NCBI GenBank assembly: GCA_902512755.1
Contig: CABXKB010000004.1
Span: forward strand, 1-64,000
Origin: an uncultured Bacteroidota bacterium
GTDB lineage: Bacteria > Bacteroidota > Bacteroidia > Flavobacteriales > Flavobacteriaceae
DNA: 64,000 nucleotides
Reading direction: 5' to 3'
Each line of letters opens with the position of its first letter. Position 1 is the stretch's first letter. Positions 1 through 64,000 of the stretch are shown in pieces. The notes under the pieces are model-generated. The model worked only from the letters and a program-made list of their open reading frames with translations, did no database searches and was not told the DNA's origin. Both the position numbers and the translations under genes were made by a program.

Positions 1-131
1 TTTTCATCTAACAAAAAAACAAAAAATTCTTTTTATAATAAATTAATTTAACAAATCTCAACCCTTATTTAGAACAGTTATAAATTAAAAAAATCTTAAT
101 TTCTTAGCTTAGTTAAAAGTGTTCTATGCTG

Positions 132-139
132 TATTTTTG
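132..139 (+). promoter_or_regulatory. Candidate -7 promoter element for the act-cox operon
   Basis: The sequence TATTTTTG matches the Bacteroidota -7 consensus TAnnTTTG and lies 22 nt before the actA start. No clean TTG -33 element sits at the usual 17-23 nt upstream, so only half of the promoter is supported. The first 131 bases are very AT-rich and I see no gene in them. Confidence 0.4.
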
Positions 140-161
140 TGTCGAATTTTAGAAACAAATT

Positions 162-1472
162 TTGAATAAAGTAACAACTTCGATAAAAAAGATTATACTC
201 ATCAAAAGACTGAAACCTTTCTTTTTACCTTTTATCATTTTAATTAGCGTATTGTCAACGCAAAAAATCGAAGCCCAAGACGATTCTAAAATTCAAGCTG
301 GAAAGAAACTTTTTAATACCAACTGCGCTGCTTGTCATAAGATTAATAAGCGCGCCGTCGGCCCTGCTTTGAAAGGGGCTTCAGCCAAGTACGACAAAGA
401 GTGGCTGTATAGTTGGATCAAAAATAGCACCGCTATGGTTAAGTCAGGCGATGCTCAAGCAATAGCAATTTATGAGGAATATAATGGATCAGTTATGACT
501 TCTTTTCCTCAGCTTTCTAATGATGATATTGACAATATTGTTGCCTATACTGATTTTACACCTCCAGCTCCTATTGCTACTGCGAATACTGATTTAGCTT
601 CATCCCAAGAATCTACCACTGGCGTTAGCAACACTATAATTCTCATTGCACTTACTTTAGTATTTACCATACTAGTAGTAATGCTTTTCTTAGTTCAACA
701 TACCTTATTGCGTATTGCAAAATTAAGTGGAGTAGACATCACTCCAGAAGCTAAACCAAAACGTACTCCAATTTGGTTGGCTTTTGTCCAAAATCAGTTT
801 TTGGTAATGATTTCGGTTATATTTCTATTGCTAAGTAGTGCCTATTTTGTCTATGGTTACTTTATGCAAGTAGGTGTAGATCAAGGATATATGCCTGTTC
901 AACCAATTCATTATTCTCACAAAATACATGCAGGCGCTAATCAAATTGAATGTAAATATTGTCATTCTTCAGCACGTGTTTCTAAACATTCTGGAATACC
1001 GTCATTGAATGTATGTATGAACTGTCACCAAAACATCGCTGAGTATAATGGAGAAGAAGATTTAGAGAACGGATATACAAAAGATTTTTATACTAAAGAG
1101 ATTAAAAAACTTTACGCTGCTGTAGGATGGGATGAAGAAAATCAACGATATACAGGAGAGACTGAACCTGTTAAATGGATTCGTATTCATAATTTACCAG
1201 ATTTCGTTTATTTTAATCATGCCCAACATGTTGAGGTTGGAGAAATAGCATGTCAAAAATGTCATGGACCTGTAGAAGAGATGGAAATTATGTATCAATA
1301 CTCTCCGCTTACTATGGGATGGTGTATAAATTGTCACAGAGAAACTAACTTGAAAGTTGAAAGCAATGAATATTATTCAAAAATTCATGAGGCACTTTCT
1401 AAAAAATATGGAGTAGAAAAATTAACAGTTGCCCAGATGGGTGGCCTAGAATGTGGGAAATGTCACTATTAA
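162..1472 (+). CDS. actA: ActA: multiheme cytochrome c subunit of alternative complex III, with fused N-terminal monoheme domain
   Basis: Periplasmic heme subunit of the quinol-oxidising alternative complex III, passing electrons towards cytochrome c oxidase. Six CXXCH heme sites are visible: one near residue 55 in an N-terminal monoheme domain that follows a signal/anchor segment, then five at about residues 264, 285, 364, 388 and 431 in the ActA pentaheme domain. Two hydrophobic segments (about 157-180 and 208-233) lie between the two parts. The start is TTG, because an in-frame stop lies four codons upstream and there is no ATG before the first heme site. It is the first gene of an operon running through actF to coxB and coxA. 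The pentaheme arrangement is known for ActA; the monoheme fusion is read directly here. Confidence 0.9.
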   Translation: MNKVTTSIKKIILIKRLKPFFLPFIILISVLSTQKIEAQDDSKIQAGKKLFNTNCAACHKINKRAVGPALKGASAKYDKEWLYSWIKNSTAMVKSGDAQAIAIYEEYNGSVMTSFPQLSNDDIDNIVAYTDFTPPAPIATANTDLASSQESTTGVSNTIILIALTLVFTILVVMLFLVQHTLLRIAKLSGVDITPEAKPKRTPIWLAFVQNQFLVMISVIFLLLSSAYFVYGYFMQVGVDQGYMPVQPIHYSHKIHAGANQIECKYCHSSARVSKHSGIPSLNVCMNCHQNIAEYNGEEDLENGYTKDFYTKEIKKLYAAVGWDEENQRYTGETEPVKWIRIHNLPDFVYFNHAQHVEVGEIACQKCHGPVEEMEIMYQYSPLTMGWCINCHRETNLKVESNEYYSKIHEALSKKYGVEKLTVAQMGGLECGKCHY

Positions 1473-1490
1473 ATTGTGATCAAAAGTTAT

Positions 1491-4400
1491 ATGGCATCAA
1501 ATAAGACATACTGGAAAAACATAGATCAACTCGATTTAAAAAATGAAGACTTGAAAAAATTGGAGCAAAATGAATTTGTTTCCAAACTTCCAGAAGATTT
1601 TTTAAGTGACGAGAAATCACTTGAAGAGAGTAGTACATCTAGAAGAGACTTTCTTAAATATGTTGGATTCAGTACAGCTGCAGCAACCCTAGCTGCATGT
1701 GAAGGCCCTGTGATCAAGTCTGTTCCTTATGTGGTTCAACCAGAAGAAATACGTCCAGGAGTAGCTAATTATTATGCGACCACCATAGCAAATGGATACG
1801 ATTTTGCTAGTCTTTTAATTAAAACTAGGGAGGGACGCCCTATCAAAGTGGAAAGTAATTCTGATGCTCCAACCTTAGGGTGTGCCAATGCTAGAGTTCA
1901 CGCATCAATCCTTTCGCTATATGACACTTTACGCCTTCAAGGTCCTTTAGCTAATGGAAAGAATGTTACTTGGGATGATTTTTATCTCCAGACTGGAGCA
2001 ATGCTAAAAGCTTTAGCTGAATCTGATAAGGTACTCATTCTTCTGACATCTACCATTCCAAGTCCAACCTCACAAAAAATCATTACTAATTTTATTTCCA
2101 CATACCCTAATGTTCGCCATGTGGTATATGATACTATCTCATGTGATACTGCTCTTAATTCTTTTGAAAAATTTTATGGGAAAAGAGCATTAGCAGATTA
2201 TGATTTTTCAAAGGCTAAAACAATAGTCTCTATTGACGCTGATTTTCTTGGAGATTGGCAAGGAGGGGGTTATGAAGCTGGATATGCTGCATCAAGAATA
2301 CCAAATCATAATCATGGAAAAGCAGAGATGTCTCAGCACTTTCAGTTTGAATCCAATATGTCATTGACAGGTGCCAATGCTGACTATCGAACACCATGCA
2401 CACCTGCAGATCAAAAGAATATTTTAGCCTATATACACGATCGTCTTAAAGGATATGTTCCAGGGCAATTATCGGAGGATTTAATACCTTATGCAGAAAA
2501 AGCAATAGCTGCTCTTAAAAAATCAGGATCTAAAGGTGTATTAGTCTCAGGAATTGAAGATGAAATTGCTCAGGCTACTGTACTAGCAATTAATTCTAAT
2601 CTAGATAGTGATGCTTTTAATCCTGAAAGTCCAAAATTGATTAGACAAGGAAACTCAAAAAAAGTTATAGAAGCATTCAAAGCTATTAAAGCTGGAAGAG
2701 TGAGTGGTCTTATTTCCGTAGATGTCAATCCAGTTTTCTCATCTTCTGAAGGTGAAATACTTGCTAAAGCAATTAAAAATCTTGAGTTTTCATTAAGTTT
2801 TACATCAAAAATTAATGAGACCGCCGCAGCATCTCAATTTATTGCCGCTACACCTCATTATTTAGAATCTTGGGGAGATTATGAATTCAAGCCTGGTCAC
2901 TTTGCCCTTGCTCAGCCTACAATTCGCCCTTTATTTGACACTCATCAATTTCAAGATGTTTTACTCAGATTGGCAGGGAAAAACTCAAAATTTTACGATG
3001 AAATTAAAGCTCACTGGAATCAATCTATCTTAGGTTCTAGTTCTTGGAGTATGGCTTTACATGACGGTTATTTTTCTGTTAAAACTTCTCAGGAGGTTTC
3101 AACTCCAGATTTTTCTGGTCTGAATCTTAGTGGATTAAGAGAAGCTTCTTCAGACGGAATGAGTTTGGTGTTGTATTCAAAAACAGGAATGGGCGATGGG
3201 CAACAAGCAAACAATCCATGGTTGCAAGAATTCCCTGATCCTATTACACGAGTAAGTTGGGACAATTACCTTACTATTTCTTTAGCAGATGCTAATGCAG
3301 CAGGTCTTAAAAACACCAATACATCTAATGGAGCATTAAATGGTAGCTACGCTAAGATAACTGTAAATAGCAGTAGTATCAAGGCACCTATTGTAGTTCA
3401 ACCTGGTCAAGCTAAAGGAACAGTAGGGCTCTCTTTTGGATATGGAAAACGGTTGGGCTTAAAAGAAGAAATGCAGACCGGAGTTAATGCATTTGAGTTA
3501 TATGAAAACTTTAACAAAGTTCAAGCCGTTCAAATTTCTGCACTTGAAGGAGAGCATGAGTTTGCCTGTGTTCAGTTACACAACACTTTAATGGGACGTG
3601 GAGATATTGTTAAAGAAACCACACTTGAAATATTCAGCACTAAAGATAAGAAGCATTGGAATGCAATACCCCAAGTTTCAAAAAATCATATGGAATTTGA
3701 CGTTACATCTCCTGAGGTTGACATGTGGCAAGAATTTGATAGAAGCGTCGGGCATCATTTCAACCTTTCAATAGATTTAAACTCTTGCACAGGTTGTGGA
3801 GCTTGTGTAATTGCTTGTCATGCAGAAAATAATGTGCCTGTTGTAGGTAAGCGTGAAGTACGTAAATCTCGTGATTTACATTGGTTAAGAATTGATCGTT
3901 ATTATTCCTCATCTAATACTTTTGATGGTGATAATGAAACCAAAGATTCAATTTCTGGAATAGGAGATTCGCTAAGTACCTTTGGAAAAATGGAACAAGC
4001 AGCTACTAATCCTCAGGTTGCCTTCCAGCCTGTAATGTGTCAACATTGTAATCATGCCCCATGCGAGACTGTGTGTCCTGTTGCGGCTACTTCTCATGGA
4101 AGACAAGGTCAGAATCATATGGCGTATAACCGATGTGTAGGCACACGTTATTGCGCAAATAACTGCCCATATAAAGTACGACGATTTAACTGGTTCTTAT
4201 ACAATAAAAATGATGAGTTTGATTATCATATGAATAATGACCTAGGCCGTATGGTGTTAAACCCAGATGTAGTAGTTCGATCTAGAGGAGTAATGGAAAA
4301 ATGTTCCATGTGTATTCAAATGACACAGAAAACAATCCTTGATGCAAAATTAGAAGGAAGAGAGATAAAAGACAGTGATTGGAATTGTGCTTGTTCAAAT

Positions 4401-4562
4401 GCATGTGATACAGGTGCAATGGTTTTTGGAGATTTAAATGATAAAAAAAGTAAAGTAACTGAATTACACAAAGGCAATCGAATGTATCACTTGTTGGAAA
4501 GTGTTGGCACTAAGCCAAATGTAATGTATCAAGTAAAAGTTAGGAATACCGATGAGGTATAA
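1491..4562 (+). CDS. actB: ActB: iron-sulfur / molybdopterin-oxidoreductase-like subunit of alternative complex III
   Basis: Large peripheral subunit of alternative complex III. It combines a molybdopterin-oxidoreductase-like body (about residues 70-740, thought in this family to hold no cofactor) with a ferredoxin-like C-terminal part (about 755-985) carrying clusters of cysteines: CTGCGAC at about 766, CQHC at about 850, and later CxxC groups. A twin-arginine motif (SRRDFLK, Arg51-Arg52) is followed by a lipobox-like LAAC with Cys70, so it is probably exported folded by Tat and lipid-anchored. I chose ATG at 1491; an in-frame GTG at 1476 would add five residues. It lies directly after actA. 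Confidence 0.92.
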   Translation: MASNKTYWKNIDQLDLKNEDLKKLEQNEFVSKLPEDFLSDEKSLEESSTSRRDFLKYVGFSTAAATLAACEGPVIKSVPYVVQPEEIRPGVANYYATTIANGYDFASLLIKTREGRPIKVESNSDAPTLGCANARVHASILSLYDTLRLQGPLANGKNVTWDDFYLQTGAMLKALAESDKVLILLTSTIPSPTSQKIITNFISTYPNVRHVVYDTISCDTALNSFEKFYGKRALADYDFSKAKTIVSIDADFLGDWQGGGYEAGYAASRIPNHNHGKAEMSQHFQFESNMSLTGANADYRTPCTPADQKNILAYIHDRLKGYVPGQLSEDLIPYAEKAIAALKKSGSKGVLVSGIEDEIAQATVLAINSNLDSDAFNPESPKLIRQGNSKKVIEAFKAIKAGRVSGLISVDVNPVFSSSEGEILAKAIKNLEFSLSFTSKINETAAASQFIAATPHYLESWGDYEFKPGHFALAQPTIRPLFDTHQFQDVLLRLAGKNSKFYDEIKAHWNQSILGSSSWSMALHDGYFSVKTSQEVSTPDFSGLNLSGLREASSDGMSLVLYSKTGMGDGQQANNPWLQEFPDPITRVSWDNYLTISLADANAAGLKNTNTSNGALNGSYAKITVNSSSIKAPIVVQPGQAKGTVGLSFGYGKRLGLKEEMQTGVNAFELYENFNKVQAVQISALEGEHEFACVQLHNTLMGRGDIVKETTLEIFSTKDKKHWNAIPQVSKNHMEFDVTSPEVDMWQEFDRSVGHHFNLSIDLNSCTGCGACVIACHAENNVPVVGKREVRKSRDLHWLRIDRYYSSSNTFDGDNETKDSISGIGDSLSTFGKMEQAATNPQVAFQPVMCQHCNHAPCETVCPVAATSHGRQGQNHMAYNRCVGTRYCANNCPYKVRRFNWFLYNKNDEFDYHMNNDLGRMVLNPDVVVRSRGVMEKCSMCIQMTQKTILDAKLEGREIKDSDWNCACSNACDTGAMVFGDLNDKKSKVTELHKGNRMYHLLESVGTKPNVMYQVKVRNTDEV

Positions 4563-4585
4563 AATAGTTTAGAAAAAAAGAATGT

Positions 4586-5971
4586 ATGGCATCACATTAC
4601 GAAGCACCAATTAGAAAACCACTCGTTACAGGAGATAAATCCTATCATGATGTAACTGTGGATATTGCTGCTCCTGTTGAAGGAGTTGCTAATAGACAGT
4701 GGTGGATTGTATTTGGAATTGCACTAACCGCTTTTTTATGGGGTATCGGTTGTATTATTTATACTATTTCTACGGGTATTGGAGTATGGGGACTTAACAA
4801 AACTGTAGGGTGGGCATGGGACATTACAAACTTTGTTTGGTGGGTAGGAATTGGACATGCAGGAACCCTAATCTCAGCAGTTCTCCTTTTATTCAGACAG
4901 AAGTGGCGTATGGCCATTAACCGTTCGGCAGAAGCAATGACTATTTTCTCTGTAATCCAGGCAGGATTATTTCCAATTATTCATATGGGACGCCCATGGC
5001 TTGCATACTGGATGGTTCCAATTCCTAATGCATTTGGATCTCTATGGGTTAATTTTAATTCACCTCTACTTTGGGATGTATTTGCAATTTCAACTTATTT
5101 ATCTGTATCATTAGTATTTTGGTGGACAGGATTATTACCTGATTTTGCAATGATTAGGGATCGTGCTGTAATGCCTTTCCAAAAGAAAATTTATAGTCTT
5201 TTGAGTTTTGGATGGACAGGGCGTGCAAAAGATTGGCAACGCTTTGAAGAAGTCTCTTTAGTTCTGGCTGGTTTGGCAACACCTTTGGTTCTTTCAGTTC
5301 ATACTATTGTATCTTTTGACTTTGCAACTTCAATAGTTCCTGGATGGCATACAACTATTTTTCCACCGTATTTTGTAGCGGGTGCAATTTTCTCTGGATT
5401 TGCTATGGTCAACACTTTGCTTATAATAATGAGAAAGGTTTCTAACCTAGAAAATTATATCACCGTTCAACATATTGAATTGATGAATATTGTGATTATG
5501 ATTACAGGATCTATTGTAGGTGTTGCATATATAACGGAACTCTTTATAGCTTGGTATTCAGGAGTGGAATATGAACAATATGCCTTTCTTAATCGAGCTA
5601 CAGGTCCTTATTGGTGGGCTTACTGGTCGATGATGACATGTAATGTATTTTCTCCACAATTTATGTGGTTTAAGAAATTGAGAACTAGCATAATTTTCTC
5701 CTTTATTATCTCTATTGTAGTAAACATTGGAATGTGGTTTGAGCGTTTTGTAATTATAGTAACTTCACTCCACCGAGATTATCTTCCTTCTTCTTGGACA
5801 ATGTTTTCCCCTACATTTGTGGATATTGGAATTTTTATAGGAACCATAGGATTTTTCTTTGTGCTTTTCCTATTATATGCGCGGACCTTTCCTGTAATAG
5901 CTCAGGCAGAGGTGAAATCAATATTAAAATCTTCCGGAGAGAAGTATAAAAAATTAAGAGATAACAAATAA
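4586..5971 (+). CDS. actC: ActC: NrfD-like integral membrane subunit of alternative complex III
   Basis: A 461-residue polytopic membrane protein of the NrfD/PsrC type, rich in Trp and with many hydrophobic segments from about residue 38 to 445. In the Act complex such subunits form the membrane core near the quinol site and contact ActB. It starts 23 nt after actB, and its TAA stop overlaps the ATG of actD by one base (TAATG), which suggests translational coupling. An out-of-frame ATG four bases upstream opens only a ten-codon frame and is ignored. The assignment rests on position between actB and actD and on the membrane pattern. Confidence 0.9.
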   Translation: MASHYEAPIRKPLVTGDKSYHDVTVDIAAPVEGVANRQWWIVFGIALTAFLWGIGCIIYTISTGIGVWGLNKTVGWAWDITNFVWWVGIGHAGTLISAVLLLFRQKWRMAINRSAEAMTIFSVIQAGLFPIIHMGRPWLAYWMVPIPNAFGSLWVNFNSPLLWDVFAISTYLSVSLVFWWTGLLPDFAMIRDRAVMPFQKKIYSLLSFGWTGRAKDWQRFEEVSLVLAGLATPLVLSVHTIVSFDFATSIVPGWHTTIFPPYFVAGAIFSGFAMVNTLLIIMRKVSNLENYITVQHIELMNIVIMITGSIVGVAYITELFIAWYSGVEYEQYAFLNRATGPYWWAYWSMMTCNVFSPQFMWFKKLRTSIIFSFIISIVVNIGMWFERFVIIVTSLHRDYLPSSWTMFSPTFVDIGIFIGTIGFFFVLFLLYARTFPVIAQAEVKSILKSSGEKYKKLRDNK

Positions 5972-6504
5972 TGAGTAATAGTAATCAATTCATACATGCC
6001 CTTTACGATGACGATGACACGCTTTTAAGTGCTGTTAAGGAAATTCGTTCAGAGAAATACAACATTGAAGAGGTATACACCCCTTTTCCCGTTCATGGTC
6101 TTGATAAAGCTCTAGGTCTTGAAGATACACGTATTGCTATTATGGCTTTTATTTATGGCTGTATCGGATTTATTGTTTCTATTGCTATGATGAATTTTAT
6201 AATGATAGAAGACTGGCCACAGAATATTGGCGGTAAACCTAGTTTTTCTTATTTAGAAAACATGCCTGCTTTTGTCCCTATTATGTTTGAAATGACAGTT
6301 TTTTTTGCTGCACATTTAATGGTTATTACTTTTTATATGAGAAGTAAACTATGGCCTTTCAAGAAAGCAGAAAATCCTAATCCTCTAACTACAGATGATA
6401 AGTTTTTAGTAGAAATTGAACTTCATGATAATGAAAAAGTATTGAAGAGTATTTTGAAAAAGTCCGGAGCAATTGATATATCGATTATAGAAAAGCAAGA
6501 ATAG
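5971..6504 (+). CDS. actD: ActD: small membrane subunit of alternative complex III (DUF3341 type)
   Basis: A 177-residue protein with a soluble N-terminus rich in acidic residues (DDDDT near residue 13), a pattern ending in EVYTPFPVHGLD typical of this family, and two transmembrane segments at about 54-78 and 100-122. It is a structural subunit of alternative complex III with no known cofactor. The start overlaps the actC stop by one base and the stop directly abuts the actE ATG, so the genes are translated in series. Confidence 0.9.
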   Translation: MSNSNQFIHALYDDDDTLLSAVKEIRSEKYNIEEVYTPFPVHGLDKALGLEDTRIAIMAFIYGCIGFIVSIAMMNFIMIEDWPQNIGGKPSFSYLENMPAFVPIMFEMTVFFAAHLMVITFYMRSKLWPFKKAENPNPLTTDDKFLVEIELHDNEKVLKSILKKSGAIDISIIEKQE

Positions 6505-7053
6505 ATGAATTATAGAGTTCTTTTAGCGTGTGTTTTTATTGTTTTGGGAGTTCACTCTTGTGCTGATTCTTCAAGGCCTAATTATCAATACTTTCCTAAC
6601 ATGTATGAACCAATAGGTTACGAAGCCTATGGAGATTCTGATGCTTTTGCTAATGGAATTGAAGCTCAGATTCCTGTAGAAGGATCTATTCCTAGGGGAT
6701 GGGAACCGTATGATTATCCCAACACCAATGAAGGTTACGAAGCTGCTAAAGCTAATCTTAATTCTCCGCTTGAGACAACAAAGGATCATGGGTTAAAGGG
6801 AAAAGAGCTTTATTCAATTTATTGTGCAGTCTGTCATGGTAAAAAAGGAGATGGCCAAGGAATTTTAATGACTAGAGAAAAGTTTTTAGGTGTACCAAGT
6901 TACGCTGACAGAGAGATAACTCCAGGAAGCATTTATCATGTATTAATGTATGGTAAAAATGCAATGGGCTCTCATGCTGGACAAGTTAATGCAGAAGAGA
7001 GATGGCAGATTGCTCAGCATGTTATGGAATTAAGAAGCAAGCTTGTTAAATAA
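6505..7053 (+). CDS. actE: ActE: monoheme cytochrome c lipoprotein of alternative complex III
   Basis: A 182-residue periplasmic cytochrome. A short signal peptide ends in a lipobox-like GVHSC, so Cys19 is the likely lipidated residue. One heme site, CAVCHG, covers residues 107-111, and Met154 in the sequence KNAMGSH is a plausible axial ligand. In the Act complex this subunit carries electrons from ActA towards the oxidase. It begins right after the actD stop codon with no spacer. Confidence 0.92.
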   Translation: MNYRVLLACVFIVLGVHSCADSSRPNYQYFPNMYEPIGYEAYGDSDAFANGIEAQIPVEGSIPRGWEPYDYPNTNEGYEAAKANLNSPLETTKDHGLKGKELYSIYCAVCHGKKGDGQGILMTREKFLGVPSYADREITPGSIYHVLMYGKNAMGSHAGQVNAEERWQIAQHVMELRSKLVK

Positions 7054-7056
7054 ATT

Positions 7057-8469
7057 ATGGAAAAACAAATGAACTATACTTTTCCCAATAAACTTAGAAA
7101 TCTAGCTATTGCTTTTATGGTAGCTGGCTTACTAGGCCTTAGTTATGGATTTTTAAGCGCACCTTCTACTATAGAAGAATCCAAAGCTATTATAGCAGCA
7201 AGTCACGGCGATGGCCATGGTGTAGACCACGGAGAATCTATTACTGAATCTCACGGACCTAATTCAGAACATGATTTAACCGAATCACACAAGAATGAAG
7301 AATCTCACAATGATTCAGCAGCTGGACATGGACAATCTATAAATCATGAAAAAAGCCATGATGCAGAACACGATGAGCACGTTTTCCATCAATTAAGTAA
7401 TAAGCCCTGGGCTGCATTGTATGTAGCTGCTTTCTTTTTCTTTATGATCTCTTTAGGAACCCTGGCTTTCTATGCGATTCAACGTGCTGCTCAAGCTGGG
7501 TGGTCTCCGGTTCTATATCGAGTGATGGAAGGAATCACAGGCTATTTATTGCCAGGAGGAATTATAGTGATTACTCTTTTATTACTTTCCTCTATGCATT
7601 TTAATCATCTCTTTATTTGGATGGATCCAGAAGTAGTAGCTCATGATAAATTAATTGCTGGAAAAACAGGATTTTTAAACACTCCTTTCTTTTTGGCGAG
7701 AGCTGTATTCTTTTTAGGCGGCTGGACATTATATCGTTTTTTTTCTAGAAAATTTTCCTTAGCCCAAGATCACGCCTCAGACATATCCAATCATAAGAAG
7801 AATTTCCGAATTTCCGCTGCTTTTTTAGTATTTTATATTGTAACAGAATCAATGATGTCATGGGATTGGATTATGTCTATCGATCCTCACTGGTTTAGTA
7901 CTTTGTTTGGGTGGTATGTATTTGCGAGTATGTTTGTTTCAGGTATTACAGCCATCGCTTTAATTACTATTTATTTAAAATCAAAAGGCTATCTAGAATT
8001 TGTTAATGACTCTCATATTCATGATCTGGGGAAGTTCATGTTTGGAATTAGTGTTTTCTGGACATATCTATGGTTCTCACAGTTTATGTTGATTTGGTAT
8101 TCTAATATTCCAGAGGAGGTAACTTATTTTATTACAAGAATTGAAGACTACAATTTGCCTTTTTTCGGAATGTTAGTGATGAATTTTATATTTCCATTAT
8201 TGATATTAATGAATAGTGACTATAAGCGTATCAATTATTTTATTGTAATGTCAGGGATAGTTATCTTACTTGGACACTATATGGATGTTTATAATATGAT
8301 TATGCCTTCAGCAGTAGGTGACCAATGGTATATAGGAGCATCAGAAATAGGAGGTTTTTTCTTCTTTTTAGGACTCTTTATATTTATTGTTTTCAAAGAA
8401 TTAACAAAGGCACCATTGCTCGCCAAAGGAGATCCTTACATGGGTGAGAGTGAACGGTTTCATTATTAG
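7057..8469 (+). CDS. actF: ActF: NrfD-like membrane subunit of alternative complex III with histidine-rich loop
   Basis: A 470-residue polytopic membrane protein, the second NrfD-like core subunit. After a first transmembrane segment (about 15-33) there is a hydrophilic stretch from residue 45 to 115 that holds 13 histidines (50, 54, 58, 66, 72, 78, 84, 91, 97, 101, 105, 108, 111) mixed with Asp, Glu, Ser and Gly. The other transmembrane segments follow. The ATG at 7057 lies three bases after the actE stop; a second ATG four codons on is possible. The His-rich loop looks metal-binding, but this is inference. Confidence 0.88.
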   Translation: MEKQMNYTFPNKLRNLAIAFMVAGLLGLSYGFLSAPSTIEESKAIIAASHGDGHGVDHGESITESHGPNSEHDLTESHKNEESHNDSAAGHGQSINHEKSHDAEHDEHVFHQLSNKPWAALYVAAFFFFMISLGTLAFYAIQRAAQAGWSPVLYRVMEGITGYLLPGGIIVITLLLLSSMHFNHLFIWMDPEVVAHDKLIAGKTGFLNTPFFLARAVFFLGGWTLYRFFSRKFSLAQDHASDISNHKKNFRISAAFLVFYIVTESMMSWDWIMSIDPHWFSTLFGWYVFASMFVSGITAIALITIYLKSKGYLEFVNDSHIHDLGKFMFGISVFWTYLWFSQFMLIWYSNIPEEVTYFITRIEDYNLPFFGMLVMNFIFPLLILMNSDYKRINYFIVMSGIVILLGHYMDVYNMIMPSAVGDQWYIGASEIGGFFFFLGLFIFIVFKELTKAPLLAKGDPYMGESERFHY

Positions 8470-8490
8470 CAAATTTTATATACAAGTTAA

Positions 8491-9555
8491 ATGAATGTAG
8501 TTTTGATATTTTCTGTTCTAATTTTAATTGCGATTGCAATCTGGCAAGTGACCAAAATTTTTGAGCTTTCGCAAGTAAAGAAAGCTTCTACTCAAGTAGC
8601 AAATGACAATGATAATGATTGGAACGGGAAACTTATGTTTGCCTTTTTGATTTTCATTTATGGAATTACGATTTTCTCTTTCTGGTCTTATGGTGATGTT
8701 TTACTTCCTAAAGCTGCTTCTGAACATGGATATGATTATGACAACTTAATGTGGATTACATTTGCAATTATCTTTTTTGTTCAAACCGTAACTCAAGCCT
8801 TATTACATTATTTTTCTTATAAGTACCGTGGGGAAAAAAATAAAAAAGCTCTTTTCTATTCTGATAATGAAAAACTAGAAATGATTTGGACCATTATCCC
8901 AGTTTTTGTTCTTGCAGGATTAATTCTATATGGCCTATATACTTGGACTGACATTATGAATATTGAAGAAAATGACGAAGCACTTGTAGTGGAACTTTAT
9001 GCTCAGCAGTTTAACTGGAAGGCTCGTTATTCAGGGGATGACGGTGTGCTTGGCGATGCTAACGTTCGTTTTCTAGAAGATTTTGAAGGGAAAAACCTTG
9101 TTGGAATTGATGCCACAGATCCTAATGGTTTTGATGATATAGTGGTTCAAGAATTACATTTACCTGTTGGGAGAGAGGCCATATTTAAGATGCGTTCACA
9201 AGACGTATTACACTCAGCTTATATGCCTTTCTTTAGGGCACAAATGAACTGCGTTCCAGGCATGATTACAGAATTTGCTTTCACTCCAAATATTACAACA
9301 GAACAAATGCGTCTTGATCCTGACATCGTATCTAAAGTCAAAAAAATAAATAAAATTAGAGCTAAAAAGAGTAAAGAACTTCTAGCAAGTGGCGATGTCG
9401 CTTTAGACCCATATGAATTTGATTTTCTTTTACTTTGTAATAAAATTTGTGGTGCCTCGCACTATAATATGCAAATGAAAATAATTGTAGAATCACCTGA
9501 AGATTATGATAAATGGATTTCGGAACAACAAACCTTTGCCGAGGTAATTCAATAA
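8491..9555 (+). CDS. coxB: Cytochrome c oxidase subunit II (CuA subunit)
   Basis: A 354-residue subunit that accepts electrons at the binuclear CuA site. Hydrophobic segments at the N-terminus and at about 48-65, 86-105 and 131-152 precede a periplasmic cupredoxin domain. CuA ligands are readable as His241, Cys316, Cys320, His324 and Met327 in the pattern CNKICGASHYNM. The Glu usual between the two cysteines in other phyla (CxExC) is Lys here. Placed between actF and coxA, it supports a physical Act complex-oxidase association, as known for flavobacteria. Confidence 0.95.
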   Translation: MNVVLIFSVLILIAIAIWQVTKIFELSQVKKASTQVANDNDNDWNGKLMFAFLIFIYGITIFSFWSYGDVLLPKAASEHGYDYDNLMWITFAIIFFVQTVTQALLHYFSYKYRGEKNKKALFYSDNEKLEMIWTIIPVFVLAGLILYGLYTWTDIMNIEENDEALVVELYAQQFNWKARYSGDDGVLGDANVRFLEDFEGKNLVGIDATDPNGFDDIVVQELHLPVGREAIFKMRSQDVLHSAYMPFFRAQMNCVPGMITEFAFTPNITTEQMRLDPDIVSKVKKINKIRAKKSKELLASGDVALDPYEFDFLLLCNKICGASHYNMQMKIIVESPEDYDKWISEQQTFAEVIQ

Positions 9556-9579
9556 GTAAATAACAATAATAAAAAAGAT

Positions 9580-11367
9580 ATGTCAATAGAAGCAGTACAC
9601 TTAGAGGAGGATCATGGACATCATCATAAAGAAACTTTTGTAACTAAATATATTTTTAGTCAAGATCACAAAATGATCTCAAAGCAGTATTTAATTACAG
9701 GGCTGTTTATGGGAATTATAGGCATAGCAATGTCTCTATTATTTCGTTTACAATTATCATGGCCAGAACAACCTTTTGGTATTTTTGAAGTTCTTCTAGG
9801 AAAATGGGCCCCTGATGGGGTTATGGATCCAAACGTTTATTTGGCATTAGTTACCATACACGGAACTATTATGGTGTTTTTTGTGCTAACTGCTGGCTTA
9901 AGTGGAACCTTTAGTAATCTGCTTATACCTCTACAAATAGGAGCACGCGATATGGCTTCAGGACTTTTAAATATGATTTCCTTTTGGTTGTTTTTTCTAT
10001 CTAGTGTGATAATGGTCATGTCTCTTTTTGTAGAAGCAGGACCTGCAGCAGCAGGATGGACAATTTATCCTCCTCTTTCTGCACTTCCTCAGGCTCAACC
10101 TGGTTCTGGAACTGGCATGACTTTATGGCTAGTCTCAATGGCGATATTTATTGCCTCCTCCCTTTTAGGATCACTAAATTATATTGTAACGGTAATTAAT
10201 CTGAGAACCAAAGGAATGAGTATGACTCGTTTACCTTTGACTATCTGGGCATTTTTTGTTACAGCAATCATCGGTGTTGTTTCCTTCCCTGTTTTACTTT
10301 CTGCGGCTTTATTGCTGATTATGGATAGGAGTTTTGGAACTTCATTTTTCCTGTCGGATATATTTATTCAAGGAGAGGTTTTACATTACCAAGGTGGATC
10401 TCCAGTTTTATATGAACACCTATTTTGGTTCTTAGGTCATCCCGAGGTATATATTGTTCTCTTGCCTGCTTTAGGTATTACATCTGAAATCATTGCTACT
10501 AATGCTCGCAAACCAATCTTCGGTTATCGGGCAATGATAGCTTCTATTTTAGCGATAGCCTTCCTTTCTACTATTGTCTGGGGACACCATATGTTTATTT
10601 CAGGAATGAATCCTTTCTTGGGTTCTGTATTTACGTTTACGACCTTGTTGATTGCAATTCCATCTGCTGTAAAAGCTTTTAATTATATTACAACTCTATG
10701 GAAAGGAAACTTGCAGCTCAATCCAGCGATGTTATTTTCCATAGGTTTGGTCTCAACTTTTATTTCAGGAGGTTTGACAGGAATTATTCTTGGTGATAGC
10801 ACCTTAGATATTAATGTTCATGATACTTATTTCGTTGTAGCCCATTTCCACTTGGTTATGGGAATCTCAGCTCTTTATGGGCTCTTTGCAGGGGTTTATC
10901 ATTGGTTCCCAAAAATGTTTAGACGTATGATGAATAAGAACCTAGGATATGTTCACTTCTGGGTAACAGCAGTCTGTGCCTATGGAGTATTTTTCCCAAT
11001 GCACTTTATTGGTATGGCTGGTTTACCAAGACGTTATTATACCAATACAGCTTTTCCATATTTTGATGATTTAGCTGATATAAACGTCCTTATAACTGTC
11101 TTTGCCTTAGTTGCTGGTGCGGCTCAAATAGTGTTTTTATATAATTTCATTCACAGCATGTTCTATGGAAAAGAAACGGTTCAAAACCCATGGCGTTCTA
11201 ATACATTAGAATGGACAGCTCCAATTGAGCATTTTCATGGAAATTGGGAGGGAGAAATCCCTCATGTCCACCGATGGGCATATGATTATTCCAAGCCTGG
11301 GTATAAAGAGGATTTTATTCCTCAGCATATACCACTCAAAAAAGGAGAAGAAGAACTTCAACACTAA
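9580..11367 (+). CDS. coxA: Cytochrome c oxidase subunit I (heme-copper catalytic subunit)
   Basis: A 595-residue catalytic subunit reducing O2 to water. His94 matches a heme a ligand. The active-site motif HPEVY covers residues 287-291, with CuB ligand His287 and Tyr291. His336-His337 are the other CuB ligands, and His422 and His424 in AHFH are the heme a3 and heme a ligands. The N-terminus has a His cluster (residues 7, 12, 14-16). Twelve or more membrane segments are visible. It closes the act-cox operon and is followed by a terminator. Subunits III and IV and the assembly genes lie 25 kb downstream. Confidence 0.96.
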   Translation: MSIEAVHLEEDHGHHHKETFVTKYIFSQDHKMISKQYLITGLFMGIIGIAMSLLFRLQLSWPEQPFGIFEVLLGKWAPDGVMDPNVYLALVTIHGTIMVFFVLTAGLSGTFSNLLIPLQIGARDMASGLLNMISFWLFFLSSVIMVMSLFVEAGPAAAGWTIYPPLSALPQAQPGSGTGMTLWLVSMAIFIASSLLGSLNYIVTVINLRTKGMSMTRLPLTIWAFFVTAIIGVVSFPVLLSAALLLIMDRSFGTSFFLSDIFIQGEVLHYQGGSPVLYEHLFWFLGHPEVYIVLLPALGITSEIIATNARKPIFGYRAMIASILAIAFLSTIVWGHHMFISGMNPFLGSVFTFTTLLIAIPSAVKAFNYITTLWKGNLQLNPAMLFSIGLVSTFISGGLTGIILGDSTLDINVHDTYFVVAHFHLVMGISALYGLFAGVYHWFPKMFRRMMNKNLGYVHFWVTAVCAYGVFFPMHFIGMAGLPRRYYTNTAFPYFDDLADINVLITVFALVAGAAQIVFLYNFIHSMFYGKETVQNPWRSNTLEWTAPIEHFHGNWEGEIPHVHRWAYDYSKPGYKEDFIPQHIPLKKGEEELQH

Positions 11368-11378
11368 GCTCGTTTATG

Positions 11379-11400
11379 AGACTAAAAAATTAGTCTTTTC
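11379..11400 (+). terminator. Intrinsic terminator of the act-cox operon
   Basis: The arms AGACTAA (11379-11385) and TTAGTCT (11390-11396) form a 7-bp stem around an AAAA loop. The 3' arm runs into TTTT, and a further T6 run follows. It lies 12 nt after the coxA stop. Confidence 0.8.
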
Positions 11401-11477
11401 ATTTTTTACGGTTTTATTCTATTTATTTAAAGCTTATCTCACTTAAATGTTTTTTTCAGCAGAGTAAGTGAATTCCC

Positions 11478-11485
11478 TATCTTTG
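11478..11485 (+). promoter_or_regulatory. -7 promoter element for ruvB, very close to the start codon
   Basis: TATCTTTG is an exact TAnnTTTG match. Only five bases separate it from the ruvB ATG at 11491, so a transcript would start at or almost at the start codon. No TTG lies at the usual -33 distance; that region is a T-rich tract. Confidence 0.5.
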
Positions 11486-11490
11486 AATTA

Positions 11491-12510
11491 ATGAACGAGA
11501 ATTTAGACCCTACTGATAATCAATTTTCCAATCAAGACAGCGATATAGATCGCGCCCTGAGACCATTAAGTTTTGATGATTTTGCTGGACAAGATGCAAT
11601 TCTCGAGAATTTAAAAGTATTTGTGTCTGCAGCAAAGCAAAGAGAAGAAGCATTAGATCATACTTTATTTCATGGTCCTCCTGGTTTAGGAAAAACAACT
11701 CTGGCTCATATTCTAGCCAATGAATTGGAGGTGGGTATCAAACTTACTTCAGGCCCTGTTTTGGATAAGCCTGGAGATCTTGCGGGACTTCTCACTAATC
11801 TCCAACCTCGTGATATATTATTCATTGATGAAATACATCGTTTAAGTCCCATCGTCGAGGAGTATTTGTATTCTGCTATGGAGGATTATAAGATTGATAT
11901 TCTTATTGAATCTGGACCTAATGCACGAACTGTTCAAATAAATCTAGAGCCATTTACCCTTGTTGGAGCAACTACTCGTTCAGGACTCTTAACAGCTCCT
12001 ATGCGAGCTCGCTTTGGAATAAGTAATCGCCTACAGTATTATTCTACTGAGCTTTTAGCCTCTATTGTTGAGCGTAGTGCTGAAATTCTAAACGTAGCTA
12101 CTGATCATGATGCCGCCATAGAAATTGCCGGTCGAAGCAGAGGAACCCCAAGAATATCAAATGGGTTGTTACGACGTGTTCGAGATTTTGCACAAATTAA
12201 GGGTAACGGATCTATCGATATGAAAATCACACAATTTTCTCTAAAATCCCTTCAAGTAGATGCTCATGGCTTAGATGAAATGGATAATAAGATTTTGACC
12301 ACTCTTATCGACAAGTTTAAGGGAGGCCCAGTTGGTATTAATACTTTGGCTACTGCTGTATCTGAAAATACAGAAACAATAGAAGAGGTTTACGAACCCT
12401 TTTTAATTCAACAAGGTTTTATTGTTCGAACTCCAAGAGGACGTGAAGTTACTGAAAGAGCATATAAACATTTAGGTAGGGTTAAGAATAATCAAGAAGG
12501 GCTCTTTTAA
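11491..12510 (+). CDS. ruvB: RuvB, Holliday junction branch migration ATPase
   Basis: A 339-residue AAA+ motor that drives Holliday junction migration with RuvA (encoded at 26949 in this window). Walker A GPPGLGKT is at 62-69, Walker B ending DEIH at 113-116, and sensor 1 in the segment GATTRSG. The C-terminal winged helix ends with [11 protein letters not shown]. Length is normal for the family. A promoter element lies immediately upstream, and queG follows after 16 nt. Confidence 0.97.
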
Positions 12511-12526
12511 TTTATTTAAGGGAAAA

Positions 12527-13456
12527 ATGACTTCTTCCAAAACTAAGTACACTAAACTTATCAAAGCTTACGCTAAGGATCTAGGTTTTATGTCATGTGG
12601 CATTTCAAAGGCAGATTTTTTAGAAGAAGAGGCCCTTAGTCTAGAAAAATGGTTAAATCAAAATCATCATGGGGAGATGAGTTATATGGCCAATCATTTT
12701 GATAAACGCTTAGATCCAAGAATTTTAGTGCCTGGTGCCAAAAGCGTAGTTTCACTTTTATTGAATTATTATACGGATCAAATTCAAGAAGATTCAAAGG
12801 CTCCAAAGATTTCTAAATATGCATTTGGCAGAGATTATCATGCCGTGATAAAAGATAAGCTAAAAACTTTTATGACTTATATCCATTCAGAAATAGGTGA
12901 AGTTGATGGCCGAGTATTTGTAGACTCTGCTCCGGTAATGGATAAAGCTTGGGCCGCAAAGAGTGGTCTAGGCTGGGTGGGTAAAAACACTAATCTAATT
13001 TCAAAAAAAACAGGGTCTTTTTTTTTTATTGCTGAATTGATTATTGATTTAGAATTGGATTATGACGCCCCCGCCACAGATCATTGTGGTAACTGTACAG
13101 CTTGTATAGATGCATGCCCAACGGAAGCGTTAATTGCTCCTTATCAAATTGATGGGAGTAAGTGCGTTTCCTATTTAACAATTGAACTAAAAAATCAAAT
13201 TCCATTAGAATTTAAGGGTAAAACCGATCAATGGGCTTTTGGTTGTGATGTTTGCCAAACTGTTTGTCCATGGAATCGATTTTCAACTCAAAATCAGGAA
13301 CCTGCATTTAATCCTAGTAAAGAGTTGCTTTATTTGACAAAAAAAGATTGGGAAGAGATGACTAAAGAGGTCTTTGAAACTCTCTTTAAAAACAGCGCAG
13401 TAAAACGAACAAAATATGAAGGCATAAAAAGAAACATTAAATTTATTTCCTCCTAA
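12527..13456 (+). CDS. queG: QueG, epoxyqueuosine reductase
   Basis: Cobalamin-dependent, iron-sulfur enzyme that reduces epoxyqueuosine to queuosine in tRNA. The family motif VDSAP gives the catalytic Asp134. Two 4Fe-4S cluster motifs are visible: Cys187, 190, 193 and 197 in [12 protein letters not shown], and Cys213, 240, 243 and 247, the last three in [11 protein letters not shown]. At 309 residues it lacks the C-terminal HEAT-repeat extension of some homologues. It probably shares a transcript with ruvB; the gene after it is convergent and 52 bases away. Confidence 0.95.
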
Positions 13457-13508
13457 ACTATGCTTTTAATAATGTCTTGGTTTAGCCTGGATTGAATTAT
13501 ATTAATTT

Positions 13509-14534
13509 TCATAATATCTTATCCGTTGACTCCCTTTTTATCAATTTAGTTTTTAATTCTAAGTATTGATTTTCTAACCTGTTTTCTGTTCTTAACATTT
13601 TTTCTTCAGAAATAAATAATTTCATTGCCATTTTACCCATTTTTATAGCTTTTTGGTCTATAGAGGTTAATGACGGATTGACAAAGCTTCCAACCATGGT
13701 TTTACTAAAACCAATAATACAGATTTCATTAGGGATGTCAATTTTTTGTTCTTTAAAAAATCTTATCGCTCCAAGTGCTACCATATCTGTAACACAGAAC
13801 AGGCCATCTATTTTAATTCCGCTTTCATAAAGTTTCTTTGCAAGAAGGTAGCCCTCTTTAACACTCCCTTTTCGAGAAATCAATACTTTATTTGCATCAT
13901 AATTTATATTATGTAATGAAAGTGCTTCACGATACCCTAGGTAACGATCAATTGAGTTTTGAGGGTTTAAATCCCCTCTGAAATGAGCAATTTTACTGCA
14001 CCCTTTTTTTATTAAGTGCTCAGTTGCATTAAACCCAGCCTTTTTGTCATCTATAGAAACCTTACTACAATTAACCGTTCGTGCTATTTTGTCAAATAAA
14101 ACTAAAATAGTTTCGTTTGAAACAACGTCTTCCAAGTGACTGAATTCAGAGGTGTTTTGAGCTAATGACATTAGAATTCCATCCACTTTTTGCTGTAAAA
14201 ATTGATTTACTAATCTTTTCTCTTCGTCCATTGATTCTTTGGAATGCCCTATAATTAAAGTATAATTATTTTTTTGTGCTTGATCCATTATACCTTCTAA
14301 TATTTCTGAAAAAAAATGATTTGTTACTTCTGGAAAAATGACACCTATGGTTCTTGTTTTTCGAGTTCTTAAATATGCGGCTTGATTATTTGCTTTGTAA
14401 CCTACCTTTTTTACATATGATTTAACAATTTTTTTAGTTGCCAAACTAATATCAGGATAGTCATTTAAAGCCTTTGAAACTCCAGCAGTAGAAAGATTTA
14501 ATGCTTTTGCTATTTGTTTTAAGGAAGACTTCAT
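13509..14534 (-). CDS. LacI-family transcriptional repressor
   Basis: A 341-residue regulator. The N-terminal helix-turn-helix (residues 3-27, with LKQIAKALNLSTAGVSKALN) is a standard LacI headpiece. A hinge and a periplasmic-binding-protein-like effector domain (about 60-330) follow. It is transcribed divergently from the SusC/SusD genes and so very probably controls them in response to a sugar or related ligand; the ligand cannot be read. A LacI-type palindrome with central CG lies in the shared intergenic region (14570-14587). Confidence 0.9.
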   Translation of the reverse strand: MKSSLKQIAKALNLSTAGVSKALNDYPDISLATKKIVKSYVKKVGYKANNQAAYLRTRKTRTIGVIFPEVTNHFFSEILEGIMDQAQKNNYTLIIGHSKESMDEEKRLVNQFLQQKVDGILMSLAQNTSEFSHLEDVVSNETILVLFDKIARTVNCSKVSIDDKKAGFNATEHLIKKGCSKIAHFRGDLNPQNSIDRYLGYREALSLHNINYDANKVLISRKGSVKEGYLLAKKLYESGIKIDGLFCVTDMVALGAIRFFKEQKIDIPNEICIIGFSKTMVGSFVNPSLTSIDQKAIKMGKMAMKLFISEEKMLRTENRLENQYLELKTKLIKRESTDKIL

Positions 14535-14556
14535 AAGAGCTAAGTTTAACTGGGTG

Positions 14557-14564
14557 CAAATATA
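14557..14564 (-). promoter_or_regulatory. -7 promoter element of the LacI-family gene
   Basis: On the minus strand this reads TATATTTG, an exact TAnnTTTG match, 22 bases before the regulator's start codon. The upstream promoter region would coincide with the palindrome at 14570-14587, as expected for autoregulation. Confidence 0.5.
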
Positions 14565-14569
14565 AGATT

Positions 14570-14587
14570 AACTAAAACGATTTAGCT
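14570..14587. promoter_or_regulatory. Candidate LacI-family operator
   Basis: Imperfect palindrome AACTAAAA-CG-ATTTAGCT: the two 8-base arms match at six positions around a central CG, the usual form of LacI-family operators. It lies between the divergent regulator and susC, 5 bases beyond the regulator's -7 element. Confidence 0.45.
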
Positions 14588-14697
14588 CCTAAATAACGAC
14601 TTTTTTAACAATAAATTAAGAAATTCATAAAAACATGGTTATAATTGTCGTAGATTTAAACAAATCGACTATTAACTATATTAATAAATTTAACCAA

Positions 14698-17600
14698 ATG
14701 ATGAAAAAACAGTTCTTTAAAAAGTTCTTGTTTCTACTAGCATTTATGCTTAGTGCAGGAATTTACGCTCAAAACGTTACGGGTGTCGTAACGAGCGACG
14801 ATGGTCCTCTTCCAGGTGCAACAGTACTTGTTAAAGGGACAAACAGTTTTGCTACTACAGATTTTGATGGAAATTTCACCATTGAAGCTTCTCAAGGAGA
14901 TCTTTTAGTAGTATCTTTCGTAGGTTATACCACTCAAGAGGTTCCAGTTGATGGAGATCAGCTGACAATTACTCTTGCCCTTGGTAACTTGCTTGAAGAA
15001 GTTATTGTAACTACTGGTTACGGTACTCAGTCTAAGCGAGATATTACAGGTGCGGTAACTACGGTTGAAGCAGATGAATTATTATCAATACCTGCCACTA
15101 CATTCTCCCAACAATTACAGGGACGTGCTGCAGGTATTACCATTATTAACGATGCAACTCCAGGTGGTGAAGCTACCGTTCGTGTTCGTGGTTTTGGTAC
15201 TATTGGAAATAATGATCCTCTTTATGTAATTGATGGTGTTCCTACTCAATCTCAAGGAAACCTTAACCCCAATGATATTGAATCTATTCAAATATTAAAA
15301 GACGCTTCTGCATCTTCTATTTATGGAGCTCGTGCTGCAAACGGGGTTGTTATTATTACAACTAAGAAAGGAAAAGTTGGCTCTACACAAGTGTCATATA
15401 ACTCTTATTATGGATGGCAAAATGCTGCTGAAGAAGCTGTGGCATTGGATTCTGCTGGATTAGGAGAATATCTTTACCTAGCTGATTATTATGCTGGTAA
15501 AACTCCTTCTCACGGTCAGTATGCTTTTAGTGGTTCTCCTGAGAATCCTGGGGTAAGTATTCCAAATTATGTATTTCCTAGTGGAGCATCCTCAGCTAAT
15601 GAATCTTTATACTCATTAACTCCCAGTAATATTTATGCTATTACAAAATCAGCAGATACTAACTGGTGGAATGAGGTGACGCAATCAAATGCGCCTATTA
15701 CAAGCCACAATATTCAAGCTAGTGGGGCTTCTGAAAAATCTCAATATGCATTTACTGCAAACTATTTCTCTCAGGATTCACCTGTAAGATTTGTTGGGTA
15801 TGAAAGAGCTTCAATTCGTTTGAACTCTTCTACTAGAGTTTTAAATGATCGTTTGACTATAGGTGAGAATTTTACACTCTCAATGGACAATCGTAAAGGA
15901 GGGTTTGGAAATAATGGTGAACAAAATGCAGTATCTGTATCTTATAAGCACCATCCACTACTTCCTGTTTATGATATTGCTGGAAATTTTGCTGGATCTC
16001 GTGGTTTAAACTTAGGGAACAACTATAATCCTTATGCGACTTTATCTAGAAATCAAGATGACAGAAGCAAACGTTTCAGAGCTTTTGGAAGCGTTTACGC
16101 AGAGGCTAAAATTGCTGATAAGGTTACTGCAAAATCAACTTTTGGTTTTGATGTAGTAGGAAGACGTTACCTTGATATAGGTCGTCCTCAACCAGAATAT
16201 GTAGAGGGTAACTTTATTAATGGTCAGACTACTGGATTCCAAGACCAGTATCAGTGGAACTTTACAAATACTGTTAGTTATAAAGAAACATTTAGTGACG
16301 TTCATAACGTTGAGGCACTTGTTGGGGTTGAGGCTGTTGAAGCTTTTGGTCAAACATTTGCAGCTGGAAGACAACGATTCCCATTTGAATCAACAGGTAT
16401 TATCAGTTTTTTAAGTGCGGGTAATCAAGGAACATCATCAAATAACGGTTCCGCTTATTTAGATTACGCTTTGTGGTCTCAATTTGCAAAAGTTAATTAT
16501 GCTTTTGGAGACAAGTATTTAGCTCAGGTAGTTGTTCGTAATGATGCATCATCTCGTTTTAAAGCTGCAACAAACAGTGGGGTTTTCCCAGCATTTAGTG
16601 TTGGATGGAGACTTTCTGAAGAAGAATTCATGAGTGGTTTGACATTCATTGATGACTTTAAGATACGTTATGGATGGGGGCAAACTGGTAACCAAGAAAT
16701 CGGAGACTATAATGCTTATACTTCATATCAGTCTACTTCATTTAACTCTTCTTATCCTATTGACGGTAATGTTACAGCTGCAACAGCAGGATTTAACGCC
16801 GCTCAATATGGTAACCCTAATGCAAAATGGGAAACAACAACTTCAAGTAATTTTGGATTAGATGTTTCTATGTTAGATCGTAAATTAGATATAGAGTTTG
16901 ATTTATTTAGTCGAAGAACAACGGATCTTTTATTAAACGTTCCTATTGCATTCGGTGCAGGTGACGGAGGTTCTCCAGCATTAAACATTGGTGAAATGCT
17001 AAACACTGGTTTCGATCTAGGTATTAACTTTGGTGATCAAAAAGGAGATTTCGGTTATAGTATCGGAGCAAATATCTCTCAGTACAAAAATGAGATCATT
17101 CAATTAGATCAGTTCGATACACCAATTTTTGGTTACCGTTCAAGAGTTCCTTCAATGTCAATTACTGAAGTTGGATCTCCAATCTCTATGTTTTATGGAT
17201 TCGAAACAGATGGAATTTTCCAAACTCAAGCAGAAGCAGATTCACATCCAGCTTATGGAGCATATAATGCGCCTGGTAAATTTAGAATTGTTGATGTTAA
17301 TGGAGATGGGCAAATCAATGATGATGACCGTACACAAATCGGTAATCCACACCCAGATTTCACATACGGAATCAATTTAAACTTAAATTATAAGAACTTA
17401 AACTTGACTTTATTCGGAAACGGATCTCAAGGAAACGACTTATATAATTATGTACGTTACTTTGCTGACTTTAATACATTCCAGGGTAACCGTTCTGTTC
17501 GTGCACTTAGAGATGCATGGCAACCAAGTAATCCATCAGCTCCTAGAAGCCAGTGGATAGCTGCCAATCCAGATGCTACGTCACCTATTATGGATGCGAA

Positions 17601-17886
17601 TGATCAAGTTAGTAGTAGAACATCTACATACTTAATTGAAGATGGATCATATTTCCGTTTGAAAAATATCCAATTGACTTATAACTTCGGAGACGCGATT
17701 AAAGATGCACTGGGTATTGGTGGAGGATCGATCTACTTACAAGGTCAAAACTTACTTACGATAACTGATTATACTGGTACTAATCCTGAAATTCAAACAG
17801 GTGCAGATACGACATTAGGTTTCGACGGTGGTTATATGCCAGTATCTAAAACAATAATTTTAGGATTGAATCTTAATTTATTTTAA
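14698..17886 (+). CDS. SusC/RagA-family TonB-linked outer membrane transporter
   Basis: A 1062-residue outer-membrane importer. Signal peptide (MMKKQFFKKF with cleavage near IYA-Q), carboxypeptidase-regulatory-like domain at about 27-100, a linker with the SusC-typical LEEVIVTTGYGTQ, plug domain (about 115-225, containing VRGFGTIGNNDPLYVIDGVP) and a 22-strand barrel to the C-terminus. It takes up substrate with the lipoprotein encoded next door. ATG at 14698 is chosen because it gives a normal signal peptide; an in-frame ATG at 14635 would add 21 residues before it. The substrate is unknown. No hydrolase gene accompanies the pair. Confidence 0.92.
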   Translation: MMKKQFFKKFLFLLAFMLSAGIYAQNVTGVVTSDDGPLPGATVLVKGTNSFATTDFDGNFTIEASQGDLLVVSFVGYTTQEVPVDGDQLTITLALGNLLEEVIVTTGYGTQSKRDITGAVTTVEADELLSIPATTFSQQLQGRAAGITIINDATPGGEATVRVRGFGTIGNNDPLYVIDGVPTQSQGNLNPNDIESIQILKDASASSIYGARAANGVVIITTKKGKVGSTQVSYNSYYGWQNAAEEAVALDSAGLGEYLYLADYYAGKTPSHGQYAFSGSPENPGVSIPNYVFPSGASSANESLYSLTPSNIYAITKSADTNWWNEVTQSNAPITSHNIQASGASEKSQYAFTANYFSQDSPVRFVGYERASIRLNSSTRVLNDRLTIGENFTLSMDNRKGGFGNNGEQNAVSVSYKHHPLLPVYDIAGNFAGSRGLNLGNNYNPYATLSRNQDDRSKRFRAFGSVYAEAKIADKVTAKSTFGFDVVGRRYLDIGRPQPEYVEGNFINGQTTGFQDQYQWNFTNTVSYKETFSDVHNVEALVGVEAVEAFGQTFAAGRQRFPFESTGIISFLSAGNQGTSSNNGSAYLDYALWSQFAKVNYAFGDKYLAQVVVRNDASSRFKAATNSGVFPAFSVGWRLSEEEFMSGLTFIDDFKIRYGWGQTGNQEIGDYNAYTSYQSTSFNSSYPIDGNVTAATAGFNAAQYGNPNAKWETTTSSNFGLDVSMLDRKLDIEFDLFSRRTTDLLLNVPIAFGAGDGGSPALNIGEMLNTGFDLGINFGDQKGDFGYSIGANISQYKNEIIQLDQFDTPIFGYRSRVPSMSITEVGSPISMFYGFETDGIFQTQAEADSHPAYGAYNAPGKFRIVDVNGDGQINDDDRTQIGNPHPDFTYGINLNLNYKNLNLTLFGNGSQGNDLYNYVRYFADFNTFQGNRSVRALRDAWQPSNPSAPRSQWIAANPDATSPIMDANDQVSSRTSTYLIEDGSYFRLKNIQLTYNFGDAIKDALGIGGGSIYLQGQNLLTITDYTGTNPEIQTGADTTLGFDGGYMPVSKTIILGLNLNLF

Positions 17887-17905
17887 CATTAAAAATTGAT
17901 AGAAA

Positions 17906-19660
17906 ATGAGAAAACTTAAATCATTATTAATCGCATCAATAGGAATCTTCGCTATTACAGTAAGCTGTAATGATGACTTCCTATTAAAAGAGCCTTTAGG
18001 CCAGATTGCGGGACCTTCACTAAATAACGCCGAAGGTGTTGAAGGGAAACTTATTGCCGCTTACCGAACCCTTTCTGGGCAAGGTATGAACGGTGGTGGT
18101 ACTTGGTACTACGATATTCACGGATGGATTTTTGGAAGTATTGCTTCCGATAACGCTGTGAAAGGAACAGATGCTGGTGACCAGCCAGAACATTCATTTA
18201 TTGAAGCGTATGACTTTACTACCTTTAATGACCACATTAAAGATAAGTGGAGATCTGTATATTGGGGTATGGCAAGAGCTAACGAAGTTATCGATGCTGT
18301 AGCAGAAGCTGCAGAAGGAGATGACCCGGTAGATTCAGGTCGTGCAGCTCAAATAATAGGTGAAGCCCGTTTTTTACGTGGTTTCCACGCTTTACAAGCT
18401 CAGTTACATTTCCGTAATCCTGCGTATGTAGATGACGCTGCTTATGATGTAAATGACGTAGAAAGCTCTAAAGTACCTAATGGTGGTCAAATCTGGGATC
18501 AAATAATTGCTGATTTTTCAGCAGCAGCAGGAGCACTTCCTGCAACTCAGGCTGATCTTGGTAGAGCTACTAGCTGGGCGGCAAAAGCTTTCTTGGCTAA
18601 GACTCACATGCACACTGGAGATGCTGGATTAATTGCTGCGGCAATTCCTGTTATGGAAGACATCGTAAACAATGGTCCATTTTCACTTGTTGAAAAGTAT
18701 GAAGACAACCACCTTGTTGCTACTCGTAACAATAAGGAGTCTATTTTCGAAATTCAGTATGCTATTTCAAGTGGTGATGACCAAAATGGTAACAAAGGAG
18801 TGGGTCTTGCTCATCCATATATATCTCCATGGGGATGTTGTGGTTTCTGGCAAGCGACTCAAGACTTAGTTGATGTACATCATACTAACGCTGATGGATT
18901 ACCATGGGTAGGTGGAGAATGGAAAACCGTTCATATCACTAACCCTAATGGAGCTGATGTTGGACAGCCTATTGGAAATCCTTCAGTTGACCCACGCTTA
19001 GATCACAATGTAGGACGTCCTGGGATTCTTTATAAGAATCACCACATAATGCAAGTAGACTATGTTCGTGATCTTACTTATGCTGGACCTTATTTCTCTA
19101 AAAAGCACGTTGCTGAGCCAGAAGCGTTCGGTGTAGGTGGTTGGGGTAATATATCTGCAAATAACTACCGTATCATGCGCTTGTCTATGGTTAAACTATG
19201 GTTAGCTGAAGCATATGTTGAAGCTGGTCGTTTAGAAGATGCTAGAAAACAAGTAAATGACATCAGAGCTCGTGCAGCGAATCCTGCAGGTTTTGTTCCT
19301 GAAGCAATTCAAGGTGGTACACGTGGTGAGTATACAACAACAGCTAATCCAGCTGCTAACTATAATATCGGCCAGTACGAAGCTGCTTGGACTAATGCAT
19401 CAGTTGCACGTACAGCAGTTAGAATGGAAACTCGTATTGAGTTTGCTATGGAAGGACACCGCTTCTTTGATCTTCAAAGGTGGGGTACAATGGGAGCTAC
19501 ACTAAACGATTATCTTTCAAGAGAATCTAGATATAGAATCTATCTTCAAGGTAAATCCTTTAGTTCTCCTAAAAACCAGTATTATCCTATCCCACAACAA
19601 GCGATTGATCGCTCATTTGTGGAGGGAGCTGCAACTTTAACACAGGATCCTAACTACTAG
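17906..19660 (+). CDS. SusD/RagB-family outer membrane lipoprotein
   Basis: A 584-residue surface lipoprotein that caps the SusC channel and binds substrate. The signal peptide ends ITVSC, so Cys21 is the likely lipidated residue. The N-terminal TPR-like part (for example ARFLRGFHALQA) and the C-terminal RagB/SusD signature (RMETRIEFAMEGHRFFDLQRWG) are both visible. It starts 19 nt after susC. A long hairpin terminator follows 21 nt after the stop. Confidence 0.93.
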   Translation: MRKLKSLLIASIGIFAITVSCNDDFLLKEPLGQIAGPSLNNAEGVEGKLIAAYRTLSGQGMNGGGTWYYDIHGWIFGSIASDNAVKGTDAGDQPEHSFIEAYDFTTFNDHIKDKWRSVYWGMARANEVIDAVAEAAEGDDPVDSGRAAQIIGEARFLRGFHALQAQLHFRNPAYVDDAAYDVNDVESSKVPNGGQIWDQIIADFSAAAGALPATQADLGRATSWAAKAFLAKTHMHTGDAGLIAAAIPVMEDIVNNGPFSLVEKYEDNHLVATRNNKESIFEIQYAISSGDDQNGNKGVGLAHPYISPWGCCGFWQATQDLVDVHHTNADGLPWVGGEWKTVHITNPNGADVGQPIGNPSVDPRLDHNVGRPGILYKNHHIMQVDYVRDLTYAGPYFSKKHVAEPEAFGVGGWGNISANNYRIMRLSMVKLWLAEAYVEAGRLEDARKQVNDIRARAANPAGFVPEAIQGGTRGEYTTTANPAANYNIGQYEAAWTNASVARTAVRMETRIEFAMEGHRFFDLQRWGTMGATLNDYLSRESRYRIYLQGKSFSSPKNQYYPIPQQAIDRSFVEGAATLTQDPNY

Positions 19661-19681
19661 TAGTTTTATCTTGTAAAGTTT

Positions 19682-19717
19682 AAAGCCATGGAGTATATTT
19701 ACTTCATGGCTTTTTTT
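19682..19717 (+). terminator. Strong intrinsic terminator after susD, overlapping the next gene's start codon
   Basis: A 14-bp stem (19682-19695 with 19700-19713, one G:T pair) around a TATT loop, followed by a run of T to 19717. The 3' arm contains the ATG at 19706 that begins the downstream lipoprotein gene, so termination and translation initiation of the next gene are physically linked. Confidence 0.85.
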
Positions 19718-22700
19718 ATTAAATCATTTTGTAAGTCTGCAATAACACTAGGTTTTTTAGCTGTATTATTTGCTTCATGTAACTCAAGAGAGTCTACTTT
19801 ATTTAAGCTACTTGATCCTAGTGTCACTGGGATAGATTTTGAAAATACTATTACAGAAACAAAGGACTTAAATATCCTCACTAATGAATATATTTTTAAT
19901 GGAGGGGGAGTAGCAGTTTCAGATTTTAATAAAGACGGACTTCCCGATCTTTTTTTTACTGGAAATATGGTTTCCAATCAATTGTATCTAAATCAAGGAA
20001 ACTTAAAATTCAAAAATATTACTAAAAATGCCAAACTAATTTCTGATAGCTATTGGTCTACAGGGGTAGCTGTTGCTGATGTTAATGCAGATGGCTGGAT
20101 GGATATTTATATAGCCGTTGCCATGATAGATGAAAATCGTAATAATCGACTTTATATTCATCAGGGCTTAGACAAAAATGGTATTCCTTATTTTAAAGAA
20201 GCAGCAAAAACCTATGGCATCGCCGACCCTGGAAATAGTATGGCAGCTAGCTTTATTGATTTTGATGGTGATGGATATTTGGATTTATATGTAGTAAACA
20301 ATGAGCAGAATGAAAGTATACCTACTAATTATCGAAAAAAAGTGACTGATGGTAGTGCTCCAAGTAATGATAGGCTATATAAAAATAATGGAGATAATAG
20401 TTTTACCGATGTAACACTAGAAGCGGGAATAAACATTGAAGGTTTTGGATTGAGTATAACCCCGCTTGATGTTAATAAAGATCAGTGGGTAGATCTTTTC
20501 ATAACAAACGATTACTTAACTAATGATTTATTGTACATCAATCAACAAGATGGAACTTTTAAAAATGAAATTGATGAACATCTTTTACATCAAAGTAAAT
20601 TCTCAATGGGTTCAGATGCAGGAGATTTTAATAATGACGGTTATACAGATATAGTTTCACTAGATATGTTAGGTGAAAGTCATGAACGACGTAAAACAAC
20701 TATTGCTAAAAGTTCATTCTTTCAAAATGTATTAAATAAAAAATGGGGTTATCAAAGCCAACATATGCGTAATATGTTGTTCAAAAACAATGGCTCCGAG
20801 CTTCCTTTTATCGAAATAGGACAATATGCAGGCGTTTATCAAACCGATTGGAGTTGGTCTCCATTATTTGCTGATTTAGATTATGACGGACAAAAAGATT
20901 TATTAATAACTAATGGATTTCCAAGAGACATTACCGATATGGACTTTGCAAACTATCGTTTAGATGCTGGTCCTTACACACCCGTTGAGAAACTTTTAGA
21001 CTCAATCCCTATTGTAAAAATTCCAAATTATGCTTACAGAAATAATGGAAATTTAACTTTTGAAGATAAAGGGAAGGATTGGGGTTTAAAAATTTCATCT
21101 TTTTCAAATGGAGCGGTATTTAGTGACTTAGATCTAGATGGTGACTTAGATTATGTGGTAAATAACATAAACGATAAAGCTTTCGTTTTTGAAAATAACC
21201 TTATGAATACTGAATTGCCTCCTAACTATATTCAATTAGAACTTAGAGGTGATTCTAAAAATCCTAATGCCCTTGGCGCAAAAATTGTTATGCGTTATTC
21301 CAATGGGGATTTCCAATTTCAAGAACAACAAATTTCTCGAGGATATATGTCATCGTTGGATCCGGTTATCTATTTTGGCTTAGGATTAAAAAAGGAATTA
21401 AGCTCTATTGAAGTTTTGTGGCCAAATGGATCATTAACTAGAATTAAAAAGCCAGAGATAAATAAAAGACATTTATTAAATCAAAAGAATGCTGAAAAGG
21501 GATTAGTTCTTGATTTTCCATTTATAGAGCAAAAAAAAGATTTTCCATATAAGGAAGTGTCATCTCAATACAACATCAATTATATTCACCAGGAAAAAAA
21601 CGTTCAAGATTTTTTTAAACAACGCCTACTTCCACACAAGCTTTCTCAAAATGGTCCCTGTCTTGCTATAGGAGACATTAATGGAGATGGAAATGATGAC
21701 TTTATTGTTGGAAGTTCTTCGGTTTATTCTCCGAGAGTTTACTTGCAAAATTCCAAAAGCACTTTTGATTCTAAAGACTTATTTGATTCTAAGTATGATA
21801 AACGTTATGAGGTAGAGAGTATGACACTTTTTGATGCTGATCAAGATGGAGATTTAGATCTTTATCTTGTTTCGGGTGGGAATCAGTTTGAAGCAGGATC
21901 AGAACTCTATAAGGATCGCTTGTTAGTTAACGATGGCTATGGAAATTTTGAGAATGATTTAACACGAGTGCCCAATATAAATGCTAATGGGTGTGTTGTG
22001 CGACCAATTGATTATGACTTAGATGGTGATATTGACTTGTTTATTGGAGGTCATAACAAACCCGGGGCATACCCTTTGGGCGATCCAAGTTACTTGTTAA
22101 ATAATAATAATGGTTATTTTGAAGATATTACAAATTTAGTTTTACCTAATTTAGATCAGTTTGGTTTGGTTACCGATGCTCAGTGGGCAGATTTAAATCA
22201 AGATGGAAGAGAAGATTTAATTCTAGTTGGTGAATACAGTCCTGTAGCTGTTTTTTTTAATTTAAATGAAGGTTTCAAACGCCTTTCTTCTAAGACCTTG
22301 GATGAAGCGACCGGTTTATGGCGTTCCATTGAAGTTGTTGATTTTGATGAGGACGGAGACTTGGACTTCCTTTTAGGGAATCTGGGAAAAAACAATATGC
22401 TTTCTATTTCTACTGAAACACCTTTAATAATTTCTACAAGAGATATAGATAAAAATGGAAGTGTGGATCCACTTATATTTAATTCACAACAAAACAAGAA
22501 AGGTTATTGGGATATGTTTCCTGTTCAATTTTGGGATAATTTAACACAACAGAGTCCTTTATTTCGTCAAGAGTTTAGTAGTTACCACGCTTTTTCAAAA
22601 GCTAACATGGATTATTACCAAGAAAATGGCTTTTTGAATAGTGACAGTTTATTATCAGCAAAACACGATACTTCTAAATGGATTGAGAATTTGGGTTTAG

Positions 22701-23026
22701 GGAAATTTAAGTTAAACACTCTCCCAGACCCTCTTCAATTAGGTCCAATAAATGATTTTCTAGTCTTGGGAACAGCCTCTAATCGATCAATTTTTATGAT
22801 AGGCAACGATTTTGGCGGCCCCCCTTTTGAAGGAAATTTTGATGCTTTTCAGGGAAGTATAATGCAGTGGAATTATGGTAATAAAAAAGTTTTTAGCGCA
22901 CAAGATACAGGATTTCACGTCTTTGGTGATGCCAAAGAAATTAGTAGTATTCGCATGCAAAATGGAAAGACACTGATTCTTGTAACTCAAAACAAAAGTA
23001 GATTACTTGCTTTTGAAAAACAGTAG
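19706..23026 (+). CDS. FG-GAP/VCBS repeat lipoprotein with central UnbV (ASPIC) domain
   Basis: A 1106-residue exported protein. The signal peptide ends LFASC, giving a lipidated Cys near residue 25. Repeats of the calcium-binding DxDxDGxxD kind form two groups: seven before the middle (for example DFNKDGLPD, DVNADGWMD, DFDGDGYLD) and six after it (DINGDGNDD, DADQDGDLD, DYDLDGDID and others). Between them, at about 500-600, is an UnbV/ASPIC-like segment (GYMSSLDPVIYFGLG...WPNG). The layout suggests two beta-propellers on the cell surface. The ATG at 19706 is preferred over 19688, which adds six residues and lies in the terminator's other arm. It probably assists the SusC/D pair; its binding target is unknown. 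Confidence 0.82.
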   Translation: MAFFIKSFCKSAITLGFLAVLFASCNSRESTLFKLLDPSVTGIDFENTITETKDLNILTNEYIFNGGGVAVSDFNKDGLPDLFFTGNMVSNQLYLNQGNLKFKNITKNAKLISDSYWSTGVAVADVNADGWMDIYIAVAMIDENRNNRLYIHQGLDKNGIPYFKEAAKTYGIADPGNSMAASFIDFDGDGYLDLYVVNNEQNESIPTNYRKKVTDGSAPSNDRLYKNNGDNSFTDVTLEAGINIEGFGLSITPLDVNKDQWVDLFITNDYLTNDLLYINQQDGTFKNEIDEHLLHQSKFSMGSDAGDFNNDGYTDIVSLDMLGESHERRKTTIAKSSFFQNVLNKKWGYQSQHMRNMLFKNNGSELPFIEIGQYAGVYQTDWSWSPLFADLDYDGQKDLLITNGFPRDITDMDFANYRLDAGPYTPVEKLLDSIPIVKIPNYAYRNNGNLTFEDKGKDWGLKISSFSNGAVFSDLDLDGDLDYVVNNINDKAFVFENNLMNTELPPNYIQLELRGDSKNPNALGAKIVMRYSNGDFQFQEQQISRGYMSSLDPVIYFGLGLKKELSSIEVLWPNGSLTRIKKPEINKRHLLNQKNAEKGLVLDFPFIEQKKDFPYKEVSSQYNINYIHQEKNVQDFFKQRLLPHKLSQNGPCLAIGDINGDGNDDFIVGSSSVYSPRVYLQNSKSTFDSKDLFDSKYDKRYEVESMTLFDADQDGDLDLYLVSGGNQFEAGSELYKDRLLVNDGYGNFENDLTRVPNINANGCVVRPIDYDLDGDIDLFIGGHNKPGAYPLGDPSYLLNNNNGYFEDITNLVLPNLDQFGLVTDAQWADLNQDGREDLILVGEYSPVAVFFNLNEGFKRLSSKTLDEATGLWRSIEVVDFDEDGDLDFLLGNLGKNNMLSISTETPLIISTRDIDKNGSVDPLIFNSQQNKKGYWDMFPVQFWDNLTQQSPLFRQEFSSYHAFSKANMDYYQENGFLNSDSLLSAKHDTSKWIENLGLGKFKLNTLPDPLQLGPINDFLVLGTASNRSIFMIGNDFGGPPFEGNFDAFQGSIMQWNYGNKKVFSAQDTGFHVFGDAKEISSIRMQNGKTLILVTQNKSRLLAFEKQ

Positions 23027-23133
23027 TTTAAAAAACCAAAAGATCCGAATCTCTTTGAGAACTTTATTAAGCGAAAAGTAGTATTTTTACTCTCTTGTTT
23101 TTATAAAGCAATTTAAATCCAGTTACATAAAAA

Positions 23134-23220
23134 ATGAAACTTCTTAAACTATCTTTTTTTGTTTTTATTCTGCTTCATTTTTCGTGTACCGAGAATAATG
23201 ATATTTCATGTTGTGAGTAA
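23134..23220 (+). CDS. Putative 28-residue micro-lipoprotein
   Basis: A short frame encoding MKLLKLSFFVFILLHFSC followed by ten residues ending SCCE. The first 17 residues look like a textbook lipoprotein signal peptide (two Lys, hydrophobic core, HFSC lipobox), leaving a mature peptide of only 11 residues with three cysteines. It lies in the 240-base gap between the FG-GAP lipoprotein and the MFS permease on the same strand. It may be a genuine tiny lipoprotein or the remains of a longer gene; no continuation in other frames was recognised in the remaining 46 bases before the permease. Confidence 0.4.
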   Translation: MKLLKLSFFVFILLHFSCTENNDISCCE

Positions 23221-23266
23221 AATTCAAACAAAAACAAAACTCTAAAGGTCTTATATCATAATTATT

Positions 23267-24625
23267 ATGGAGAAAAAGCATCTGAATTTTTGGCAAATAA
23301 TGACAATGAATTTCGGCTTCTTTGGAGTTCAATTCAGTTTTGGATTACAGCAGAGTAATATGAGCGCCATTTATAAATATTTAGGTGCTGAAGAATCAGA
23401 ATTACCCTTACTTTGGTTAGCGGGACCAGTCACAGGTCTTGTTGTTCAGCCGATTATTGGTGCAATTAGTGACGGAACATGGTCTCCAAAATTTGGAAGA
23501 AGAAAACCCTTCTTTCTCATTGGTGCAGTTATTGCAAGTATAGCATTAATTGCAATGCCTTATTCTAGTTCTATCTGGATGGCTGCTGGTCTACTATGGA
23601 TTTTAGATGCAGCAAATAACATTGCATTAGAGCCCTACCGTGCATTTATTTCTGATAAGCTACCTGAAAAACAATATTCTTTTGGATTTTTGGTTCAAAG
23701 CTTTTTTACAGGACTAGGAACTACTCTTGCAAATTTTACACCGGCTATATTAGTTTCTTTTGGAATTTTAGCTCTTACTGATAAAATGGATAATGGGATT
23801 CCAGTATCCACTTATTGGGCCTTTGCAATTGGAGCAGCAGCTTCTATAATTACGATTTTGATTACAGTACTCACAACTTCAGAATATCCCCCAACTCCTG
23901 AGGAGCTCAGAGCCATTGAAAAATCTAAAAAAGGTGATAACCTTATTATTAAAATAGTTAAGGATATTGGAGTTGCATTTAAAGAAATGCCATTAGCTAT
24001 GAAGCAATTAATTCCTGTTATGTTTTTTCCCTGGTATGCGATGTTTTGTTATTGGCAATATTTGACTTCAGCACTTTCACTTTCACTTTACGGAACCTTA
24101 GATCAAAACACTTCTTATTTTAATCAGGCTCAACTTTTGACAGGAAATCTCAATGGAACCTATAATATTATTTGCTTTACGATTGCTTTTGCTATGATAC
24201 CAATAGCAAAAAGACTTGGAGCCAAAAAACTTCACTTTATAAGTCTTGTTATAGGTGGAATAGGCTTATTAAGCATGCCTTTTTTAAACGATGTTGATGT
24301 TTTATTTACTCTTCCTTTTGGAAGCGGAATTGATGTTTCTCAAATCTATCTATTTTCTTTCGGACTTGGAATAACATGGGCCTCAATGATGGCAATGCCA
24401 TATCAGATGCTAGCATCCTCTATTCCACAAGGAAAAACAGGTATATATATGGGAATTTTTAATATGTTCATTGTTATTCCAATGATCATTCAGATTTTTT
24501 CAGTTCAATATTTTGTTTATGACTTTTTAGGTCAAAATCCAATCAATATTATTCGACTTGCTGGAATTTTTCTTATTACTGGTGGGCTTTTCTCCTTATT
24601 TGTAAGCCAACCAAAAACAAACTAA
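23267..24625 (+). CDS. MFS sugar permease (GPH/SLC45-like)
   Basis: A 452-residue inner-membrane protein with about 12 membrane segments. The loop 2-3 motif GAISDGTWSPKFGRRKPF and the segment LWILDAANNIALEPYRAF resemble sucrose/maltose-type proton symporters of the GPH/SLC45 group. Given the LacI regulator and the SusC/SusD genes upstream, it probably carries the same substrate from the periplasm to the cytoplasm. The substrate cannot be read. No catabolic gene is present after it: maeB is central metabolism. Confidence 0.8.
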   Translation: MEKKHLNFWQIMTMNFGFFGVQFSFGLQQSNMSAIYKYLGAEESELPLLWLAGPVTGLVVQPIIGAISDGTWSPKFGRRKPFFLIGAVIASIALIAMPYSSSIWMAAGLLWILDAANNIALEPYRAFISDKLPEKQYSFGFLVQSFFTGLGTTLANFTPAILVSFGILALTDKMDNGIPVSTYWAFAIGAAASIITILITVLTTSEYPPTPEELRAIEKSKKGDNLIIKIVKDIGVAFKEMPLAMKQLIPVMFFPWYAMFCYWQYLTSALSLSLYGTLDQNTSYFNQAQLLTGNLNGTYNIICFTIAFAMIPIAKRLGAKKLHFISLVIGGIGLLSMPFLNDVDVLFTLPFGSGIDVSQIYLFSFGLGITWASMMAMPYQMLASSIPQGKTGIYMGIFNMFIVIPMIIQIFSVQYFVYDFLGQNPINIIRLAGIFLITGGLFSLFVSQPKTN

Positions 24626-24673
24626 AGTCAAAAGATTTAAGTAACTTTAGATTCGTAGTAAAAAATTACTTCC

Positions 24674-26944
24674 ATGAAAAACGAGCAACAGAGAAGAGCA
24701 GCACTAGTTTATCATGCAAAACCAAGCCCTGGAAAGACTAAAGTAGTCCCAACAAAAAGATATGACACCCAAAGAGATTTAGCTTTGGCATATTCACCTG
24801 GTGTTGCGATTCCTTGTTTAGAAATAGAAAAACAAACTTCTGATGTTTACAAGTATACTAATAAAGGAAACTTAGTTGCTGTAATATCAAATGGTACAGC
24901 AGTTTTAGGTTTGGGAGATATAGGCCCTAATGCTTCAAAACCGGTTATGGAAGGAAAGGCTCTGCTTTTTAAAATCTTTGCAGGAATTGATGTTTTTGAT
25001 ATAGAAGTTGATTCTAAAGACCCCGAGAAATTTATTGAAGCGGTAAAAGCGATTGCACCAACTTTTGGAGGAATAAATCTGGAGGACATAAAATCTCCTG
25101 AAGCCTTTGAAATTGAGCGTCGATTAAAAGAAGAATTGGATATACCTGTGATGCATGATGATCAGCACGGAACAGCTATAATTTCAGCAGCAGCATTACT
25201 AAATGCAATTGAACTGGCAGAAAAAAAAATTGAGAATGTAAAAATTGTAGTTTCAGGTGCAGGAGCAGCAGCTATTTCTTGTACAAAACTATACTTAGCA
25301 TTTGGTGCTCAAATTGACAATATTTTAATGTTGGATAGTAAAGGAGTTATTAAAAAAACGCGTGATAATTTAACAAAAGAAAAAGCACAATTTGCTACTG
25401 ATCGAAAAATAACAAATCTAGAAGAGGCCCTAATAGACGCTGATGTGTTTATCGGTTTATCTCAGCCTAATATTCTAACTAGGGCTATGTTAAAAAAGAT
25501 GGCATCTACACCAATTGTTTTTGCTATGGCAAATCCTGATCCAGAAATTAGCTATGAAGAAGCTTGTAAAGCCCGAAAGGATATAATTATGGCTACTGGA
25601 CGTTCTGATCATCCTAATCAAGTAAATAATGTTTTAGGTTTTCCTTTCATCTTTAGAGGCGCACTAGATGTTCGGGCAACGAGCATTAATGAAGCAATGA
25701 AAATGGCAGCAGTAAAAGCTTTAGCTAATTTGGCAAAGGAGCCTGTCCCAGAACAAGTCAATGTTGTTTATGATCAAACCCGCTTGAGTTTTGGTAAAAA
25801 CTATATCATACCAAAACCCTTTGATCCACGTTTGATTACAACAGTTCCCCCTGCAGTTGCTAGAGCAGCAATAGATTCTGGAGTAGCGACAGAACCAATT
25901 GAGGACTGGTCCCGATACAGAGAGAATCTTGAAAAAAGACTTGGGAATACTCAAAAAATGGTTCGTCTTCTTCATGACCGAGCGAAAGCATCACCTAAAC
26001 GACTTGTTTTTGCAGAAGCAGATCATATGAATGTGCTTAAAGCTGCACAAATAGTTCATGAAGAAGGAATCGCTATTCCAATTTTATTGGGGGATAAAAA
26101 AACAATAGATGATTTAAGAAAGCTAATTGATTTTGACTCTCCTGTTGAAATTATTGACCCTAAAGAACAGAATCAAGAAGAAACACGAAAAAAGTATGCA
26201 GAACTTTTTTGGAATACTCAAAACAGAAAAGGTTACACATTGTTCGATTCACAACGTTTAATGAGACAGCGCAATTATTTTGCTTCTATGATGATAACAA
26301 ATGGTGATGCTGATGCAATGATATCAGGCTACTCAAGAAATTATCGATCTGTTGTAAAACCCATTTTAGAAAGCACATCAAAAGCTAAAGGTGTAAGTCG
26401 TGTTGCAGCAACTAATTTAATGTTAACAAAATCAGGACCTTTATTTTTGTCTGATACTACCATTAATGTCGAACCTTCAGCTAAGGAATTGGCAAAAATA
26501 GCTCAAATGTCAGGAAGAATGGCTAAAATCTTTGGGCTTGAGCCAATAGTGGCCATGCTCTCTTTTTCAAATTTTGGGTCTTCTCGTTTCCCTCAAGCTC
26601 AAAAAGTAAGTAAAGCCGTTTCTATTTTACACCGAAGTAATCCTAATTTGATTGTTGATGGACCAATTCAGGCAGATTTTGCATTAAATAAAGAACTTTT
26701 GCAAAATGGATTTCCCTTTTCAGGTCTTAGTAATAAAAAAGTAAACGTATTAGTTTTTCCTAATCTAGATGCTGCTAACATTACTTATAAATTGATGAAA
26801 GAATTGAATGAGGCTCTTTCTATAGGCCCAATTTTGATGGGCCTGAATGAACCCATTCATATCATACAGCTCGGTGCATCAGTCGCTGAAATTGTAAATA
26901 TGTCAGCTGTGGCGGTAGTTGATGCGCAGACCAAAAATAAATAA
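24674..26944 (+). CDS. maeB: NADP-type malic enzyme with C-terminal phosphotransacetylase-like domain
   Basis: Converts malate to pyruvate and CO2 with reduction of NAD(P). The N-terminal malic domain holds LALAYSPGVAIPC and the metal-binding segment VMHDDQHGTA (about residues 160-170); a Rossmann nucleotide-binding part (VSGAGAAAISC) follows, up to about residue 425. The C-terminal 330 residues are a phosphate acetyltransferase-like domain, which in this family serves acetyl-CoA regulation rather than catalysis. At 756 residues it has the full MaeB length. It heads a run of closely spaced genes maeB-ruvA-sprA. Confidence 0.94.
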   Translation: MKNEQQRRAALVYHAKPSPGKTKVVPTKRYDTQRDLALAYSPGVAIPCLEIEKQTSDVYKYTNKGNLVAVISNGTAVLGLGDIGPNASKPVMEGKALLFKIFAGIDVFDIEVDSKDPEKFIEAVKAIAPTFGGINLEDIKSPEAFEIERRLKEELDIPVMHDDQHGTAIISAAALLNAIELAEKKIENVKIVVSGAGAAAISCTKLYLAFGAQIDNILMLDSKGVIKKTRDNLTKEKAQFATDRKITNLEEALIDADVFIGLSQPNILTRAMLKKMASTPIVFAMANPDPEISYEEACKARKDIIMATGRSDHPNQVNNVLGFPFIFRGALDVRATSINEAMKMAAVKALANLAKEPVPEQVNVVYDQTRLSFGKNYIIPKPFDPRLITTVPPAVARAAIDSGVATEPIEDWSRYRENLEKRLGNTQKMVRLLHDRAKASPKRLVFAEADHMNVLKAAQIVHEEGIAIPILLGDKKTIDDLRKLIDFDSPVEIIDPKEQNQEETRKKYAELFWNTQNRKGYTLFDSQRLMRQRNYFASMMITNGDADAMISGYSRNYRSVVKPILESTSKAKGVSRVAATNLMLTKSGPLFLSDTTINVEPSAKELAKIAQMSGRMAKIFGLEPIVAMLSFSNFGSSRFPQAQKVSKAVSILHRSNPNLIVDGPIQADFALNKELLQNGFPFSGLSNKKVNVLVFPNLDAANITYKLMKELNEALSIGPILMGLNEPIHIIQLGASVAEIVNMSAVAVVDAQTKNK

Positions 26945-26948
26945 ATAT

Positions 26949-27530
26949 ATGATTACCCAAATTATAGGACGTTTAGTTGAAAAAACCCCCACACAAGTTG
27001 TTATAGATTGTAATGGGGTAGGTTATGCTGTCCATATTTCGCTAAATACTTTTTCACAAATAGGGGATGAGGAAAAGATAAAATTATACACCCATATGCA
27101 GGTTCGAGAGGATTCCCATACTTTATTTGGCTTTCACACTCCAATTGAGCGTTCTGTTTTTTTACTTTTGATATCAGTTTCAGGCATTGGAGCTAGTACT
27201 GCTAGAACTATGTTATCTTCTTTGGAACCCCAGCAAATTCAACATGCAATTATATCAGAAGACCTAAATACTATAAAATCAGTTAAAGGAATAGGATTAA
27301 AAACTGCGCAACGAGTTTTAATTGAACTAAAAGACAAAATGATGAATCTTTTTGATGGAGAAGAAATTCAGATTTTTGGAAACAATACAATCAAAGATGA
27401 AGCGTTATCAGCATTAGAGGTTCTTGGTTATTCTAGGAAGCAGTCTGATCGCATAATAGATCGCATTATTCAAAGTGCTCCGGACAGTTCCGTTGAAAAA
27501 ATTATCAAGGAGGCTCTGAATAAATTGTAG
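26949..27530 (+). CDS. ruvA: RuvA, Holliday junction binding protein
   Basis: A 193-residue protein that forms tetramers on Holliday junctions and recruits RuvB. The N-terminal OB domain (MITQIIGRLVEKTPTQVVID), helix-hairpin-helix motifs (ISVSGIGASTARTML and IKSVKGIGLKTAQRVL) and the C-terminal RuvB-contact domain are all visible. ATG at 26949 gives the canonical N-terminus; an in-frame ATG at 26919 overlaps maeB and is rejected. It lies four bases after maeB. Confidence 0.96.
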   Translation: MITQIIGRLVEKTPTQVVIDCNGVGYAVHISLNTFSQIGDEEKIKLYTHMQVREDSHTLFGFHTPIERSVFLLLISVSGIGASTARTMLSSLEPQQIQHAIISEDLNTIKSVKGIGLKTAQRVLIELKDKMMNLFDGEEIQIFGNNTIKDEALSALEVLGYSRKQSDRIIDRIIQSAPDSSVEKIIKEALNKL

Positions 27531-27534
27531 CTTT

Positions 27535-30500
27535 TTGATTGAAACATCTCGATATGTAGTTTTTAGATCATCTCAAAACTTCATCCTTTCACTGATTTGG
27601 GTGGTGTTTTCATTTGGGAGTATTCTAGCGCAAAATGCTGCTGAAATAGGTACTATACAACCACCTACTTCAACAAGTATTGAGCGTCTTTACACATACG
27701 ATCCAGTTACCGATCGTTATATTTTTACAGAAGAAATTGGAGGCTATCCTATCAGTGTTCCCATGGTTCTATCAGTCAAGCAATATGAATCTCTAGTTCT
27801 TAAGGAACAAATGCAGGGTTATTTTCAAGAAAAAGTTCAAGCTTTAAGTGGTTTTGGATCTAATGTGGAAGACGCACAAAAGAATTTATTGCCAGAACTT
27901 TATGTCAATAATAAATTTTTTAAAAATATTTTTGGAAGTAATACTATAGATATTTCTCCTCAAGGGTCTATAGGTATAGATTTAGGGTATCGTTATCAAC
28001 GGAATAATAATCCTATTGCATCAGTTATTAATCGAAGATCTCCAGGTTTTGATTTTGATCAAAGAATTAGCTTGAGCCTGCTAGGGAATATAGGGGAAAG
28101 ACTTCAAATTACAGCAAATTATGATACGGAATCTACTTTTGATTTTCAAAATTTAGTCAAAATTCAATTTAATCCTCCCAAATTATCGGAAATCTCAGAC
28201 ATCATTCCTGGAAAGCTGGGTTCTAATATTAGTAAATTACAACAGGAAGTTAAACAAATTCAAAATAAAGCTAATCAGGTCAGACAAAAAGTAGATGAGA
28301 TAAAGAGTAAAATCAATCAAGCAAAAAGCACTTTGAATGAAGCCCGTCAAAAAATTGAAAGTTTAAAAGATAATATTAAACAGCTTCCTAACAGCACTGA
28401 ACAAGTAGGGAATCGTGTAGCTGATTATCTCAAGGGCAAGGTAACAGAAGACGCGATTCTTCAAAACATTGATATTGGTAATATTAGCATGCCTATTAAC
28501 AGCAACTTAATTCAAGGAGCTCAAAGTTTATTTGGTGTCCGTGCTGATTTAAAATTCGGAAATACAACTATTTCTGGAGTGTTTTCTGAACAACGTTCCC
28601 AATCCCAGAATATAACATCTCAGGGAGGAGGGAAACTCCAAAATTTTAGTCTTTATGCGTTAGACTATGAAGAAGACAGACACTATTTTCTTAGTCAATA
28701 TTTCAGAGACAATTACGACGCTTTTTTAGAAAATTATCCATATATAAACTCTCCAATTCAAATTACTCGTATAGAAGTTTGGGTGACAAATCGAGGTTAT
28801 CAAACACAAAACGTTAGAAATATAATTGCACTTCAAGATTTAGGAGAAGTAAATCCAGATACCTCAAGACTTGACGATGTAGTTTCAGAGTTTTTCTTCA
28901 AAAATCTATCAGATCCACCCAGTAACAATGCTAATAAGCTCGACCCGGACGAGATAGGCTTTCAAGGTATTTTAAACGAAAACATTCGTGATATAGCAAC
29001 AGTTAATAATGGATTTAATAATTTGAAAGTCAGAGAAGGATTTGATTATGCTGTTTTAGAAAGTGCTAGAAAACTCAAGCCTCAAGAATTTACTTTTCAC
29101 CCTCAACTAGGCTATATTTCATTAAATCAGCGTTTAAGCAATGATGAAATTTTAGGAGTTGCATTTCAATACACCTATCTTGGAAAAGTCTATCGGGTTG
29201 GTGAATTTGCTAATGGAGATATTCCAGGAACCTCAATAATTCAGCAAAATCAAATATCGGGTCAAACTCAAGCCCCACAGCAACAAATTCAAACCAATAG
29301 TTTAATTGTTAAAATGCTTAAAAGTAGTTTGACTGATGTTCGTCAGCCTGTTTGGAATTTAATGATGAAAAATATATATAATACAGGAGCATTTCAGCTT
29401 TCCGAAGAAGATTTTCGATTAAACATATTATATACTGATCCCTCACCTATCAATTATTTAACGCCAATTGATCCTGCTATTTGGCCTAGTGATCTTGATG
29501 ATGAGATACTACTTAACACCATGGAATTAGATCGATTAAATGCATATCAAGATCTTGTTCCCAAAGGAGATGGTTTCTTTGACTACATCCCTGGAATTAC
29601 AGTAGATCCTAGATATGGGCGAATCATTTTTCCCAAAGTCGAACCTTTTGGAGAGTTTTTATTTGATCTATTAGACAATCCTGAATCAGCCAAGGAGGAT
29701 TATGATGTTGATAACAGTTTTAATAAGAATCAGGATCGATATGTTTTTAAAGAAATGTATGCCTTAACAAAAGCTGCTGCGCTGGAATATACTGAGAAAA
29801 ATAAGTTTCAGCTGAAAGGACGCTATAAATCAGAGGGGGGAGATGGTATTAATATTGGAGCTTTTAATGTTCCTAGAGGTTCAGTAAGGGTAACTGCTGG
29901 TGGGCGAGTACTTCAAGAAGGACTTGATTATACTGTTAATTATGAAATCGGAAGAGTTAAAATCTTGGATGAAGGGCTTAAAGCTTCGAACATACCGATT
30001 GATATTTCTGTAGAAAATAATTCTTTTTTCAATCAGCAAAACAAACGCTTCTCAGGAGTTAATATTAATCACAGAATTAATGACAAGTTTTATGTAGGGG
30101 GAACTATGATTAATTTAAGTGAAAATCCACTAACTCAAAAAGCAAATTATGGCACTGAGCCTGTAAACAATACTATGACAGGTTTTAATACAAATTTTTC
30201 TAGTGAATTACCCTTTTTGACTCGTATGGTCAATAAGTGGCCTACTATAAAAACCAATACACCTTCACAAATATCCTTTCGAGGTGAGGTAGCTAATATA
30301 TCAGCTAATGACCCTAAAAACACTCAGTTAAACGGTGAAACTAATGTTTATATAGATGATTTTGAAGGTGCTCAGACCAATATAGATGTAAAAGGATTTA
30401 CCGCTTGGAATCTATCAAGTGTTCCAATAAAAGGTGTGCCTGGAGCCAATTCTGAAGGACTTGCAAATGGCTTTGCCCGTTCAAAATTAGCTTGGTATTC

Positions 30501-33500
30501 TATTGATCAAGTGTTTTATTCAAGACAACCAAATGGGATTAATAATAATGATATTTCTAGTAATGAGACACGAAGTATATTTATAGAAGAGCTTTTTCCA
30601 GAACAAGATTTAGTTCAAGGTATGATAAGAAGGCTTCCAACCCTAGACTTAGCATATTACCCTGAAGAAAGAGGACCCTACAATAATGCACCAGAGAATC
30701 AGTTTAAAGCTGACCCAAAAATGAATTGGGCTGGAATCACAAGGTCGTTAAATGCTACAAACTTTGAGCAATCTAATGTAGAGTTTATTGAGTTTTGGCT
30801 TTTGGATACTTTTTCAGACAAAACATCTTCAAAAGATGACTTAGGTGAGTTAGTTTTTCATTTAGGAAATATTTCTGAAGATATATTAAAAGATGGACGA
30901 AAGCAGTTCGAAAATGGATTACCTAGTGCGAGTGAGGCTAACCCTACTTATAAAACTCCCTGGGGCAAAGTACCTGCTACCCAATCATTGGTTTACGCTT
31001 TTAATACTAATGATGAAGACCGTGAACTTCAAGATGTAGGTTTAGACGGTCTGAATGATTCAGAAGAAGCAGCTGTATTTACCAATGGACCATCTAATGA
31101 TCCAGCAGGAGATAATTATCAGTATTATCTTCAGGCAGAAGGAGGAATATTAGAGCGCTATAAAAACTATAATGGTTTTGAAAATAATACTCCTGTTGAG
31201 TTTAGCGATAATGACCGTGGGAACACTACAGAGCCTGATACAGAAGATATAAATAGAGATCAAAGTATGAATACGATTGACAGTTATTTTGAATATCGCG
31301 TCCCTATTTTCAAAACTATGCAGGTGGGGAATCACCCATTTATAACAGATGTGCGAGATAATATTCAAGTAAATGCTCCCAATGGAGATGAATATAATAC
31401 ACGCTGGATTCAGTTTAAAATACCCATTCAAAAATCCTATTACGAAAACACATCCTTTGATGCTTATTTTGATGCTGTCAATGAAATTAATGATTTACGA
31501 TCTATTCGATTTATGAGAATGCTTTTGAGCGGTTTTGAGAAAGAGGTGGTTTTACGTTTTGGGACTTTGGATCTAGTTCGAGGTGATTGGAGAAGGTATA
31601 ATAAGCCATTAAATGAAGACGTATTATCAAACTCTAATACCACATTAGATATTAGCACGGTCAATATTTTAGAAAACGAAAATCGAATTCCTATAAACTA
31701 TGTTTTGCCTCCTGAAATTCAGAGAGAACAAATCAATAATAACAATACAATTATTCGTCAAAACGAACAATCTCTTGCATTCCGAATTTGTGACTTAAAG
31801 CCTATGGATTCAAGAGGGATTTTTAAGGGAGTAGATCTGGATATGAGGCAATACAGTAAACTCAGGATGTTTATTCATGCCGAGTCTTTACCTGGAAATA
31901 ATCCTCTGCCAGGGACAGATTCAGAAGATGAATATGACAGACGTATGACTGCATTTATTCGCTTAGGAACTGATTATCAAGATAATTTCTATCAAATCGA
32001 AATCCCATTAAAACCCTCATCATATAGTGAAAACATTTCCAATCGTTTAACAGCTGAAGAGGTATGGATTCCTGATTCAAATTCTTTAGAAATTCCAATA
32101 GCTTTGTTGGCTAGACTCAAAGCAAAAGCACTACAGCGATTGGGATTAGGAGAAACTCTTTACTTCGATGAGGAATTAAATTCAATTCAAGAGTTTACAC
32201 CTATAAGTAGTTTGCCTGGAAGTAAAAAATATAAATTGGCTATTCATGGAAACCCTTCTTTGGGAGCTATTAAAACTCTTATGATAGGCCTTAAAAATCC
32301 TTCAACTCAATTGGGGGATGATCTTTGTGGGGAAGTATGGTTTAATGAGTTACGGATATCAGGTATTGATAGTCAAGGTGGTTGGGCAGCTATCGGGGCA
32401 TTAGATGCAAATCTTGCTGATTTTGCTACCTTCTCTGCTAGTGGACGCTATTCTACAATTGGTTTTGGGAGTGTAGACCAAACCCCAAACCAAAGAATGC
32501 GGGAAGAACTACTTCAATATGATCTAATTTCCAATGTTAATCTTGGCCAGTTAACACCATCTAATTGGGGTCTTCAAATTCCTTTGAGTTTTGCTAATGG
32601 TGAAACTTTAATTACTCCAGAATATGATCCTTTTTATCAAGATTTGAAATTGAAAGATCGTCTAAATACTTCCGAAAGGATTAGTCAGAAAGATTCCATT
32701 CGAAACCAAGCAATTGATTATACAAAGCGAAAAAGTATTAGTTTGATTGGAGTTCGAAAAAACAGTACGGGAAAAGGTAAAAATCGTTTTTATAAACCAG
32801 AAAATTTTGATTTTTCATATGCATACAATGAATTAGAGCATCGCGACTATGAAATTGAAAAACAAGAGGAAATGAACTTAATATTGGGAGCAAATTATGG
32901 TTATTCCTTCAATTCAAAACCTATAGAGCCATTTAAAAAAATAAAGTACTTCAGCAGAAAAAAATATTGGAAATGGTTGCAGCAATTGAATTTTAATTTA
33001 CTTCCAAGCTCTCTTGAAGGATCCGCAAATATTAATCGAATCCTAAATAATCAAAAGTTTCGTCAGGTATACCTTGAAGGCATAGATGCTTCTCTTCAAA
33101 GAAGTCTTCCTAATCTTCAACAGCGCAATTTTTTGTTTGATTATAACTACGCTCTAAGTCATAACTTGACTCGTTCACTTCGTTTTAATTTTAGTGCAGC
33201 TACTAGCAGTATTATAAGACAGAATGCAGATATCAACTCAAGTAATTTTAAAACTACAGATAATAATCATCGTATTTTGTGGCAAGACATAATTAATACA
33301 GGTGAGCCGAATTCACATTTTCAGTCTCTAGCACTTAACTACAAGCTTCCCTTTCAATACATTCCATTTTTAAGTTTTATTGATGCCACTTATAATTATA
33401 CAGGAAATTTTAATTGGCAAAGAGGTTCAGAGGCATTGGCAGGGGTTAAAAGTGAAGACGGGATACCACTTGGTTTGGTTAATACAATCCAAAATAACAA

Positions 33501-34986
33501 TACAAAAACAATTACTGGAGCCCTTTCTTTTTCGAAACTATATTCCGCCTTAGGATTAAAATCAAATAAGAGTCGATTTCAGTCTAAAGTTATCGCAGAA
33601 CAAGTTAAAGATTCAACGAAAAAAAAGAATACAGTTTTTAAAAAGAGTTTGACTAAAATTGTCGATATTTTGACAGCTATAAAAAGAGTTCAAGCTAGCT
33701 ATAATGAAAATAATGGCAGCGTACTTCCAGGATATCTTCCATCAGTAGGTTTTGCAGGCGGGCTAAAGCCAACTCTTGGGTATACCCTTGGGAGTCAAGC
33801 TGACATTCGATACGAAGCAGCTAGACAAGGATGGCTTACAGGATTTCCTAATTTCAATCAATTATATACTCAATTAAGATCCAGCAAGTTTAAAATTTCA
33901 GCTCAAGTTTTTCCTTTAAAAGGATTATTAATTGATTTTAATGCAGATAGAGATTTTACAGAAAATCAATTGGAAAAGTTTAGGATTGAAGATCAAGATT
34001 ATCTACCTCAAAACAATAATATTTTAGGTAATTTTGGAATGTCTACAGTTTTATTGAAAACAACTTTTAATTCATCTAAAAGTTCTGTAAGTACAAACTT
34101 TAATAAGTTTAGAGAATTCAGAAGTATAATTGCACGTCGACTAGTGGAAAGCACTATTTTTTCTGATTTAGGAGATGATAATGAAGGCTATCCTTTAGGT
34201 TTTGGTAAAAACCAACAATCAGTATTGCTTCATTCCTTTTTAGCTGCTTATTCTGGATTAGATCCAAGCAGAATAGATCTAAATCCAATAAAAAACACTC
34301 CTTTACCTAATTGGAATTTGAAGTTTACAGGTCTTACAGAAATCAAGTCTATTGCTAAGATATTTAATCGACTATCATTAAATCATGCTTACAGAGCGAG
34401 TTATACTTTAACGAACTTCCAATCAAACTTTGATTATGATCCTACCAAGCCAAATAAAACTGACAAATCAGGAAATTTTATTCCACAAAGATTATATTCC
34501 AATGTAAATTTGGTAGAACAGTTTAATCCGCTTTTGAAATTAGATATGGAGTTTACAAACTCGATTAAATTTTTAGCTGAATTAAGAAAAGAACGTGCAA
34601 TTTCCTTGAGTTTAGACAATAACTTAATTACAGAAACTAGTGGAGATGAATATATAATTGGACTTGGTTATCGGGTTAAAGATGTAAGGTTTAGAACTAG
34701 TATAGGTGGCAAAAAAGTTACTTTAAAAGGAGATTTAAATATTAAGGCAGATGTTTCTTATCGAGATAATATCACAGTATTAAGAAATCTTGAATACGAC
34801 AATAATCAGGTAACTGCGGGTCAACGTCTTATGGCTATTAAAGTTACTGCAGATTATGCCTTGACAAAGAATCTAACTGCACTTTTCTTTTACGACCATA
34901 ACTTTTCTGAGTTTGCAATTTCTACAGCTTTTCCTCAAACAAGTATTAGATCAGGATTTACAATTCGTTATAACTTCGGAAGTTAA
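27535..34986 (+). CDS. sprA: SprA, outer membrane translocon of the type IX secretion system
   Basis: A 2483-residue outer-membrane protein, the size expected for SprA (SovA), the giant barrel through which type IX substrates and gliding adhesins leave the cell. A signal peptide ends near SILAQ. A Lys/Gln-rich coiled-coil segment lies at about 230-290, and alternating barrel-type sequence fills most of the rest, ending in aromatic-terminated strands (FTIRYNFGS). The start is TTG at 27535, since an in-frame stop sits six codons upstream and no ATG precedes the signal peptide. Neighbours ruvA and gcvH match the flavobacterial order. Confidence 0.93.
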   Translation: MIETSRYVVFRSSQNFILSLIWVVFSFGSILAQNAAEIGTIQPPTSTSIERLYTYDPVTDRYIFTEEIGGYPISVPMVLSVKQYESLVLKEQMQGYFQEKVQALSGFGSNVEDAQKNLLPELYVNNKFFKNIFGSNTIDISPQGSIGIDLGYRYQRNNNPIASVINRRSPGFDFDQRISLSLLGNIGERLQITANYDTESTFDFQNLVKIQFNPPKLSEISDIIPGKLGSNISKLQQEVKQIQNKANQVRQKVDEIKSKINQAKSTLNEARQKIESLKDNIKQLPNSTEQVGNRVADYLKGKVTEDAILQNIDIGNISMPINSNLIQGAQSLFGVRADLKFGNTTISGVFSEQRSQSQNITSQGGGKLQNFSLYALDYEEDRHYFLSQYFRDNYDAFLENYPYINSPIQITRIEVWVTNRGYQTQNVRNIIALQDLGEVNPDTSRLDDVVSEFFFKNLSDPPSNNANKLDPDEIGFQGILNENIRDIATVNNGFNNLKVREGFDYAVLESARKLKPQEFTFHPQLGYISLNQRLSNDEILGVAFQYTYLGKVYRVGEFANGDIPGTSIIQQNQISGQTQAPQQQIQTNSLIVKMLKSSLTDVRQPVWNLMMKNIYNTGAFQLSEEDFRLNILYTDPSPINYLTPIDPAIWPSDLDDEILLNTMELDRLNAYQDLVPKGDGFFDYIPGITVDPRYGRIIFPKVEPFGEFLFDLLDNPESAKEDYDVDNSFNKNQDRYVFKEMYALTKAAALEYTEKNKFQLKGRYKSEGGDGINIGAFNVPRGSVRVTAGGRVLQEGLDYTVNYEIGRVKILDEGLKASNIPIDISVENNSFFNQQNKRFSGVNINHRINDKFYVGGTMINLSENPLTQKANYGTEPVNNTMTGFNTNFSSELPFLTRMVNKWPTIKTNTPSQISFRGEVANISANDPKNTQLNGETNVYIDDFEGAQTNIDVKGFTAWNLSSVPIKGVPGANSEGLANGFARSKLAWYSIDQVFYSRQPNGINNNDISSNETRSIFIEELFPEQDLVQGMIRRLPTLDLAYYPEERGPYNNAPENQFKADPKMNWAGITRSLNATNFEQSNVEFIEFWLLDTFSDKTSSKDDLGELVFHLGNISEDILKDGRKQFENGLPSASEANPTYKTPWGKVPATQSLVYAFNTNDEDRELQDVGLDGLNDSEEAAVFTNGPSNDPAGDNYQYYLQAEGGILERYKNYNGFENNTPVEFSDNDRGNTTEPDTEDINRDQSMNTIDSYFEYRVPIFKTMQVGNHPFITDVRDNIQVNAPNGDEYNTRWIQFKIPIQKSYYENTSFDAYFDAVNEINDLRSIRFMRMLLSGFEKEVVLRFGTLDLVRGDWRRYNKPLNEDVLSNSNTTLDISTVNILENENRIPINYVLPPEIQREQINNNNTIIRQNEQSLAFRICDLKPMDSRGIFKGVDLDMRQYSKLRMFIHAESLPGNNPLPGTDSEDEYDRRMTAFIRLGTDYQDNFYQIEIPLKPSSYSENISNRLTAEEVWIPDSNSLEIPIALLARLKAKALQRLGLGETLYFDEELNSIQEFTPISSLPGSKKYKLAIHGNPSLGAIKTLMIGLKNPSTQLGDDLCGEVWFNELRISGIDSQGGWAAIGALDANLADFATFSASGRYSTIGFGSVDQTPNQRMREELLQYDLISNVNLGQLTPSNWGLQIPLSFANGETLITPEYDPFYQDLKLKDRLNTSERISQKDSIRNQAIDYTKRKSISLIGVRKNSTGKGKNRFYKPENFDFSYAYNELEHRDYEIEKQEEMNLILGANYGYSFNSKPIEPFKKIKYFSRKKYWKWLQQLNFNLLPSSLEGSANINRILNNQKFRQVYLEGIDASLQRSLPNLQQRNFLFDYNYALSHNLTRSLRFNFSAATSSIIRQNADINSSNFKTTDNNHRILWQDIINTGEPNSHFQSLALNYKLPFQYIPFLSFIDATYNYTGNFNWQRGSEALAGVKSEDGIPLGLVNTIQNNNTKTITGALSFSKLYSALGLKSNKSRFQSKVIAEQVKDSTKKKNTVFKKSLTKIVDILTAIKRVQASYNENNGSVLPGYLPSVGFAGGLKPTLGYTLGSQADIRYEAARQGWLTGFPNFNQLYTQLRSSKFKISAQVFPLKGLLIDFNADRDFTENQLEKFRIEDQDYLPQNNNILGNFGMSTVLLKTTFNSSKSSVSTNFNKFREFRSIIARRLVESTIFSDLGDDNEGYPLGFGKNQQSVLLHSFLAAYSGLDPSRIDLNPIKNTPLPNWNLKFTGLTEIKSIAKIFNRLSLNHAYRASYTLTNFQSNFDYDPTKPNKTDKSGNFIPQRLYSNVNLVEQFNPLLKLDMEFTNSIKFLAELRKERAISLSLDNNLITETSGDEYIIGLGYRVKDVRFRTSIGGKKVTLKGDLNIKADVSYRDNITVLRNLEYDNNQVTAGQRLMAIKVTADYALTKNLTALFFYDHNFSEFAISTAFPQTSIRSGFTIRYNFGS

Positions 34987-35017
34987 AAAGTCCTTTTTTT
35001 TGCTAAAGGAATTCCGT

Positions 35018-35025
35018 TACATTTG
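35018..35025 (+). promoter_or_regulatory. Candidate -7 promoter element for gcvH
   Basis: TACATTTG is an exact TAnnTTTG match 20 nt before the gcvH start. The nearest TTG (35000-35002) is 15 nt upstream, a little closer than usual. It suggests gcvH and the genes after it can be transcribed apart from sprA. Confidence 0.45.
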
Positions 35026-35045
35026 TTTTTTAAAAAGACTTTTAA

Positions 35046-35429
35046 ATGAATGTACCTGAAGACTTAATATACACTAAAGATCACGAATGGATTAGAATTG
35101 ATAATGATATAGCTACTATTGGTATTACTGATTTTGCTCAAGGAGAATTAGGTGATATTGTATATGTTGAAATCGAAACTTTAAATCAAACACTAGATGC
35201 AGAAACTGTATTTGGCTCTGTTGAAGCAGTTAAGACTGTTTCAGATCTTTTTATGCCGCTCTCAGGAGAGATTATCGAATTCAATGAAGCTTTGCAAGAT
35301 ACCCCGGAAAGTGTAAATGAGGATCCTTATGGTGATGGATGGATGGTAAAGGTAAAGTGTACAGATTTAACACAATTAGAAGGACTTCTAGATGCGAAAG
35401 CTTATAAATCAATTATTACTACAGGATAA
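35046..35429 (+). CDS. gcvH: Glycine cleavage system H protein
   Basis: A 127-residue lipoyl carrier that shuttles the aminomethyl group between the P and T proteins. The lipoylation site is Lys63 in FGSVEAVKTVSDL, and the family start (LIYTKDHEWIRI) and the NEDPYGDGWM segment are intact. No gcvP or gcvT lies in this window, which is common for flavobacteria, where gcvH sits with sprA. Confidence 0.97.
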   Translation: MNVPEDLIYTKDHEWIRIDNDIATIGITDFAQGELGDIVYVEIETLNQTLDAETVFGSVEAVKTVSDLFMPLSGEIIEFNEALQDTPESVNEDPYGDGWMVKVKCTDLTQLEGLLDAKAYKSIITTG

Positions 35430-35787
35430 ACTACTTAAGAGAATATCTATTTTTGCAACTTTAATTGTTGTTTATGTATCTCTTAAGCCGCCTGAACCAG
35501 AAAGCGAATCCTGGAGTATTTTCTTTATTAGAGGTGACTTATTCTTACATTTTGTTTGTTATTTTGGACTTAGTATTCTTTATTATCTCGCTTTATTCAA
35601 TCATGAAAAAGTTACAGAAAAGACATTAATTCTTTCACTATTAATAGGCTTTATACTTGAGACCTTACAGCTAATACCCATATTTCATCGCTTTTTTGAT
35701 GTGCAAGATTTAATCGCAAATTTTCTTGGTGCCAGTGTAGGGATTTTCTTAATCCAGTTTTTATTTTTTCATTCTGTTAAGGATTAA
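35392..35787 (+). CDS. VanZ-like small membrane protein
   Basis: A 131-residue membrane protein with three or four hydrophobic segments. It carries the VanZ-like pattern of a KPP segment after the first helix, HFVCYFGLS in the second, and the end segment ETLQ...RFFDVQDLIANFLGASVG. The function of this family is not established; VanZ itself affects teicoplanin resistance, but that cannot be carried over here. It overlaps the last 38 bases of gcvH in another frame; no other ATG is available before the first helix. Confidence 0.75.
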   Translation: MRKLINQLLLQDKLLKRISIFATLIVVYVSLKPPEPESESWSIFFIRGDLFLHFVCYFGLSILYYLALFNHEKVTEKTLILSLLIGFILETLQLIPIFHRFFDVQDLIANFLGASVGIFLIQFLFFHSVKD

Positions 35788-35788
35788 G

Positions 35789-35811
35789 TTGTTTTAACAA
35801 GATTTTTTTTT
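35789..35811 (+). terminator. Weak terminator-like hairpin after the VanZ-like gene
   Basis: TTGTT and AACAA pair around a TT loop, and a run of nine T (35803-35811) follows two bases later. The stem is short, so termination would be partial at most. Confidence 0.35.
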
Positions 35812-35839
35812 AGTTTAGCTATCTAAAATTTGTTTAATC

Positions 35840-36544
35840 ATGCAGCCTAAGAAAAGCGAAAAAGTAGATTTAACTAAAAATAGCAGCCTATACTTCGTTA
35901 TTGGGTTATCGGTTGTTTTATTTATTTCCTGGCAGGCCATTGAATGGAAAACCTATAAAAAGACCTATGATTATGAGGCTCTTAATGTAGAGGATGATGA
36001 TGATGAAGAAATCCCAATTACAGAACAAATTAAAGTTCCACCACCACCACCACCACCTCCTCCTCCAGCACCTGAAATAATCGAAATAGTAGAAGATGAA
36101 GAGGAAGTTGAAGAAACAGTGATTGAGTCTACGGAAACTAATGAAGAAGAAATTATTGAAATTGTAGAGGTAGAAGAAGAAGAACTTGATATTGACGTTC
36201 CCTTCGCAGTGATTGAGGATGTTCCTATCTTCCCTGGTTGTGAAAGGGTTAAAAAGTCAGAACGCAGAAACTGTTTTCAAGAAAAAATGAATAAACACAT
36301 ACGTAAAAATTTTCGTTATCCTGAAATTGCACAGGAGATGGGGATTCAAGGTCGTGTTTATGTAAATTTCATTATTGCTAAGGATGGCAAAATAACTAAT
36401 ATCCGTATGCGTGGACCAGATAAAAACCTCGAAAAAGAAGCTCAGCGTATTATCGCTAAACTACCAAACATGACTCCTGGCAAGCAAAGAGGGCGACCTG
36501 TTCGAGTTCCATTTAGTATTCCGATTACATTTAGGCTGCAATAA
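35840..36544 (+). CDS. TonB-family energy transducer
   Basis: A 234-residue protein that links inner-membrane proton force to outer-membrane importers such as SusC. A single membrane anchor lies at about 17-33, then a run of prolines (about 67-77), a strongly acidic spacer (EEE/EIV repeats, about 78-130) and a TonB C-terminal domain (about 150-234, with YPEIAQEMGIQGRVYVNFII). No exbB or exbD is adjacent. A strong terminator follows. Confidence 0.88.
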   Translation: MQPKKSEKVDLTKNSSLYFVIGLSVVLFISWQAIEWKTYKKTYDYEALNVEDDDDEEIPITEQIKVPPPPPPPPPPAPEIIEIVEDEEEVEETVIESTETNEEEIIEIVEVEEEELDIDVPFAVIEDVPIFPGCERVKKSERRNCFQEKMNKHIRKNFRYPEIAQEMGIQGRVYVNFIIAKDGKITNIRMRGPDKNLEKEAQRIIAKLPNMTPGKQRGRPVRVPFSIPITFRLQ

Positions 36545-36564
36545 ATAATTTAATATATTTTTAG

Positions 36565-36587
36565 ACCCAGCTAATAGCTGGGTTTTT
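36565..36587 (+). terminator. Strong intrinsic terminator after the TonB-like gene
   Basis: Perfect 8-bp GC-containing stem ACCCAGCT/AGCTGGGT around an AAT loop, followed by TTTTT. It closes the sprA-gcvH-tonB region and separates it from the oxidase assembly operon. Confidence 0.9.
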
Positions 36588-36671
36588 ATTTTCGTTAGAC
36601 TTTAAATCATTTTAAGTGTTGTAGATCATAATAAATATAAAAAAGAATTTTCATCTTAAAATAGAAATAAA

Positions 36672-36702
36672 TTGTACAATTTTTTTTTCTCACTTATCTT
36701 TG
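36672..36702 (+). promoter_or_regulatory. Complete Bacteroidota-type promoter for the ctaB-cox operon
   Basis: TTG at 36672-36674, a 20-nt spacer, then TATCTTTG at 36695-36702. Both elements and the spacing fit the Bacteroidota housekeeping consensus. Transcription would begin near 36709, giving a leader of only about 15 nt before the start codon at 36724. Confidence 0.75.
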
Positions 36703-36723
36703 CTTCCTTAATGATGTCGAGCG

Positions 36724-37626
36724 ATGCAGCCAAATAAAATAATTGAAATCACAAGCATACAACAAGCATTAATTGACTTAGCTCAGCTTACAAAATTTAG
36801 GCTCTCTGTTTCTGTAGTTATTTCCTCACTTGCTGGTTATTTTTTGGCTATAGATCAAGTGGATTATTTTACATTATTCTTGCTTATTCTTGGGGGATAT
36901 GCTATGGTAGGCGCTTCTAATGCTTTCAATCAAGTTTTTGAAATAGATTTGGATAAGCTTATGCTTAGAACACAGAATAGACCCCTGCCTGATGGAAGAA
37001 TGAATTCTAAGTCTGCTTTATTTATTGGTGTTGCTTTGACCTTAATTGGTGTAGCGGCGCTTTACATTATTAATCTAAAAACTGCGTTTTTTGCAAGTAT
37101 ATCTATTTTTTTATATGCTTGTCTTTATACTCCTCTTAAACAGAGAACACCACTATCTGTATTTGTAGGTGCTTTTCCAGGAGCAATTCCATTCATGCTT
37201 GGATGGGTTGCCGCTACCAATGAATTTGGAATAGAGCCTGGAGTCCTTTTTATGTTTCAGTTTTTCTGGCAATTTCCTCATTTTTGGGCAATCGGTTGGT
37301 TAATGCATGAAGAGTATGAGACCGCAGGATTTAAAATGTTACCTTCTGGAGCTAGAGATCAAAATACAGCTTTTCAAATTGTATTTTATACAATCTGGAC
37401 GATTGTAATTTCTTTAATCCCGGCCTTTAAATATACGGGGGACCTATATCTTACCCAAAAAGCAGCTTTTTTAGTTATGCTTTTAGGCGGAATGTTTCTG
37501 TTTTATGCAGTTAATTTAATGGTTTCTAAATCAGATAAGGCTGCACGAGTTTTGATAAGGGCAAGCATAGTCTACATAACAGGAGTTCAACTCGTTTATG
37601 TAATAGATAAATTTTTACTACAATGA
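36724..37626 (+). CDS. ctaB: Protoheme IX farnesyltransferase (heme O synthase)
   Basis: A 300-residue inner-membrane prenyltransferase that makes heme O from heme B, the first step towards heme A of the oxidase. The polyprenyltransferase motif NAFNQVFEIDLDKLMLRTQNRPLP (residues about 62-85, with Asp-rich DxDxxM character) and the second motif YTPLKQRTPLSVFVGAFPGAIPFMLGW are both present, within about nine membrane segments. It is the first gene of the oxidase cluster and its stop overlaps the next start as ATGA. Confidence 0.95.
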   Translation: MQPNKIIEITSIQQALIDLAQLTKFRLSVSVVISSLAGYFLAIDQVDYFTLFLLILGGYAMVGASNAFNQVFEIDLDKLMLRTQNRPLPDGRMNSKSALFIGVALTLIGVAALYIINLKTAFFASISIFLYACLYTPLKQRTPLSVFVGAFPGAIPFMLGWVAATNEFGIEPGVLFMFQFFWQFPHFWAIGWLMHEEYETAGFKMLPSGARDQNTAFQIVFYTIWTIVISLIPAFKYTGDLYLTQKAAFLVMLLGGMFLFYAVNLMVSKSDKAARVLIRASIVYITGVQLVYVIDKFLLQ

Positions 37627-38201
37627 ATATAAATGATCCTATACCTAATAAAACAAATCGAGCAAAAAAAATGATGCTATGGTTTGGAATGATTAGTATG
37701 AGTATGACTTTTGCTGGACTTACTAGTGCCTATGTGGTTAGTAGCTCTCGTTCAGACTGGATACAGCAAATAGAACTTCCCTTTGCATTTACTCTCAGTA
37801 CTTTATTACTCATACTCAGTAGTGTTACTTTTTATGGAGGGCTTAAGATGATGAAATCTAATAATATAATAGCATCTCAAGTTTTATTGTTGACCACTCT
37901 AGCTTTAGCAATGGCATTTGTTTATTTTCAGTTCCAAGGGTTTAATGGAGTTATTAATAAGGGCTACTACTTTACAGGACCTGAAAGTTCAATTACAACG
38001 TCATATTTATATGTGCTTGTTTTATTACATTTGGCACATCTTACCGCAGGAATTATAATTGTAATAAACTTGTTTTTTAAGACCTTAAAAGAAAAGTATG
38101 TTCAAGGAAATACCCTTGGGTTTGAACTAGCATTAACTTTTTGGCATTTTCTTGATATTCTTTGGGTATATTTATTTTTATTCGTTTCATTCTACGGTTA
38201 A
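37623..38201 (+). CDS. Cytochrome c oxidase subunit III-like protein (short)
   Basis: A 192-residue membrane protein with five hydrophobic segments, in line with the short COX III form. Family-like features are an aromatic-rich C-terminal helix pair with HLAHLTAGIII and WHFLDILWVYLFLFVSFYG. It overlaps ctaB by four bases and precedes a second, longer subunit III gene. Such tandem COX III-type genes are usual in flavobacteria; which one occupies the classical position cannot be told from sequence alone. Confidence 0.85.
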   Translation: MNINDPIPNKTNRAKKMMLWFGMISMSMTFAGLTSAYVVSSSRSDWIQQIELPFAFTLSTLLLILSSVTFYGGLKMMKSNNIIASQVLLLTTLALAMAFVYFQFQGFNGVINKGYYFTGPESSITTSYLYVLVLLHLAHLTAGIIIVINLFFKTLKEKYVQGNTLGFELALTFWHFLDILWVYLFLFVSFYG

Positions 38202-38208
38202 AAATTAA

Positions 38209-38216
38209 TAAATTTG
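38209..38216 (+). promoter_or_regulatory. Possible internal -7 element before the long COX III gene
   Basis: TAAATTTG matches TAnnTTTG 21 nt before the start at 38238, but no TTG lies at the right distance upstream. It may be a chance match in AT-rich DNA. Confidence 0.25.
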
Positions 38217-38237
38217 CGTTCTATTTAATATGATATT

Positions 38238-39218
38238 ATGGAAGTAACGCCTAATGCGTCTTTAGATGAAAGTCAAGTTTGGGGTGGTGGTATAAAGCCA
38301 CTAAATGCAAGCTATGGTAAAATGATGATGTGGTTTTTTATTGTTTCAGATGCATTGACATTTACTGGATTTCTTGTTTCTTATGGTTTTTCAAGATTTA
38401 AGAATATCAATTCTTGGCCTATTGCAGATGAAGTCTTTACGCACTTTCCCTTTTTACACGGGATAGATGCTCCAATGTACTATGTAGCGTTAATGACATT
38501 TGTATTAATATTTTCATCTGTTACAATGGTTTTAGCTGTAGACGCAGGACATCATATGAACAAAGCTAAAGTGACTTTTTACATGTTGCTTACAATTATT
38601 GGAGGAGCAATTTTTGTTGGATCTCAAGCTTGGGAATGGAAAAATTTCATCAAAGGCGAATATGGTGCTTTGGAAACTCGAGGAGGACAAATTCTCCAAT
38701 TCGTAAATTCTGAAACTGGAAAACGAGCTGCTATTCAGGAGTTTTCTCTTGGAATAGATTCTGAACGATTAACTCATCAATCACATAATGGTATTTGGTA
38801 TAAAAATGAAACTACTCTTCCTAATGTGTCTGTAGCCGAGGTAAAAAAGGGTTTTTTGGCAGATCAAAGCCTTGTAATAAGAACAGAACAAATTACAGAG
38901 AGTGGACAAAAAACAGTTTTATCTCGTGAAGATTCTTTAGTTAAAATCGATGAAGCTATCGATGTAATAGAAGGTGCAAACTTGATTCATAATGAATATG
39001 GGAATCGCCTTTTTGCTGATTTCTTTTTCTTTATCACAGGCTTTCATGGTTTCCATGTATTTTCAGGAGTAGTTATCAATATAATTATTTTCTTCAATGT
39101 AATTCTAGGAACATATGAACGAAGAGGGCATTATGAAATGGTAGAAAAAGTTGGACTGTATTGGCATTTTGTCGATTTAGTGTGGGTGTTTGTCTTTACA
39201 TTTTTCTATTTAGTTTAA
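38238..39218 (+). CDS. Cytochrome c oxidase subunit III with large soluble insertion
   Basis: A 326-residue subunit III. Membrane segments lie at about 30-50, 80-102, 112-132, 258-290 and 305-326, with the C-terminal GFHGFHVFSG and YWHFVDLVWVFVFTFFYL typical of COX III. Between residues about 137 and 255 there is a hydrophilic stretch of some 120 residues (starting WEWKNFIKGEYGA, ending NRLFADFFF) that ordinary subunit III lacks. It may be an extra domain facing the partner Act complex or the periplasm; that is inference. Confidence 0.9.
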   Translation: MEVTPNASLDESQVWGGGIKPLNASYGKMMMWFFIVSDALTFTGFLVSYGFSRFKNINSWPIADEVFTHFPFLHGIDAPMYYVALMTFVLIFSSVTMVLAVDAGHHMNKAKVTFYMLLTIIGGAIFVGSQAWEWKNFIKGEYGALETRGGQILQFVNSETGKRAAIQEFSLGIDSERLTHQSHNGIWYKNETTLPNVSVAEVKKGFLADQSLVIRTEQITESGQKTVLSREDSLVKIDEAIDVIEGANLIHNEYGNRLFADFFFFITGFHGFHVFSGVVINIIIFFNVILGTYERRGHYEMVEKVGLYWHFVDLVWVFVFTFFYLV

Positions 39219-39238
39219 CACAAAAAATCAGAATTAAT

Positions 39239-39622
39239 ATGGCAACAGAAGGTCACAAATTAGCCATCTTTAGAGGGCTATTGAAATTTAAATCAAATCA
39301 ACAAAAAATATGGGGTGTTTTGATATTCTTGTCTATTGTCACTACTATAGAGGTTGCTTTAGGTATTGTAAAACCTGAAATATTAATGGGGCGCTTTTTA
39401 AGGATGAAGTTCCTAAATTGGATCTTTATCATTTTAACTATTGTAAAAGCATATTATATTGCCTGGGACTTTATGCACATTCGTGATGAACGAAGCAGTC
39501 TTAAGAATTCCATTGTTTTGCCTCTAGTAATTTTAATTCCTTATTTAGCTTTTATTCTGCTTTTAGAAGCAGATTATATTTTTGATATAATGGATATGGG
39601 TTTTGTTGCTTGGAATTTCTAG
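39239..39622 (+). CDS. Cytochrome c oxidase subunit IV-like membrane protein
   Basis: A 127-residue protein with three membrane segments and the pattern of prokaryotic COX4-type subunits (WGVLIFLSIVTTIEVALG, then VKAYYIAWDFMHIRDE, then a C-terminal helix). It probably stabilises the oxidase. ATG at 39239 is chosen; an earlier in-frame start at 39161 would lie inside the COX III gene. A weak terminator follows it. Confidence 0.85.
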   Translation: MATEGHKLAIFRGLLKFKSNQQKIWGVLIFLSIVTTIEVALGIVKPEILMGRFLRMKFLNWIFIILTIVKAYYIAWDFMHIRDERSSLKNSIVLPLVILIPYLAFILLLEADYIFDIMDMGFVAWNF

Positions 39623-39638
39623 AGTAAGAACAAAACGC

Positions 39639-39663
39639 AAAGAGGCCTTTTAACTCTTTTTTT
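39639..39663 (+). terminator. Weak intrinsic terminator or attenuator inside the oxidase cluster
   Basis: AAAGAG (39639-39644) pairs with CTCTTT (39654-39659) across a 9-base loop, and T7 covers 39657-39663. It ends three bases before the next ATG. It could lower expression of the assembly genes relative to the structural subunits. Confidence 0.5.
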
Positions 39664-39666
39664 ATT

Positions 39667-40320
39667 ATGAAAAAGAACGACACACAAAAGAAGTTTGTTT
39701 TAGGACTTTTATTTATATTCCCAATCTTGGTTTATCTTTTTTTTGCCTCTGGCAAAAATAATTTTGCTAAACTTCCAATTCTTACTAAAGAAGTTAAGGA
39801 GCTTTCAATTAAAGGTCAAAAGACAATATTAAAAGATCGTATCACCATTTTAGGATATTGGGGTGGAAGTTTGGAGAACAAAAAAGCTGAGGCTTTAAAC
39901 CTTAATGAAAAAATTTATAAACGGTTTTATCAATTTGAAGATTTTCAGTTTGTTTTTTTAGTTGACTCTAGTAGAATAAAACAAGTTGTAGAATTAAAAA
40001 ATTCTTTAAAACAAGGAGTTGGGACTGACCTTTCTCGATGGAATTTTATTCCTGTCAATAGTGATTATATCAAAACACATTTTTCTTCCTTAAAAACGCC
40101 TATATCTCTAAAGAAAGACTACAGTTCTCCTTTTGTATTTATAATAGACAAAGATTTAAACCTAAGAGGCAGAAATGATGATCAGGATTCTGGAAATCTT
40201 TATGGATTTGATGCACGCTCCGTAGCTCAGATTAATAAAAAAATGATTGATGATGTTAAAGTCATTTTAGCTGAGTATCGTTTAGCCCTAAAAATTTATA
40301 ACACTAAAAGAGTCAAGTAG
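39667..40320 (+). CDS. Cysteine-free, membrane-anchored thioredoxin/SCO-like protein
   Basis: A 217-residue protein with an N-terminal membrane anchor (about 10-27). The rest reads as a thioredoxin fold: ITILGYWGG, FQFVFLVDSS, FVFIIDKDLNLRGR. Its C-terminal part (GRNDDQDSGNLYGFD...MIDDVKVILAEY) parallels the end of the SCO protein encoded next to it. It contains no cysteine at all, so it cannot use the CxxxC copper/redox site of SCO. It probably acts in oxidase assembly, judged only by context. I do not recognise a named family. Confidence 0.7.
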   Translation: MKKNDTQKKFVLGLLFIFPILVYLFFASGKNNFAKLPILTKEVKELSIKGQKTILKDRITILGYWGGSLENKKAEALNLNEKIYKRFYQFEDFQFVFLVDSSRIKQVVELKNSLKQGVGTDLSRWNFIPVNSDYIKTHFSSLKTPISLKKDYSSPFVFIIDKDLNLRGRNDDQDSGNLYGFDARSVAQINKKMIDDVKVILAEYRLALKIYNTKRVK

Positions 40321-40323
40321 CTT

Positions 40324-41019
40324 ATGTCAAAATTAAAATATGTCGGTCTTTTTCTTGTGATTCTTATTTTTGGAATTCTTTTTTTCCCCCAGATTTTAAA
40401 TAGAATTAATAACCAAACGATTATTGAAAGTAACCGCTCTCGATCTGCAGAACCATTGCACTATATAATTTTAAATGGAGAAGCTAAAAAAGTTCCTGAG
40501 TTTACATTTTTTAATCAAGACAGCCTTTTGATTTCTAACGAAGATTTTTCCGCCAAAGTTCATGTAGCTGAATTTTTCTTTACTTCTTGTCCTAGTATAT
40601 GCCCAATTATGAACAAGAACATGAAACGAATTGAAGAACGTTTTGGATCTCGTTTAGATTTTGGGATAGTCTCTTTTTCTATTGATCCTGATCATGATAC
40701 TCCCTCAGTTTTAAAAGCTTATGCTGAGTCATATAATGTCTTTTCTCAAAACTGGCATTTTCTAACAGGTGAAAAGGATATGATTTATAATTTAGCAAAC
40801 AATGGGTTTAATATATTTGCATCTGTCAATCCAAGAGTTGCTGGTGGTTTCGAACACCAGGGATATTTTGCTCTCATTGATAAAAACGGATTCATACGAT
40901 CTCGTTCTGATCATTTTGGTAATCCTATTGTTTACTACATGGGTCTAGATGAAGAAAATGTTGAAATTCAAGAAGTAGACATGCTTATTGAAGATATAGA
41001 CAAACTATTGAAAGAATAA
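40324..41019 (+). CDS. SCO-family copper chaperone for CuA assembly
   Basis: A 231-residue membrane-anchored thioredoxin-fold protein (anchor about 6-24). The copper site is complete: Cys89 and Cys93 in TSCPSICP, and His178 in GGFEHQGYFALID. SCO proteins deliver copper to, or keep reduced, the CuA centre of subunit II (here CoxB at 8491). It starts three bases after the preceding stop. Confidence 0.95.
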   Translation: MSKLKYVGLFLVILIFGILFFPQILNRINNQTIIESNRSRSAEPLHYIILNGEAKKVPEFTFFNQDSLLISNEDFSAKVHVAEFFFTSCPSICPIMNKNMKRIEERFGSRLDFGIVSFSIDPDHDTPSVLKAYAESYNVFSQNWHFLTGEKDMIYNLANNGFNIFASVNPRVAGGFEHQGYFALIDKNGFIRSRSDHFGNPIVYYMGLDEENVEIQEVDMLIEDIDKLLKE

Positions 41020-41022
41020 TCA

Positions 41023-41556
41023 ATGGAAAAATCACTAAATAAAGGATTTGATAAGTATAAGATATGGGTATGGATACTTTCAATTTCCATTCCTATAGTT
41101 GTAGCAATTCTTTTTTTATTAAGGATTCCAAATGTTGACTCATTAAACTTCTTGCCTCCTATATATGCAGCCATAAATGCCACAACATCAATTATACTCA
41201 CTTTTGCATATATAGCTATTAAAAGGAAAAACATAATTCTTCATAAGCGACTGATGAACATAGCAATAGGTTTATCTGTGATTTTTTTGTTTATGTATGT
41301 TGCTTATCACATGACCTCAGATCCAACGCCATATGGAGGCACTGGTATTTTAAGACCCACATATTACTTTATACTAATGTCTCACATTTTGTTATCAATT
41401 GGTATAATTCCACTAGTACTTTTAACTTATGTTAAAGCTATCTCAAAGTTATTTGTAGAGCATAAAAAAATTGCTCGTTATACATTCCCGATTTGGATGT
41501 ATATAGCTGTAACAGGTGTAATAATTTATTTAATGATTTCACCATACTATGCTTAA
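41023..41556 (+). CDS. DUF420 membrane protein of the oxidase assembly cluster
   Basis: A 177-residue protein with about five membrane segments. The readable family features are LNATTSIILTFAYIAIKRKNIILHKRLM, then VAYH and a later SHILLSI with histidines spaced along the helices. DUF420 proteins are found with SCO and cox genes and are thought to help oxidase maturation; biochemical function here is inferred from context. It begins three bases after SCO and overlaps the next gene by eight bases. Confidence 0.85.
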   Translation: MEKSLNKGFDKYKIWVWILSISIPIVVAILFLLRIPNVDSLNFLPPIYAAINATTSIILTFAYIAIKRKNIILHKRLMNIAIGLSVIFLFMYVAYHMTSDPTPYGGTGILRPTYYFILMSHILLSIGIIPLVLLTYVKAISKLFVEHKKIARYTFPIWMYIAVTGVIIYLMISPYYA

Positions 41557-41770
41557 AAATAGAGGTTTAATTTTTTGTTTATTTCTTTTTTTGATTGTCG
41601 GGCTTGAACAAATCTATAGTCAATGTTCTATGTGTCGTGCTGTACTTATTTCTGAAGAAGGTCAGGCAACTGCAAAAGGAATAAATAACGGTATTTTATA
41701 TTTAATGGCTATTCCATATCTTTTAGTAGCTTTTGTTGGGTGGAAAGTATTTCAAATACTAAAAAAATAA
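41549..41770 (+). CDS. Small exported membrane protein with CSMC motif
   Basis: A 73-residue protein: a signal-like segment ending IYSQ, then CSMCRAVL (cysteines at 26 and 29) and one C-terminal membrane helix (about 46-68). The CxxC pair would face the periplasm just outside the membrane. It overlaps the DUF420 gene by eight bases, so it belongs to the oxidase assembly operon. A role in copper handling or disulfide chemistry is possible but not shown. I recognise no named family. Confidence 0.7.
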   Translation: MLKNRGLIFCLFLFLIVGLEQIYSQCSMCRAVLISEEGQATAKGINNGILYLMAIPYLLVAFVGWKVFQILKK

Positions 41771-41813
41771 TTTTTTTGAGTAAAAATCTAAGATAGATGT
41801 AACTAAAGTTGAT

Positions 41814-41844
41814 TTGGTTTATAAAATAAACTTGTTTATATTTG
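41814..41844 (+). promoter_or_regulatory. Complete Bacteroidota-type promoter for the membrane protein/regulator pair
   Basis: TTG at 41814-41816, a 20-nt spacer, then TATATTTG at 41837-41844. The start codon follows 13 nt later, so the leader is very short. Confidence 0.75.
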
Positions 41845-41857
41845 TGAAAATTTCATT

Positions 41858-42430
41858 ATGAATTCAACGGAAAAACAAATAGAAACAATAAATAATGTTA
41901 TTAATAGCACAAAAGAGAATCTCAAGCCTTTAAGCATTAATTTAATTTTTTGGGGAATTTTCGTAAACGCATTGAGTTGTTTTCACTATGCCTTTCCTTC
42001 TTTAGTTCAGTCAACTAAATATTCAGCAGCTCTATATTGGACGATTCCATCCATAATTGGAATGTTCTTTATGGTTTATTATAACATAAAAATCAGAAAA
42101 ACTATAGGATATGAAACACATTTGAGTAGGGTGCTTAAAATTATTTGGGGCGTATTTGGTATTTCATGGATTTACATAGTCGTACTTTCATTTTATCTAA
42201 AAAATTATCACCCAGTGCCTCCTATACTGTTTTTATTAAGTTTAATTTTAATTATGACTGGACTTATCATAAAATTTAAACCTGTTACCCTAGGAGGGAT
42301 ATTTCTGACGATATTTACATTCTATCTAAGTTTTAATCCTGGAATTAATCTTTTATTAGTTAATATAGTTGGAAATTCTTTAGGGATGTTAGTCCCAGGA
42401 TTGTCACTTTTCTATTCTAAATCCAATTAA
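41858..42430 (+). CDS. Uncharacterised membrane protein paired with a winged-helix regulator
   Basis: A 190-residue protein with a hydrophilic N-terminus (about 1-24) and five or six membrane helices. No catalytic motif is visible. It shares a promoter with the small regulator that starts nine bases after it and stands upstream of an ABC export operon. Pairs of a membrane protein and a small winged-helix regulator next to ABC exporters recur in Bacteroidota, so a sensory or modulatory role is possible. I do not assign a function. Confidence 0.6.
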   Translation: MNSTEKQIETINNVINSTKENLKPLSINLIFWGIFVNALSCFHYAFPSLVQSTKYSAALYWTIPSIIGMFFMVYYNIKIRKTIGYETHLSRVLKIIWGVFGISWIYIVVLSFYLKNYHPVPPILFLLSLILIMTGLIIKFKPVTLGGIFLTIFTFYLSFNPGINLLLVNIVGNSLGMLVPGLSLFYSKSN

Positions 42431-42438
42431 TAATACAG

Positions 42439-42711
42439 GTGGATAAATTCTTATTTAATCATATCAGATTAAAAATTATGTCATCTTTAATTAATAAAAG
42501 TCAATGTGATTTTAATTATTTAAAAAAAATAACTGAATCCACTCAGGGTAATTTAAGCATTCAGTTGAAAAAATTAAAAGAAGAAAAATATATTGAAATT
42601 GAAAAAACATTTAGTAATAATTACCCTAAAACATCATGTTCAATCACAGAAAATGGAAAAATTAAATTCGAAGAATTTTTTAAAAATTTAATAAAAATGA
42701 AAAATTCATAA
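42439..42711 (+). CDS. Small winged-helix transcriptional regulator
   Basis: A 90-residue protein with one winged-helix domain of the MarR/ArsR-like single-domain type: an N-terminal helix (HIRLKIMSSLI), recognition helix region (STQGNLSIQLKKLKEEKYI) and a wing (TSCSITENGKIKFEEF). It starts with GTG at 42439, eight bases after the previous stop; an internal ATG at 42481 would remove the first helix. It probably controls its own pair of genes and perhaps the ABC exporter that follows. Confidence 0.75.
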   Translation: MDKFLFNHIRLKIMSSLINKSQCDFNYLKKITESTQGNLSIQLKKLKEEKYIEIEKTFSNNYPKTSCSITENGKIKFEEFFKNLIKMKNS

Positions 42712-42812
42712 TTCTAAATTTTATTAAGTGAGATTCTACATTTTACTGATTATATAGTCAAATATGAAAACAAATAAAAGTGTAACGTATGCTTCGCTTT
42801 ATGAAAAAATGT

Positions 42813-42820
42813 TAAGTTTG
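42813..42820 (+). promoter_or_regulatory. Candidate -7 promoter element for the ABC exporter operon
   Basis: TAAGTTTG is an exact TAnnTTTG match 20 nt before the start of the ATPase gene. No TTG lies at the right distance upstream. If it works, the exporter is transcribed apart from the regulator pair. Confidence 0.45.
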
Positions 42821-42840
42821 CGTTCGATAACAAAAAATCA

Positions 42841-43542
42841 ATGATTCAAATAAAAAATCTTCATAAATCGTACAAAATGGGGTCCTCTTCATTGCATGTC
42901 CTAAAGGGAATTAATTTCAATATTAAAGAGGGTGAACTTGTTGCTATAATGGGCTCTTCAGGCTCTGGGAAATCAACCCTTTTAAACATTCTTGGAATGT
43001 TAGATGTCGCAGATGAAGGAGATTATATTTTGGATAATGTCCCTATAAAAAATCTAAATGAGACAAAAGCTGCTAAATACAGAAATAAATTTTTAGGGTT
43101 TGTATTTCAGTCTTTTAATTTAATAAACTATAAATCTGCTTTAGAGAATGTTTCTTTACCTCTATATTATCAAGGTGTCAAAAGAAAAGAACGCCAAGAG
43201 TCTGCTTTAGATTATTTAGAGCGGGTTGGTTTAAAAGATTGGGCAACTCATTTACCCAGCGAACTTTCTGGTGGACAAAAACAGCGTGTTGCTATTGCTA
43301 GAGCAATGGCATCTAGGCCCAAAGTTTTACTTGCAGACGAACCAACAGGTGCGCTAGACACTACAACATCCTATGAGGTTATGGATCTAATTCAAAAGAT
43401 AAATGAAGAGGGTAAAACTATTTTAGTAGTTACTCATGAACCTGATATTGCCCAAATGTGTAAGCGAATAGTTAAACTTAAAGATGGTGTTATTATTGAA
43501 GATAAAAAAGTAAAACAAGTTTTAGCATCATCCTATGTTTAA
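42841..43542 (+). CDS. ABC transporter ATPase, MacB/LolD-like
   Basis: A 233-residue nucleotide-binding subunit with Walker A GSSGSGKST (38-46), Q-loop in FVFQSFNL, signature LSGGQ and Walker B LLADEPTGALD. It belongs to the LolD/MacB-like group that serves FtsX-type permeases in tripartite exporters. The next two genes encode such permeases, and adaptor and TolC genes follow. Confidence 0.93.
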   Translation: MIQIKNLHKSYKMGSSSLHVLKGINFNIKEGELVAIMGSSGSGKSTLLNILGMLDVADEGDYILDNVPIKNLNETKAAKYRNKFLGFVFQSFNLINYKSALENVSLPLYYQGVKRKERQESALDYLERVGLKDWATHLPSELSGGQKQRVAIARAMASRPKVLLADEPTGALDTTTSYEVMDLIQKINEEGKTILVVTHEPDIAQMCKRIVKLKDGVIIEDKKVKQVLASSYV

Positions 43543-44764
43543 CAGAGACCGCTGGAGAGAAATCTTTGAGACTATAAGTAAAAACAAATTGAGAACCTTT
43601 TTGTCAGGATTTACTGTTGCTCTTGGAATATTTATCTTCATCATACTTTTTGGATTAGGGAATGGTTTAAAAAACACCTTTCAAGAGTTTTTTTTAGATG
43701 ATGCTGGGAATGCTATTTTTTTATATCCTGGAAAAACCTCAAAACCTTACAAAGGTTTTAAAGCAAATAGAAGAATTGAGTTTGAAAATGAAGACTTAAA
43801 AGATATTGAGGAAAACTTTTCCTTCTTCCTAGAATATTTATCTCCCCGCATTGATAGAAGTGCCTCAACAAGCTATAAAAATGAGAGCAACAGTTATAGT
43901 ACAAGAGCTATAGCTCCTGGGCATCAATATGTTGAAAAAACTATTTTGATGAAAGGAAGATATATTAATCAGTCTGACATCAATGAAAAAAAGAAAACTG
44001 CAGTTATTGGTAGACTTGTGGCTAAAGATCTATTCAAAACTGAAAGCCCTATTGGAAAATATATAAATTTAGGATCGACAGCTTTTAAAGTAGTAGGGGT
44101 TTTCCAAGATGATGGAGGAGATAGGGAAGAACGGAACATTTATATTCCCTTTACCACGAGACAGCTTATTGAAAAAGGTAATAATAAATTGAATCAAATC
44201 GTAATGACCTACAGAAAAGAGTTGGGTCATACAGGGGCTATGGCCTTTGAAAGCGCTCTCAAAAAATACTTTAAAGAAAAGAAATCTATTGATCCAACTG
44301 ATCCCAATGGAATCTATATTGCAAACCCAGCAGATGACCTTAAGCAAAGTCAACAATTTGCAATCGTGCTACAGTATATTGTAAGTTTTGTAGGCCTTGG
44401 AACACTAATAGCCGGAATAATAGGTATATCAAATATTATGGTTTTTGTAGTCAAGGAAAGAACTAAGGAATTAGGAATTCGAAAAGCCTTGGGTGCAACG
44501 CCAAAGTCAGTAATTCAAATGATACTTCAAGAGTCGGTATTTATTACAACTATTTCTGGTTATGCTGGTCTTTTTTTCGGAGTTCTAGTTTTAGAAAACA
44601 TTGGATTAAAATTAGAGGAGTATTTCATTAAGAATCCATACATCGATCTAGGAACTTCTTTAGCAGCCACAATCATTTTAATTGTTTTTGGAGCCATTGC
44701 AGGTTATATTCCTGCAAAGCGTGCCTCAAGTATTAAACCTATAGTTGCCTTAAGAGATGAATAG
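43535..44764 (+). CDS. FtsX/MacB-type ABC permease (first of two)
   Basis: A 409-residue permease: one N-terminal membrane helix (about 20-43), a MacB-like periplasmic domain (about 45-270) and three C-terminal helices in an FtsX domain starting near 275, with the conserved KERTKELGIRKALGATP loop. It overlaps the ATPase gene by eight bases and the next permease by eight bases. With its neighbour it probably forms a heterodimer, unlike classical MacB, where one polypeptide holds ATPase and permease. Confidence 0.92.
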   Translation: MFNRDRWREIFETISKNKLRTFLSGFTVALGIFIFIILFGLGNGLKNTFQEFFLDDAGNAIFLYPGKTSKPYKGFKANRRIEFENEDLKDIEENFSFFLEYLSPRIDRSASTSYKNESNSYSTRAIAPGHQYVEKTILMKGRYINQSDINEKKKTAVIGRLVAKDLFKTESPIGKYINLGSTAFKVVGVFQDDGGDREERNIYIPFTTRQLIEKGNNKLNQIVMTYRKELGHTGAMAFESALKKYFKEKKSIDPTDPNGIYIANPADDLKQSQQFAIVLQYIVSFVGLGTLIAGIIGISNIMVFVVKERTKELGIRKALGATPKSVIQMILQESVFITTISGYAGLFFGVLVLENIGLKLEEYFIKNPYIDLGTSLAATIILIVFGAIAGYIPAKRASSIKPIVALRDE

Positions 44765-46031
44765 TTTAAAAGTAATATTTGATCGAGATACTTGGCAGGA
44801 AATTTTTGGTTCGATTTCTAAAAATAAGACTCGTACCATCATTACTGTGATAGGTGTTCTTTGGGGTATTTTTATTTACATTGCCCTCTCAGGAGCTGCA
44901 AAAGGTTTAGATAATGGTTTTGAAAGGCAATTTGAAAATATTGCGATGAACTCCATGTTTGTATGGGCTCAAAGAACAAGTATTCCTTATGATGGATTTA
45001 AGATTGGAAGAAATATTGTTTTAAAGCTTTCTGATGCTGAATATATAAAAAAAAGTATTCCAGAAGTTCAATATGTTGCTCCTAGAAACTCAAGAGGAGT
45101 TTTTGCTGGCGCCCCTCCTTTAGTAGTTAGAAAAAATAAATCAAGTAATTACAATGTTTATGGTGATTATCCTGAATTTACAAAAATTGCAACAAAAAAA
45201 ATCTATGATGGTGGTCGATTTATTAATGAAGATGATATTAAATATTCCAGAAAGGTATGTGTGATTGGTGAGAGAACACAAACAGAGCTCTTTGAAAAAA
45301 ACGAAAATCCAATAGGTCAATATATAAGAATTGATAATATTTATTTTCAGGTTATTGGAGTGCATAAATTTATACCTGGAGGAGGATTCGAATCTGATGG
45401 AGATATTTTTATTCCTTTTGAAACCTTCAGGAAACTTTATAATTCTGGCGATAAGGTTCAATGGTTTACAATTGCAGCTTATGATGATGCAGATGCTGTA
45501 AACGTTGAAAAAGACATTAAAACTCTGCTTAAAAGAATTCACAGGGTTTCCCCAGAAGACGAGAGAGCTTTTGGCGGATTTAATTTAGGTGAAATTTTTA
45601 ATAAAATTGTAGGTTTTTCTAAAGGAATGACTTTGTTATCTCTAATTGTTGGAATAGCAACTATTATAGCAGGTGTAATAGGTATAGGAAATATATTATT
45701 AATATCTGTTAAAGAAAGAACAAAGGAGTTAGGAGTTAGACGAGCTCTCGGGGCTACACCTTCAGAGGTAAGAAATCAGATTATTTTAGAGTCTGTATTT
45801 TTAACAATGATTGCTGGCATATTGGGAATTATCTTAGGAGCTTTTGTATTATTTGGAATAAACATAGCTACCCAGGACTTAACAGATTTCCCCTACACAA
45901 ACCCTACAGTTCCAATTAAATTTATAATGGGCGCCCTTTTTATTATGGTGTTCCTTGGAACACTAATTGGGCTAATCCCTGCACAACGTGCAGTAAGCAT
46001 TAAACCTATTGACGCATTAAGAGAAGAATAA
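44757..46031 (+). CDS. FtsX/MacB-type ABC permease (second of two)
   Basis: A 424-residue paralogue of the preceding permease with the same plan: N-terminal helix (about 24-44), periplasmic MacB-like domain and C-terminal FtsX helices with KERTKELGVRRALGATP. The two differ throughout, so this is an old duplication. Overlap of eight bases with the gene before it suggests coupled translation. Confidence 0.92.
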   Translation: MNSLKVIFDRDTWQEIFGSISKNKTRTIITVIGVLWGIFIYIALSGAAKGLDNGFERQFENIAMNSMFVWAQRTSIPYDGFKIGRNIVLKLSDAEYIKKSIPEVQYVAPRNSRGVFAGAPPLVVRKNKSSNYNVYGDYPEFTKIATKKIYDGGRFINEDDIKYSRKVCVIGERTQTELFEKNENPIGQYIRIDNIYFQVIGVHKFIPGGGFESDGDIFIPFETFRKLYNSGDKVQWFTIAAYDDADAVNVEKDIKTLLKRIHRVSPEDERAFGGFNLGEIFNKIVGFSKGMTLLSLIVGIATIIAGVIGIGNILLISVKERTKELGVRRALGATPSEVRNQIILESVFLTMIAGILGIILGAFVLFGINIATQDLTDFPYTNPTVPIKFIMGALFIMVFLGTLIGLIPAQRAVSIKPIDALREE

Positions 46032-46049
46032 AATTAAATATAAAAACCA

Positions 46050-47180
46050 ATGAAAATTTTAAAATATATCGGAATAACACTTTTAATTTCTGGAGCTTTA
46101 TTTGCAGCAGCTTACTTTATTAAGACCAATGATAAATCTGCTATTGTTTATGAAACTAAAACAATTATCACTACTTCTATCGAAAAGAAAACTGTAATTA
46201 CGGGAAAAGTAATTCCAGAGGATGAGGTTGAAATTAAACCTCAAATTCAAGGAATTATTGATGCTCTTTTTGTGGAGGAGGGAGATAAAGTTAAGACAGG
46301 AGATCTATTGGCTAAAATAAAAGTAGTTCCTAATGAACAAAATCTGAATAGTGCAGAAGGAAGATTAGCTAATTCAAGAATTGTACTTAAGAATGCTGAG
46401 ATTGATTTCAAAAGGAATAATGATCTTTTTGATAAAGGAATCATATCTAAGCAGGATTTTGATAATATTCAATTACGATATAATCAATCAAAGCAAGATG
46501 TATCCAATGCAATTTCTGATCTTCAAATTATTCGTTCAGGGTCAAAAGGTGGAGCGGCTTCAGCTAATACTAATATTCGAGCAACTGTTCCTGGTACAGT
46601 TCTAGAAATTCCAGTTGAGGAGGGTTTCCAAGTCATAGCAAGTAATAGTTTTAATGCCGGAACAACTATTGCTACAATCGCTGACCTTAACAAAATGATT
46701 TTTGAAGGAAAGGTTGATGAAGCTGAGGTAGGAAAGTTATTAGTGGGAATGCCTTTGGAAGTTAATCTCGGTGCTATTGAAAATCAATCTTTAGAAGCAA
46801 AATTAAAATTCATTGCTCCAAAAGGAAATGAAGAGCAAGGAGCTGTTCAATTTAAAATTGAGGCAGATTTATTTTTAAATGATTCAATTTTTGTAAGAGC
46901 AGGATATAGTGCTAATGCCTCACTTATTTTAGAGCGTAAAGAGAATGTAACAGCTGTTGAGGAGTCACTTCTACAATTTGATCGTGAAACAGAAAAGCCC
47001 TATGTAGAAGTTCAAATTGCTGATCAAAAGTTTGAACGAAGAGATATTGAAATAGGTTTATCTGATGGTGTAAATGTTGAAGTAGTATCTGGACTTACTG
47101 AGAAGGACCAGATTAAGGTTTGGAATAAAACCGAGCCTGTTAAAAAAGGTATATCTGTTGAGAAAGAGTTAGCAGACTAA
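46050..47180 (+). CDS. Periplasmic adaptor (MacA/HlyD family)
   Basis: A 376-residue membrane fusion protein that bridges the ABC permeases and the TolC-like channel. One N-terminal membrane anchor (about 6-24), then a lipoyl/barrel-sandwich half (EVEIKPQIQGIIDALFVEEGDKVKTGDLLAKI), a helical hairpin (about 100-165, shorter than in HlyD), the second lipoyl half (RATVPGTVLEIPVEEG) and a beta-barrel domain. It lies 18 bases after the second permease. Confidence 0.92.
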   Translation: MKILKYIGITLLISGALFAAAYFIKTNDKSAIVYETKTIITTSIEKKTVITGKVIPEDEVEIKPQIQGIIDALFVEEGDKVKTGDLLAKIKVVPNEQNLNSAEGRLANSRIVLKNAEIDFKRNNDLFDKGIISKQDFDNIQLRYNQSKQDVSNAISDLQIIRSGSKGGAASANTNIRATVPGTVLEIPVEEGFQVIASNSFNAGTTIATIADLNKMIFEGKVDEAEVGKLLVGMPLEVNLGAIENQSLEAKLKFIAPKGNEEQGAVQFKIEADLFLNDSIFVRAGYSANASLILERKENVTAVEESLLQFDRETEKPYVEVQIADQKFERRDIEIGLSDGVNVEVVSGLTEKDQIKVWNKTEPVKKGISVEKELAD

Positions 47181-47218
47181 CCTCTTTTATTAAAGAAATA
47201 ATACAATAATAAAGAAAC

Positions 47219-48637
47219 ATGAAAAAAATCTTCAGCTTTTTAATTTTTCTATCGGCTGCTTTCCTTACATATGCTCAAGTTAAACAATATACCTTGGAAG
47301 AGTGTGTAAATATTGCTCTTGAGAAAAACATCAGTATTAAACAATCTGAATTGGATTTACAAGGAGCAGATATTGATAAGGCAGACGCCTTTGGAAACTT
47401 TCTCCCACGAATAAACGCTCAATCTCAACATATCTGGAATAATGGTTTAAGTCAAAACATTACAAATGGTTTAATTGAAAACCTGACCACTCAGTTTTCT
47501 TCTTTTGGAGGTAATCTTGGTGTAACCATTTTTAGCGGAAAACAAAATATTAATCAATTAGCTCGTGCTAATTTGAATATTATTTCTAGACAATACCAGT
47601 TAGAGGACATGAAAGATGATATCAGTCTTTTTGTTGCAAATTCGTATTTACAAGTAATGTTTAACAAAGAGTTAGAACAGGTGCAAAGATACCAATTGGA
47701 ACTGGCTCAACAAGAAATGGAGCGTACTCAAATAAGAATTGATGCTGGGGTTCAAACTCAGGCTGAGATATATGAAATTGAAGCAAATTTAGCTTCTCAA
47801 GAGCAAGCTTTGGTTCAGGCTGAAAATGCTTTTCGTCTTTCTCGAATTAGTTTAGCTCAATTACTTCTAATAACCGATTACAAAAATTTTGATATAACAC
47901 AAGTAAATTATGATGTTCCATTATCTCAAATACTATTCGAAAAACCAAAAAAAATTTATGAAAAGGCACTTACCCTTAGAAATGATATTAAAGTAGGTGC
48001 AACAAATATAGAGATTGCTAAAAAAGATATTGATTTAGCAAAAGGAGCTTTATTACCATCACTTTCGGCTTTTTATAATTATAATACACGAATATCTTAT
48101 AGTGATCGATTTATTGAAACTGGGAATTTAATAGAAACCCCCATTGGAGTAGTTAAAGAAAATGGATCCCTTGTTGTGACACAGTTTCCCGAGAGAGAAA
48201 TTTCAAGCGCTCAATCTTTTGGAGATCAGTTTACTCAAAATGATGGTCAAAGTTATGGCTTGTCATTAAACATTCCAATTTTCAATGGAATGGCTGCAAA
48301 AAACAATATTAAAAGGCGAAAGCTAAATTTAAAGCGTACAGAGAATGTTTTTGAACAAACTAAGCTTGATCTTGAAAACACAATAAACCAGGCCTATAAT
48401 AATGCACAGGGAGCCTATAAGTTTTATGAGGCTTCTAATAAAACACTAAAAGCAAGAAGAGAAGCTTACTTAATAGCTGAACAGCGCTTTGAATTGGGAG
48501 TGATGAACTCTTACGATTTTATTCAAGCTAAGCAGAGATATGAAATATCAGCTTCTGATAACGTTAGGGCAAAATATGATTATATCTTTAAATTAAAGGT
48601 TTTAGAGTTTTATTTTGGTTTACAAATCACGATCTAA
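47219..48637 (+). CDS. TolC-family outer membrane efflux protein
   Basis: A 472-residue outer-membrane channel with signal peptide (cleavage near TYA-Q). It has the two-fold repeated TolC plan: helices beginning YTLEECVNIALEKN, a barrel strand region near 75-100, then the second half around 250-470 including GLSLNIPIFNGMAAKNNIKRR. It completes the tripartite exporter; the substrate (drug, lipid or peptide) cannot be read from sequence. Confidence 0.93.
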   Translation: MKKIFSFLIFLSAAFLTYAQVKQYTLEECVNIALEKNISIKQSELDLQGADIDKADAFGNFLPRINAQSQHIWNNGLSQNITNGLIENLTTQFSSFGGNLGVTIFSGKQNINQLARANLNIISRQYQLEDMKDDISLFVANSYLQVMFNKELEQVQRYQLELAQQEMERTQIRIDAGVQTQAEIYEIEANLASQEQALVQAENAFRLSRISLAQLLLITDYKNFDITQVNYDVPLSQILFEKPKKIYEKALTLRNDIKVGATNIEIAKKDIDLAKGALLPSLSAFYNYNTRISYSDRFIETGNLIETPIGVVKENGSLVVTQFPEREISSAQSFGDQFTQNDGQSYGLSLNIPIFNGMAAKNNIKRRKLNLKRTENVFEQTKLDLENTINQAYNNAQGAYKFYEASNKTLKARREAYLIAEQRFELGVMNSYDFIQAKQRYEISASDNVRAKYDYIFKLKVLEFYFGLQITI

Positions 48638-48674
48638 TTCAATTTTCTAATTTGTTGGGTGATATACTTTATCG

Positions 48675-48694
48675 TATCTTAACTTTTTAAGATA
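48675..48694. repeat. Perfect inverted repeat in the leader of the dioxygenase gene
   Basis: TATCTTAA (48675-48682) and TTAAGATA (48687-48694) form an 8-bp perfect inverted repeat around CTTT, 13 bases before the start codon at 48708. No T run follows, so an operator or a hairpin affecting translation fits better than a terminator. Confidence 0.5.
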
Positions 48695-48707
48695 TCAAAT
48701 TATTGAA

Positions 48708-49676
48708 ATGGGTGATTATCAAGCCAAAGTCTACAAAAGTAAACACAAGGATATTCCCGGTAATCCGTCTACTTCTAAAAGCAGTTTACATAAGCTAAAT
48801 ATTCGAGAAAATGGAGAACCACTTAGGGTTTTGACAGAAGAGCAATGGCAGTTTTGGACACAAAAAGGATATATAGTAATTAAAAATGCTTTAACTAAGA
48901 ATCAAGTTGAAGAAACTGCAGTATTTCTTTGGGAATTTGAAGAAAAAAAACCTAATGATCAATCCACTTGGTATACTGCTCCAAGAGCTGAAATGCAAAT
49001 GAAAGTTCTTGTAGGAACAGGAATGGTTGAAGTATATAATAATCAACATTTATGGAATAACAGGCAAACTCAAAAAGTTTATAATGCTTTTGTAGATGTC
49101 TGGGGAACTGAAAAACTTTGGGTTACAATAGACAGAGCTAATTTGAACTTTCCTATTCAAAAAAATTTTGAATACAAAGGGTTCATTCATTGGGATTATG
49201 ACCCTGAAACTAAACCTCAAAATGTTCAAGGAGTTATCGCTTTATCAGATCAAACTGACATAAATATGGGAGGCTTCCAATGTGTACCATGGTTATATCA
49301 AAATTATGATACATGGAAATTAAGTCAGCCTGCTGACCGAAATCGTTTTCAGCCAGATATATTAGGTTTAGAAAACAAAATAGAAAAAGTGGCTATGCAA
49401 GCAGGAGATTTATTAATATTTAATAGTCTTTTAGCACATGGCATTCGACCTAATCTTTCAGAAAATAAAGTTCGAATTGCCCAATATATTTCAATGATTC
49501 CTGCTGAAGAAGAAAACGAATCTCTTAAAAATTGGAGAATTAATTCATGGAGGAATAGAGTAGCACCTGAAGGCTATGCTTTTCCTGGTGACCCAAGAAA
49601 CTGGGAACAAACAAAATACGATACAGCTCAACTTTCCCCATTAGGGGAAAAACTTTTAGGATTAAAATCTTGGTGA
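48708..49676 (+). CDS. Phytanoyl-CoA dioxygenase (PhyH)-like Fe(II)/2-oxoglutarate oxygenase
   Basis: A 322-residue enzyme of the PhyH-like non-heme iron family. The iron triad is readable as His161, Asp163 (GFIHWDYD) and His244 (LLAHGIRPN), and Arg256 or Arg247 may bind 2-oxoglutarate. The N-terminal YKSKHKDIPGNP segment is hydrophilic with no signal peptide, so it acts in the cytoplasm. An SDR gene starts three bases after it, suggesting a two-step oxidation of one substrate. The substrate is unknown. Confidence 0.82.
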   Translation: MGDYQAKVYKSKHKDIPGNPSTSKSSLHKLNIRENGEPLRVLTEEQWQFWTQKGYIVIKNALTKNQVEETAVFLWEFEEKKPNDQSTWYTAPRAEMQMKVLVGTGMVEVYNNQHLWNNRQTQKVYNAFVDVWGTEKLWVTIDRANLNFPIQKNFEYKGFIHWDYDPETKPQNVQGVIALSDQTDINMGGFQCVPWLYQNYDTWKLSQPADRNRFQPDILGLENKIEKVAMQAGDLLIFNSLLAHGIRPNLSENKVRIAQYISMIPAEEENESLKNWRINSWRNRVAPEGYAFPGDPRNWEQTKYDTAQLSPLGEKLLGLKSW

Positions 49677-49679
49677 AAA

Positions 49680-50474
49680 GTGGATCTTAATTTAAAAGGT
49701 AAAATAGTTTTTATATCAGGATCTACTTCTGGGATTGGATTCACAACAGCTAAAATACTTTTGAAAGAAGGAGCCACTGTTTATATTAATGGTAGAAATC
49801 AGTTGTCTGTTGAGAAAGCAGTGATTCAATTAAAAGATGAAGTATTCGGTGCTAAAGTTTTTGGCCTTATTGCTGACTTTTTAAAAGTCAAACAAGTTGA
49901 AAACTTATTAAAGGGATTGAGCAGGATTGATATTCTAATTAATAATGTAGGTATTTATTCTTCAAAATCTTTTTTTGAAACATCAATTGATACTTGGCAA
50001 GAACAGTGTCAAGTAAATTTAATGAGTGGTGTGGCATTGTCTAAACATTATTTGAAAGGAATGCTTGATCGTAATTGGGGAAGAATACTTTTCATTTCTA
50101 GTGAGTGTGCTTATTTAGTCCCTCCAGATATGATTTCATACAGCACAACCAAAGCGTCAATGCATGCAGTTTCAAGGGGTTTAGCAAATTTGACTAAAGG
50201 CACTGAGGTTACTTCTAATGTTGTGGTTCCAGGTTCAACTTTAACCGAGGGTTCTAAAACTTTTCTAGCAAATAAAGCGGCTGAACAAAATACTGCTCTA
50301 GAGGCTGTTGAAAAAGATTTTTTTAATAATGATCGAAACTCTTCTCTTTTGAAACGTTTTGCAAGTACAGAAGAAGTAGCAACTACTATTGCCTACCTTT
50401 GTAGTCCCTTGTCTTCAGCTACCAATGGTTCAGTAATTAAAGTTGACGGCGGAAGTACAGGTGGAATCTTATAA
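49680..50474 (+). CDS. Short-chain dehydrogenase/reductase
   Basis: A 264-residue classical SDR. NAD(P) motif GSTSGIG at 14-20, NNVG at 88-91, catalytic Ser near 140-141, Tyr154 and Lys158 (YSTTK). It starts with GTG three bases after the dioxygenase stop, so the two genes are probably translated together. The substrate specificity is not readable; context suggests it works on the product or precursor of the dioxygenase. Confidence 0.88.
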   Translation: MDLNLKGKIVFISGSTSGIGFTTAKILLKEGATVYINGRNQLSVEKAVIQLKDEVFGAKVFGLIADFLKVKQVENLLKGLSRIDILINNVGIYSSKSFFETSIDTWQEQCQVNLMSGVALSKHYLKGMLDRNWGRILFISSECAYLVPPDMISYSTTKASMHAVSRGLANLTKGTEVTSNVVVPGSTLTEGSKTFLANKAAEQNTALEAVEKDFFNNDRNSSLLKRFASTEEVATTIAYLCSPLSSATNGSVIKVDGGSTGGIL

Positions 50475-50482
50475 ATTTTATT

Positions 50483-51163
50483 ATGCCTTATATTCTTCAC
50501 CTTGAAACTTCTACGCAACAATGTTCTGTTGCTTTAGCGAAAGATGGAAAATGTATATCAAAAAAAAAGCTTTTAACTGAAAATTTTAGCCATAGTGAAA
50601 AATTACATTTATTTATTCAGGATGTAATTAATGAAACAGGAATAGTTATCTCTGATCTAGAAGCTATCGCCATAAGCAAGGGTCCTGGTTCTTTCACAGG
50701 ACTCAGGATTGGGGTAGCAGCAGCAAAAGGTCTTTGTTTCGCTCTTGATCTACCTTTAATATCAATAAATACCCTATCAATTATGGTTCAGCCATTTTTT
50801 GATCAAAAGGGTTTTGACTTTTTCATTCCTATGTTAGATGCTCGAAGAATGGAAGTTTACACCTCTGTTTTTAATAAAAAACAGAATATCGTAATGCAAA
50901 CCAAAGCTTTAGTTTTAGGTGAAGGCAGCTTTGTAAAACAAGTGGGAAGCGGTAATTGTTTGATCATTGGTAATGGAGCTGCTAAATTCCAAACATTAAA
51001 CCCTAAAATTAAAGCTCATTTTAAAAGAGAAATACATTACCCTTCAGCCGAAGACATGTGTTTAATGACATGGAAAAAGTTTAGAAATGAAGACTTTGAA
51101 TCTTTGGCAGCTTTTGAGCCTTATTACTTAAAAGATTTTCAAATTATATCTTCTAAAAAGTAA
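50483..51163 (+). CDS. tsaB: TsaB, tRNA threonylcarbamoyladenosine biosynthesis protein
   Basis: A 226-residue ASKHA-fold protein that supports TsaD in making t6A on tRNA. The N-terminus ILHLETSTQQCSVAL and the motif SKGPGSFTGLRIGVAAAKGL are characteristic. The last part is shorter than TsaD and lacks its metal-binding histidines, as expected of TsaB. It follows the SDR gene by eight bases and is convergent with the Nfu gene, six bases away. Confidence 0.95.
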   Translation: MPYILHLETSTQQCSVALAKDGKCISKKKLLTENFSHSEKLHLFIQDVINETGIVISDLEAIAISKGPGSFTGLRIGVAAAKGLCFALDLPLISINTLSIMVQPFFDQKGFDFFIPMLDARRMEVYTSVFNKKQNIVMQTKALVLGEGSFVKQVGSGNCLIIGNGAAKFQTLNPKIKAHFKREIHYPSAEDMCLMTWKKFRNEDFESLAAFEPYYLKDFQIISSKK

Positions 51164-51169
51164 TATACC

Positions 51170-52057
51170 TTAACCGTTAATTGCTACTACATTTTCAATT
51201 TTACCAGGCATCATTTCTTTTAGCATGTTTTCAATCCCATTTTTCAATGTAAAGGTGGATGATGGACAACCACTACATGCTCCTTGAAGTATAACTTGAA
51301 CTGATTTATTCGAAGGATCATAGGAGTCAAATTGGATATTTCCTCCATCAGATGCTACAGCGGGTTTGATGTATTCATCTAAGATAGATACAATTTGAGC
51401 TTCTAGCGGATCGAGATTCTCTGGTGAAGACACCTGCTCTTTAAGATTAGCTGATGTATGATACTCTATAATTATATTCCCTTTTTCAATAAATGATCGA
51501 ATAAACTCTCTTATTTCCATCACGATTTCCTCCCAGCTTTTGACTTCAAATTTTGTTATTGAAACATAATTTTCACTGATAAAAACCTCTTTAACAAATG
51601 CAAAATGAAATAGTTTTTGAGCTAAAGGGGAGTTTTTAGCTTCATCTATATTCTTAAACTCTACACTTTCTGATACAAGTTTCTTATTAGCGACAAATTT
51701 CATTACTGCAGGGTTTGGTGTACTTTCAGCGTAAATACTCACAGGCAAATTATCATTTCTACTTTCTTCTAAAATTGCACCTCCATCATTGAGGTAGTTT
51801 TCTAATTGAACCCTTACTTCTTCTATAACATCCTCCCATTCTAGAATATCAAAGCGTTCTACCTCTATACTTTTTTCATGAAGGTCTACAGATTTAACAA
51901 AAGGTAAATAAAATAATTGTTGAATTAGTGGCGCGCCTTTTGCATCATCAATATTTTTAAAATGCATGCTCTCCCTTGGCCCTGCATTTTGATTTAACAC
52001 AAATTCTGCTTTTACATTTCCTTTTTCGGCTTTTGTCTTTATTTGAAAAATTTTCAC
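51170..52057 (-). CDS. Nfu-type iron-sulfur scaffold with duplicated N-terminal domain
   Basis: A 295-residue protein. The C-terminal NifU domain (about 215-295) has the cluster motif Cys261-x-x-Cys264 (CSGCPSS). Before it are two copies of the Nfu N-terminal domain, at about 5-95 and 107-197, which align along their length (HFKNIDDAKGAPL and EFKNIDEAKNSPL; ERFDILEWEDV and TKFEVKSWEEI). It probably receives and passes on Fe-S clusters for proteins such as QueG or ActB. The start is GTG at 52057; the next Met is 30 residues in. Confidence 0.9.
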   Translation of the reverse strand: MKIFQIKTKAEKGNVKAEFVLNQNAGPRESMHFKNIDDAKGAPLIQQLFYLPFVKSVDLHEKSIEVERFDILEWEDVIEEVRVQLENYLNDGGAILEESRNDNLPVSIYAESTPNPAVMKFVANKKLVSESVEFKNIDEAKNSPLAQKLFHFAFVKEVFISENYVSITKFEVKSWEEIVMEIREFIRSFIEKGNIIIEYHTSANLKEQVSSPENLDPLEAQIVSILDEYIKPAVASDGGNIQFDSYDPSNKSVQVILQGACSGCPSSTFTLKNGIENMLKEMMPGKIENVVAING

Positions 52058-52076
52058 GATGTAAATTAATTTTGAT

Positions 52077-52084
52077 CAAAAATA
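52077..52084 (-). promoter_or_regulatory. Candidate -7 element for the Nfu gene
   Basis: On the minus strand the sequence is TATTTTTG, an exact TAnnTTTG match, 19 bases before the GTG start. The nearest minus-strand TTG is 27 nt away, farther than usual. Confidence 0.35.
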
Positions 52085-52165
52085 ATCATTGCCTTTTGAA
52101 TTGAGGTTCTTCAAAGAGGCTATTTTGACGAAAATCTTTTTGTATTTTGTCAGAAATACAGGATA

Positions 52166-52678
52166 ATGTTAATAAAGTCAGTCAGAGGGAACACCCCTTC
52201 TTATGGTTTGGATTGTTTTTTTGCTGAAAACTCTACGCTTATTGGTGATGTTAAAATAGGGGATGAGGTTTCTGTTTGGTATCAGGCAGTTCTTAGAGGC
52301 GATGTAAATTCAATTCGTATTGGGAATAGAGTAAATATTCAAGATGGAGTCGTAATTCATGCAACTTTTAAAACTGCATCAACCCATATTGGTAATAATG
52401 TTTCAATAGGTCATAATGCAATTGTTCATGGCTGTATAATATACGATAATGTTTTGTTGGGTATGGGTAGTATTGTTATGGACCATTGTGAAATTGGAAG
52501 TAATAGTATAATTGCTGCTGGATCAGTAGTAACCCAAAACACTATAGTTCCTCCAGGCACAATATTTGCTGGTGTGCCTGCTAAAAAAATAAAAGATATT
52601 GATCCAAATTTACAAAAAAACGAAATCGAAAGAATTGCACAAAATTATATTATGTACGCCTCTTGGTTTAAAGAATAA
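52166..52678 (+). CDS. Gamma-carbonic anhydrase-like hexapeptide-repeat protein
   Basis: A 170-residue left-handed beta-helix protein built on hexapeptide repeats (IGDVKIGDEVSVW, IRIGNRVNIQDG, IGNNVSIGHNAIVHGCIIYDNVLLGMGSIV). Histidines in VVIHAT, IGHNAIVHG fit the zinc ligands of gamma-class carbonic anhydrases. Proteins of this YrdA/PaaY-like group are often annotated so without proof of activity. Divergent from the Nfu gene. Confidence 0.9.
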   Translation: MLIKSVRGNTPSYGLDCFFAENSTLIGDVKIGDEVSVWYQAVLRGDVNSIRIGNRVNIQDGVVIHATFKTASTHIGNNVSIGHNAIVHGCIIYDNVLLGMGSIVMDHCEIGSNSIIAAGSVVTQNTIVPPGTIFAGVPAKKIKDIDPNLQKNEIERIAQNYIMYASWFKE

Positions 52679-52697
52679 AAAAACATCCAAAAGGATG
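52676..52697 (-). terminator. Terminator of the nadK-bamA-ompH operon
   Basis: On the minus strand CATCC-TTTT-GGATG forms a 5-bp stem followed by seven T. It lies 16 bases after the end of the last ompH gene. The T run overlaps the stop codon of the convergent carbonic anhydrase-like gene. Confidence 0.6.
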
Positions 52698-52712
52698 GTT
52701 ATTAATTTATTT

Positions 52713-53219
52713 TTAAAATCCTAAGTCTGTTTTAACAGCTGTCATTAAATCCGTTCCAGAAGCCATAATGACACTTCCTCCGGGGCTTGAATCTAACACA
52801 TAGTCAAATCCTTGAGCTGAAGCAACTTTTTCAATTGCTAGACGTGCTTTTTCATATAGTGGGCGCATCATCTCAGCAGAACGTTTTTGAAGTTCTTGAG
52901 CAGCTGTTTCTCTAAACTCTTGGATACGTTGTTGCATTTCTTGCAATTCAACTTGACGTTGCTGATTAATAAGCTCAGTCTGATTTTGGGCATCACCTTG
53001 ATAATTTTGTGCCTTAGTTTGAAATTCTTTAGCTGAAGTTTCTAACTCTTTAGCATATTGATCTTCTAATTTTTTGAGTTCATTTTGAGCTGTAATTACC
53101 TCCGGCATTTCACTAATTAATTGTTGTGTATTGATATGGGCAACTTTGGATTGTGCCTCAATGCTAATCGGGGCAACTAATAATAATAAACTAACGATAA
53201 GGGTAGTAAAATGTTTCAT
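52713..53219 (-). CDS. OmpH/Skp-family periplasmic chaperone (second copy)
   Basis: A 168-residue exported protein: signal peptide (cleavage near IEAQ), the N-terminal strand KVAHINTQQLISEMPEV, a long coiled coil (about 40-125, QELKKLEDQ... rich in Gln and Glu) and the C-terminal strand FDYVLDSSPGGSVIM. Skp-type chaperones hold unfolded outer-membrane proteins on the way to BamA, which is encoded upstream in the same operon. Confidence 0.92.
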   Translation of the reverse strand: MKHFTTLIVSLLLLVAPISIEAQSKVAHINTQQLISEMPEVITAQNELKKLEDQYAKELETSAKEFQTKAQNYQGDAQNQTELINQQRQVELQEMQQRIQEFRETAAQELQKRSAEMMRPLYEKARLAIEKVASAQGFDYVLDSSPGGSVIMASGTDLMTAVKTDLGF

Positions 53220-53233
53220 GATTATTGAGTATG

Positions 53234-53830
53234 TTAATTATTTAAAGAACTGGTTTTAGATATTAACTTTTCTAATTGGTCCTTTCTATTTTGTATACGT
53301 TGTTGTCTATTGATTCTTTTTATAACTAGGTCGCTAATATCGTAAATTTTTGCGGAATATAGCATTGTTACGCTTGAAGATCGATCAAAAATAAAATCAT
53401 ATTTTTTCTCTTCTGCTATTTGTTTTACAATTGTTAGGACCTGGTCCTGAACAGGTTGAATTAATTTGGATCGTTGAATAATCATATCTCCAACTGGCCC
53501 AAAGCGTTTTTCTTGCAAATTTACAATATCAAATGCAAAATCTTGAATTTCAAGTTCTCGGTCTTTAATTAATTCTGGGGTAAGTAATATACGTTCTATA
53601 TTAAGTTGATCCTCAAATTGTTTTAATTGGATTTTTTTTAATTCAATCTCTTTTTTCCATTTCTCGATACTCTTATCCAATAATTGACTTGCTTTATTGT
53701 ACTCTTCTACATTTTCAAGAATAATATTCATATCAATATAACCAACGCGAGCTCCTTTCTGTGCATTAGAAATATTACTAAAGCATAAAAATAAATTAAG
53801 CAGTAAGTATAAAGATAGATTTCTTGTCAT
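53234..53830 (-). CDS. OmpH/Skp-family periplasmic chaperone (first copy)
   Basis: A 198-residue exported paralogue of the next gene. Signal peptide (cleavage near SNAQ), N-terminal strand RVGYIDMNIILENVEEY, coiled-coil arms (about 45-135) and the C-terminal KYDFIFDRSSSVTMLY strand. It extends about 40 residues further than the second copy with a basic tail (INRQQRIQNRKDQLEKL). It lies 14 bases before that copy and 63 bases after bamA. Confidence 0.92.
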   Translation of the reverse strand: MTRNLSLYLLLNLFLCFSNISNAQKGARVGYIDMNIILENVEEYNKASQLLDKSIEKWKKEIELKKIQLKQFEDQLNIERILLTPELIKDRELEIQDFAFDIVNLQEKRFGPVGDMIIQRSKLIQPVQDQVLTIVKQIAEEKKYDFIFDRSSSVTMLYSAKIYDISDLVIKRINRQQRIQNRKDQLEKLISKTSSLNN

Positions 53831-53893
53831 TGATTTAATAACGATAAGTTTTTTAAGATATTATTCGGACCTTTAAAAGTATTATTTTCTAGA

Positions 53894-56434
53894 TTAGAAC
53901 CTTTGTCCAATAACAAAGTGAGTTTCCCATCCATTGGGTGTGGTTAGGTTAGAGTTTACATTGTCAAAACCATATGCAAAGTCAATTCCTAGTAAACCAA
54001 AGGCTGGCATAAAGATTCTAACTCCCGCTCCAGCAGAACGCTTTGAGCTGAAAGGATTAAATTCTCTAAAGTTATTGTATCCTTTTCCTGCCTCTAAAAA
54101 AGTTAAAGCATATATAGATGCACTTGGTTTTAAGGTAATCGGATAACGAAGTTCTAAAGAAAACTTATTGTAGATTACAGAACCATCCCTGCTAGAGAGT
54201 GATTGATTTGGATATCCTCTTAGAGCAATTGTTTCACGCCCATCAAGAGCATAGCTTACCATTCCATCTCCTCCAAGGAAAAAACGTTCAAATGGAATAT
54301 TCCCCCTCGACAGATTGTAGGCACCTATAAATCCAAAGTCTACTTGGGTTTTAAGAGTTAATTTTTCATAAACTGGAGTATACCATGTTCCATTAAATTT
54401 AATTTTATAAAATTCAAGCCAACGGAATCTTTCCTGATCAATTACATCAGTAAGGGGGTTGCCATTTTCATCTTGAAATTCTTCTAAACTTCCAAGATTT
54501 GAATAGTCTTTTCCTGAAAAGAGGGAATATGGAGGAGTAAATTTAGCATTAATGCTAAAAGTAGAACCACCGGTTGGAAAAATTGGATTAATTCTAGTAT
54601 TATTTCTTGTCAAGTTAATTGTGTAGGCCAAATTGTTAGATTCACCGTCACCAAATGTAAATAAGCCAGTATAATAGTTTTGTAGATTATAGTATTGAAA
54701 GGATACTGCCTGAGATAGTTGAAAAAAATCGTCAGGCACCTGAAGTCTTTTTGCTAGCCCTAGTGTTATTCCACTGATTTGAAAGGATTGAGTTTTATCT
54801 GCTAATCCAGTAAAAAAATCGTAACGATATTGTATGGTGTGTTGAAGAGAGGTTGAAAACTGAACAGGTTGAACTCCTCCTAACCAAGGTTCTGAAAAGC
54901 TAAAGCTGTAGGTGCTATAAAACTGGCTAGCTTGAAGTCTTAGAGCTAAAGTTTGTCCATCTCCCATAGGAAGTGGTTTATATTTAGTTTTATCTAAAAT
55001 ATTTCTCATTGAAAAGTTGTTGAAGGAAAGTCCAAGTGTTCCAATAAATCCTCCTTGTCCATAACCTCCTTGAAGTTCAATTTGACTTGCTCCAGATTCC
55101 ACTAGGTCAAATCGGACATCAATGGTTCCTGAGTTAGGATCTACATTCTCTATTTGTGGATTGATTTGTTCGGCATCAAAAAAGCCTAATTGACCAACTT
55201 CTCGAACAGTCCTTACAAGTTTACTTTTGCTATATAATTCTCCAGGTTTGGTTCGAAGCTCACGATAAATAACATGATCATTCGTTTTTGTATTTCCTTC
55301 AACAGAAATTTTGTTGAAGTTTGCTAATTTCCCTTCTGTAATTCGAATTTCAAAATTAATAGTGTCCTCGACAGCACTAACCTCCACAGCATTAATATTA
55401 GAAAAGAGATAACCACTATTTTGATAAAGATTGGTGATATCATCTCCATCAGGTTTTGAATTGTCAGCAATACGTTTCTTTAACAATACTCCATTATAAA
55501 CATCGCCTTTTTTGAGTCCTAAAACTCTTTGCAAAATGTTATTCGAATAAACAGTGTTTCCAATGAATTTAATGTCTCCAAAATAATACTTTCTTCCTTC
55601 TTCAATATTAAGTTTCAAGCTAATCGAATTCAATTCTTTATCATTTCTTATTAAAGTATCAGATAGAATCCTAGCATCACGATAACCTTCTTCCTTGTAA
55701 AAATCAATTAAACTTGACATATCTTCTTTGAAATCTTTGTCAATGAATTTTGAACGCTTCCATAATCTAATCGAAGTTTTATGCTTTGTGTTTTTAAGTT
55801 TAGACCTTAGCTTATTGGATTTGAAAATTTCATTACCAATGAATTTAATTTCTTTAATTTTTATACGAGAACCTTTATCTACATTAACATTCATTTTAAA
55901 AGAGTTCTCACCTATAGTATCTTTAGATGTGATTAAAGTCACTTGGGTGTCTAGAAAACCTTCTTTTTTGTATTTATTCTCAATGTAATTTTTAGTATTT
56001 GTGAGAAAGCTCTCTGAAAGCTTCTTTCCTTTTGTTAGCTCAGTATCTTTTATCAAGCTTTCAATAGTTCCCTTTTTCAGGCCATTAATTTTCACATCGG
56101 TCAGGGTGGGTAGTTCCTGTACATCTATTTCTAAAGAAATCTTATTGTTTACAACTTTAGTAACATAAAAGTTAATGTCGCTGAATAGTTCAAGGCCCCA
56201 AAGTTTTTTTATTACTGCACTAATTTCTTCTCCTGGAACATTTACTTTTTGCCCTTTGTTTAGTCCGCTATATGAAATAACTGTTTGTGCGTTGAATGTT
56301 TTTATTCCACTTACACTAATTGAGTCTAATATATAAGATTTTCCTTTGACAAAATTTTCATTTTGTGCAAAAGATAGACTTCCAGAAAAAAGGATTAACC
56401 CTAAAAGCCAAAAGTTTAATAAAGCCTTAAACAT
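53894..56434 (-). CDS. bamA: BamA, outer membrane protein assembly factor
   Basis: An 846-residue outer-membrane insertase. Signal peptide (cleavage near SFAQ), five POTRA domains over about residues 35-420, and a 16-stranded Omp85 barrel ending HFVIGQRF with a terminal Phe. ATG at 56434 gives a normal signal peptide and overlaps the uppS stop by eight bases; a TTG start at 56458 would add eight residues before it and is less likely. Confidence 0.94.
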   Translation of the reverse strand: MFKALLNFWLLGLILFSGSLSFAQNENFVKGKSYILDSISVSGIKTFNAQTVISYSGLNKGQKVNVPGEEISAVIKKLWGLELFSDINFYVTKVVNNKISLEIDVQELPTLTDVKINGLKKGTIESLIKDTELTKGKKLSESFLTNTKNYIENKYKKEGFLDTQVTLITSKDTIGENSFKMNVNVDKGSRIKIKEIKFIGNEIFKSNKLRSKLKNTKHKTSIRLWKRSKFIDKDFKEDMSSLIDFYKEEGYRDARILSDTLIRNDKELNSISLKLNIEEGRKYYFGDIKFIGNTVYSNNILQRVLGLKKGDVYNGVLLKKRIADNSKPDGDDITNLYQNSGYLFSNINAVEVSAVEDTINFEIRITEGKLANFNKISVEGNTKTNDHVIYRELRTKPGELYSKSKLVRTVREVGQLGFFDAEQINPQIENVDPNSGTIDVRFDLVESGASQIELQGGYGQGGFIGTLGLSFNNFSMRNILDKTKYKPLPMGDGQTLALRLQASQFYSTYSFSFSEPWLGGVQPVQFSTSLQHTIQYRYDFFTGLADKTQSFQISGITLGLAKRLQVPDDFFQLSQAVSFQYYNLQNYYTGLFTFGDGESNNLAYTINLTRNNTRINPIFPTGGSTFSINAKFTPPYSLFSGKDYSNLGSLEEFQDENGNPLTDVIDQERFRWLEFYKIKFNGTWYTPVYEKLTLKTQVDFGFIGAYNLSRGNIPFERFFLGGDGMVSYALDGRETIALRGYPNQSLSSRDGSVIYNKFSLELRYPITLKPSASIYALTFLEAGKGYNNFREFNPFSSKRSAGAGVRIFMPAFGLLGIDFAYGFDNVNSNLTTPNGWETHFVIGQRF

Positions 56435-57146
56435 TAATTTGTTCGCTCGTTTTTCCAAATCTTCTTTCTCGTTTACTATAATTTAACAATGCTTTTTCTA
56501 AATCCTTTTTCTTAAAATCAGGCCATAGAGTTTTTGTAAAATACAATTCAGCGTGAGCTATATGCCACAAAAGGAAATTACTAATTCGTTCTTCTCCACT
56601 GGTTCTAATAAGTAAATCTACAGGAGGAAGATTTCGCGTGTAAAGATGCTCAATTAAGGTGGATTCGTCAATATTTTCTGGAGAAATTATACTATTTTTA
56701 ACTTTGGCTGTAATTGCTTTTAAAGCATCTATAATCTCTTCTTTTCCACCATAATTTAAGGCTAGTGTAAGCACCATGCCAGTGTTAATTTTTGTTTTTT
56801 CAATAACAAACATCAATTCCTCTTTTACCAAATCTGGAAGTGTGTTAAAGTTTCCAACTGAACAAAGACGGATATTATTATCAATGATTCTTTTAAATTC
56901 TTTTTTGAGTGACCCAACTAGAAGTTTCATCAATAAATTGACTTCATCCTCTGGTCGACTCCAGTTGTCTGTTGAAAAAGCAAAAAGGGTTAAAAATTCA
57001 ATTTGATTTTTTGTAGCTTCTTCTACTATCTCTTTAACGACTTTTGCACCCCTTTTATGACCTATGGTACGATTTTTGCCCTTTTTTTGAGCCCATCGAC
57101 CATTGCCGTCCATTATAATCGCAACATGTTTAGGTTTTTTATTCAT
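56427..57146 (-). CDS. uppS: Isoprenyl transferase (undecaprenyl diphosphate synthase)
   Basis: A 239-residue cis-prenyltransferase making the lipid carrier for cell wall and polysaccharide synthesis. The motif HVAIIMDGNGRWAQKKG with catalytic Asp, the downstream FAFSTDNWSRP and the C-terminal RTSGEERISNFLLW with TLWPDF are all intact. Its start directly follows the stop of the barrel gene upstream and its end overlaps bamA. Confidence 0.96.
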   Translation of the reverse strand: MNKKPKHVAIIMDGNGRWAQKKGKNRTIGHKRGAKVVKEIVEEATKNQIEFLTLFAFSTDNWSRPEDEVNLLMKLLVGSLKKEFKRIIDNNIRLCSVGNFNTLPDLVKEELMFVIEKTKINTGMVLTLALNYGGKEEIIDALKAITAKVKNSIISPENIDESTLIEHLYTRNLPPVDLLIRTSGEERISNFLLWHIAHAELYFTKTLWPDFKKKDLEKALLNYSKRERRFGKTSEQINV

Positions 57147-57854
57147 CTATTCCTTACAATAACATGGAAGATCGCCAAAGGTAAATGAAATTGTAATACC
57201 TGTAAAAATATACCAATCATTATTCGCCAAATTTCCAAATTTATAGTTTAGATTTTCTGCAAATTCATTTTGGGGATTACTCCCGTCTAGATTATCGGTC
57301 ATTGAATATCTTGCTCCAATTTCAAAACCTATCACAAAGAATGGGTTTGGATTGGTTTTAAAACCTATAATTATTGGAATTCCAATTTCTCGATCTTTTC
57401 CATAACTGTTGTAGTTTGGTGAGTCTATTGTGCCATTCGGTGTAATGTAAAATTGTTCATATCTAAAATAGCTTAAACCATAATAAATATATGGAGTGAA
57501 GCTTAATTCTGGATCGTGTAAATTAAACTTCTTAAAGTTAATTTCTACACCTCCAGTTACTTCTTGAAATGGATTTTCGACCTTATAAGATCTTCTAAAC
57601 CTATTGATATCATTGTTATTGTATTCATTTTCCTTTAAAGTGGTAAAAGTAACACCACCTCTTAAAGAATAACGATCAGTGATGTTCCATTTGTAAATAA
57701 ATCCATATGCAAACTCATTAGGATCCAAATAACGATCTGTTCCAACATCACCAATATAATTACTCCCTCCAAGAAAAACACCGATTTCATGAAATTGAGC
57801 TGAGGTAATAGTTGCAAATAAAAAGCATAGAACTAAATAAACTTTTTTATGCAT
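57147..57854 (-). CDS. Outer membrane beta-barrel protein (DUF6089-like)
   Basis: A 235-residue protein with a signal peptide (cleavage near TSAQ) and alternating strand pattern rich in aromatic residues, ending with a short CYCKE tail (two Cys near the C-terminus). The opening FHEIGVFLGGSNYIGDVG is typical of small barrels found between nadK and uppS in flavobacteria. The function is unknown; its place suggests an envelope role. Confidence 0.75.
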   Translation of the reverse strand: MHKKVYLVLCFLFATITSAQFHEIGVFLGGSNYIGDVGTDRYLDPNEFAYGFIYKWNITDRYSLRGGVTFTTLKENEYNNNDINRFRRSYKVENPFQEVTGGVEINFKKFNLHDPELSFTPYIYYGLSYFRYEQFYITPNGTIDSPNYNSYGKDREIGIPIIIGFKTNPNPFFVIGFEIGARYSMTDNLDGSNPQNEFAENLNYKFGNLANNDWYIFTGITISFTFGDLPCYCKE

Positions 57855-57913
57855 CAGATTAATCCACGGAAAAGCCGCAGTTTTTGTCTTATATAAACCG
57901 AAAAAGCCCTTTT

Positions 57914-58795
57914 TTATTGTATGTTACGAGAGTCATGACCCCAAAAAAGTTTTTCACGCAATGTGTTGAAAAAGAAAGTCCCTTCCAATTGAATAGTTAT
58001 TGCTTTGAATTTAGCCTTTTTGACAAAAATATCATTACCATTTTCAATAGTTAAAATTCTAGAGTCTAAAGAAAGTAAATGAGTTTTACCACGACCTTTA
58101 ACTGAAATTTCAAAAATAGTTTGATCCGGAACAATTAATGGACGCATATTTATGTTGTGTGGAGAAATAGGATTGACTACTAGGCACCGGGAAGATGGCG
58201 AGACAATCGGCCCTCCACTACTCAAAGAATACCCTGTAGAACCCGTGGGAGTTGCTATAATTAATCCATCAGCCCAATAGGTTGTCAAAAACTGATCATC
58301 AAGCTTGGCATCTATGCTTAGCATTGATGTAGTGTTTTTTCGGTTAATACTTACTTCATTTAATGCATACCCAAAATCTTGTAATGCCTCTATAGGTTCT
58401 CTTGTAGAAACTTCTAAAAGAGAACGCTCGATATTTGAATACTTTCCTTCGAAAAATAAGTCTAGACCTTGTTTAAGAGTGTCTCTTTTAATTGAAGTTA
58501 AAAAGCCTAATCTTCCTGCATTTATTCCTAAAATGGGTGTTTTTGTATTTCTAATTATGGAAATTGAACGCAAAAGTGTTCCATCGCCACCTACCGAAAA
58601 TAAAAAATCGACTTTTTCATCTAAAACTTGATTGTCATTAAAATAAGAATACTGTTTTTCTTCTTTATCCAAATACTTCTCTAGCCTATCAATTAGAATA
58701 AACTTATGATTATGCCTCTTTAGATAGTCAATAACAGTTCTAATGTAGGCAATTGATGTCGGTGAAAAAAAAGCACTATAAATAGCGATATACAT
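57914..58795 (-). CDS. nadK: NAD kinase
   Basis: A 293-residue kinase that makes NADP. Motif GGDGTLLRS (about 69-77) with the conserved Asp, NAGRLGFL, and the C-terminal glycine-rich TPTGSTGYSLSSGGPIV are present. It heads the minus-strand operon nadK-barrel-uppS-bamA-ompH-ompH. A promoter element lies 26 bases upstream. Confidence 0.96.
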   Translation of the reverse strand: MYIAIYSAFFSPTSIAYIRTVIDYLKRHNHKFILIDRLEKYLDKEEKQYSYFNDNQVLDEKVDFLFSVGGDGTLLRSISIIRNTKTPILGINAGRLGFLTSIKRDTLKQGLDLFFEGKYSNIERSLLEVSTREPIEALQDFGYALNEVSINRKNTTSMLSIDAKLDDQFLTTYWADGLIIATPTGSTGYSLSSGGPIVSPSSRCLVVNPISPHNINMRPLIVPDQTIFEISVKGRGKTHLLSLDSRILTIENGNDIFVKKAKFKAITIQLEGTFFFNTLREKLFWGHDSRNIQ

Positions 58796-58820
58796 AATTG
58801 CAAATCTTACTGTAAATGTA

Positions 58821-58828
58821 CAAAACTA
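58821..58828 (-). promoter_or_regulatory. Promoter element for the nadK operon
   Basis: On the minus strand this reads TAGTTTTG, an exact TAnnTTTG match. A CTG (one change from TTG) lies 17 nt upstream. The leader would be about 18 nt. Confidence 0.5.
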
Positions 58829-58854
58829 GATAGAAAGTAAATTTTCAGTTTATT

Positions 58855-58886
58855 AAAAAAAACCTTTATTCATAAAGGTTTTTTTT
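58855..58886. terminator. Bidirectional terminator-like hairpin between divergent promoters
   Basis: A 15-base arm (58855-58869, eight A then CCTTTAT) pairs perfectly with 58872-58886, so the hairpin has a T run on either strand. It stands between the nadK and pdxJ promoters, pointing away from each other, where no gene needs terminating. Confidence 0.7.
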
Positions 58887-58903
58887 AATTCGACATAAGA
58901 CAA

Positions 58904-58911
58904 TACTTTTG
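58904..58911 (+). promoter_or_regulatory. Promoter element for pdxJ
   Basis: TACTTTTG is an exact TAnnTTTG match 12 bases before the pdxJ ATG, so the leader is near zero to a few bases. No TTG lies at the -33 distance; that place holds the T run of the hairpin. Confidence 0.5.
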
Positions 58912-58923
58912 TAAAAAAAAAAG

Positions 58924-59640
58924 ATGACAAAATTAAGTGTAAACATCAATAAAGTTGCTACACTTCGCAATTCTAGAGGCGGTAACTTTCCTAATTTGCC
59001 TCAAGTGGCAAAGGATTTACAACGTTTTGGAGCACAAGGTATTACTATTCATCCAAGACCTGATCAGCGTCACATAAGGTATGAAGATGCAAAAAGTTTA
59101 CCTCAAGTTGTTACTACGGAGTTCAATATTGAGGGAAACCCATCTTCTAAATTTATAGATTTAGTTTTAGACATAAAACCTACTCAAGTAACATTGGTAC
59201 CAGATGCAGAAGATGATATTACCTCAAATTCAGGATGGGATACATTGAAACATCAAAATTTTTTAAAAAAAATCATTAATCAATTTAAAAACCAAGGTAT
59301 ACGAACTTCAATTTTTGTAGATCCAAAAACTAAAATGATCGAAGGAGCTCATGCAACAGGTACAGACCGAGTTGAATTATTCACTGAGGCCTATGCTTCT
59401 GGATATTACAAAAATAAAGAAATGTCAGTGGAACCCTATGTAGTAGCAGCTAAAAAAGCATTAGAATTGGGAATTGGTGTTAATGCCGGTCATGATTTAA
59501 GCTTAGATAATTTGGCTTTTTTTGCTAAAAATGTTCCAGCTTTATTAGAGGTTTCTATTGGGCATGCCTTAATTTGTGAAAGCCTTTATTTAGGATTCGA
59601 AAATATAATTCCTATGTACCTTGAACGTTTATCTAATTGA
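58924..59640 (+). CDS. pdxJ: Pyridoxine 5'-phosphate synthase
   Basis: A 238-residue TIM-barrel enzyme that condenses 1-deoxyxylulose 5-phosphate and aminoacetone 3-phosphate to pyridoxine phosphate. The N-terminus LSVNINKVATLRNSRGG and the motif GITIHPRPDQRHI with catalytic His are typical, as are VTLVPDAEDD and VNAGHDLSLDN. The stop overlaps the next start (TTGA). Confidence 0.97.
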   Translation: MTKLSVNINKVATLRNSRGGNFPNLPQVAKDLQRFGAQGITIHPRPDQRHIRYEDAKSLPQVVTTEFNIEGNPSSKFIDLVLDIKPTQVTLVPDAEDDITSNSGWDTLKHQNFLKKIINQFKNQGIRTSIFVDPKTKMIEGAHATGTDRVELFTEAYASGYYKNKEMSVEPYVVAAKKALELGIGVNAGHDLSLDNLAFFAKNVPALLEVSIGHALICESLYLGFENIIPMYLERLSN

Positions 59641-60416
59641 ATCTTCTCCACAGCAATATAATTGGGGAAACAGGAATTGACATAATCATTCTTCATGGGT
59701 TCTTGGGTATGGGTGATAATTGGAAAACTCATGCTAAAGGCCTATCGCAAATTGGATACAGGGTACATCTTATAGATCAACGTAATCATGGTAAAAGTTT
59801 TTGGGATGATGAATTTAGTTATACATTATTGGCTGATGATTTAGTGAATTATTTTATTGCCAACTATTTGAAAAAAGTTTTTGTATTAGGTCATTCAATG
59901 GGAGGTAAGACATTAATGCATTTAGCTTGTAAATATCCTGAATTAATAAAGGCCTTCATTGTCGCAGATATTGCCCCTAAGTCTTATGAATCTCATCATC
60001 AACAAATTTTAAATGGCTTATCTCATTTAGACTTTAACAAAATATCTACTCGTTCCTTAGCAGATCAGGAATTAAGTAAGTATGTAGAAGATTCAACAGT
60101 ACGGCAATTTTTATTGAAGAATCTTTACTGGGAGTCTTCTGGACGCTTGGGTCTTCGCATAAACATAAACGTATTAAAAGAAGCAAGCGAAGCAATAGGA
60201 AAAGGGCTTGACTCAGATTCAAATTCTTTTCACCCATGTTTATTTATTAAAGGGGGGGATTCAGATTATATTTTAGACACTGATAAGCACATAATAAATC
60301 ATCATTTCCCTAATGCTGAACACCAATTAATTCCGAAAGTAGGGCATTGGCTTCACGCCGAAAATCCTAAGCAATTTTTCAAAATAATTTCAAAATGGTT
60401 AGATCAGCACCGTTAA
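59637..60416 (+). CDS. Alpha/beta-hydrolase (YbfF-like esterase)
   Basis: A 259-residue cytoplasmic hydrolase. The oxyanion segment HGFLGMGDNW, the nucleophile elbow GHSMGGKT and the catalytic His in GHWLHAENP fit the YbfF-type esterases. The start codon is TTG at 59637, overlapping the pdxJ stop; no ATG lies before the oxyanion segment. The substrate is unknown; nothing links it to B6 metabolism except position. Confidence 0.88.
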   Translation: MNLLHSNIIGETGIDIIILHGFLGMGDNWKTHAKGLSQIGYRVHLIDQRNHGKSFWDDEFSYTLLADDLVNYFIANYLKKVFVLGHSMGGKTLMHLACKYPELIKAFIVADIAPKSYESHHQQILNGLSHLDFNKISTRSLADQELSKYVEDSTVRQFLLKNLYWESSGRLGLRININVLKEASEAIGKGLDSDSNSFHPCLFIKGGDSDYILDTDKHIINHHFPNAEHQLIPKVGHWLHAENPKQFFKIISKWLDQHR

Positions 60417-60505
60417 TTTTTAACATCCTGCAAAAAAATGTGAAATTTATTGAAACTTAAGGTTTACCAAACTACTTGTTATATTTTTACATTAATATAC
60501 ATTTT

Positions 60506-60988
60506 ATGAAAGCTATTATTCGAAAAGCAAAATTAAATGATAGTGCTGCAATTCTTAAATTAATTAAGGAGCTAGCCCTTTATGAAAAAGAACCTAAAAG
60601 TGTTATTTTATCTCTGTCGGATATTGAAAAACATGGTTTTGGTCTAAAACCTTTATTCAACTGTTTAGTAGCAGAAGTCAATAAAGAAGTGGTCGGAATG
60701 GCATTGTATTATCCTCGTTACTCTACTTGGAAGGGACCTACTTTTCACCTAGAGGATTTGATTGTATCTGAATATTTTAAAGGAAAAGGAATTGGCACTC
60801 AATTGTACGCTGCATTTATAAATAATTCCTACGAAACTGGTGTTGAGAGAATAGAATGGAATGTACTGGATTGGAATTTACCGGCTATAAATTTTTATAA
60901 GAATAGCGGTGCAAATGTGCTTCAAGATTGGAAAACTGTTCAAATGCATCGTCCAGCAATGAAATATTTTTTAGATTCTTTAAAATAA
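60506..60988 (+). CDS. GNAT-family N-acetyltransferase
   Basis: A 160-residue acetyltransferase similar to diamine N-acetyltransferases: opening IIRKAKLNDSAAILKLIKELALYEK, the acetyl-CoA loop VSEYFKGKGIGTQLYAAF and the end segment WNLPAINFYKNSGA. ATG at 60506 is chosen; a TTG 30 bases earlier is less likely. Its stop overlaps the aspartokinase ATG by one base (TAATG). The substrate is unknown. Confidence 0.88.
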   Translation: MKAIIRKAKLNDSAAILKLIKELALYEKEPKSVILSLSDIEKHGFGLKPLFNCLVAEVNKEVVGMALYYPRYSTWKGPTFHLEDLIVSEYFKGKGIGTQLYAAFINNSYETGVERIEWNVLDWNLPAINFYKNSGANVLQDWKTVQMHRPAMKYFLDSLK

Positions 60989-62238
60989 TGGAAGTATTCA
61001 AATTTGGTGGAGCATCTGTTAAAGATTCAGAAGGTGTTGTAAATTTGGTTAACGTTTTAAGTAAAACAAATTCCCAAGATACTATTATAGTAGTCTCTGC
61101 GATGGGAAAGACTACTAATGCACTAGAAAAAATACTTGATTTTTATTTTAAAAATAAAAATCAAGTATCATCTGAAGTCATATCGCTTAAGGAGTTTCAT
61201 TTAAAGATCATAAAAGATCTTTATAAAGGAGATGGAAATGATTGTGAGACTGAAGTTCATCGACTTTTCGAAGAGTTACAAGTGTTTTTAAAATCAAACA
61301 AATCTCCTGATTATAGTTTTGTATACGACCAAGTAGTTTGTTTTGGAGAACTTTTGTCTACAACGATTATTCATTACTATATGAAGTATAAACAGTTAGA
61401 TAGTTTTTGGCTTGATGCACGTAATTGTATTAAAACAGATGATTATTATCGTTCTGCAAATTTAAATTGGGAACTTACTAAAAAAAATATTGTTGATCAG
61501 GTAAGACACAAATCTTTAGTAATTACTCAAGGTTTTATTGGGAGTAGTTTAAGTAATTTTACAACTACTTTGGGGCGAGAAGGATCTGATTATTCTGCTG
61601 CTATCTTTGCTTACGCTTTAGATGCTAAATCAGTCACTATTTGGAAGGATGTTCCTGGTGTTCTTAATGGAGATCCTCGTGTTTTTCAAAAAACAAAATT
61701 ACTAAATCAAATATCTTACAGAGAAGCTATTGAATTAGCTTTTTATGGAGCATCAGTTATCCATCCTAAAACTCTACAGCCTCTACAAATTAAAGAAATA
61801 CCATTATACGTTAAATCTTTTGAAAATCCTGAAGCAAGTGGTACATCAATTTCTAAGGGTAGAGCATTAGAGCCAAACATCCCTTGTTATATTGTAAAAA
61901 AAGATCAAGTTTTATTACGCCTATCGTCTATTGACTTTTCTTTTATTGTCGAAGAAAATATTAGCTATATTTTTAATCTACTACATGAATATCAAATGCC
62001 AGTGGAATTAATTCAGAATTCTGCAATTAGTTTTTCGGTATGTGTAAACAACAAATATAGGCGATTGGAGGAGTTGGTGTTAGTTTTAAGTTCTCGTTTT
62101 AATGTTGAAGTTATTAAAGAAGTAGATTTGTATACAATTAGACACTTTGATAGTTCCGCCTCTCAATTTATTAAAAAAATAGGTAAGCCTGTTTTGTTAG
62201 AACAGCGAACACAAGAAACCGCTCAATTTGTAGTTTAG
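60988..62238 (+). CDS. lysC: Aspartokinase (monofunctional)
   Basis: A 416-residue enzyme phosphorylating aspartate for lysine, threonine and methionine synthesis. The motif KFGGASVKDSEGV at the N-terminus, VVSAMGKTTNALE, the substrate loop GREGSDYSAAIFAYAL and a C-terminal ACT-like regulatory region (about 295-416) are visible. No homoserine dehydrogenase is fused. ATG at 60988 begins MEVFKFGG. Its last four bases overlap the end of the convergent dehydrogenase gene. Confidence 0.93.
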   Translation: MEVFKFGGASVKDSEGVVNLVNVLSKTNSQDTIIVVSAMGKTTNALEKILDFYFKNKNQVSSEVISLKEFHLKIIKDLYKGDGNDCETEVHRLFEELQVFLKSNKSPDYSFVYDQVVCFGELLSTTIIHYYMKYKQLDSFWLDARNCIKTDDYYRSANLNWELTKKNIVDQVRHKSLVITQGFIGSSLSNFTTTLGREGSDYSAAIFAYALDAKSVTIWKDVPGVLNGDPRVFQKTKLLNQISYREAIELAFYGASVIHPKTLQPLQIKEIPLYVKSFENPEASGTSISKGRALEPNIPCYIVKKDQVLLRLSSIDFSFIVEENISYIFNLLHEYQMPVELIQNSAISFSVCVNNKYRRLEELVLVLSSRFNVEVIKEVDLYTIRHFDSSASQFIKKIGKPVLLEQRTQETAQFVV

Positions 62239-63182
62239 TTTAAAGCTTTAATTTTATCTAATATGGTTTGAGCGAGCTTCTTATGACTCTCAAATGTCCA
62301 ACCACCAACATGAGGACTAAGTATAACTTGTTTAGCATTTAGCAAAAAATTCATTTCACTAGTGGGATTAACGTCATTAACAATTGAATAAAAGGAGCTT
62401 GATTCATATTCCAATACATCCAATCCTGCGCCTAGTATTTTTCCTGATTTTAGGGCCAATACAAGGTCTTCCGTAACTACGGCTTTTCCTCTTGCTGTAT
62501 TTATAAACCAAAAAGGTTTATGCATTTGATTAATAAATTTTTTGTTAATCATGCCTAATGTTTCTTTCGATTGAGGAATATGTAAGCTTAATACATGTGA
62601 TTTTTCTTGAAGGATTTTTAAAGAAACTTGCTCGGCAAAATCATCACCCATATTAGGTTTAATATCATAGCAAACAACCTTTAACTTATTAAACCCTTTA
62701 AGCTTTTTAGCAAAACTCTTACCTGTGTTTCCATAACCAATTATTCCAACTGTTTTACCCTCCAATTCCCATCCGCGGTGTTCCTCTCTATTCCAAGAAC
62801 CTGCTCTTATGCTTTCATGCCCTAAACGAAGTTTATTCATTATGCCTAGAAGCATACCAAGAGCATGTTCTCCTACTGCATTTCTGTTGCCTTCTGGAGC
62901 GGAAATCAAATTGATATCTTTTTTTACTGCATAATTAACATCAATGTTTTCAGTCCCGGCACCAACTCTAGCGATAAATTTTAGGTTAAATGCTTTGTCT
63001 ATAAATTCTTTATTTATTGGAAAACGACTTCGAATTATAACTCCCTCATATTCTTTAAGTTTTGGTAAAAGTATTGATAAGGGCGTGTTGTAAGCTAAAA
63101 TATTTTGATACCCCAAAGATTCTAAACCATCTATAAGTAGGTGATGATTTTTGTCAATATGTAGAACTTTTGGATTATTCAT
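62235..63182 (-). CDS. D-2-hydroxyacid dehydrogenase (phosphoglycerate dehydrogenase-like)
   Basis: A 315-residue NAD-dependent dehydrogenase. Nucleotide motif GYGNTG near 150-155, the segment FINTARGKAVV with the catalytic Arg, a Glu in the region DVLEYESSS, and the catalytic His in SPHVGGWT. It lacks the C-terminal ACT or ASB domain of long SerA forms, so it is either a short 3-phosphoglycerate dehydrogenase or a related enzyme. ATG at 63182 overlaps the mgtE stop as ATGA; a TTG one codon earlier is not needed. Confidence 0.88.
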   Translation of the reverse strand: MNNPKVLHIDKNHHLLIDGLESLGYQNILAYNTPLSILLPKLKEYEGVIIRSRFPINKEFIDKAFNLKFIARVGAGTENIDVNYAVKKDINLISAPEGNRNAVGEHALGMLLGIMNKLRLGHESIRAGSWNREEHRGWELEGKTVGIIGYGNTGKSFAKKLKGFNKLKVVCYDIKPNMGDDFAEQVSLKILQEKSHVLSLHIPQSKETLGMINKKFINQMHKPFWFINTARGKAVVTEDLVLALKSGKILGAGLDVLEYESSSFYSIVNDVNPTSEMNFLLNAKQVILSPHVGGWTFESHKKLAQTILDKIKALN

Positions 63183-64000
63183 CAAAACCCCAAAACAAGT
63201 TTAGCCAAGTAAAAGAAAAGGAAGATTCCAAAAATATCATTAGCAGTTGTGATAAAAGGACCTGTAGCAATAGCGGGATCAATTCCTTGTTTATCTAAAA
63301 CAATAGGAATAAAAGTTCCCACCAATGCTGCAACAACAATAACTAACATCATTGACCCTGCTATAGTTGCACTTACTAGAAAAGATTGATTTATAAATTG
63401 ACCAAATATTAGAATTACCAATGCCAATGAAAGACCATTAATTAAACTAAGTCCAATCTCTTTAAATAAACGATTAAATAAAGACCCTTTGACGACATCA
63501 TTGGCAATTCCTTGAACAATAATTGCAGAGGACTGAACTCCTACATTTCCTGCCATAGCGGCAATTAAAGGGGTATAGAAGAATAAATTTCGCAGCTTAG
63601 GTTCTTCCATTATAGCCTCAAAATCTTGAAGGATAAAAACACTGCCTAACCCACCTAGTAATCCTAAAAATAGCCAAGGTAGTCGAGCTTTAACCAGATC
63701 AAATATTTTATCATCAGCTTCTACATCTGCTGAGATTCCAGCAGCTAATTGATAATCTTTTTCTGCCTCCTCTTTAATTACATCTACGATATCATCAATA
63801 GTAATTCTTCCTAAAAGCTCTTTTTGATTGTTAATTACAGGAATAGCCTCTAAGTCATATTTTGACATAATTTTAGCAACTTCTTCACTCTCTTGATTTG
63901 CTGTTACATAATCTACTTTAGGGATGTAAATGTCTTTTACTTTTGCGCGAGAATTAGCTGTAATTAAATCTTTAAGTGAAAGACGTCCTTTGAGACGGTT
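63182..64000 (-). CDS. mgtE: MgtE magnesium transporter (partial; N-terminal part lies beyond the window)
   Basis: The last 272 residues of MgtE. The reading frame stays open to the window edge, so the start is not seen; an internal Met near 63868 is not the start. Present are the second CBS domain region (GRLSLKDLITANSRAKVKDI, then KYDLEAIPVINNQKELLGRITIDDIVDVI) and five membrane helices with the pore helix motif (PLIAAMAGNVGVQSSAIIVQG and the later GTFIPIVLDKQGIDPAIATGPF). It imports Mg2+ and is gated by cytosolic Mg2+ through the CBS part. The N-terminal domain is missing because of the window only. Confidence 0.93.
   Translation of the reverse strand, partial: NRLKGRLSLKDLITANSRAKVKDIYIPKVDYVTANQESEEVAKIMSKYDLEAIPVINNQKELLGRITIDDIVDVIKEEAEKDYQLAAGISADVEADDKIFDLVKARLPWLFLGLLGGLGSVFILQDFEAIMEEPKLRNLFFYTPLIAAMAGNVGVQSSAIIVQGIANDVVKGSLFNRLFKEIGLSLINGLSLALVILIFGQFINQSFLVSATIAGSMMLVIVVAALVGTFIPIVLDKQGIDPAIATGPFITTANDIFGIFLFFYLAKLVLGF

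Follow-up and report, generated by a model that had tools for sequence, protein, structure and literature searches.

The balance of probability favours a dual role for positions 19671 to 19717 of the window (the whole stretch of DNA analysed, 64,000 nucleotides): this element terminates the susCD transcription unit and would also encode a separate promoter for the next gene, which specifies an FG-GAP lipoprotein. Promoter activity, and a leaderless start at an ATG within the terminator hairpin, are predicted from conserved sequence and spacing.

Locus and neighbouring genes

The genes of the locus and a palindrome upstream of them were as follows.

14572 to 14585, forward strand: palindrome CTAAAACGATTTAG between the LacI-family gene and susC, a possible operator
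14635 to 17886, forward strand: susC-like ORF (TIGR04056), translation start perhaps 14698 or 14701, judged by eye
17906 to 19660, forward strand: susD-like gene (PF07980, PF14322), stop codon ending at 19660, closed by the terminator
19706 to 23026, forward strand: FG-GAP/ASPIC lipoprotein gene of 1,106 codons (Pfam PF13517, FG-GAP_3; PF01839; PF07593, UnbV_ASPIC)

A literature search for FG-GAP with SusC, SusD and lipoprotein found none. Between the FG-GAP gene and an MFS gene, positions 23135 to 23221 of the window hold a 28-codon ORF resembling a mini-lipoprotein (MKLLKLSFFVFILLHFSCTENNDISCCE, translated by eye).

The LacI-family gene is divergent to susC. The palindrome CTAAAACGATTTAG had a single perfect match in the window, before susC; with up to two mismatches it occurred 3 times against 4.76 expected, not above chance. 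No site of this type was present at the susD/lipoprotein junction (19706), and a stricter 16-nt palindrome test gave none at any of the three places scanned. The exact sequence was found in a stretch of the sister genome G001 (L125) and not in those of genomes G031 (L243) or G010 (L254). The palindrome is a weak candidate for a LacI-type operator. That the lipoprotein gene escapes a LacI-type control of susCD is only a guess, because the palindrome was absent from the stretches of two other genomes and no such site lay at the junction.

Structure and conservation of the terminator

The susD-like gene is followed by a hairpin and a T run.

19682 to 19713, forward strand: predicted intrinsic terminator hairpin of susCD, 14 pairs (one G-U) and a loop of 4, AAAGCCATGGAGTA-TATT-TACTTCATGGCTTT
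19711 to 19717, forward strand: terminator T run of seven T, the first three pairing with 5' A residues; 19711 to 19716 are invariant in 18 junctions

Eight terminator-like sites were found in the 18 kb scanned, a number not above chance (11.0 in shuffles), and the hairpin had the longest stem among them (14 pairs vs 6 or fewer). The RNA fold z-score of the hairpin was -5.6, and 0 of 200 shuffles were equally stable. An Rfam scan of the whole window gave no family at gathering score.

The lipoprotein was searched for in 38 genomes of the genus. Eighteen orthologous junctions were obtained (L001-L017 and L019, the window's genome included); at least four further orthologs gave no junction because a contig end interrupts them (G014, G026, G454 and, as a C-terminal fragment, G024), and in a near relative (L031, 86%) the contig stops within the lipoprotein gene. 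The hairpin and T run occupied the same place in all 18 junctions. In the alignment (18 rows, 15 distinct), 99.5% of cells were paired and 9 of the 14 pairs had changed on both sides. Neither covariation measure was reached in any of 500 shuffles, and slid versions of the alignment dropped to 41-61% paired. The earlier note had described a 14-bp stem with a T run closing the susCD unit and had proposed comparing related junctions for conserved pairing; the stem proved strong by its fold score, and the comparison returned a hairpin with compensatory changes throughout the set. A stable stem-loop followed by a T run at a gene end, its stem kept by selection as the double changes indicate, is what is expected of an intrinsic terminator, and positions 19682 to 19717 are almost certainly one, with transcript 3' ends predicted there.

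Outside the genus, a terminator was present at the same junction in 37 of 62 loci with a co-directional upstream gene, in a set with automatic starts, upstream genes unchecked as SusD and phyla beyond Bacteroidota included. These remained from 80 loci once 8 cut loci, 1 lacking an ATG and 9 lacking a co-directional upstream gene had been set aside. A DNA search across the family, run at E up to 10, hit 397 of 397 genomes, and its matches are therefore mostly chance; two matches in another genus (L133 and L134) were 76-78% over the susD end.

A promoter-like box in the hairpin loop

In Flavobacterium johnsoniae the -7 element is TAHHTTTG at -12 to -5 (PMC6847099). A similar arrangement is superimposed on the hairpin.

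19671 to 19673, forward strand: TTG, a -33-like element whose distance upstream of the box is 20 bp here and 19-20 bp across all 16 box-bearing orthologs
19694 to 19701, forward strand: promoter -7-like box TATATTTA (consensus TAHHTTTG) across loop and inner stem, present in 16 of 18 orthologs

The hairpin centre, TA(T)(A/C/T)TTT(A/G), was kept in these 16 while the outer stem drifted by compensatory change. The seven positions T-12 A-11 H H T-8 T-7 T-6 are represented in the window by TATATTT at 19694 to 19700, with the same pattern in 16 of 18, and the weak element (TTG or TTTG about 20 bp upstream) accompanied every box. At -5, A was present in 12 of the 16 box-bearing orthologs, the window included, and G in 4; because of A rather than G at this position, the box is described as working like a sigma-A promoter and not as a member of the consensus. 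The remaining two junctions, L015 and L019, kept the stem and had no box, no TTG-box pair and no promoter that could be found, though the gene persists; they group together in an unrooted protein tree (support 0.943).

Among the 16 junctions, which were chosen for holding the box, Fitch parsimony assigned 0 changes to each of the five consensus positions, and the box varied only at -9 and -5; over all 18, box positions change 1-2 times each. At 76 four-fold sites of susD the mean was 3.66 changes, and none had 0. Part of the box conservation could be structural, since the two inner base pairs belong to stem and box alike and the +1 purine is itself a paired position. The predicted +1 was a purine, with a pyrimidine before it, in all 14 junctions examined (L005, L006, L015 and L019 left out), and the predicted leaders were 13-30 nt in 12 of the 14 orthologs worked out. 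Within 300 nt upstream, TAHHTTTG other than the loop box was absent except in L009, where it lies upstream of the hairpin; L012 has a second A-ended box outside the hairpin, 4 nt before the ATG. A scan for sigma-70-type promoters was uninformative (72 sites vs 66.4 expected in shuffles).

The loop box is thus quite probably a flavobacterial promoter box, as its conserved sequence and spacing suggest. The earlier note had assumed that the lipoprotein gene depends on read-through from susCD; a box conserved in 16 of 18 junctions predicts a separate RNA instead.

Box statistics in the genus

Box frequencies were determined in a motif sample of 1.264 Mb, comprising samples of genomes G001, G031 and G010 (L111-L130, L231-L270) and the window. 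Boxes ending 0-29 nt before the first ATG were counted over 284 tandem gaps of at least 40 nt. TAHHTTTG was found 53 times (antisense strand, 1; column shuffles, 6.1). TAHHTTTA was found 49 times, vs 22 antisense and 21.4 in shuffles, an approximately 2.3-fold enrichment. Boxes ending in T were not enriched (23 vs 30 and 21.6), nor were those ending in C (8 vs 8 and 7.6).

Over all gaps, box-ATG distances were spread broadly around 12-29 nt, with an additional peak at 4 nt. The 4-nt spacing was shared by 12 G-boxes and 11 A-boxes, with 10 more A-boxes at 3 nt. The combined 23 at 4 nt compare with a mean of 6.75 for the other distances from 0 to 12 (P = 7e-7, in a test chosen post hoc, with cases that are not all independent: a single genome of the three supplied 8 of the 12 G-boxes, and two of the 11 A-boxes seem to be orthologs). 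The susD/lipoprotein locus is itself absent from this peak because its first in-frame ATG is that of the 5' arm. Some proteins of the 4-nt class, for example a P-loop kinase and an oxidoreductase, seem by eye to begin where their families begin, and on that account the class looks truly leaderless in the genus samples.

The window matches this peak: exactly 4 nt separate the last base of its box (19701) from the first base of the ATG (19706). Probable promoters of F. johnsoniae have 4-5 nt from box to transcription start, and leaders in that species are mostly longer than 10 nt (PMC6847099). In F. psychrophilum, which has this box too, the median leader is 24 nt long and 5.5% of mapped mRNAs are leaderless (PMC9723704).

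Start codons at the junction

Two ATG codons lie in the hairpin, as the earlier note had observed: one at 19706 in the 3' arm and an alternative at 19688 in the 5' arm. Both are in frame with the lipoprotein ORF, and by eye they are the only in-frame ATG, GTG or TTG codons before the lipobox.

19706 to 19708, forward strand: ATG in the 3' arm, the predicted +1 and putative leaderless start, spaced exactly 4 nt from the box

A start inside the 3' arm was seen in 2 of the 18 orthologs, the window and its sister genome G001 (85% identical protein). The ATG of the remaining 16 lies 5-22 nt beyond the stem. Likewise, in the 1.264-Mb sample the first in-frame ATG was inside the hairpin in 2 of 27 terminators that precede a co-directional gene, namely the window and its G001 counterpart. 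Past the hairpin, the window has ATT where L008 has ATG one alignment column off, and AAG in the columns of the L013 ATG, in a gappy region of the alignment.

In a fold of the read-through RNA the unpaired probability of the start codon was 0.0, in agreement with the earlier proposal that such transcripts carry a start locked in a hairpin. The further suggestion that the buried start could be a control point was not supported: in 16 of 18 orthologs the start is downstream of the hairpin, an outcome that the earlier note had itself named as refuting. An attenuator that sequesters the start codon was accordingly rejected, since a buried start is not conserved in relatives (2 of 18). In a fold of RNA 19706 to 19760, the A, U and G of the start codon were unpaired at 0.91, 0.89 and 0.63; in the longer RNA 19706 to 19800 the G was mostly paired (0.05), which counts against a fully open start. 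A leaderless start at 19706 is given about an even chance.

In L009, L010 and L012, CATGG is also present in the 3' arm, where by eye its reading frame ends after 6-8 codons. The predicted +1 in these is the A of that ATG, and a leaderless mini-ORF upstream of the lipoprotein gene is possible.

Other terminators and FG-GAP junctions

In 61 stretches of the 1.264-Mb sample, 42 terminators were found downstream of genes. TAHHTTT[GA] lay inside the hairpin of 5 of the 42 (antisense, 1 of 42). The susD/lipoprotein locus accounted for four of these five, one in each of its four genomes, and the fifth (1 of the 38 other terminators) lay between convergent genes. Among 16 sampled co-directional terminators with an ATG within 60 nt, an overlapping box was present in 4: two at the susD/lipoprotein locus, one at an FG-GAP junction and one before another gene. 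The window and L125 were among the 16 and were scored as boxless, since in both the 5'-arm ATG comes first. By the scan settings used, intrinsic terminators look scarce in the genus sample.

Forty other FG-GAP junctions of the genus were fetched; L230 was dropped for want of a start, and 39 were used, with 10 starts set by eye. A terminator was present in 30 of the 39. A G- or A-box overlapped the hairpin or T run in 17 of these 30, lay elsewhere in 6 and was absent from 7; in two of the 17 (L198 and L199) the overlap is confined to the 5' edge of the hairpin. Of the 9 junctions without a terminator, 2 had a box. Shuffling the terminator-to-start stretch gave a mean of 5.1 overlaps in 30 (maximum 10 in 500 runs) vs the 17 observed, and for G-boxes alone 2.4 vs 11 observed, in junctions that are related to one another and hence not independent.

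A second FG-GAP group of the genus (L204, L205, L206, L215, L220 and others) has a T run that passes directly into TATTTTTG or TATTTTTA and so serves as a -7 box as well (TTTTTTTATTTTTG); the ATG follows 11-16 nt later, and the overlap is commoner than in shuffles. The order of the signals is reversed in L198, L199 and L213, where the box TAAATTTG comes just before a hairpin of the predicted leader, itself 5-6 nt ahead of the ATG.

Counting G-boxes only, an overlap with the terminator occurred in 1 of 37 loci outside the genus, vs 11 of 30 within it. Four Cyclobacterium loci have a box (TATATTTG) 21 nt before the ATG and 76-106 nt after the hairpin. From these arrangements we infer that compaction merged terminator and promoter signals in the genus.

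Alternative explanations

Three other readings of the junction were weighed. The lipoprotein might be made only by the rare polymerases that read through, the hairpin-locked start then setting a low ratio of lipoprotein to SusCD. The strong terminator and the fully paired start of the read-through RNA fit this account, and L015 and L019, which have the terminator and no recognisable promoter, are places where read-through could operate. It is nevertheless distinctly unlikely, given that the start is outside the hairpin in 16 of 18 orthologs, that the loop sequence is conserved beyond the needs of pairing, and that 23 of the 30 other FG-GAP junctions with a terminator have a G- or A-box within 40 nt of the start. 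Another proposal is that the hairpin is a plain terminator, its box a by-product of an inherited A+T-rich hairpin, the promoter being of another sigma class or located within susD. Chance often produces A-ended boxes where DNA is rich in A+T, and an SM5-like TAnnTTGY match, which includes the TTG, precedes the hairpin in 4 of 18 junctions (TATCTTGT in L001 and L002, TAACTTGT in L010 and L012). That match is absent from the other 14, however, and would place the hairpin in the leader; a box inside a hairpin is rare elsewhere (1 of 38), and the unpaired loop residues T-8 and T-7 never change in 16 genomes whereas four-fold sites average 3.66 changes. A plain terminator is therefore unlikely.

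The remaining alternative keeps the hairpin promoter and moves translation to the ATT at 19718, after a 12-nt leader, in place of ATG 19706. L008, with a 13-nt leader, has its ATG at nearly the same place, one column off, and, judged by eye, the lipoprotein signal peptide of a protein begun at 19718 would be short and contain K. ATT start codons are very rare, however, and an in-frame ATG already stands at the peak leaderless spacing, which makes this reading very improbable. A terminator that carries the promoter of the next gene is the reading followed below.

Proposed mechanism

In RNA arriving from susCD the element would act as an intrinsic terminator. As DNA, the TTG at 19671, a 20-bp spacer through the 5' arm and the -7 box TATATTTA in the loop would form the promoter of the next gene. 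RNA polymerase starting at the loop box would begin at about A19706. In most relatives the resulting leader would run from the 3' arm, across the T run, to a downstream ATG. The lineage of the window has no such downstream ATG, and the CATGG of its 3' arm would supply an AUG exactly at the predicted +1, giving a leaderless mRNA.

An RNA begun at 19706 would be without the 5' arm, so the hairpin could not bury its start codon; susCD read-through RNA would carry the same start paired. With its own promoter, and an open start as against the paired one of read-through RNA, the lipoprotein would be insulated from susCD in both transcription and translation, and such an insulating role is what we infer for the element. 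More speculatively, a polymerase that stays on the DNA once it has terminated could enter the overlapping promoter anew. The 7-T run from +6 might cause slippage at initiation.

The complete proposal is a base-for-base merger of terminator and promoter: a stem kept as RNA, a loop kept as a DNA -7 box and, in one lineage, a leaderless start in the 3' arm such that only the new transcript is translatable, the merger recurring at SusCD/FG-GAP junctions in two ways (a loop box or a T-run box). Its chance of being right in full is put slightly below even.

If the proposal is true, an operon end, the next promoter and a start codon are fitted into about 45 bases of a small genome, and the junction is a natural filter through which the gene's own leaderless RNA can be translated and read-through RNA cannot. 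It would also extend terminator-promoter overlap from operons such as tufB-secE to SusCD loci and offer a testable place for the recycling of polymerase from terminator to promoter. For annotation and for Term-seq and TSS pipelines there is a warning: a start codon within a terminator is not necessarily a mistake or an attenuator. Here the start codon in the arm probably opens a message of its own and is not locked away.

Comparison with known systems

The junction resembles rho-independent terminators in its G+C-containing stem, short loop, T run, position at the end of a unit and compensatory change. Unlike the usual terminator of this kind, its loop has a conserved promoter-like sequence and its 3' arm a start codon. 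The resemblance to the Bacteroidetes sigma-A/sigma-ABfr promoter (-7 TAnnTTTG, -33 TTTG) as described in PMC6847099, PMC9723704 and PMC7366714 lies in the shape of the box, the TTG 20 bp upstream and the distance to the start; unlike that consensus, the window's box ends in A and not G, and spacer and box are common to the terminator stem-loop. As in the leaderless mRNAs reported for Flavobacterium psychrophilum (PMC9723704), an AUG stands at the predicted +1, 4 nt after a -7 box. The junction AUG differs from that of an ordinary leaderless mRNA in being also part of the upstream operon's terminator, and its 5' end is a predicted one.

Single-molecule work describes polymerase that stays on the DNA after termination and restarts nearby (PMC6978380, PMC11347151). 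The junction is like the terminator-proximal promoters used for recycling in those accounts, in that a promoter lies by a terminator from which post-termination polymerase could restart; unlike them, the two signals here share bases, and recycling at this site is speculation.

A further parallel is the tufB-secE terminator-promoter overlap of Salmonella, which is reported to regulate expression and to lower fitness when interrupted (PMC7055797, citing Brandis et al. 2019); inter-operon overlaps of this type are described for other Salmonella operons too (PMC7055797). In both cases the end of one transcription unit overlaps the next promoter, which is a predicted one here. The junction differs from tufB-secE as described there in having the -7 box in the hairpin loop with a stem that covaries around it and, in one lineage, a start codon in the 3' arm at the predicted +1, in a comparison made at the level of whole transcription signals. 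A -7 box in a terminator loop was described in none of the paper titles found, in a search judged mostly by title and mostly outside subscription journals. Terminator-promoter overlap is known as a kind; the variant proposed here has its box in the loop of a covarying stem, together with a 3'-arm start codon at the predicted +1.
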